Assembly (NCBI RefSeq): GCF_029167625.1
Contig: NZ_CP119145.1
Coordinates: 4,030,001 to 4,094,000 of the forward strand
Direction of reading: 5' to 3'
From: Streptomyces sp. AM 4-1-1
GTDB taxonomy: Bacteria > Actinomycetota > Actinomycetes > Streptomycetales > Streptomycetaceae
DNA: 64,000 nt
The notes under the pieces were generated by a model. That model was given only the letters and a program-made list of their open reading frames with translations. It was not told the DNA's origin and searched no databases. This document shows, piece after piece, positions 1 through 64,000 of this stretch. Each line of letters starts with the position of its first letter. Position 1 is the stretch's first letter. Position numbers and translations under genes: made by a program.

Positions 1-14619
<14,619 letters not shown>

Positions 14620-14626
14620 GAACATC

Positions 14627-17600
14627 ATGGAATCTTCTGTCGAGCAGCTGGTCGCCGCCCTCCGCACGACCATGCTGGAGAACGAACGGCTCCGCGCCCG
14701 CAACGACCAGCTCACCGACGCGGCCCAGGAGCCGATCGCGGTTGTGGGTATGGCGTGTCGTTATCCGGGTGGGGTGGAGTCGCCGGAGGGTTTGTGGGAT
14801 TTGTTGGTGGAGGGCCGGGATGGTGTGTCCGGTTTTCCGGTGGATCGTGGGTGGGATGTGGAGGGGATTTATGATCCGGAGCCGGGGAAGCCGAATCGTA
14901 CGGTGACGAGGGAGGGCGGTTTCCTTTACGGGGCTGCTGATTTCGATGCTGAGGCGTTCGGTATTTCGCCGCGTGAGGCGTTGGGGATGGACCCGCAGCA
15001 GCGGTTGTTGCTGGAGGCGTCCTGGGAGGCGGTGGAGCGGGCGGGTATCGATCCGCTGTCGCTGAAGGGCAGCCGGACCGGGGTCTACGCCGGCGTCATG
15101 TACCACGACTACGGCCCCGGAACGAGCGACGGAAGCCTGGTCACGGGGCGCGTCGCCTTCACCCTCGGCCTCGAAGGACCCGCGGTCACGGTCGACACGG
15201 CGTGTTCCTCCTCCCTGGTGGCCCTGCACTGGGCGGCGCAGGCACTGCGGCAGGGGGACTGCTCGCTGGCGCTGGTCGGCGGGGTGACCGTGATGACCAC
15301 GCCGGACATGTTCCTGTACTTCAGTCATCAGCGGGGTATGGCGGCGGACGGCCGGTGCAAGTCGTTCGCGGCGGATGCGGACGGTACGGGGTGCTCCGAG
15401 GGTGTGGGTGTGCTGCTGGTGGAGCGGTTGTCCGACGCGCGGCGGAACGGGCACCAGGTGCTCGCCGTGATCAGGGGCAGCGCGGTCAACCAGGACGGCG
15501 CGTCGAGCGGGATGACCACTCCGAACGGTCCGTCGCAACAGCGGGTCATTCGGGCGGCGTTGGACCAAGCCGGGTTGACGGCTGCGGACATCGATCTTGT
15601 GGAGGCGCATGGGACGGGGACCCGGTTGGGTGATCCGATCGAGGCGCAGGCGTTGTTGGCGACGTACGGGCAGGGGCGGCCTGAGGGTGATCCGTTGTGG
15701 TTGGGGTCGTTGAAGTCGAATCTTGGTCATACGCAGGCGGCTGCGGGTGTGGGTGGGGTGATCAAGGCGGTGTTGTCGATCCGCCATGGGGTGATGCCCA
15801 GGTCCCTTCATTGCGAGTCCCGTTCTTCGCAGGTGGATTGGGATGCGGGTGCGGTGGAGTTGTTGACGCAGGCGCGTGAGTGGCCGGTGCGGGATCGTCC
15901 GCGTCGGGTGGGGGTGTCGTCGTTCGGTCTGAGTGGGACGAACGCGCATGTGATCGTCGAGCAGGCTCCGGCGGTGGTGGAAGAGGAGATGCCGGGGTCG
16001 GTTGTGGTGCCGGTGGTGCCGGTGGTGTTGTCGGCGCGGGGGGAGAAGGCGTTGACCGCCCAGGCGGCCCGGCTGCTGGAGCATGTGCGTTCGTCGGGTG
16101 CGGGGTTGGTGGATGTGGGGTTTTCGTCGGTGGTGTCGCGTGCGGTGCTGGAGCACCGTGCGGTGATTACGGCCGGGGATCAGGAGGAGCTGGTCGCCGG
16201 GTTGGAGGCGCTGGCGGCAGGCGAGGAGTCCGGCCTGGTGGTGCGGGGAGTGGCCGGGAATGTAGGCGGGACTGCGTTCCTGTTTACGGGTCAGGGTGCG
16301 CAGCGGTTGGGGATGGGCCGGGAGTTGTGTGAGGCGTTCCCGGTGTTCGCGGCGGCTTTCGGCGCGGTGGTGGGGGAGTTGGACGCGGGTCTGTCGCGTC
16401 CGTTGCGTGGGGTGGTGTGGGGTGAGGATGCTGAGCTGCTGAGTCGGACGGAGTTTGCTCAGGCTGGGTTGTTCGCGTTCGAGGTGGCGTTGTTCCGGCT
16501 GGTGGAGTCGTGGGGGGTGGTCCCGGATTTCCTGGTGGGGCATTCGGTGGGGGAGATCGCTGCCGCTCATGTGGCGGGTGTGTTGTCACTGGCGGATGCG
16601 GCGGCGTTGGTGGTGGCGCGTGGCCGGTTGATGCAGGGGCTGCCGGCGGGTGGTTCGATGGTGGCGGTCGAGGCGTCGGAGGCCGAGGTTCTGCCCCTGC
16701 TGGACGGCCCGGTGGGAATCGCCTCCGTCAACGGCCCCCGGTCGGTGGTCGTTTCGGGCGCCGAGGACGCTGTGGCATCCGTGGTGGAGCATTTCGCTGG
16801 TCTGGGGCGGCGGACGAGTGTGCTGCGGGTGTCGCACGCGTTCCATTCGCCGTTGATGGAGCCGATGCTCGCCGACTTCGAGAAGGTGGTCTCGGGTCTG
16901 TCGTTCTCCGTCCCGGTTCTGCCGGTGGTGTCGGGTCTGACGGGTGAGGTTTCGGACGAGGTGGCGTCGCCGGGGTATTGGGTGCGGCATGTGCGGGAGG
17001 CGGTGCGGTTCGCCGACGCCGTCGCGTACACGGCTGCTCGTGGTGTGACGACGTTCATCGAGATCGGTCCGGACGCGGTGCTGGCCGGTATGGGCGCGCA
17101 GAGTGTGGAGGACGGGCTGTTCGTTCCGGTTCAGCGTCGTAGCCGGTCGGAGGCGCAGACAGCGGTCGGCGCTCTGGGGCGGCTTCACACGGCCGGTGTA
17201 CGGGTGGACTGGGCTGGGTTTTATGGGGGTTCGGGTGCTCGGCGGGTGGGTTTGCCGACGTATGCGTTTCAGCGTGAGCGGTTTTGGCTGGGGTCGGTGT
17301 CGGGTGGGGATGTGGTGGGTGTGGGGCAGGTGGTGGTGGAGCATCCGGTGTTGGGTGCGGTGGTGGTGTTGGCGGATTCGGGTGGGGTGGTGTTGACGGG
17401 TCGGTTGTCGGTGGATGGTTTGCCGTGGTTGGTTGATCATGGTGTGTTGGGTTCGGTGTTGTTGCCGGGTGCGGCGTTTGTGGAGTTGGCTGTTCGTGCG
17501 GGTGATGAGGTGGGTTGTGGGTTGGTGGAGGAGTTGACGTTGCGGGCTCCGTTGGTGTTGTCGGGGTCTGGTGGGGTTGCGGTGCAGGTGGTGGTGGGTG

Positions 17601-19846
17601 GTGTGGGTGAGGGTGGTCGGCGTTCGTTGCGGGTGTATTCGCGGCGTGAGGGTGCTGGGGTGGGTGAAGCGTGGGTTCTGCACGCGGAGGGTGTGCTCGC
17701 GGAGGCGGGGCCGGTCCCGGAGATGGACCTCACCGAATGGCCCCCGCCCGGTGCGACCGACGTATTCGTCGACGACGCCTACGAGTTGCTGCACCAGCAG
17801 GGCTACGAGTACGGCCCCGTCTTCCGGGGGCTCAAGGCTGCCTGGCGGCGCGGGGATGATGTGTTCGCGGAGGTCGTGCTGCCCGAGTCGGCGCACGCGG
17901 ACGCCGAACGGTTCGGTGTGCACCCTGCCCTCCTCGACGCCACCATGCACGCACTCGGGGTCGGCGAGCACGTAACGGGTGAGGAGGCGACAGAGCTTCC
18001 CTTCTCCTGGACGAACGTCTCCCTGCACGCCAACGGGGCTCGGGCACTTCGGGTCCATCTGTCGCGACAGGGCCCCAACAGCCTCTCGCTGAAGCTGGCC
18101 GACGAGAACGGTTCGCCCGTGGCCACGATCGGTGGACTCTCCTTCCGTCCGGTGTCGGTGGGGCAGTTGTCGGCTGGTGGTTCGGGTGGGTTGTGGGAGG
18201 TGGTGTGGCGTCCGGTGTCGGGTGCCGGGGCTGCTGTGCCTGGTGGTTCGGGTGCGGTGGTGTTCGATGTGGTGGCGGAGTGTGGTGGGGGGTTGTCGGG
18301 GTCGGATGTGGTGTCGGGTGTTCGGTTGGTGACGGGTCGGGTGTTGGGTGTGGTGCAGGAGTGGTTGGCGGGTGCTGGTGGGGGTGGTGGTCCGTTGGTG
18401 GTGGTGACGCGTGGGGCGGTTGCTGTGGGTGAGGGTGAGGGTGTGGATGTGTGTCAGGCGCCGGTGTGGGGTTTGGTGCGGGCGGCGCAGGCGGAGAATC
18501 CGGGGCGTTTCGTGTTGCTTGATGTGGATGTGGAGGGTGTGGCTGGGGTGGATGTGGCGGGGGTGGTGGCGTCGGGTGAGCCGGAGGTGGCTGTGCGGGG
18601 TGGTGTGGTGTGGGTTCCGCGTCTGGTGGCGGTGGAGGCGCCCGCGACCGGTTCTGCTGACGTGTTGGGTGGTGTGTCGGTGGATGTGTCGTCGGGTGTG
18701 GTGTTGGTGACGGGTGGTACGGGTGGTTTGGGTGGGTTGATTGCTCGGCATTTGGTGGAGGTGTGTGGGGTTCGTCGGTTGGTGTTGACGAGTCGGCGGG
18801 GTGGGGGTGCGCCGGGTGTGGAGGGTTTGGTGGAGGGGTTGGTGGGTGCGGGGGCTGAGGTGGAGGTGGTGGTGTGTGATGTGTCGGATCGGGGTGCGGT
18901 GGCTTCGTTGGTGGGGGGGATCGAGGATTTGGTGGGGGTGGTGCATGCGGCGGGTGCGGGGGACAACGGGTTGGTGGGTTCGATGGATGTGGGCCGGTTG
19001 GAGGGGGTGTGGGGTGCGAAGGCGGATGGTGCGTGGTTTTTGCATGAGTTGACGTTGGGGCGGGAGTTGGCGTTCTTTGTGTTGTTGTCGTCGGCGGGTG
19101 GTTTGGTGCTGGCGGCGGGGCAGGCGAATTATGCGGCGGCGAATGTGTTCCTGGACGGGCTGGCGGTGTATCGGGCGTCGCTCGGGCTGCCCGCGACGTC
19201 TCTCGCCTACGGCCTGTGGGACGTACGGACCGGGCTGACCGAATCCCTCGAAGAGGACGTACGGCTGATGGCCGCACGCGGCCTGCCCGCGCTCGGAGCG
19301 GCCGACGCGCTGGCACTGTTCGACGCGGGACTCCGCTCGGGGCGGCCGGCGCTCGTGCCGCTCGCCGTGGACGTACCGACCCTGCGTGCCCGGGAGGAAC
19401 TGCCCGCGCTGCTGCGCGACCTCGTGCGCCCCGCCGACCTTCCCGTGTCACGGAGCCGTACGAAAGGAGCCGATCCGGCCGCGCTGGTCGCCCGGCTGTC
19501 GGGGCTGGGCACCAAGGAGCGTGAAGAGGCGCTGCTGGACCTGGTGCGCAACCACGCCGCCGCCGTCCTCGGGCACGCCGGCCGGGACGCCGTTCCGGCG
19601 GAGCGGGGCTTCCTCGACATCGGGTTCGACTCGTTGACGGCGCTGGAACTCCGTAACCGGCTGAACGCCCTCACCGGCTGCCGGCTGACCCCGACGCTGA
19701 TCTTCGACTACCCGTCGGCCGCCGAACTGGCCGCTCATCTGCGGCAGGTCCTGTTCGGCGAGGACGCTCCCGAGGACGATCTCAGCTCCGCCACCGCGGA
19801 CGAGCTGTTCGACATCCTCGACGGCGGGGCCGAGGTGTCGGCATGA
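14627..19846 (+). CDS. Modular type I polyketide synthase P2 (module d: KS-AT-DH-KR-ACP)
   Basis: 1739 residues, one complete module. The ATG at 14627 follows a GAGGG ribosome site in the end of P1 and opens a coiled-coil docking helix ([20 protein letters not shown]) that matches the class at the P1 C-terminus. KS from about residue 35 with Cys193; AT with Ser640 (GHSVGE) and HAFH 737-740, so malonyl-CoA; DH with His938 and Asp1104; KR with GGTGGLG and Tyr1502 but GDN in place of LDD; ACP with Ser1669. The C-terminus (about 1715-1739) ends in [15 protein letters not shown], a different docking class that fits the N-termini of P3, P4 and P5. Expected outcome is one double bond. Much of the KS start, AT, DH and KR uses T- and G-ending codons such as TTG and GGT, and is nearly identical to stretches of P3 and P6. 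Confidence 0.97.
14729..15113 (+). repeat. 385-bp exact duplicate of 28080-28464 (KS N-terminal region)
   Basis: By eye, these 385 bases are identical to 28080-28464 at the start of KS in module e, including T- and G-ending codons. Identity begins at the codon for the Glu of [15 protein letters not shown], immediately after unrelated docking helices, and stops abruptly just after YHDY. The sharp edges suggest a recent copy event. Confidence 0.9.
17100..17746 (+). repeat. Near-identical duplicate of 62931-63577 (end of AT to DH, module d versus k)
   Basis: About 647 bp differ at only a few bases by eye. After a short divergent patch (17747-17800 versus about 63578-63640) similarity resumes through the DH aspartate region. 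G/T-rich wobble throughout. Confidence 0.85.
18136..19200 (+). repeat. Near-identical duplicate of about 58880-59935 (KR, module d versus j)
   Basis: The KR structural and catalytic subdomains of modules d and j share long identical runs with G/T-rich wobble, including the unusual GDN sequence at the LDD position. Small differences lie in the linkers. Edges are approximate. Confidence 0.85.
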
Positions 19847-19892
19847 GCGGCACGAACGGTACGAACGCCGACCGACCCGATGAGGAGCCCAC

Positions 19893-21281
19893 GTGCGGAA
19901 GCAGATAGTCGTCGTGGGCGCGGCGGCAGCCGGTCTCACCGCCGTGGAGACCCTACGCGCCAAGGGGTACGAGGGTGGGCTCACCCTCGTCGGTGACGAG
20001 GCGCATCCCCCGTACGACCGGCCACCGCTCTCCAAGGAACTGCTGCGGGACACCTGGGACCCCGGGCAGACGTGGCTGCGGCCGGAGGACGTGCTGTCCG
20101 CGGTGGACACCGAACTGCGGCTGGGCTGCCGGGCCACCGGTCTGGACACGGGTGCGCGCACCGTCACGCTCTCCACCGGAGAACAGCTTCCGTACGACGA
20201 ACTGATCATCGCCACCGGTCTGCGTCCCCGTCGGCTGCCGTGGGGCGACGGCGTACGGGGCGTCCATGTGCTGCGTTCGCTCGACGACGCCCTACGGCTG
20301 CGCGAGGAGTTGCTGCGCGGACCGCGGGTCGCGGTGATCGGGGCGGGTTTCCTCGGTTCGGAGATCGCCGCCACCGCGCGGGAGGCCGGGCTCGACGTCA
20401 CGCTCATCGACACCAACTCCACGCCGCTGGCCCTTCAGGTCGGGCCCGGCGTCGGGGCCGGGGTGGCCGCGCTGCACCGGGAGCACGGGGTGCGGCTCGT
20501 TCTCGGCGCGGGTGTGGCGGGCCTCGCGGAGGGGCCCGGGGGAGTAAAGGCGGTACTGCTGGCCGGCGGTTCGCGGGTCGAGGCGGATCTCGTCGTCGTG
20601 GCGATCGGCTCGGTGCCCGCGGTGGACTGGCTCGCCGGTTCGGGGCTCGCCCTCGGCGACGGGGTGCTCTGTGACGCGTACTGCCGCGCCGCGCCCGGGG
20701 TGTGGGCGGCGGGGGACGTCGCGAACTGGCCGCACCCGACGGCGGGCGGCCGGGTGCGGCTGGAGCAGCGGACCAACGCGGCCCAGCAGGCCATGGCGGT
20801 CGTCGCCAACCTGCTGGCCGGGGAGGGCGCGGAACGGCCCTACGCGCCGGTGCCGTTCGGCTGGACACATCAGTTCGGGACGAAGATCCAGACCATCGGG
20901 TGGTGCTCACCGGACGCGCGTACGGAGATCGTCAGCGGTTCTCCGGAGAGCGGGGAGTTCGTCGCCGCGTACCACCGTGACGGCCGCCTGGTCGGCGCGC
21001 TGGGCTGGAACAGCGCGCGGGGGATGCGTCAGTGCCGGATGTCGCTCGGCCGTCCTTCGGCGGATTTCGTCGCCCCGGCCTCCGCCTCGACTTCCGTCCT
21101 GGTATCCGGATCGGCTTCCGCCTCGGCATACGTCCCGGCTTCCGCCTCGGCGTACGTCCCGGCCGTTGCTGAGGCTCCCGCCGTGACCGACCTGGCTTCC
21201 GCCCCCGCTCCCGCCGTGTCCGCCCCGGCTTCTGCTCCCGCTCCCGCCGTGTCCGTCGCGCCGGGTTCGGCCGGCGTCTGA
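19893..21281 (+). CDS. FAD/NAD(P)H-dependent ferredoxin reductase-like oxidoreductase
   Basis: 462 residues from a GTG start behind GAGGAG, 46 bp after P2, so probably the last gene of the P1-P2 operon. The family passes electrons from NAD(P)H through FAD to a ferredoxin, usually to feed a cytochrome P450 or other oxygenase. Visible features: N-terminal FAD dinucleotide fold ([17 protein letters not shown], with GAAAAG instead of GxGxxG), PYDRPPLSKELL typical of the BphA4/putidaredoxin reductase type, a second NAD(P)-binding GAGFLG near residues 149-154, a GVWAAGDVAN FAD motif, and a reductase C-terminal domain. The last 70 or so residues are an Ala/Ser/Pro/Val tail without fold signature. 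No ferredoxin or P450 is in the window, so the partner must lie elsewhere. A strong hairpin follows the stop. Confidence 0.9.
   Translation: MRKQIVVVGAAAAGLTAVETLRAKGYEGGLTLVGDEAHPPYDRPPLSKELLRDTWDPGQTWLRPEDVLSAVDTELRLGCRATGLDTGARTVTLSTGEQLPYDELIIATGLRPRRLPWGDGVRGVHVLRSLDDALRLREELLRGPRVAVIGAGFLGSEIAATAREAGLDVTLIDTNSTPLALQVGPGVGAGVAALHREHGVRLVLGAGVAGLAEGPGGVKAVLLAGGSRVEADLVVVAIGSVPAVDWLAGSGLALGDGVLCDAYCRAAPGVWAAGDVANWPHPTAGGRVRLEQRTNAAQQAMAVVANLLAGEGAERPYAPVPFGWTHQFGTKIQTIGWCSPDARTEIVSGSPESGEFVAAYHRDGRLVGALGWNSARGMRQCRMSLGRPSADFVAPASASTSVLVSGSASASAYVPASASAYVPAVAEAPAVTDLASAPAPAVSAPASAPAPAVSVAPGSAGV
21055..21278 (+). repeat. Low-complexity Ala/Ser/Pro C-terminal tail with repeated units
   Basis: Reiterated motifs encoding Ser-Ala-Ser-Ala, Ala-Tyr-Val-Pro-Ala-Ser and Ala-Pro-Ala-Pro-Ala-Val extend the reductase past its normal C-terminal domain. 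It resembles the in-frame repeat growth seen in other genes of this window. Confidence 0.75.
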
Positions 21282-21284
21282 TTT

Positions 21285-21331
21285 CCCGTGGGGTGCGGGG
21301 CCGGGGTGCGACCGGCCCCGCACCCCACGGG
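21285..21331 (+). terminator. Strong hairpin terminator after the reductase gene
   Basis: A perfect 20-bp inverted repeat (arms 21285-21304 and 21312-21331) with a 7-nt loop begins 4 nt after the reductase stop. It is very GC-rich and has no clear T tract, as is common in Streptomyces. It probably ends the P1-P2-reductase transcript and insulates the regulator gene downstream. Confidence 0.85.
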
Positions 21332-21365
21332 CTCCGTCGACCCGGGATTCCCCCGCGAGCCGCGT

Positions 21366-21415
21366 ATGGGTACATCTGGCGTATGCGATACCCTATGCGT
21401 GCGTGATACGCACGC
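21366..21415. promoter_or_regulatory. Candidate operator of the TetR-family gene
   Basis: Inverted repeats lie 29-78 bp upstream of the chosen regulator start. One is GCGTGCGT-GAT-ACGCACGC (21397-21415, perfect 8-bp arms). Another pairs ATGGGTA (21366) with TACCCTAT (21389). The element GCGTATGCGATACCC resembles GCGTGTTGCGTACCC in the palindrome upstream of the exporter gene, which suggests one protein binds both. Binding is inferred. Confidence 0.6.
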
Positions 21416-21443
21416 CAAGGCTTCCGATGAAGGCAGGCACGAC

Positions 21444-22205
21444 ATGAAGAACGGCGAGGGAACGGGTACGGACGGGGCCGGCCTGCCCAACAGCATCGGA
21501 GTGCTGTGGGAGCTGCGCAACCGTGAGCAGCGCACGGCCCGGACCGGGTTGAGCGTGGAGCGGATCGTCACGGCCGCGATCGAGTCGGCGGACGCCGACG
21601 GTCTGGGCGCGCTGTCCATGTCCCGCGTCGCCAAGAGCCTGGATTTCGGCACGATGTCGCTGTACCGACACGTGTCGAGCAAGGACGAACTGCAACAGCT
21701 CATGCTGGACATGGCGTACGGCACCCCGCCGCCCATCGACGCCGGGCCGGACGACTGGCGGGCGGGGCTGGAGCAGTGGGCGCGGGCGTTCCAGGAGGTC
21801 TTTCGCCGCCATCCGTGGATGCTGCAGATCTCTGTGAGCGGTCCGCCGCTGGAGCCGGGACAGCTCAGCTGGCTGGAGTGCGGACTGCGCACCCTCGGCG
21901 GTACCGCGCTGCGGCCGGACGAGAAGCTGTCCGTGATGATGCTGATGATCGGCTATGTGCGCAACTACGTGCAGCTGTCGCTGGGGGTCGTCACCCAGGA
22001 CATCAGCGAGGCCGATCTGATGGCCAACTACGGGCGGGCGCTGGCGAAGTACACGGATGCCGCGTCGTTCCCGGCGCTCGCCGAGCTGTTGGAGGCCGGA
22101 GCGTTCGAGGCGCCGGAGGACGATTTCACCTTCGGCCTCCAGCGCGTCCTCGACGGTACCGAGGTGCTGGTCAGAATCCGTAAGGGAGAGAAGCCCCTCA
22201 CCTGA
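21444..22205 (+). CDS. TetR/AcrR-family transcriptional regulator
   Basis: 253 residues from ATG 21444 (MKNGEGTGTD), with an AAGGCAGG-like ribosome site upstream. The frame is open back to 21288, but a longer start would put coding sequence through the hairpin and the inverted repeats, so the short form is preferred. Residues 35-85 form the N-terminal DNA-binding domain (LSVERIVTAAIESADADG then MSRVAKSLDFGTMSLYRHV with the helix-turn-helix and YRHV signature). The remainder is a helical ligand-binding/dimer domain of the TetR_C type. Such proteins usually repress a nearby exporter and are released by its substrate. The convergent MFS gene is the obvious target because similar inverted repeats precede both genes. 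Its effect on PKS transcription is unknown. Confidence 0.9.
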   Translation: MKNGEGTGTDGAGLPNSIGVLWELRNREQRTARTGLSVERIVTAAIESADADGLGALSMSRVAKSLDFGTMSLYRHVSSKDELQQLMLDMAYGTPPPIDAGPDDWRAGLEQWARAFQEVFRRHPWMLQISVSGPPLEPGQLSWLECGLRTLGGTALRPDEKLSVMMLMIGYVRNYVQLSLGVVTQDISEADLMANYGRALAKYTDAASFPALAELLEAGAFEAPEDDFTFGLQRVLDGTEVLVRIRKGEKPLT

Positions 22206-22290
22206 GCGCCCGGAATGAACGCCCGGAATGAGCGCCCGGAGCGAGTGCGCGGGGTGGGCGCAGGGGTGAACACATGGGGTGAGCGCACAC

Positions 22291-22343
22291 GCGGAGGGCC
22301 GGTCCGGAACCTGGAGTGACGGGGTTCCGGACCGGCCCTCCGC
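22291..22343. terminator. Bidirectional hairpin terminator between convergent genes
   Basis: Perfect 21-bp inverted repeat, arms 22291-22311 and 22323-22343, loop of 11 nt. It lies between the converging regulator and exporter stops, so it can end transcription from either side. Confidence 0.85.
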
Positions 22344-22392
22344 ACGTGCACCGCCCGCAGCATGTCCGCCGTCCACTCGGCGACGTGCCGCA

Positions 22393-22545
22393 GGCGCGAT
22401 GGCGCGATGGCGCGATGGCGCGCTGGGGCGATGGCGCGCTGGGGCGATGGCGCGCTGGGGCGATGGCGCGCTGGGGCGATGGCGCGCTGGGGCGATGGCG
22501 CGCTGGGGCGATGGCGCGCTGGGGCGATGGCGCGCTGGGGCGACG
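22393..22545. repeat. 16-bp tandem repeat array
   Basis: Three 8-bp GCGCGATG-type units lead into eight steps of a 16-bp unit, GGGCGATGGCGCGCTG (CGCTGG at 22421, 22437, 22453, 22469, 22485, 22501, 22517 and 22533). The period is exact and the copies are identical apart from the decayed edges. There are no spacers, so it is not CRISPR. Function unknown; copy number is likely to vary between strains. Confidence 0.9.
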
Positions 22546-22637
22546 GGGCCAACGGGACGCGGGCCGACGGGTGGTGGCCCGACGGCCCGTGGGGCGGGAG
22601 CGACGGGCCGTGGGGACGGCGGCCCGTCGGGCAGGGG

Positions 22638-24233
22638 TCAGCCGGTGGTCGGCTGCATCCGGTTGTCGGCCGGGACGGTCGCCGGTGCGTCCAGGTCGTG
22701 CGGGTCGATGGGGTCGCCCGTCTCGATCGGCACCTTGCGGAGCAGGAAGGACACGATCACCGTCATCACGACCATGGCTCCGGCCCCGGAGAGTGCGGCG
22801 ATCTGCAGACCGTGGGTGAATGCCTCCCGGCTGGTGGCGAGGAGTTGCGCGCCGATCGCCGCCGGCTGGTGAGCGGCGACGGTGGCGGCGCCGCCGATGG
22901 TGTTGCGTACCGCGTCGAGGGCTTCGCCGCCGAGTCCGGGCGGGCTCACCCCGGCCATGTTGTCGCGGTACACGGCGGAACCGATGCTGCCGATCACCGC
23001 GAAGCCGAACGCGCTGCCGAACTCGGTGAAGGTCTCCGAGGTCGCGGTGGAGGACCCGGCGTGCTCCTTGGGCGCCGAGGTCACCACGATCTCGGCGGTC
23101 AGGGTCTTCGACGCCGTCATGCCGGCCGCCATCAGTCCGACCCCGACCAGCAGTACGGCGACGTTCGAGTCGACCGTGAGCCGGCTCAGCACCCCGAAGC
23201 CGATCGCCATCACCAGCATGCCGCTGCCGACCAGGTAGACGGGCTTGACCTTGCGGGACAGGGCCGACACCAGGCCCACGGCGATACCGATGGCGGGCAT
23301 GACGGCCATGGACCACAGCGCCGCCCGGAACGGGGTCATGCCGAGGACCATCTGCAGGAACTGGTTGGTGAGGATGCTGACGCCCATGAAGGAGAACATC
23401 ACCATCAGGTTGGTCAGGATCGCCCCGGTGAAGCCGCCGTAGCGGAACAGGGAGATGTCGATCATGGGGTGCCGCGTGGTGCGCTGCCGCTGGACGAAGG
23501 CGATGAGCAGGACGGCACCGACGACGGCCCAGATCGTGGCGTTCCGGCTGTAGCCGTCGACGACCAGCTCCTTGAGCCCGTAGATGAACGGCATGATCCC
23601 GGCCAGCGAGAGCAGCGCGCCGAGCACGTCCAGCTTGCCGCGCGAGAGGTCGCGGCGCTCGGGCAGCAGGATCGGGGCCAGCACCAGGACCAGCACCATC
23701 ACCGGGGTGTTGATCATGAAGACCGAGCCCCACCAGAAGTTGTTGAGCAGCAGTCCGCCCACCACCGGGCCGACGGCCGCGCCCGTGGCGAGCGTGCCGC
23801 TCCACGCCGCGATGGCGGTCTTGCGCTGCCCGGAGTCCTGGAACATGTTGCGGATCAGCGCGAGCGAGGTGGGCGTCAGCGTCGCCGCGCCCAGGCCGAG
23901 CAGGGCCCGCGCGCTGATGAGCATGACCGCGCTGTCGGCCGTGGCGGCGAGCGCGGAGGCCACGCCGAAGACGACGGCGCCGATGATCAGCAGCTTGCGC
24001 CTGCCGAACCGGTCGCCGACCCATCCCATCGTGATCAGGGCGCCCGCCAGTACGAAGCTGTAGATGTCCATGATCCACAGCAGCTGGGTGGCGCTCGGTT
24101 TCAGCGCCTCACTGACGGGTGTGATGGCGAACCCGAGCACCGAGATGTCGATGGCGATCAGCAGGGTGACCAGGACGATCACCACGAGGCCGAGCCATTC
24201 CTTGAGCCCCGCTCGGGGCTTGATTTCTGTCAT
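22638..24233 (-). CDS. DHA2-family MFS drug exporter (14 TMS type)
   Basis: 531 residues from the ATG at 24233 (MTEIKPRAGLKEW). The frame is open to 24335, but that extension would cross the 70-bp palindrome, so the shorter start is chosen; AGGAAGG lies upstream at a rather long distance of about 14 nt. Integral membrane proton-driven exporter. First helix at about 13-36 with IAIDISVLGFAIT (DHA2 motif), motif A GWVGDRFGRRK at 70-80, motif C around ATGAAVGPVVGG, and hydrophobic segments that I count at roughly 14. A long loop (DNMAGVSPPGLGGEALDAV and following) before the last helix is typical of the QacA/actinorhodin-exporter group. Likely role: export of the cluster product and self-protection, under the convergent TetR-type repressor. 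Confidence 0.92.
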   Translation of the reverse strand: MTEIKPRAGLKEWLGLVVIVLVTLLIAIDISVLGFAITPVSEALKPSATQLLWIMDIYSFVLAGALITMGWVGDRFGRRKLLIIGAVVFGVASALAATADSAVMLISARALLGLGAATLTPTSLALIRNMFQDSGQRKTAIAAWSGTLATGAAVGPVVGGLLLNNFWWGSVFMINTPVMVLVLVLAPILLPERRDLSRGKLDVLGALLSLAGIMPFIYGLKELVVDGYSRNATIWAVVGAVLLIAFVQRQRTTRHPMIDISLFRYGGFTGAILTNLMVMFSFMGVSILTNQFLQMVLGMTPFRAALWSMAVMPAIGIAVGLVSALSRKVKPVYLVGSGMLVMAIGFGVLSRLTVDSNVAVLLVGVGLMAAGMTASKTLTAEIVVTSAPKEHAGSSTATSETFTEFGSAFGFAVIGSIGSAVYRDNMAGVSPPGLGGEALDAVRNTIGGAATVAAHQPAAIGAQLLATSREAFTHGLQIAALSGAGAMVVMTVIVSFLLRKVPIETGDPIDPHDLDAPATVPADNRMQPTTG

Positions 24234-24265
24234 GGCGAACGTCCATGCCTTCCTGCGGTCACATG

Positions 24266-24335
24266 TTGGGTACGCAACACGCAGAGCGTACCACGTACGC
24301 GCGTACGTCATACGCTCTGCGTGTTGCGTACCCAA
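24266..24335. promoter_or_regulatory. 70-bp near-perfect palindrome, candidate double operator for the exporter
   Basis: Arms 24266-24290 and 24311-24335 are perfect 25-bp inverted repeats. The core 24293-24308 is itself a perfect 16-bp palindrome, ACGTACGCGCGTACGT. Only two of 35 base pairs mismatch. Within the left half, GGTACGC (24269) and GCGTACC (24286) form a smaller inverted repeat with 10-bp spacing; the right half mirrors it with CATACGC. It ends 32 bp before the exporter start and lies 41 bp past the stop of the upstream adenylation gene. Two dimers of the TetR-type repressor side by side would fit. It could also act as a cruciform or terminator for the leftward trio. Confidence 0.75.
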
Positions 24336-24375
24336 TGGCGAGGGGGGTGCCCGCGAGCGCGGGTTCCCCCGGTTC

Positions 24376-26076
24376 TCAGCGAGTCCTCCCGAGACGCTCC
24401 TCGGCCCGGCGGGCCAGCGCGCGACGGTCGATCTTGCGGTTGGGGTTGAGCGGGAACTCCGGCAGATGGAAGAAGTGCTGGGGGATCACGGCTCGCGGAA
24501 GCGTCCGGCTCAGTTCGCGCGCCAGCAGTACGGGGGCCACCGGCTCACCGATGTGGAAGGCGACCACCTCGACGGTCTGCCCCGAGGCCGCCGCCACCGC
24601 GACCGCCACCGCTTCCTCGACCCCGGCGCACCGGCGCAGCGCCTCGTCGATCTCCGCCAGCTCCACCCGTACCCCGCGCACCTGCACCTGTTGGTCCAGG
24701 CGGCCGAGATACAGCAGCTCGCCTCCACCGGAGGACCGCACCCGGTCCCCCGTCCGGTAGAACCGGAGACCGTCCCGGTCGACGAACCGGCCCGCGTCGT
24801 CGGCCGGATCGAGATATCCGTCGGTGAGCTGCGGACCCGCGACGCACAACTCGCCCTCCACCGGGTCGGGTTCACCGTCCTTGTCGAGGAGCACCCACGC
24901 GTGGCCCTCGTGCACCCTCCCGATGGGCACCACACCGGCCACCGCGATGCGCTGCGACCGCTCGGGCGACCAGCGGTGCCGGGTGATGGTGACGGTCAGC
25001 TCGGTGGGCCCGTACAGGTTCTCCACCACCGACCTCGGCGCCGCGACGGACCAGTCCTCGGCGTCCTGACAGGTCACCGCCTCGCCCGCGAAGAAGCTCA
25101 GCCGCAAGGACGGCAGCGCCCCCTCCGTGAGCCTGCCGGTCCGCCGGACCAGGCCGATCGCGCTGGGGGTGGAGAACCACACGGTGATGCCCTGCTCGGT
25201 CACGAACTCCGGAAGGTTCCGGTACGCCTCCGCCGGCACGGACACCAGCGTCGCCCCGGCCCCCCACGCGCAGAAGAGGTCGAACACGGCGCAGTCGAAG
25301 TTGAGATCGAAGTTCTGCGAGAAGGCGTCGTCCGGACCGAAGTCGTAACGGTCGTCCAGCACGCCGAAGTAATGCGCGGTGTTCCGGTGCGTGACCGGCA
25401 CCCCCTTGGGACGGCCCGTGGACCCGGAGGTGAACAGGATGTACGCCACGTCGTCGGGCTCGACCGGGCGGGGGCGGGGGAGGCGCAGCCGGGGGTCGGG
25501 TACGAGGGTCCGCCCGGGGTCCGGGGCTGAGCCCGCGCCCGCGCCCGGGGCCGATTCCGGGGTTGCGCCCGTGACCGGGACCGGGACCGGGACCGTGACC
25601 GGGGTCGCGCCCGTATCCGTGACCGGGGCCGCGCCCGTATCCGCGCCCGTATCCGCGCCCGTGTCCGGGCCGGTGTCCGGGCAGAGTGCCGGTAGATCGA
25701 CGCCCTCCGCCCGCAGCAGTCCCAGTTCCGTGGCCGAACCGCCGTCCACGAACAGCGCCTCGACTCCGGCCGCCTCGATCATCTGCCGGGTACGCAGCAC
25801 CGGGAAGGACGCCTGGAGCGGCACCATCGTCACACCCGTGAACAGGCAGGCGAGTATGCCGGTGTAGGCGTCGAGCCCCTTGCCCACCAGTACACCGACG
25901 GCCCCCGGCCGCTCGGGAAGCGAGGCCAGCAGCGAACCGGCCCACGTCAGGGCCCGCTCGTACAGCTCCGTGTACGTCAGCTCCGCGCCGTCCGAGCGGA
26001 CGGCCACCTGGTGCGGAGAGCGGGCGAGACCACGCAGGAAACGGTCATAGAGGGCGTGCGCCGGTATCTGGTCCAT
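24376..26076 (-). CDS. Free-standing amino-acid adenylation enzyme (NRPS A-domain type ligase)
   Basis: 566 residues. The family activates an amino or related acid as acyl-AMP and loads it onto a carrier protein; the ACP two genes upstream is the likely acceptor. Core motifs: A3 ILFTSGSTGRPKG near 213-225, A5 NLYGPTE 353-359, A7 YRTGDR 440-445, A8 region 458-480, A10 NPNRKID 544-550 with Lys548. My manual pocket read (GrsA positions 235, 236, 239, 278, 299, 301, 322, 330, 331, 517) is D-C-F-S-F-A-L-V-T-K; the conserved Asp points to an alpha- or beta-amino acid, but I cannot name it. Residues 132-186, just before A3, are a Thr/Asp/Gly/Pro/Val repeat absent from normal A domains. The start overlaps the end of the transposase-derived gene by 32 bp, so translation is probably coupled. 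Confidence 0.9.
   Translation of the reverse strand: MDQIPAHALYDRFLRGLARSPHQVAVRSDGAELTYTELYERALTWAGSLLASLPERPGAVGVLVGKGLDAYTGILACLFTGVTMVPLQASFPVLRTRQMIEAAGVEALFVDGGSATELGLLRAEGVDLPALCPDTGPDTGADTGADTGAAPVTDTGATPVTVPVPVPVTGATPESAPGAGAGSAPDPGRTLVPDPRLRLPRPRPVEPDDVAYILFTSGSTGRPKGVPVTHRNTAHYFGVLDDRYDFGPDDAFSQNFDLNFDCAVFDLFCAWGAGATLVSVPAEAYRNLPEFVTEQGITVWFSTPSAIGLVRRTGRLTEGALPSLRLSFFAGEAVTCQDAEDWSVAAPRSVVENLYGPTELTVTITRHRWSPERSQRIAVAGVVPIGRVHEGHAWVLLDKDGEPDPVEGELCVAGPQLTDGYLDPADDAGRFVDRDGLRFYRTGDRVRSSGGGELLYLGRLDQQVQVRGVRVELAEIDEALRRCAGVEEAVAVAVAAASGQTVEVVAFHIGEPVAPVLLARELSRTLPRAVIPQHFFHLPEFPLNPNRKIDRRALARRAEERLGRTR
25519..25683 (-). repeat. In-frame repeat inserted in the adenylation enzyme before motif A3
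   Basis: Units encoding Asp-Thr-Gly-Ala/Pro, then Pro-Val-Thr and Val-Pro-Val-Pro, make about 55 extra residues on the protein surface between the A2 and A3 regions. The frame is preserved and all core motifs are intact. Confidence 0.85.
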
Positions 26077-27289
26077 GGTGTACCCCGAGGAGACGGTGGA
26101 TGGGTGGGGGAGTCCTGCGGTCCACGGCGTCCGGCAGCGGAACGGCGTGTTCGCGCCAGGAGCCGGTCGGGATGTCGAGCAGGGCCCGCAAGGAGTTCCG
26201 CATGGCGGGCGCCGCCTCGAAGGTGCCGCCGCGGAAAGCGGTGCGACCGGTGGTACGGATGAGGACTTCCGCGAGCGTCCACCAGGAGCGGTCCGCCGCC
26301 GTCCGATGCACGGTGATGTCGATGTTTCTGGCCAACCACGCCCGCATCCGAGGGGAGTTCACCGGCGCCCGTCCGTCGACGACGACCAGAAGTCTCGTAC
26401 GTGGGTGGGCCGCCGTCACCGACTCCAGGAAGGAGAGGAACGCCGCCGGTGCGGACGGCTCGGCCACCACGGCACGCACCTGCCGCGCCCGGTCCGCCGC
26501 CGACGGGGACGAGGACGCTGAGGGGGAGAGGGCGGCGGAGGAGGAGGTGGAGGCGGAGAGGTCAACCGTGCGGACGCCTGAGCCGATACCCGAGCCGGCC
26601 CCCGGACCATCGATACCCGAACCGACACCTGGGCCGAACCTCGCACCCACACCTGGGCCGAGCCCCGCACCTGGGCCGAGCCCCGCACCGACCCCTGGGC
26701 CGAGCCCCGGCTGCCCGCCGGCCCTGACCACCACCGCGTTCCACGGCGGCGCGAGCCGGAGCCCCACCACCTCGCGGGCCTCCGGCTCGAACGCGGGCAC
26801 CGTGGGCGGGCGGAACGACTCCGGTCGCTGCGGCTGGACACCCCAGCGGCGCCACACCTTCGAAACCGTGGAGTGGGCGAGCCCCAGCTCCGCGGCGAGC
26901 AGCCGCGAGGACCACCGGGCGGCGCCCAGACGCATCGGGGGCCTGCCACCGTCTGCCAGCGTCGCGCCCAGGACGGCGGTCTCGTCGACCGCGGCCGGGC
27001 GGCCCGGCCGGGGCAGATCGCCCAGCGCGTCGATTCCCGAAGCCTCGTACCTGGCACGCCACTTGAGGACCGTGGGACGGGAGACCCCGAGACTGGCGGC
27101 CACCTCCGTGTTGGAGACGCCCCGGGCGGCGAGCAGCACGATCCGGGCACGCCGCACCAGCCCGGCCGGCGCGGTCGACATCCGGGTCAGCGCCTCAAGC
27201 CGGGCCCGGTCCCCCTCACGCAGTCGGAGCGCGGAAGCGATGGGCACGGGAACCGCGACCCTCAGAGCAGGCTCTGCAACGTGCGCCAC
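26045..27289 (-). CDS. Exapted IS630-type transposase-derived DNA-binding protein
   Basis: 414 residues from GTG 27289, which overlaps the ACP end by 28 bp. Residues 45-80 (RARIVLLAARGVSNTEVAAS, then LGVSRPTVLKWRARY) and 125-152 (WSSRLLAAELGLAHSTVSKV) match the paired helix-turn-helix of IS630/Tc1-like transposases. VVGLRLAPPWNAVVV (174-188) matches the strand that normally leads into the first catalytic Asp (DEKSQ); here it runs into AGGQPG and a Gly/Pro then Ser-rich linker (193-265). The rest of the DDE fold follows: RLLVVVDGRAPVNSPRMRAW (Asp305) and ITVHRTAADRSWWTLAEVLI (Glu341), ending RGGTFEA. The first Asp and a core segment are therefore lost, so it should not transpose. Its place between two coupled biosynthetic genes suggests a recruited DNA-binding, perhaps regulatory, role. 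I saw no terminal inverted repeats. Confidence 0.8.
   Translation of the reverse strand: MAHVAEPALRVAVPVPIASALRLREGDRARLEALTRMSTAPAGLVRRARIVLLAARGVSNTEVAASLGVSRPTVLKWRARYEASGIDALGDLPRPGRPAAVDETAVLGATLADGGRPPMRLGAARWSSRLLAAELGLAHSTVSKVWRRWGVQPQRPESFRPPTVPAFEPEAREVVGLRLAPPWNAVVVRAGGQPGLGPGVGAGLGPGAGLGPGVGARFGPGVGSGIDGPGAGSGIGSGVRTVDLSASTSSSAALSPSASSSPSAADRARQVRAVVAEPSAPAAFLSFLESVTAAHPRTRLLVVVDGRAPVNSPRMRAWLARNIDITVHRTAADRSWWTLAEVLIRTTGRTAFRGGTFEAAPAMRNSLRALLDIPTGSWREHAVPLPDAVDRRTPPPIHRLLGVHHGPDTGARPL
26486..26713 (-). repeat. Gly/Pro and Ser-rich linker replacing the transposase catalytic core
   Basis: Repeats encoding Gly-Leu-Gly-Pro-Gly-Val/Ala units (about residues 193-238), followed by a Ser/Ala/Pro run to about residue 268. 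It sits where an active IS630 transposase has its first catalytic strand and following sheet. Confidence 0.8.
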
Positions 27290-27498
27290 AGTCTTTCCGG
27301 ACTTTCGAACGTGTCCAGCGTCAGTGCCTCGTCGCGGAACTGGACGTCATAGGTGGACTCCAGACCCGCCAGGAGCTCGATCATGCCGAGCGAGTCGAGC
27401 CCGTAGTCACGCAGCCGCATGGTGCCCTCGATCGGCTCGTCGGGCGGGAGGAAGGAAAGCTGCTTCCGCAGAAGGGCCTCGAACTGTTCGTCCCACAT
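27262..27498 (-). CDS. Free-standing acyl carrier protein
   Basis: 78 residues from ATG 27498 (MWDEQFEALLRKQL), with GGAG 6 nt upstream. The frame is open further upstream, but that part looks non-coding. The phosphopantetheine site is Ser36 in YGLDSLGMIELL; helix pattern and length are those of a discrete ACP/PCP. It is the first gene of the leftward trio and divergent from P3. Likely partner: the adenylation enzyme at 24376-26076, which would charge it with an amino acid for use as a PKS starter or as an intermediate. Transfer to the PKS would need an acyltransferase not seen here. The end overlaps the next gene by 28 bp. Confidence 0.9.
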   Translation of the reverse strand: MWDEQFEALLRKQLSFLPPDEPIEGTMRLRDYGLDSLGMIELLAGLESTYDVQFRDEALTLDTFESPERLWRTLQSLL

Positions 27499-27700
27499 GA
27501 TGACTCCGGTTTCGACGCGTACGCCATGGCGCACGAAGGGCGGTTCACTCGATGCCGCGCGAAATCGCCATACGTCGGAAAGGGCGGATGGAAACAGCGG
27601 GCGGCAGAGCGGAGACATGGGAACGGGTCCCGCCCGGTGACATCCGGACGGACAGTCCTTCCCGGCCGCAGACGCTATCGGGGCGACGATGGAATCAGTA

Positions 27701-27720
27701 CCCCTATCCACCGCCCCTAT
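27701..27720. promoter_or_regulatory. CCCCTAT direct repeat, candidate activator site
   Basis: Two CCCCTAT heptamers start 13 bp apart in the middle of the divergent region, about 260 bp before P3 and 200 bp before the ACP gene. Paired heptamers are typical of pathway activators (SARP or LuxR/LAL types), but no such gene is in the window; the binding protein is a guess. Confidence 0.35.
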
Positions 27721-27777
27721 GGCCGGACGGGCGGGCGACGAGACCCCTGAACCGGGCCTCGTACCCATGTCCGCCCC

Positions 27778-27800
27778 GGTCGGCCGACGACCGGCCGACC
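27778..27800. promoter_or_regulatory. Short inverted repeat upstream of P3
   Basis: GGTCGGCCG (27778-27786) and CGGCCGACC (27792-27800) are perfect 9-bp arms around 5 nt, about 180 bp upstream of the P3 start. It may be an operator or a leader hairpin. In such GC-rich sequence, chance is also possible. Confidence 0.3.
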
Positions 27801-27977
27801 CGGCGGACTCTGGGGTACGGGGGCGGAGCAGGGGCTGAGATGTGGGGGCGCCGAAGCCTGATCAGGGGTGGGCAGCGAGCCGGCGACGCCGTAATTTCCG
27901 AGCTGTTCCGGTCTCGTGCCGAACGTCGTTCCGGCCTGCGGTCCGCTGCCACGTCATGACACAGAAGGGCATGCTCG

Positions 27978-39248
<11,271 letters not shown>

Positions 39249-39393
39249 GGCCGACCCGGGCGCTGGGCGCTCCGGCCGACCCGGGCCCCCGGGGCCCGCC
39301 GGGCTCCGGCCGACCCGGGCCCCCGGGCGCGCCCGCCCCCACCGGCCCCCTCAGGCACCAACGACCCACGCTCCGAGACTGGTTGAGGTACAG
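39249..39393. repeat. Spacer with direct repeats between P3 and P4
   Basis: 145 bp, longer than the other spacers of this operon. CTCCGGCCGACCCGGGC occurs twice and GGCCGACCCGGGC a third time right after the P3 stop. The sequence can fold on itself; no gene. The P4 ribosome site GAGG is at 39385. Confidence 0.7.
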
Positions 39394-44313
<4,920 letters not shown>

Positions 44314-44362
44314 CACGGGCACGCTGCCGGCATCTGACCCAAAGGAATCGGTGAGACCCGAC

Positions 44363-47300
44363 ATGGCTAACGACGAGAAGATCCTCGACTACCTCAAAAA
44401 GGTGACCGCCGACCTCCAGCGGACGCGCCGCCGCCTGCACGACGTCGAGGCCCAGGCACAGGAACCCATCGCCATCGTGGCCATGGGCTGCCGCTACCCG
44501 GGCGGGATCACCACCCCCGAGGAACTGTGGCGGCTCGTCGCCGAGGGCCATGACGCCGTGTCCGGCATGCCCGACGACCGGGGCTGGGACCTCGAACAGC
44601 TCATGAGCCAGGACCCCGGCCGGACCGGCACCAGCTACGTCCACCAGGGCGGATTCCTCCGGGGCGCCGCCGACTTCGACGCCGGGTTCTTCGGCCTCAG
44701 CCCCATGGAGGCCGAAGCCACCGACCCCCAGCAGCGCCTCAGCCTCGAAGTCGCCTGGGAAGCCTTCGAGCGCGCCGGCATCGACCCCGAGACACTGCGC
44801 GGCGGCCGGGTCGGCGTCTTCATGGGCTCCGGCATCCAGGACTACGGCGACTTCCCGGAAGGCGTCCCCGAGTCCGTCGAGGCGTACATGGCGACCGCGC
44901 GCGCCGCCTCCGTCATCTCCGGCCGCATCTCGTACACCTTCGGTCTCGAAGGCCCCTCCTTCACCGTCGACACCGCCTGCTCCTCCTCCCTGGTCGCCCT
45001 GCACCTCGCCGCGCAGGCACTGCGGCAGGACGAGTGCGGCCTCGCCCTGGCCGGCGGTGTGATGGTGATGTCGACCCCCGCGCCCTTCGTCGCGTTCAGC
45101 AAACAGCGCGGCCTGTCCCCGGACGGCCGGTGCAGGGCGTTCTCCGACAGCGCCGACGGAACCGGCTGGGCCGAGGGCGCCGGAGTCCTCCTCCTGGAAC
45201 GCCTCTCGGACGCCCGCCGCAACGGACATCCCGTGCTCGCCGTCATCCGCGGTTCGGCCGTCAACTCCGACGGCGCGAGCAACGGACTCACCGCCCCCAG
45301 CGGCCCCTCCCAGCAGCGCGTCATCCGCCAGGCACTCGCCAACGCCCGGATTCCCGCCGCCCACGTCGACATCGTCGAGGCCCACGGCACCGGCACCACG
45401 CTCGGCGACCCCATCGAGGCGCAGGCCCTCCTCGCCACGTACGGGCAGGACCGCCCCGCCGACGACCCGCTGCGCCTCGGCTCGTTCAAGTCGAACATCG
45501 GGCACGCCCAGGCGGCGGCCGGCGTCGGCGGTGTCATCAAGATGGTCATGGCGCTGCGCAACGGCCTGATGCCGAAGACCCTGCACATCGAGCGGCCCAC
45601 GACCCATGTCGACTGGTCCACCGGTCAGGTCAGCCTGCTCACGGAGGCGGAGCCCTGGAAGGAGCGGGACCACCCCCGTACGGCGGCAGTCTCCGCGTTC
45701 GGTCTCAGCGGCACCAACGTCCACCTCCTCCTCCAGGAGACCCCGGAACCCGAGCCCGCGACACCGAAGGCGACGGCATCGGGGCCGGGCGCGGCGAATC
45801 CGGCGGTGGCCGGGCCCGGGGCGGTGAATCCGGCGGCGGCGGGGTCCGGTGCGGCGAACAAGCCGGTGGCCAGGCCCGGTTCGACGGACCGGACGGCATC
45901 GAGTCCCACAGCATCGAGTCCGACGGTGGCGAGTCCCACGGCATCGAGTGCTGCTGCGGCGAGTCCGACGGCATCGAGTCCCACGGCAGTGAGTCCTGCG
46001 GCGGCGAGTCCCGTGGCAGCACGCCCTGCGGCGGCGGACGCTGGAGCACCCGCGCCGGAGGAGGCGGCACCCCGCCCCGTCGTCGACAGCCCCGTGACCC
46101 CGTTCCTCGTCTCCGCGCGGAGCGCCGCCGCGCTCGGCGCGCAGGCCGAACGCCTCGCCGCGTACGTCCGGGACAACGCCCCGGCCGACCCGCACGACCT
46201 CGGTCACGCGCTGAGCACCACCCGCAGCAGTGCCTTCGAACACCGGGCCGTCGTCCTGGGCCCCACCGACTCCTCCGAAGCGGCGATCGAGGGCCTGCTG
46301 TCCGGGCTGGACGCCCTCGCCGCCACCTCGAAGGCCCCGCACGTCGTCCGGGGCACCACGACCGGACCGGCCCAGGTGGCCTTCGTCTTCCCCGGCCAGG
46401 GCTCCCAATGGCCCGGCATGGCCGTCGAACTCCTCGCCACCTCACCCGTGTTCGCCGCCCGCATGGCCGAATGCGCCGACGCCCTGGCCCCGTTCACCGA
46501 CTGGGACCACTGGAACCTCCACGACATCCTGCACCAGCGGCCGGGCGCTCCCACCTTCGACGAGGTCGACGTCGTACAACCCGTCCTGTGGGCCGTCATG
46601 GTGTCCCTCGCCGAACTGTGGCGCTCCTTCGGTGTCGAGCCCGCCGCGGTCGTCGGCCACTCCCAGGGCGAGATCGCGGCGGCCTGCGTCGCCGGAGCGC
46701 TCACCCTCCAGGACGGCGCCCGCGTCGTCGCGCTACGGAGCCGGATCATCCGCCAGGACCTGGCCGGGCGCGGCGGGATGATGTCGGTCGGTCTGCCCGC
46801 CGACCGCGTCGAAGCCGTCCTGGGCGGATGGGAGGGCCGACTCCAGCTCGCCGTCGTCAACAGCCCCGCGTCCACCGTCGTCTGCGGCGAGACCACCGCA
46901 CTCGACGAGTTGTACGCCCACCTCGACAAGGAGGGCGTACAGGCCCGCCGCATCCCGGTGGACTACGCCTCGCACTCCATGTTCGTCGAAGAGATACGGG
47001 ACCGGCTGCTGGCCGAACTCGCCGAGGTCAGCCCCCGCCCCTCCACGACCACCTTCTACTCCACGGTGACCGGCCGTCCCATGGACACCAGCGGACTCGA
47101 CGCCGACTACTGGTACCAGAACCTGCGCCGGACCGTCCGGTTCGAGGACACCACCCGCGCACTCCTCGACGACGGCTTCACCCTCTTCGTCGAAGCCAGC
47201 CCGCACCCCGGACTCTTCGTCGGCCTCGGCGAGACCGTCGCCGCCGCCGGAGCGACCGCGACCCCCGTGTGCTCGCTGCGCCGCCACCAGGGCGGCATGG

Positions 47301-50300
47301 ACAGGTTCGTCACCTCGCTGGCCGAGGCGTACACCCACGGGGCCTCGGTCGACTGGACGCCGTTCTTCGACGCCGCCTCCGCGAACCGCGTCGACCTCCC
47401 GACGTACGCCTTCCAGCGCGAGCGGTACTGGGCCGCCGCCCCGGCCGCCACCGGGGACGTCGTCGCGGCCGGCCTGGAACCCGCCGACCACCCGCTGCTC
47501 GGCGCCGTCGTACCGGCACCCGAGACGGACTCCCTGAGCCTGACCGGCCGGCTCTCCCTGCGCTCGCACCCTTGGCTCGCCGACCACCGCGTGGGGGAAC
47601 AGGTCTTCTTCCCCGGTACGGGATACGTCGAACTCGCCATCTGCGCGGGCGACTTGGTCGGTTGCCCCGTGATCGATGATCTGGCCCTGGAAGCTCCGCT
47701 GGTCCTCCCCGAACGCGCGGGTGTCGCCGTACGCGTCACCGTCGGCGCCGCCGAGGACGACGGCCGACGCCCCGTGACCGTCCACGCCCGGCCGGAGAAC
47801 GGCGACCAGGCGTGGACGCGGCACGCGGTCGGCACGCTGGCGCCCGAGTCGTTGGCGCGGGAATCGGTGATGCCGGAGTCGTTGGTGGTGGCGGAGGGGG
47901 GTGCGTTCGATGCGGTGTCGTGGCCGCCTGCGGGTGCGGTGCCGGTGGATCTGGACGGTTTCTACGAGGCGATGGGTGAGGTGGGCCTCGGTTATGGCCC
48001 GGTGTTCCGTGGCCTGACCGCCGCCTGGCGGTCGGGGGACGACCTGTACGCGGAGGTGGCCCTGCCCAACGGAACGGACGTGGACGGCTTCCGCGTCCAT
48101 CCCGCCCTGCTCGATGCTGCGTTGCATGGGGTGGCGTTGTTGGGTGTGGTGGGTGAGGGTGCTGCGTTGCCGTTTGTGTGGTCGGGTGTGCGGGTTGGTG
48201 CGGTGGGTGCTTCGGGTGTGCGGGTGCGGGTGTCTGTGGTGGGTGAGGGTCGGGTGTCGGTGGTGTTGGTTGATGGTGTGGGTGGTGTGGTGGCGTCGGT
48301 GGGTTCGTTGGTGTTGCGGTCGGTGGGTGTGGAGCGGGCGGTGTTGGCGGGTTCGGGGGTGGGGCGGTCGTTGTTCGCTGTGGGGTGGGTGCCGGTGTCG
48401 GTGTCGGTGTTGGGTGGTACGTCGGATGTGCCGCCGGATGTGGTGGTGTTCGACGCGGTGTGGGGTGTGGGTGTTGAGGGTGTGTCGGGTGGGGTGGTGC
48501 GTGATGGGGTGTGTCGTGTGCTGGAGTTTGTGCAGGGGTGGTTGAAGGAGGGGCGGTTTGTGGATTCGCGTTTGGTGGTGCGGACGTGGGGTGCGGTGGG
48601 GTTGGAGGGTGAGGGTGTGCGGGATGTGGTGGGTGCGGCTGTGTGGGGGTTGGTGAGGTCTGCGCAGTCGGAGAATCCGGGTCGGATTGTGTTGGTGGAT
48701 GGTGTGGTGGGTGATGTGGCGGGTGCTGTGGCGTTGGGTGAGTCGCAGGTGGTGGTGCGTGAGGGACGGATGTACGTCGGCCGGCTGGTAGCTGCGACAA
48801 CGGACGCGGCTGCGGCAGCCGGTGCCGGTGCCGGTGCGGATGGCTCTGTGGTGGAACTGGACGCTGCGGGGACGGTGTTGTTGACGGGTGGCACGGGGAC
48901 GTTGGGGGCGGTGTTCGCTCGGCATTTGGTGGTGGAGCGTGGGGTGCGGCGGTTGGTGTTGGTGAGTCGTCGTGGTGGTGGGGCTGATGGGGCGGCGGGG
49001 TTGGTCGCGGAGTTGGGTGGGTTGGGTGCGGAGGTGGAGGTGGTGGCGTGTGATGTGGCTGATCGGGAGGCGTTGGCGGGTGTGTTGGCGGGGATTCCGG
49101 TTGATCGTCCGTTGGTGGGTGTGGTGCATCTGGCGGGTGTGCTGGATGACGGGGTGATCGGTTCGTTGACGGCGGAGCGGGTTGCGGGGGTGTTGCGGCC
49201 GAAGGTGGATGCGGCGCTGAATCTTCATGTGCTGACTCAGGGCATGGATCTGTCCCTGTTCACGCTCTTCTCCTCCGTCGCCGGTACGTTGGGCAATGCG
49301 GGTCAGGGGAGTTACGCGGCGGCCAACGCCTTCCTGGACGCCCTCGCCGAGCACCGCAGGGCGGCCGGACTCACCGCCCAGTCACTGGCCTGGGGATTCT
49401 GGGACGAAGCCAGCGGCATGACCGGAGGGCTCTCCGGAGCGGAGCGCGCACGTATCACCTCGGTCGGCGGTGTCTTCCCCATCGACTCGGAGACCGGCGT
49501 CGCCCTGTTCGACGCGGCCGGACAACTCCCGCAAGCCGTCGTCGTGCCCGTACAGCTCGACCTGGCCGCGATCCGTGCCCAGGGAGACAGCAGTCGCGAT
49601 CTCTTCCGCTCCCTGGTCCCGGTCGTCGCACGACGCAAGGCATCGAGCAGGGCCGAGACGAGCGCTCTTCAGCAGCGCCTCGCGGGGCTCAGCGGGACCG
49701 AGCGGGAAGAGGCCGTCCTCGGGATCGTCCTCCAGCAGGTCGCCGACATCCTCGGATACCAGTCGCTCCAGGCCATCGAACCCGAACGAGCCTTCAAGGA
49801 CCTCGGATTCGACTCACTGCGGGCCGTGGAGTTCCGCAACGGGGTCGCCGAGGCCACCGGGCTTCGCCTCCCCGCCACGGTCGTCTTCGACTACCCGAGC
49901 CCGGTCACACTCGCCCGTCACCTGCTCGGTGAACTGCCGGGAACGGATGCACACCGCCCGGCCACAGGCTCCCGTCCGCGGAACGCCACCACGGCCGTCG
50001 GCCCGGACGACGAGCCGATCGCCATCGTCGCGATGGCGTGCCGCTACCCCGGAGGCATCGGCTCACCCGAAGACCTCTGGCGCGCCGTGTCGGAAGGCGC
50101 CGACCTGATCGGGGACTTCCCCACCGACCGCGGTTGGGACCTGCGCAAGCTGTACGACCCCGAGGGAACGCGTCCGGACACCAGTTACGTGGCCCGGGGC
50201 GGCTTCCTCGACGACGCGGCCGGCTTCGACCCGGCCTTCTTCGGGATCAGCCCGAACGAGGCGCTGATCATGGACCCGCAGCAACGACTGCTGCTGGAGA

Positions 50301-53300
50301 CGTCCTGGGAAGCGTTCGAACGGGCCGGCATCGACCCGCTGTCCCTCAAGGAAAGCCGTACCGGTGTGTTCGCCGGGATGATGTACCACGACTACGCCCA
50401 CAACGCGAGTACCGGCGGCATCGCCTCCGGCCGCATCTCGTACGTACTCGGGCTTGAAGGTCCGTCGATGACGGTGGACACGGCGTGTTCGTCGTCGTTG
50501 GTCGCTCTGCATCTGGCGATTCAGGCGTTGCGGTCGGGTGAGTGCTCGCTCGCGTTGGCGGGTGGTGTGGCGGTCATGGCGATGCCCGAGGTCTTCGTGG
50601 AGTTCAGTCGTCAGCGCGGTCTGTCGAAGGACGGCCGGTGCAAGTCCTTCGCGGGTGCGGCGGATGGTGCCGCGTGGTCGGAGGGTGTGGGCGTTCTGCT
50701 GGTGGAACGGCTGTCCGACGCGCGGCGCAATGGGCATGAGGTGCTGGCCGTGGTGAGGAGCACGGCCGTGAACCAGGACGGCGCGAGCAACGGCCTGACG
50801 GCTCCCAACGGCCCGTCGCAACAGCGAGTCATCCGCGCAGCGTTGGAGCTGGCGGGGCTGACGTCGGGTGATGTGGACATGGTGGAGGCGCATGGGACGG
50901 GGACCCGGTTGGGTGATCCGATCGAGGCGCAGGCGTTGTTGGCGACCTACGGTCAGGGCCGTCCGGCGAACGACCCCGTGTGGTTGGGGTCGTTGAAGTC
51001 GAATCTTGGTCATGCGCAGGCGGCTGCGGGTGTGGGTGGGGTGATCAAGGCGGTGTTGTCGGTTCGGCATGGGGTGATGCCGAGGACGTTGCATGTGGAT
51101 GAGCCGACGCCGCAGGTGGATTGGGATGCGGGTGCGGTGGAGTTGTTGACGCTGGCGCGTGAGTGGCCGGTGCGGGATCGTCCGCGTCGGGTGGGGGTGT
51201 CGTCGTTCGGTCTGAGTGGGACGAACGCGCATGTGATCGTCGAGCAGGCCCCGACGGTGGTGGAAGAGGCGGTGGTGGAAGAGGAGACACCGGAATCGGC
51301 GGTCGTGCCGGTGGTGTTGTCGGCGCGGGGTGAGGGTGCGTTGAGGGGTCAGGCGGCCCGGTTGCTGGAGCATGTCCGCTCCTCGGGTGCGGCGCTTGTT
51401 GATGTGGGGTTCTCGTCGGTGGTGTCGCGTGCGGTGCTGGAGCACCGTGCGGTGATCACGGCCGGGGATCAGGAGGAGCTGATCGCCGGGTTGGAGGCTC
51501 TGGTCGAGGGTGAGGACTCGGCCTTGGTGGTGCGGGGTGTGGCTCGTGGTGCGGGGTCCACGGCGTTTCTGTTCTCCGGTCAGGGTGCGCAGCGGTTGGG
51601 GATGGGCCGGGAGTTGTGTGAGGCGTTCCCGGTGTTCGCGGAGGCGTTCGGTGCGGTGGTCGATGAGGTTGACCTGCTTCTGTCGCGTCCGTTGCGTGGG
51701 GTGATGTGGGGTGAGGATGCTGGGTTGTTGGAGCGGACGGAGTTTGCTCAGGCGGCGTTGTTCGCGTTCGAGGTGGCGTTGTTCCGGCTGGTGGAGTCGT
51801 GGGGTGTGGTCCCGGATTTCCTGGTGGGGCATTCGGTGGGGGAGATCGCTGCCGCGCATGTGGCGGGGGTGTTGTCACTGGCGGATGCGGCGGCGTTGGT
51901 GGTGGCGCGTGGTCGGTTGATGCAGGAGTTGCCCGGGGGCGGTTCGATGGTGGCGGTCGAGGCGTCGGAGGCCGAAGTCATTCCTCTGCTCGATGGCCCG
52001 GTGGATATCGCCGCCGTCAACGGCCCGCGTTCGGTGGTCGTTTCGGGCGCCGAAGACGCTGTGGCATCCGTGGTGGAGCACTTCGCCGGTCTGGGTCGGC
52101 GGACGAGCGTGCTGCGGGTGTCGCACGCGTTCCATTCGCCGTTGATGGAGCCCATGCTGGCCGACTTCGAGAAGGTGGTCTCGGGTCTGTCGTTCTCCGT
52201 CCCGGTACTGCCGGTGGTGTCGGGTCTGACGGGTGGGGTGTCCGAGGAGATCGGGTCGCCGGGGTATTGGGTGCGGCATGTGCGGGAGGCAGTGCGGTTC
52301 GCCGACGCCGTCGCGTACACGGCTGCTCGTGGTGTGACGACGTTCGTGGAGATCGGCCCGGATGCGGTGCTGGCCGGCATGGCCGCGCAGAGCGTGGAGG
52401 ACGGGGTGTTCGTCCCGGCTCAGCGTCGTAGCCGGTCGGAGGCGCAGACAGCGGTCGGCGCCCTGGCACGACTCCACACAGCTGGCGCACGGGTCGACTG
52501 GGCGGGGTTCTACGCGGGTTCCGGGGCCCGGCGCGTGGACCTGCCGACGTACGCCTTCCAGCACCAGCGCTACTGGATCAACGGTGAACAGCGTGGCGCG
52601 GACATGGAAGCGATGGGCCAGGAGACGACCGGCCACCCGCTGGTGGGCGCTGCGGTGAGGACACCCGGCACAGACGGCGTGCTGCTGACCGGACGCCTTT
52701 CCACGGCTACGCACCCGTGGCTCGCCGATCATGCGGTCGGGGACACCATTCTCTTCCCGGGCACCGGTTTCGTGGAGCTGGCGATACGAGCGGGCGCGGA
52801 GGTGGAATGCCGGGTGCTGGAAGAGCTCACGCACGAGGCGCCTCTCATCCTTCCCGCCCAGGGAGGTGTCGCTCTACAGGTGGGCGTGGGTGCCCCCGAC
52901 GAATCCGGTCGCCGCCCGTTGACCGTCCACTCGCGCGACGAAGTCGGTGATACGGAATGGACGCGGCACGCGGTCGGCACGCTGGCGCCGGAGTCGTTGG
53001 CGCGGGAGTCGGTGATGCCGGAGTCGTTGGTGGTGGCGGAGGGGGGTGCGTTCGATGCGGTGTCGTGGCCGCCTGCGGGTGCGGTGCCGGTGGATCTGGA
53101 CGGTTTCTACGAGGCGATGGGTGACGCGGGCCTCGGCTACGGGCCTGCGTTCCGTGGCCTGACCGCCGCCTGGAAGTACGGCGACCAGATCTTCGCCGAG
53201 GCCCATCTCCCCGAAGGGACCGAGCCCGGCGCCTTCGCTCTGCATCCCGCTCTCTTCGATGCTGCGTTGCATGGGGTGGCGTTGTTGGGTGTGGTGGGTG

Positions 53301-55354
53301 AGGGTGCTGCGTTGCCGTTTGTGTGGTCGGGTGTGCGGGTTGGTGCGGTGGGTGCTTCGGGTGTGCGGGTGCGGGTGTCTGTGGTGGGTGAGGGTCGGGT
53401 GTCGGTGGTGTTGGTTGATGGTGTGGGTGGTGTGGTGGCGTCGGTGGGTTCGTTGGTGTTGCGGTCGGTGGGTGTGGAGCGGGCGGTGTTGGCGGGTTCG
53501 GGGGTGGGGCGGTCGTTGTTCGCTGTGGAGTGGGTGCCGGTGCCGGTGCCGGTGCCGGTGCCGGTGCCGGTGCCGGTGTCGGTGTCGGTGTCGGGTGGTA
53601 CGTCGGATGTGCCGCCGGATGTGGTGGTGTTCGACGCGGTGTGGGGTGCGGGTGTTGAGGGTGTGTCGGGTGGGGTGGTGCGTGATGGGGTGTGTCGTGT
53701 GCTGGAGTTTGTGCAGGGGTGGTTGGAGGACGGGCGGTTTGTGGATTCGCGTTTGGTGGTGCGGACGTGGGGTGCGGTGGGGTTGGAGGGTGAGGGTGTG
53801 CGGGATGTGGTGGGTGCGGCTGTGTGGGGGTTGGTGAGGTCTGCGCAGTCGGAGAATCCGGGTCGGATTGTGTTGGTGGATGGTGTGGTGGGTGATGTGG
53901 CGGGTGCTCTGGCGTTGGGTGAGTCGCAGGTGGTGGTGCGTGAGGGACGGATGTACGTCGGCCGGCTGGTGACAGCGGGCGTGGATGCGGGCGCGAGCGC
54001 TTCGGTGGCGCATCTCGATGGCGCGGGGACGGTGTTGTTGACGGGTGGCACCGGGGCGTTGGGGGCGGTGTTCGCTCGGCATTTGGTGGTGGAGCGTGGG
54101 GTGCGGCGGTTGGTGTTGGTGAGTCGTCGTGGTGGTGGGGCTGTGGGTGTGGCGGGGTTGGTCGCGGAGTTGGTTGGGTTGGGTGCGGAGGTGGAGGTGG
54201 TGGCGTGTGATGTGGCTGATCGGGAGGCGTTGGCGGGGGTGTTGGCGGGGATTCCGGTTGATCGTCCGTTGGTGGGTGTGGTGCATCTGGCGGGTGTGCT
54301 GGATGACGGGGTGATCGGTTCGTTGACGGCGGAGCGGGTTGCGGGTGTGTTGCGGCCGAAGGTGGATGCGGCGCTGAATCTTCATGTGCTGACTCAGGGC
54401 ATGGATCTGTCCCTGTTCACGCTCTTCTCCTCCGCTGCCGGTACGTTGGGCAATGCGGGTCAGGGGAGTTACGCGGCGGCCAACGCCTTCCTGGACGCCC
54501 TCGCCGAGCACCGCAGGGCGGCCGGACTTACCGCCCAGTCACTGGCCTGGGGACCCTGGGCAGCGGGAGGCATGACCGGGGACCTGGACGAGGCCGATGT
54601 CCAGAGGATGGGCCGGATCGGTATCCGCGCGCTGTCGTACGACCGTGGCACGGCCCTCTTCGATGCCGCAGAGGCCACAGGCGCTCCTGCTCTGGTCACC
54701 ATGGACATCGACCTCGCCGCGGCCGAGGCCCGGGGGGCGGCGAATCTGCCCGATCTGTTCAAGGGACTCGTGAGGACCAAGCCCGGCAACCGCTCCGTCC
54801 GGGCCGACGGGGCCGGGTCGTTCCGCCTGCGGATGGCCGCCCTGTCCGACGAGGAACGCCAGGAACAGCTGCTGGATCTCGTGCGGGCACACGCGGCTGC
54901 CATCCTTGGCTACTCCGGGCCGCTGGCAATCGAGCCGGAGCGGTCCTTCAAGGAGCTGGGCTTCGATTCCCTGGCGGCGGTGGAGTTCCGCAACGGTCTC
55001 GCCGAGGCCACCGGACTGCGCCCGCCCGCCACCCTGGTGTTCGACTATCCCAATTCCCTCGGCCTGGCGCAGTACCTGGCTGGGGAAATCCGTCCGGACC
55101 TGCTGTCGGATCAGGACTCCGAAACCGACGAGAGGGTCCGCCGCATCCTTCAGGGGATTCCGCTGAAGAGGCTCAGGGATGCCGGTTTGATGGATGTCCT
55201 CTTCGAGTTGGCCGGCGTCCGCGAGGAGCCGGAGGACACCGTGAACACGGACGATGAACCGTCGGGCGACGACATCGACTCGATGGATGCCGAGGATCTG
55301 ATCAATATGGTTCTCGAAGGTGCTGGCCAGGACGACGCGACGCAGGGAATGTGA
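44363..55354 (+). CDS. Modular type I polyketide synthase P5 (modules h and i)
   Basis: 3663 residues. ATG 44363 follows GGTGAG by 7 nt; GTG 44351 is possible but would sit very close to AAAGGA. The docking helix [20 protein letters not shown] fits the P4 tail. Module h: KS Cys206, AT GHSQGE Ser767 with YASH 868-871 (methylmalonyl-CoA), DH His1075/Asp1251, KR LDD 1594-1596/Tyr1651, ACP Ser1818. Module i: KS Cys2042, AT Ser2491/HAFH from 2588 (malonyl-CoA), DH His2790/Asp2966, KR LDD 3313-3315/Tyr3370, ACP Ser3536. Both should form double bonds, the first carrying a methyl branch. The C-terminus ([20 protein letters not shown], then [13 protein letters not shown]) is the second docking class and fits P6, whose ATG lies 8 nt after the stop. 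From DH to KR the two modules are almost identical in DNA. Confidence 0.97.
45880..46040 (+). repeat. Ser-Pro-Thr-Ala repeat in the KS-AT linker of module h
   Basis: Reiterated units of the type GCATCGAGTCCCACG encode Ala-Ser-Ser-Pro-Thr and variants; an Ala/Gly/Pro/Asn-rich stretch precedes it (from about 45768). Confidence 0.85.
47815..49380 (+). repeat. Near-identical duplicate of about 52957-54545 (DH end and KR, module h versus i)
   Basis: Long identical runs with G/T-rich wobble. A divergent patch (about 47995-48105 versus 53140-53250) covers the region before the DH aspartate, and there is a Val-Pro repeat length difference. Edges are approximate. Confidence 0.85.
50010..55080 (+). 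other. PKS module i (KS-AT-DH-KR-ACP), malonyl, alkene-forming
   Basis: Sites in P5 numbering: Cys2042, Ser2491, HAFH from 2588, His2790, Asp2966, LDD 3313-3315, Tyr3370, Ser3536; B-type KR. The AT belongs to the shared group with b, d, e, j and k. Confidence 0.9.
53534..53594 (+). repeat. GTGCCG hexamer expansion in module i
   Basis: About seven GTGCCG units (Val-Pro) then GTGTCG units (Val-Ser) at the start of the KR structural subdomain. The otherwise near-identical module h copy at about 48390 has only one Val-Pro and two Val-Ser, so this is a recent expansion. Confidence 0.9.
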
Positions 55355-55362
55355 GTGCACCG

Positions 55363-58300
55363 ATGAGCAATTCCGAAGAGAAGCTGGTAGCCGCACTCCG
55401 GGCGTCCGTCAAGGAGAACGACCGGCTGCGGGCCCACAACCGCAAGCTGTCGTCCGTCGGCCGTGAGCCGATTGCGATCGTCGCGATGAGCTGCAAGTTC
55501 CCCGGAGGCGTCGAATCACCCGAGGACCTGTGGCGGTTGGTCCACGACGGAGTGGATGCCATATCGGAATTCCCGGAGAACCGCGGCTGGGATCTCGACG
55601 GGATTTATGACCCCGAAGGAATCCGCCAGAACACCAGCTACGTGAACAAGGGTGGATTTCTCCACTCGGCGGACACCTTCGACGCGGCGGTCTTCGGGAT
55701 CAGCCCGAACGAGGCACTGATCATGGACCCGCAGCAGCGACTGCTGCTCGAATGTTCCTGGGAAGCCTGCGAACGAGCCGGTATCGACCCGCATTCCCTG
55801 AAGGGAAGCAAGGCCGGCGTATTCGCCGGGATGATGTACCACGATTACGCCCACAACAGCGCCACGGGATCGATCGCCTCCGGCCGGGTCTCCTACGTGT
55901 TCGGCTTCGAAGGCCCGTCGATGACGGTGGACACGGCGTGTTCGTCGTCGCTGGTCGCCATGCACCTGGCGACGCAGGCGTTGCGGTCGGGTGAGTGCAC
56001 GATGGCGTTCGCCGGAGGCGTGGCGGTCATGTCGACGCCTGAGGTGTTCGTGGAGTTCAGCCGTCAGCGTGGCCTCTCCAAGGACGGCCGGTGCAAGTCC
56101 TTCGCCGGTTCGACCGACGGCACCAGCTGGTCGGAAGGCGCGGGCGTCATCCTCCTTGAGCGGCTGTCCGACGCACGCAAGAACGGTCACCCCGTCCTCG
56201 CTGTCATACGGGGCAGCGCCGTCAACCAGGACGGCGCGAGCAACGGCCTGACGGCCCCGAACGGCCCGTCGCAACAGCGGGTCATCCGGGCGGCGCTCGT
56301 CGATGCCCAGATATCGACGGACCAGGTCGACATGGTGGAGGCGCATGGGACGGGGACCCGGTTGGGTGATCCGATCGAGGCGCAGGCGTTGTTGGCGACG
56401 TATGGGCAGGGGCGGCCTGAGGGTGATCCGTTGTGGTTGGGGTCGTTGAAGTCGAATCTTGGTCATGCGCAGGCGGCTGCGGGTGTGGGTGGGGTGATCA
56501 AGGCGGTGTTGTCGGTTCGGCATGGGGTGATGCCGAGGACGTTGCATGTGGATGAGCCGTCGCCGCAGGTGGATTGGGATGCGGGTGCGGTGGAGTTGTT
56601 GACGCAGGCGCGTGAGTGGCCGGTGCGGGATCGTCCGCGTCGGGTGGGGGTGTCGTCGTTCGGTCTGAGTGGGACGAACGCGCATGTGATCGTCGAGCAG
56701 GCTCCGGCGGTGGTGGAAGAGGAGATGCCGGGATCGGTTGTGGTGCCGGTGGTGCCGGTGGTGTTGTCGGCACGGGGTGAGAAGGCGTTGACGGCCCAGG
56801 CGGCCCGGCTGTTGGAGCATGTGCGGTCGTCGGGTGCGGCGCTTGTTGATGTGGGGTTTTCGTCGGTGGTGTCGCGTGCGGTGCTGGAGCACCGTGCGGT
56901 GATCACGGCCGGGGATCGGGAGGAGCTGGTCACGGGCTTGGAGGCGCTGGCGGCAGGCGAGGAGTCCGGCCTGGTGGTGCGGGGAGTGGCCGGGAACGTG
57001 GGCGGTACGGCGTTCCTGTTTACGGGTCAGGGTGCGCAGCGGTTGGGGATGGGCCGGGGGTTGTGTGAGGCGTTCCCGGTGTTCGCGGCGGCTTTTGACG
57101 CGGTGGTGGGGGAGTTGGACGCGGGTCTGTCGCGTCCGTTGCGTGGGGTGATGTGGGGTGAGGATGCTGGGCTGTTGGAGCGGACGGAGTTTGCTCAGGC
57201 GGCGTTGTTCGCGTTCGAGGTGGCGTTGTTCCGGCTGGTGGAGTCGTGGGGTGTGGTCCCGGATTTCCTGGTGGGGCATTCGGTGGGGGAGATCGCTGCC
57301 GCTCATGTGGCGGGGGCGCTGTCGTTGGGCGATGCCGCCGAACTGGTGGTGGCGCGTGGTCGGTTGATGCAGGAGTTGCCCGGGGGCGGTTCGATGGTGG
57401 CGGTTGAGGCGTCGGAGGCCGAGGTTCTGCCCCTGCTGTACGGCCCGGTGGGAATCGCCGCCGTCAACGGCCCCCGGTCGGTGGTCGTTTCGGGCGCCGA
57501 AGACGCCGTGGCATCCGTGGTGGAGCACTTCACCGGTCTGGGTCGGCGGACGAGCACGCTGCGGGTGTCGCACGCCTTCCATTCGCCGTTGATGGAGCCC
57601 ATGCTCGCCGACTTCGAGAAGGTGGTCTCGGGTCTGTCGTTCTCCGTTCCGGTGCTGCCTGTGGTGTCGGGTCTGACGGGTGGGGTGTCCGAGGAGATCG
57701 GGTCGCCGGGGTACTGGGTACGGCATGTGCGGGAGGCGGTGCGGTTCGCCGACGCCGTCGCGTACACGGCCGCCCATGGCGTGACCTCGTTCGTGGAGAT
57801 CGGTCCGGACGCGGTACTGGCCGGCATGGGCACTCAGAGCGTGGAGGACGGGCTGTTCGTCCCGGCTCAGCGCCGTAACCGGTCCGAGACACAAACAGCA
57901 GTCAGTGCCCTGGCACGACTCCACACAGCTGGCGCACGGGTCGACTGGGCTGGCTTCTACGCGGGTTCCGATGCCCGGCGCGTGGACCTGCCGACGTACG
58001 CCTTCCAGCGCGAACGGTACTGGCTCGTGGACGATACGGCCGGAGGTAGCCCCAGGGCGCTCGGGCTGGCCAGTGCCGATCACCCGCTTCTCGGAGCGGT
58101 TGTGACGATCGCCGATGCGGACGAGACGTTGTTCACGGGAAGGCTCGCTGTCGGTAGTCACCCGTGGGTTGCCGATCACAATGTGCTCGGAAGTGTTCTG
58201 CTGCCGGGCACCGCGTTCGTGGAACTGGCTGTCCGGGCCGGCGACCACGTCGGCTGTGACCTTCTGGAGGAACTGACGCTCCAGGCCCCACTCGTCCTCC

Positions 58301-61300
58301 CCGAAAGGGGCGGAGTGGTCGTCCAGATCGCGGTCGGTGCAGCCGACGAGTCCGGTCGGCGCTCGGTCAGCGTGTACTCCCGTGACGAGGACAGCGATCA
58401 AGCCCCCTGGATTCGACACGCGGAAGGCATCCTCGGGCACGCCACGGTGGTCCCGGCGGCGGTGCTCACCGAGTGGCCTCCTCCAGGAGCCGTTCCGATT
58501 CGGATGGATGGCGCCTATGACCTCCTCGCGGAGAGGGGCTATGGCTACGGCCCCGTGTTCCAGGGGCTCAAGGCCGCCTGGTCTTCGGGCGAAGAGCTGT
58601 ACGCCGAGATTGCGCTGCCCGAGTCAGCTCACGCGGAAGCCCAACGCTTCGGCGTGCACCCGGCCCTCCTCGACGCCGCGATGCACGTGGCGCTGCTCGA
58701 CAGTGCGTCCGGTACCGAAGAGACGACTGTCCTTCCCTTTGCCTGGACCGATGTCGCTCTCCATGTCGCCGGCGCTTCGACCCTGCGGGTACGTATAGCA
58801 CCGGCCGGGCCGGACAGCGTCGCGGTACTGGTGGCCGACGGAGCCGGGCAGCCCGTACTCACTGTCGGTGCACTGGTCTCCCGTCCGGTGTCGGTGGGGC
58901 AGTTGTCGGCTGGTGGTTCGGGTGGGTTGTGGGAGGTGGCGTGGCGTCCGGTGTCGGGTGCTGGGGCTGCCATATCTGTCGGGTCCGCCGTGTCGGGTGC
59001 GACGGTGTTTGACGTGGTGGCGGAGTGTGGTGGGGGGTTGTCGGGGTCGGATGTTGTGTCGGGTGTTCGGTTGGTGACGGGTCGGGTTTTGGGTGTGGTG
59101 CAGGAGTGGTTGTCGGGTGCTGGTGGGGGTGGTGGTCCGTTGGTGGTGGTGACGCGTGGGGCGGTTGCTGTGGGTGAGGGTGTGGATGTGTGTCAGGCGC
59201 CGGTGTGGGGTTTGGTGCGGGCGGCTCAGGCGGAGAATCCGGGGCGCATTGTGTTGCTTGATGTGGATGTTGAGGGTGTGGCTGGGGTGGATGTGGCGGG
59301 GGTGGTGGCGTTGGGTGAGCCGGAGGTGGCTGTGCGGGGTGGTGTGGTGTGGGTTCCGCGTCTGGTGGCGGTGGAGGGCTCCGGGGCGGGTACTGCTGAC
59401 GTGTCGGTGGATGTGTCGTCGGGTGTGGTGTTGGTGACGGGTGGTACGGGTGGTTTGGGTGGGTTGATTGCTCGGCATTTGGTGGAGGTGTGTGGGGTTC
59501 GTCGGTTGGTGTTGACGAGTCGGCGGGGTGGGGGTGCGCCGGGTGTGGAGGGTTTGGTGGAGGGGTTGGTGGGTGCGGGGGCTGAGGTGGAGGTGGTGGT
59601 GTGTGATGTGTCGGATCGGGGGGCGGTGGCTTCGTTGGTGGGGGGGATCGAGGATTTGGTGGGGGTGGTGCATGCGGCGGGTGCGGGGGACAACGGGTTG
59701 GTGGGTTCGATGGATGTGGGCCGGTTGGAGGGGGTGTGGGGTGCGAAGGCGGATGGTGGCTGGTTTTTGCATGAGTTGACGTTGGGGCGGGAGTTGGCGT
59801 TCTTTGTGTTGTTGTCGTCGGCGGGTGGTCTGGTGCTGGCGGCGGGGCAGGCGAATTATGCGGCGGCGAATGTGTTTTTGGACGGGTTGGCGGTGTATCG
59901 GGCGTCGCTCGGGCTGCCCGCGACGTCTCTCGCTTACGGTCTGTGGGCGGGTGCGGGGATGGGGCAGTGGTTGGGTGAGGCGGATCTGGAGCGGATGCGG
60001 CGTCAGGGGCTGCCGGCGTTGGAGCCGGAGCAGGGTCTGGCGTTGTTCGACGCGGGGCTGGCCTCGGGCCGGCCTGCGGTCGTCCCGCTCCCCATCGACA
60101 TCACCGCCCTGCGCTCGCGCACCGACACCGTCCCCGCCCTCCTCCGAGACTTCATGCCCCGTCCCACGCGCTCTGTGGCACGCGCCACGAGCTCGTCCAA
60201 CGGCTCGGAACTGCTCGACAGCCTGGCCGGCCTCACTGACACCGAGCGCGCGCAGGCCCTTCTGAACACGGTCCGGACCCACGTCGCCAAGGTGTTGGGC
60301 CACACCTCGTCCGACGCGATCGAGCTGGACCGCCCCTTCCAGGAACTCGGCTTCGACTCACTGAGCGCTGTCGAACTCCGTAACTCGCTCAACGCGGTCA
60401 CCGCGCTGCGGCTCCCGGCCACCCTGGTCTTCGACTTTCCGACCTCGCGGGCCGTGGCCGAGTTCATCGATGCCGAACTAGCGGGCGGAGTCACCCAGGC
60501 AGCAGCGCCCACCACTTCTCCGGTGCTGCGCGACCAGGCCGACGAAACCATCGTCATCGTGGGAATGGCCTGCCGCTACCCGGGAGGGGTCACCTCGCCC
60601 GAAGACCTCTGGGATCTCGTCGTCGAGGGCCGGGACGCGATCTCGGAGTTCCCACAGGACCGGGGGTGGAACGTGTCCGGGGTGTACGACCCCAAGCCCG
60701 GCACGCCCGGAAAGACGTACGCCAACCATGGGGGATTCCTCCATGACGCGGGGTACTTCGATCCCGGGTTCTTCGGGATCAGTCCGAACGAGGCGTTGAT
60801 CATGGACCCGCAGCAGCGGCTGCTGCTGGAGACGTCCTGGGAAGTCCTCGAAGGAGCGGGTATCGATCCGCGGTCCCTGAAGGGCACCAGGACCGGGGTC
60901 TTCGCCGGCCTGATGTATCACGACTACGGGCAGGGTACGGAGGCAGCGGCGACCACGGGCGGAAGCCTGGTGTCGGGCCGGGTGTCCTACACGCTTGGGC
61001 TCGAAGGTCCGTCGATGACGGTGGACACGGCGTGTTCGTCGTCGTTGGTCGCTCTGCATCTGGCGATTCAGGCGTTGCGGTCGGGCGAGTGCTCGCTCGC
61101 GCTGGCGGGTGGTGTCGCGGTGATGTCGACGCCCGACATGTTCGTGGAGTTCAGTCGTCAGCGTGGTCTGTCGAAGGACGGCCGGTGCAAGTCCTTCGCG
61201 GGTGCGGCGGACGGTGCCGCGTGGTCGGAGGGTGTGGGTGTGCTGCTGGTGGAACGGCTGTCCGACGCGCGCCGGAACGGGCATGAGGTCCTGGCGGTGG

Positions 61301-64000
61301 TGAGGAGCACGGCCGTGAACCAGGACGGCGCGAGCAACGGCCTGACGGCACCCAATGGTCCATCTCAACGCCGAGTCATCCGAGCAGCGTTGGACCAAGC
61401 CGGGTTGACGGCTGCGGATATCGATCTTGTGGAGGCGCATGGGACGGGGACCCGGTTGGGTGATCCGATCGAGGCGCAGGCGTTGTTGGCGACGTATGGG
61501 CAGGGGCGGCCTGAGGGTGATCCGTTGTGGTTGGGGTCGTTGAAGTCGAATCTTGGTCATGCGCAGGCGGCTGCGGGTGTGGGTGGGGTGATCAAGGCGG
61601 TGTTGTCGGTTCGGCATGGGGTGATGCCGAGGACGTTGCATGTGGATGAGCCGTCGCCGCAGGTGGATTGGGATGCGGGTGCGGTGGAGTTGTTGGCGGA
61701 GGCGCGTGAGTGGCCGGTGCGGGATCGTCCGCGTCGGGTGGGGGTGTCGTCGTTCGGTCTGAGTGGGACGAATGCGCATGTGATCGTCGAGCAGGCTCCG
61801 GCGGTGGTGGAAGAGGAGATGCCGGGGTCGGTTGTGGTGCCGGTGGTGCCGGTGGTGTTGTCGGCGCGGGGGGAGAAGGCGTTGACCGCCCAGGCGGCCC
61901 GGTTGCTGGAGCATGTGCGTTCGTCGGGTGCGGCGCTTGTTGATGTGGGGTTTTCGTCGGTGGTGTCGCGTGCGGTGCTGGAGCACCGTGCGGTGATCAC
62001 GGCCGGGGATCAGGAGGAGCTGGTCGCCGGGTTGGAGGCTCTGGTGGCGGGTGAGGACTCGGCCTTGGTGGTGCGGGGTGTGGCTCGTGGCACTGGGTCC
62101 ACGGCGTTCTTGTTCTCAGGTCAGGGTGCGCAGCGGTTGGGGATGGGCCGGGAGTTGTGTGAGGCGTTCCCGGTGTTCGCGGAGGCGTTCGACGCGGTAG
62201 TCGATGAAGTTGACCTGCTTCTGTTGCGTCCGTTGCGTGGGGTGATGTGGGGTGAGGACGCTGGGCTGTTGGAGCGGACGGAGTTTGCTCAGGCGGCGTT
62301 GTTCGCGTTCGAGGTGGCGTTGTTCCGGCTGGTGGAGTCCTGGGGTGTGGTCCCGGATTTCCTGGTGGGGCATTCGGTGGGGGAGATCGCTGCCGCGCAT
62401 GTGGCGGGGGTGCTGTCGTTGGGCGATGCCGCCGAACTGGTGATGGCACGTGGTCGGTTGATGCAGGAGTTGCCCGGGGGCGGTTCGATGGTGGCGGTCG
62501 AGGCGTCGGAAGCCGAAGTCATTCCCCTGCTCGATGGTGCGGTGGATATCGCCGCCGTCAACGGCCCGCGTTCGGTGGTCGTTTCGGGCGCCGAGGACGC
62601 TGTGGCATCCGTGGTGGAGCATTTCGCCGGTCTGGGGCGACGGACGAGCGTGCTGCGGGTGTCGCACGCCTTCCATTCGCCGTTGATGGAACCGATGCTG
62701 GCCGACTTCGAGAAGGTGGTCTCGGGTCTGTCGTTCTCCGTTCCGGTGCTGCCTGTGGTGTCGGGTCTGACGGGTGGGGTGTCCGAGGAGATCGGGTCGC
62801 CGGGGTACTGGGTACGGCATGTGCGGGAGGCGGTGCGGTTCGCCGACGCCGTCGCGTACACGGCCGCCCATGGCGTGACCTCGTTCGTGGAGATCGGTCC
62901 GGACGCGGTACTGGCCGGCATGGGCACTCAGAGTGTGGAGGACGGGCTGTTCGTTCCGGTTCAGCGTCGTAGCCGGTCGGAGGCGCAGACAGCGGTCGGC
63001 GCTCTGGGGCGGCTTCACACGGCCGGTGTACGGGTGGACTGGGCTGGTTTTTATGGGGGTTCGGGTGCTCGGCGGGTGGGTTTGCCGACGTATGCGTTTC
63101 AGCGTGAGCGGTTTTGGCTGGGGTCGGTGTCGGGTGGGGATGTGGTGGGTGTGGGGCAGGTGGTGGTGGAGCATCCGGTGTTGGGTGCGGTGGTGGTGTT
63201 GGCGGATTCGGGTGGGGTGGTGTTGACGGGTCGGTTGTCGGTGGATGGTTTGCCGTGGTTGGTTGATCATGGTGTGTTGGGTTCGGTGTTGTTGCCGGGT
63301 GCGGCGTTTGTGGAGTTGGCTGTTCGTGCGGGTGATGAGGTGGGTTGTGGGTTGGTGGAGGAGTTGACGTTGCGGGCTCCGTTGGTGTTGTCGGGGTCTG
63401 GTGGGGTTGCGGTGCAGGTGGTGGTGGGTGGTGTGGGTGAGGGTGGTCGGCGTTCGTTGCGGGTGTATTCCCGGCGTGAGGGTGCTGGGGTGGGTGAAGC
63501 GTGGGTTTTGCACGCGGAGGGTGTGCTCGCGGAGGCGGGGCCGGTCCCGGAGATGGACCTCACCGAATGGCCCCCGCCCGGAGCCATCGGTACCGAAGTG
63601 GCCGACCTGTACGCCACGTTGGCGACGCGAGGTTACGAGTACGGTCCCGTCTTCCGGGGGCTCAAGGCTGCCTGGCGGCGCGGGGATGACGTGTTCGCGG
63701 AGGTCGTGCTGCCCGAGTCGGCGCACGCGGACGCCGAACGGTTCGGTGTGCACCCTGCCCTCCTCGACGCCACCATGCACGCACTTGGCCTGTCAGGGAT
63801 GGACGCGGCCCCGGGTGGAGACGCCCCGGAGGACGAACGGCCTGCCCTGCCCTTCCACTGGGAAGGAGTGCGACTGCATGCGACGGGTGCCACTGCTCTG
63901 CGCGTACGGCTGTCGGGCTCAGGCGAGGACACCGTCTCGCTGGCCATCGCCGATGCGACCGGAATACCGGTGATGTCGGTGGATGGGCTGACTCTGCGTC
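55363..64000 (+). CDS. Modular type I polyketide synthase P6, 3' end missing (modules j and k-partial)
   Basis: The frame from ATG 55363 stays open to the window edge (2879 codons visible). The docking helix SNSEEKLVAALRASVKENDR fits the P5 tail. Module j: KS Cys193, AT Ser640/HAFH from 737 (malonyl-CoA), DH His939/Asp1104, KR with Tyr1499 and GDN instead of LDD, ACP Ser1666. Module k: KS Cys1891, AT Ser2338/HAFH from 2435 (malonyl-CoA), DH His2636/Asp2802; the sequence ends just after the DH, so its KR and ACP are not visible. Module j should form a double bond, and module k probably does too. The KR of j matches module d, the DH of k matches module d, and both ATs are in the shared near-identical group. 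The ATG lies 8 nt after P5, so expression is probably coupled. Confidence 0.95.
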   Translation, partial: MSNSEEKLVAALRASVKENDRLRAHNRKLSSVGREPIAIVAMSCKFPGGVESPEDLWRLVHDGVDAISEFPENRGWDLDGIYDPEGIRQNTSYVNKGGFLHSADTFDAAVFGISPNEALIMDPQQRLLLECSWEACERAGIDPHSLKGSKAGVFAGMMYHDYAHNSATGSIASGRVSYVFGFEGPSMTVDTACSSSLVAMHLATQALRSGECTMAFAGGVAVMSTPEVFVEFSRQRGLSKDGRCKSFAGSTDGTSWSEGAGVILLERLSDARKNGHPVLAVIRGSAVNQDGASNGLTAPNGPSQQRVIRAALVDAQISTDQVDMVEAHGTGTRLGDPIEAQALLATYGQGRPEGDPLWLGSLKSNLGHAQAAAGVGGVIKAVLSVRHGVMPRTLHVDEPSPQVDWDAGAVELLTQAREWPVRDRPRRVGVSSFGLSGTNAHVIVEQAPAVVEEEMPGSVVVPVVPVVLSARGEKALTAQAARLLEHVRSSGAALVDVGFSSVVSRAVLEHRAVITAGDREELVTGLEALAAGEESGLVVRGVAGNVGGTAFLFTGQGAQRLGMGRGLCEAFPVFAAAFDAVVGELDAGLSRPLRGVMWGEDAGLLERTEFAQAALFAFEVALFRLVESWGVVPDFLVGHSVGEIAAAHVAGALSLGDAAELVVARGRLMQELPGGGSMVAVEASEAEVLPLLYGPVGIAAVNGPRSVVVSGAEDAVASVVEHFTGLGRRTSTLRVSHAFHSPLMEPMLADFEKVVSGLSFSVPVLPVVSGLTGGVSEEIGSPGYWVRHVREAVRFADAVAYTAAHGVTSFVEIGPDAVLAGMGTQSVEDGLFVPAQRRNRSETQTAVSALARLHTAGARVDWAGFYAGSDARRVDLPTYAFQRERYWLVDDTAGGSPRALGLASADHPLLGAVVTIADADETLFTGRLAVGSHPWVADHNVLGSVLLPGTAFVELAVRAGDHVGCDLLEELTLQAPLVLPERGGVVVQIAVGAADESGRRSVSVYSRDEDSDQAPWIRHAEGILGHATVVPAAVLTEWPPPGAVPIRMDGAYDLLAERGYGYGPVFQGLKAAWSSGEELYAEIALPESAHAEAQRFGVHPALLDAAMHVALLDSASGTEETTVLPFAWTDVALHVAGASTLRVRIAPAGPDSVAVLVADGAGQPVLTVGALVSRPVSVGQLSAGGSGGLWEVAWRPVSGAGAAISVGSAVSGATVFDVVAECGGGLSGSDVVSGVRLVTGRVLGVVQEWLSGAGGGGGPLVVVTRGAVAVGEGVDVCQAPVWGLVRAAQAENPGRIVLLDVDVEGVAGVDVAGVVALGEPEVAVRGGVVWVPRLVAVEGSGAGTADVSVDVSSGVVLVTGGTGGLGGLIARHLVEVCGVRRLVLTSRRGGGAPGVEGLVEGLVGAGAEVEVVVCDVSDRGAVASLVGGIEDLVGVVHAAGAGDNGLVGSMDVGRLEGVWGAKADGGWFLHELTLGRELAFFVLLSSAGGLVLAAGQANYAAANVFLDGLAVYRASLGLPATSLAYGLWAGAGMGQWLGEADLERMRRQGLPALEPEQGLALFDAGLASGRPAVVPLPIDITALRSRTDTVPALLRDFMPRPTRSVARATSSSNGSELLDSLAGLTDTERAQALLNTVRTHVAKVLGHTSSDAIELDRPFQELGFDSLSAVELRNSLNAVTALRLPATLVFDFPTSRAVAEFIDAELAGGVTQAAAPTTSPVLRDQADETIVIVGMACRYPGGVTSPEDLWDLVVEGRDAISEFPQDRGWNVSGVYDPKPGTPGKTYANHGGFLHDAGYFDPGFFGISPNEALIMDPQQRLLLETSWEVLEGAGIDPRSLKGTRTGVFAGLMYHDYGQGTEAAATTGGSLVSGRVSYTLGLEGPSMTVDTACSSSLVALHLAIQALRSGECSLALAGGVAVMSTPDMFVEFSRQRGLSKDGRCKSFAGAADGAAWSEGVGVLLVERLSDARRNGHEVLAVVRSTAVNQDGASNGLTAPNGPSQRRVIRAALDQAGLTAADIDLVEAHGTGTRLGDPIEAQALLATYGQGRPEGDPLWLGSLKSNLGHAQAAAGVGGVIKAVLSVRHGVMPRTLHVDEPSPQVDWDAGAVELLAEAREWPVRDRPRRVGVSSFGLSGTNAHVIVEQAPAVVEEEMPGSVVVPVVPVVLSARGEKALTAQAARLLEHVRSSGAALVDVGFSSVVSRAVLEHRAVITAGDQEELVAGLEALVAGEDSALVVRGVARGTGSTAFLFSGQGAQRLGMGRELCEAFPVFAEAFDAVVDEVDLLLLRPLRGVMWGEDAGLLERTEFAQAALFAFEVALFRLVESWGVVPDFLVGHSVGEIAAAHVAGVLSLGDAAELVMARGRLMQELPGGGSMVAVEASEAEVIPLLDGAVDIAAVNGPRSVVVSGAEDAVASVVEHFAGLGRRTSVLRVSHAFHSPLMEPMLADFEKVVSGLSFSVPVLPVVSGLTGGVSEEIGSPGYWVRHVREAVRFADAVAYTAAHGVTSFVEIGPDAVLAGMGTQSVEDGLFVPVQRRSRSEAQTAVGALGRLHTAGVRVDWAGFYGGSGARRVGLPTYAFQRERFWLGSVSGGDVVGVGQVVVEHPVLGAVVVLADSGGVVLTGRLSVDGLPWLVDHGVLGSVLLPGAAFVELAVRAGDEVGCGLVEELTLRAPLVLSGSGGVAVQVVVGGVGEGGRRSLRVYSRREGAGVGEAWVLHAEGVLAEAGPVPEMDLTEWPPPGAIGTEVADLYATLATRGYEYGPVFRGLKAAWRRGDDVFAEVVLPESAHADAERFGVHPALLDATMHALGLSGMDAAPGGDAPEDERPALPFHWEGVRLHATGATALRVRLSGSGEDTVSLAIADATGIPVMSVDGLTLR
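55465..60480 (+). other. PKS module j (KS-AT-DH-KR-ACP), malonyl, alkene-forming
   Basis: Sites in P6 numbering: Cys193, Ser640, HAFH from 737, His939, Asp1104, Tyr1499, Ser1666. The DH has ordinary wobble, while the KR block from about 58880 is G/T-rich and matches module d. RPKAD reads GAKAD, so the catalytic Lys is kept. Confidence 0.9.
60540..64000 (+). other. PKS module k, truncated by the window edge (KS-AT-DH...), malonyl
   Basis: KS Cys1891 in P6, with NGPSQRRVI where the other modules read NGPxQQxxI; AT Ser2338 and HAFH from 2435; DH His2636 and Asp2802. What follows the DH lies outside the window. Confidence 0.88.

Follow-up and report, generated by a model that had tools for sequence, protein, structure and literature searches.

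A gene of Streptomyces sp. AM 4-1-1 that lies between those for a discrete ACP and an adenylation (A) enzyme descends from an IS630 transposase, and its domestication, as proposed in an initial annotation of the window (the whole stretch of 64,000 nucleotides that was analysed), is well supported. The gene keeps a fixed order with its neighbours in 12 loci, its helix-turn-helix (HTH) half is under purifying selection, and neither identical copies nor terminal repeats were found. The cutting ability of the protein appears from its sequence to have been lost, yet the HTH half is under selection in a dozen strains, which makes it probable that the protein was recruited to serve the cluster as a switch or DNA-binding helper. 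We consider it fairly probable that the transposase gene inserted into the cluster, became an operon gene and now acts as a DNA-binding regulator of that cluster.

Judged by its genes, the surrounding cluster is a vicenistatin-type macrolactam starter cluster. It holds homologs of VinK (Pfam VinK_C 5.7e-31; PDB 5czc 7.8e-119), VinL, VinM, VinN (PDB 3wvn 1.6e-190) and VinJ (PDB 3wmr 1.2e-144), together with a glutamate mutase (Met_asp_mut_E 1.6e-78) and a VinO homolog, the least sure of the set, which is a PLP decarboxylase whose nearest solved structure is BtrK (1e-58). The PDB entries used as references are presumably the Vin proteins themselves. The genes that matter here are as follows.

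19893..21281, plus strand: FAD-dependent reductase (Pyr_redox_2 4.7e-56), a neighbour in 9/10 long relatives
21288..22205, plus strand: TetR regulator, a neighbour in 9/10 long relatives (in L033 the contig stops short of it)
22638..24335, minus strand: MFS exporter (MFS_1 5.9e-44), the next downstream gene in 10/10 long relatives
24376..26076, minus strand: VinM-like adenylation enzyme, 566 aa (PDB 8k4r chain A 1.3e-185; AMP-binding 1.6e-59)
26045..27247, minus strand: IS630-derived HTH gene in its likely true extent, 400 aa from a GTG start at 27247 (start alignment with relatives)
27262..27498, minus strand: VinL-like discrete ACP, 78 aa (PDB 5czd 5.2e-27, 8k4r chain B 9.6e-27; PP-binding 2.4e-08)
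27978..39248, plus strand: divergent type I PKS gene (reading of the translation)
69223-71970: LuxR/LAL-type protein of the same cluster (AAA_16 and GerE)

The position between ACP and A genes, taken as fixed from the outset, was indeed constant: orthologs stood in the order ACP, HTH gene, A gene in 12/12 distinct Streptomyces loci read. The flanking ACP and A enzyme are of the same kind as the VinL-VinM pair of vicenistatin biosynthesis (PMC11284099). In the 15 related ACP loci that were read, no HTH gene of this type is present, and in 4/15 of these clusters the ACP and A genes are directly adjacent, with no HTH gene between them.

The open reading frame at 26045-27289 on the minus strand (414 aa) is intact, as first annotated, and its start at 27289 is the mechanically chosen first GTG. 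In the alignment, the GTG at 27247 of the window corresponds to an ATG in 10/10 long relatives and is, on this sequence comparison, likely to be the true start. The gap between ACP stop and HTH start is then 14 nt in the window and 9-11 nt in the 10 long relatives except G005 (58 nt), placing it at 9-14 nt in 10/11 loci. Two overlaps had been thought to tie the gene translationally to both neighbours. The A-gene overlap holds up, whereas the 28-nt overlap claimed for the ACP gene is probably an artefact of taking the first GTG as the start.

26045..26076, minus strand: 32-nt overlap in which the HTH gene ends and the VinM-like A gene begins (10/11 loci measured)

A conserved C-terminal tail was considered as a sign of function and rejected, since the overlap with the A gene accounts for its conservation. 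The same arrangement could mean that the main job of the frame is to set the ACP:A translation ratio, by way of its short gap and 32-nt overlap, and that the protein itself is minor; the recurrence of each feature in 10/11 loci fits such a device. We hold this to be very improbable, as selection falls on the amino acids of the HTH half and is uneven along the frame, ACP and A genes are adjacent in four related clusters, and G005 lacks the overlap while its HTH half is still kept.

At the protein level, the paired HTH seen initially was recovered, with Pfam HTH_23, HTH_28, HTH_29 and HTH_32 all above their cut-offs. Together with a confident structural model, these four families give the protein the DNA-binding domain of a transcription regulator.

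27023..27157, minus strand: first HTH, residues 45-89 of the 414-aa frame (HTH_23 7.1e-16; pLDDT 94-97 per ten-residue block)
26834..26983, minus strand: second HTH, approximately residues 103-152 (HTH_32 3.2e-10 over residues 73-146)

The recognition helices are nearly invariant across 11 loci, and the helix AHSTVxxVWRxW of the second HTH is identical in 11/11. This half of the protein is weakly similar, in both sequence and structure, to the DNA-binding domains of Pax and SETMAR; the structure comparisons concern mainly residues 24-146 and hardly cover the fold of the DDE remnant.

The remainder of the protein carries the signature of its ancestry. Descent from IS630 is confirmed by the NCBIfam IS630 profile NF033545 (104 bits; cut-off 100), and D305 and E341 align, as originally noted, with the second and third catalytic residues. 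Between them lie 35 residues, as in the IS630 reference P0013, a spacing fixed in 20/20 family members. Pfam profile searches gave no match to DDE_3 (PF13358) in the HTH protein; the same profile matched 8 other places in its own genome. Loss of the first catalytic Asp, also part of the initial annotation, applies to the window protein, which has Gly191 at this site, and is not a family trait, since 17/20 members keep the Asp. With no DDE_3 match and Gly for the first Asp, the protein differs from a working IS630 transposase with its intact DDE_3 and Asp, Asp and Glu. By alignment, 20/20 members lack the segment between the first and second Asp, which is shortened or replaced relative to intact IS630; this segment presumably bears strands 2-3 of an RNase H fold.

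26717..26719, minus strand: codon of Gly191, at the site of the first catalytic Asp in IS630 (alignment)
26507..26710, minus strand: low-complexity Gly/Pro/Ser linker, residues 194-261, built partly of 18/24/42-nt DNA repeats and disordered in the model
26165..26506, minus strand: DDE (RNase H-like) remnant with D305 and E341 (alignment and model; dN/dS ~0.50)

The Gly/Pro/Ser stretch reported after the first-Asp position is present and predicted to be disordered (pLDDT <50). A functional meaning for it is doubtful, as it is built from DNA repeats and 17/20 members have a short segment instead.

The window protein belongs to a family of 20 that falls on one side of a single tree branch with 98% support (118 rows), and the IS630 profile matches all 20 members (E <= 1e-5). 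DDE_3 was matched in 22/45 scanned proteins. Besides the window protein, itself without a match, 19 family proteins were recovered, and DDE_3 was listed for none of them. In databases, 12/13 named relatives are called 'helix-turn-helix domain-containing protein' and 1/13 'IS630 family transposase'. Family and transposases share the double HTH, the overall order and the spacing of 35 between second Asp and Glu; the IS630 protein P0013 of Streptomyces cadmiisoli is 48% identical to the HTH protein over 86% of its length, and the IS630 copies L037-L039 of Streptomyces sp. GQFP are 46% identical. Unlike IS630, the HTH protein has no DDE_3 match, a shortened or replaced segment between the first two Asp residues and no terminal repeats found, and its gene has no close copies in the genome and an inverted pattern of constraint. 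L040/L098, weighed as a second domesticated case, was set aside: it has no ACP or A neighbour and looks like lone decay.

Searches for signs of mobility were negative. No terminal inverted repeats were found by the HTH gene; the best matches to the GQFP ends covered 21/32 positions, none of the ten best lay near the gene, and three shuffles reached 19 positions. The genome itself holds no near-identical copy. Thus terminal repeats, identical copies and a lack of positional orthologs, which the initial annotation had named as evidence against domestication, were sought and none was found. The double HTH is the end-binding part of IS630-type transposases, and the protein might instead bind IS630-type ends and block or titrate active IS630, shielding the cluster or the genome. 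That the conserved part is the double HTH and that the genome holds 7 IS630-like copies suit such a guard. We nevertheless regard it as unlikely: the seven copies are only 39-41% identical to the HTH protein, the ends visible in 3/7 of their loci are unlike those of its closer relatives, and neither the tie to a single cluster lineage nor that to the ACP-A operon would be explained.

Purifying selection after the loss of mobility was found for the HTH half, with a dN/dS of 0.19 (codon bootstrap 0.15-0.27) compared with 0.50 for the catalytic remnant (0.38-0.61), and was the lower of the two in 44/45 pairs; the flanking A and ACP genes gave 0.215 and 0.123. Across 11 loci, gap columns numbered 0/143 in the HTH half and 139/270 in the remnant. 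The HTH half was more alike than the rest in 190/190 family pairs, whereas among 21 intact IS630 transposases it was the better conserved in only 5/210 pairs, so that the pattern of constraint in the family is the reverse of theirs. Pairwise distances within the family follow A-gene distances (r = 0.95), and there are no internal stops in the listed family matches. These data bear on whether the gene could be a decaying IS630 copy trapped in the operon, kept open only by the A-gene overlap and coupling. Its drifting catalytic part, with many indels, and a conserved tail accounted for by the overlap are consistent with such a fossil, but a HTH half with a dN/dS about as low as that of the A gene, no gap column in 11 loci, near-invariant recognition helices and uninterrupted listed matches make it quite improbable.

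The divergent region at 27499-27977, initially suggested as the target of the protein, is a candidate at most. It does contain conserved promoter-like blocks.

27663..27682, minus strand: conserved TAGCGT block, -10-like
27700..27719, minus strand: two TAGGGG boxes in the promoter region of the ACP operon, with a spacing of 13 nt in the window, 10 nt in 9 relatives and 23 nt in G005
27855..27877, no strand assigned: PKS-side conserved block GGGGTGGGCA of the divergent region

An operator derived from IS630 ends gave no signal in this region, as 161/200 shuffled ends reach the observed score. The TAGGGG boxes were not supported as the protein's own operator because they are also present in HTH-less clusters: of the seven such loci that were read at length, five (L089, L090, L092, L094 and L095) have the 10-nt-spaced repeat. 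They may belong to the LuxR/LAL-type activator; SlnR has a similar ACCCCT box. Only TAGGGG-type boxes stood out as a motif common to the ACP-operon and vinK promoters (6 loci), and no operator for the HTH protein was recognised in the cluster by sequence. This last result would suit a regulator that binds DNA mainly at targets outside the cluster, an explanation we find decidedly unlikely given that the gene travels with the cluster in 12/12 family loci read.

For regulation of the gene's own cluster, we infer DNA binding, a regulatory role, its target and the sign of its effect along the following lines. The starting event would be the insertion of an IS630 transposase gene between genes of the vinL and vinM types, in an ancestor of one vicenistatin-type macrolactam starter-cluster lineage. 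The gene would then have lost both the terminal repeats and a portion of the catalytic domain, and would have joined the operon, where it is read after the ACP gene and before the A gene. Since the double, paired-domain-like HTH is kept by selection, the product would most likely be a cluster-linked regulator that binds DNA; it would be produced in concert with the starter-unit enzymes, and feedback on its own cluster is probable. The RNase H-like core, reduced in size and under looser constraint, may perhaps serve for pairing. More tentatively, the protein may be a bacterial counterpart of Pax, an IS630-Tc1-mariner DDE transposase turned dedicated pathway regulator, with the core as a sensing or pairing domain for the flanking starter-unit machinery.

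DNA-binding factors of transposon origin are well known from animals and plants, Pax/paired-domain factors and SETMAR having transposase ancestry, and TldR proteins of bacteria descend from TnpB. The animal factors resemble the HTH protein in their tandem HTH and weak sequence and structure matches; the HTH protein differs in being bacterial, the product of a separate event, and still attached to its DDE remnant. TldR proteins, RNA-guided transcription factors of bacteria (PMC13418256), are likewise transposon proteins turned regulators; they are unrelated to the HTH protein and RNA-guided, and nothing suggests RNA at the HTH locus. In an article on macrolactam clusters (PMC10662134), the regulators are of LuxR, two-component and gamma-butyrolactone type, in the same cluster class as that of the window with its own LuxR/LAL-type protein, and 'transposase' and 'helix-turn-helix' have 0 occurrences in its main text. 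The transcription-factor examples in the part consulted of a review on recruitment of prokaryotic mobile elements are phage-repressor and antitoxin ones (PMC8987985), and no IS630-derived bacterial regulator was found among the papers listed in literature searches.

The family offers a compact, testable case: it spans a dozen loci, the insertion point is defined and lies between genes of two characterised kinds, the output is measurable, and intact relatives with known ends are available for comparison. If the proposal is true, it would add to these clusters a regulator that genome miners would be apt to miss under its database names.

The open reading frame at 26045–27289 on the minus strand, which the initial annotation had described as an IS630-type double helix-turn-helix (HTH) protein, is unbroken. 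A Pfam search placed two HTHs within its first ~150 residues (HTH_23, 7.1e-16; HTH_32, 3.2e-10) and gave no match to DDE_3, and the protein scored 104 bits against the NCBIfam IS630 transposase profile (cut-off 100). Because the IS630 profile was passed with DDE_3 unmatched, the protein is a descendant of an IS630 transposase without a recognisable catalytic domain. A DDE_3 search of its own genome hit 8 other places but not the HTH gene; at 7 of these places the open frame is 365 residues long. We consider it very probable that this gene is a domesticated transposase.

Across the HTH family (the window protein and 19 relatives), the position of the first catalytic aspartate (Asp1) is Gly in the window protein, the second (Asp2) is Asp in 14 of 20 members, Asn in five and Glu in one, and the catalytic Glu is kept in 18 and replaced by Asp in two. 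All three residues are present in 11 members, and the residues by themselves do not prove lost chemistry. Asp1, to which the loss had been ascribed, is kept by 17 of the 20 members; what the alignment shows missing from all 20 is a segment between Asp1 and Asp2, taken by us to carry strands 2–3. The Asp1–Asp2 stretch measures 50–53 residues in 17 compact members versus 81–82 in 21 of 25 other relatives; in the window protein and members P0006 and P0012 it is filled by unrelated low-complexity sequence (91–113 residues), and the Asp2–Glu spacing is 35 throughout the family. In the predicted structure of the window protein (mean pLDDT 69.7) the double HTH is modelled confidently, residues 194–261 form a disordered linker and the DDE remnant forms a partial alpha/beta core; in the model of P0021, a 300-residue member (mean pLDDT 77.2), the HTHs are likewise followed by a small alpha/beta core. 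Structure comparisons weakly matched the DNA-binding parts of Mos1, SETMAR, Pax and Tc3, among other HTH proteins.

The two parts of the protein differ in conservation. Over 10 loci (45 pairs, not independent of each other), median dN/dS was 0.19 for the conserved 143-codon HTH half (codon bootstrap 0.15–0.27) and 0.50 for the remnant (0.38–0.61), the HTH half being lower in 44 of 45 pairs; values for the neighbouring adenylation (A) and acyl carrier protein (ACP) genes were 0.215 and 0.123 (11 loci). The share of substitutions falling at third codon positions was 61% for the HTH half, 59% for the A gene and 44% for the remnant, and gapped columns numbered 0/143 and 139/270 in the HTH half and remnant, respectively. 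The HTH half was the better-conserved part in 190/190 family pairs, versus 5/210 pairs of 21 intact IS630 transposases, so the conservation pattern is reversed relative to the intact enzymes. The remnant still keeps some constraint.

The surrounding genes are as follows (coordinates below zero or above 64000 lie on the flanking contig).

Vin-type and regulatory genes around the HTH gene
Beside the HTH gene: VinL-like ACP (matches PDB 5czd and 8k4r chain B)
Beside the HTH gene: VinM-like adenylation enzyme (PDB 8k4r chain A, 1.3e-185)
-11283 to -10336: VinK homolog (Pfam VinK_C)
-7350: VinN homolog (PDB 3wvn, 1.6e-190)
-5824: PLP decarboxylase in the VinO position
-4047: glutamate mutase E chain
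66726: VinJ homolog (PDB 3wmr, 1.2e-144)
69223–71970: LuxR/LAL-type regulator (AAA_16 and GerE)

The named PDB entries are presumably Vin proteins. Added tests upheld both this gene set and the residue numbers. The set is that of macrolactams whose starter derives from 3-methylaspartate (PMC5785472, PMC10662134), and a VinM–VinL crystal structure is described (PMC11284099). The VinM-like protein has 566 residues in the window, versus 515–518 in 9 of 10 relatives and 533 in G005; its gene contains repeat-rich low-complexity DNA at 25520–25679, PKS frames have similar runs, and repeat expansion may be common in Streptomyces sp. AM 4-1-1. A near-perfect 16-bp tandem repeat (9.2 copies) lies at 22396–22543, between convergent MFS and TetR genes.

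A protein search scored 8,000 candidates; among the best 120 of 390, 19 close relatives had no DDE_3 in the precomputed domain list, and 12 of the 13 named were called 'helix-turn-helix domain-containing protein'. Twelve distinct loci were read at the DNA level (the window, genomes G005, G131, G204 and G463, Streptomyces sp. RKAG290, 130, A0642 and ATexAB-D23, S. laculatispora, S. poriferorum and S. atratus), and the ACP–HTH–A order sought in other clusters was present in all 12; 11 of the 19 listed relatives fall outside this known-context set. An MFS gene came next downstream in 10/10 relatives read at length, and TetR and reductase neighbours were present in nine, the contig of Streptomyces sp. 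130 stopping before them.

Of the overlaps claimed with both neighbours, that with the A gene stood (32 nt, seen in 10 of the 11 loci measured; G005 instead has 98 nt between the two genes). The 28-nt ACP overlap is most likely an ORF-listing artefact, since GTG 27247 of the window, 14 nt past the ACP stop, aligns with the ATG of the 10 long relatives, which lies 9–11 nt past theirs (in G005, 58 nt). The stop reads TGAGG in 9 of 10 relatives and the window, so a Shine-Dalgarno-like GAGG overlaps it.

The family is rare, occurring in 5 of 199 sampled Streptomyces genomes and, at a stricter threshold, in 3 of 345 genomes of the wider family (own genome counted in both). A sixth genome in the 199-genome search, G118, carried an intact-type IS630 relative in three copies. 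In a 118-protein tree (quick method, midpoint root, several long branches), a branch supported at 98% separated the 20 members from the rest; VinM proteins from HTH-bearing clusters grouped together, though support was modest (86/52; present in 84% of 200 bootstrap trees), and the pairwise distances computed for the HTH half correlated with those for the A gene (r = 0.95). Together these fit one insertion event, after which the gene was inherited along with its cluster. VinL-like ACPs (E <= 1e-10) occurred in 42 of the 199 genomes, and those at least 74% identical to the window ACP in five, the same five that carry the family. Surroundings were read in 15 of the other 37 (~1.5 kb per side, seven also at 18–19 kb): no HTH relative was found there at E <= 1e-6, and a VinM-like gene directly followed the ACP in four (G108, G052, G029, G111). 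Apart from a weak A match, G140 had no other macrolactam-starter gene and may represent a different cluster kind. Because these 15 loci lack an HTH relative and four have VinM adjoining the ACP, the gene is a single-lineage addition, with no general requirement for it in the pathway.

The initial annotation had named many identical copies and intact terminal repeats as evidence against domestication. The own genome holds IS630-type copies in 7 places (including C1:12889–13425 and C2:36465–36995), 39–41% identical to the HTH protein, with CTAGTGTCCTGAGTCG ends visible in three; the ends of intact IS630 copies of Streptomyces sp. GQFP were not found near the HTH gene or within the divergent region (27499–27977). 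A lone IS630 relative, P0053 (L040 10001–10951 and L098), has Ala replacing the catalytic Glu, a leader like an IS630 end, and ThiF-like and MFS-like genes nearby as read from sequence; with no ACP or A-gene neighbour, it looks like a decaying element.

The divergent region contains conserved blocks across 11 loci. Its PKS side has a conserved GGGGTGGGCA block, and its ACP side TAGGGG boxes, spaced 10 nt in nine relatives, 13 in the window and 23 in G005, beside a -10-like TAGCGT box; TTAGGGG also precedes the vinK-like gene in 6/6 loci compared. In this cluster the boxes lie at 27700–27719 and, on the flanking contig, within -11609 to -11403. Such boxes, often direct repeats at 10-nt spacing, are shared across macrolactam-type clusters whether or not these carry the HTH gene: 10-nt-spaced repeats occur in 5 of 7 related loci lacking it (L089, L090, L092, L094, L095), so they do not track the gene. 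Their putative user is likely the cluster LuxR/LAL-type activator. In the literature searched, we found no work joining IS630 domestication with biosynthetic-cluster regulation; the nearest bacterial precedents that we found for recruited mobile-element proteins are those of PMC8987985 and TldR (PMC13418256). Our best reading, which we favour with moderate confidence, is that the HTH protein acts as a DNA-binding regulator of its own cluster.
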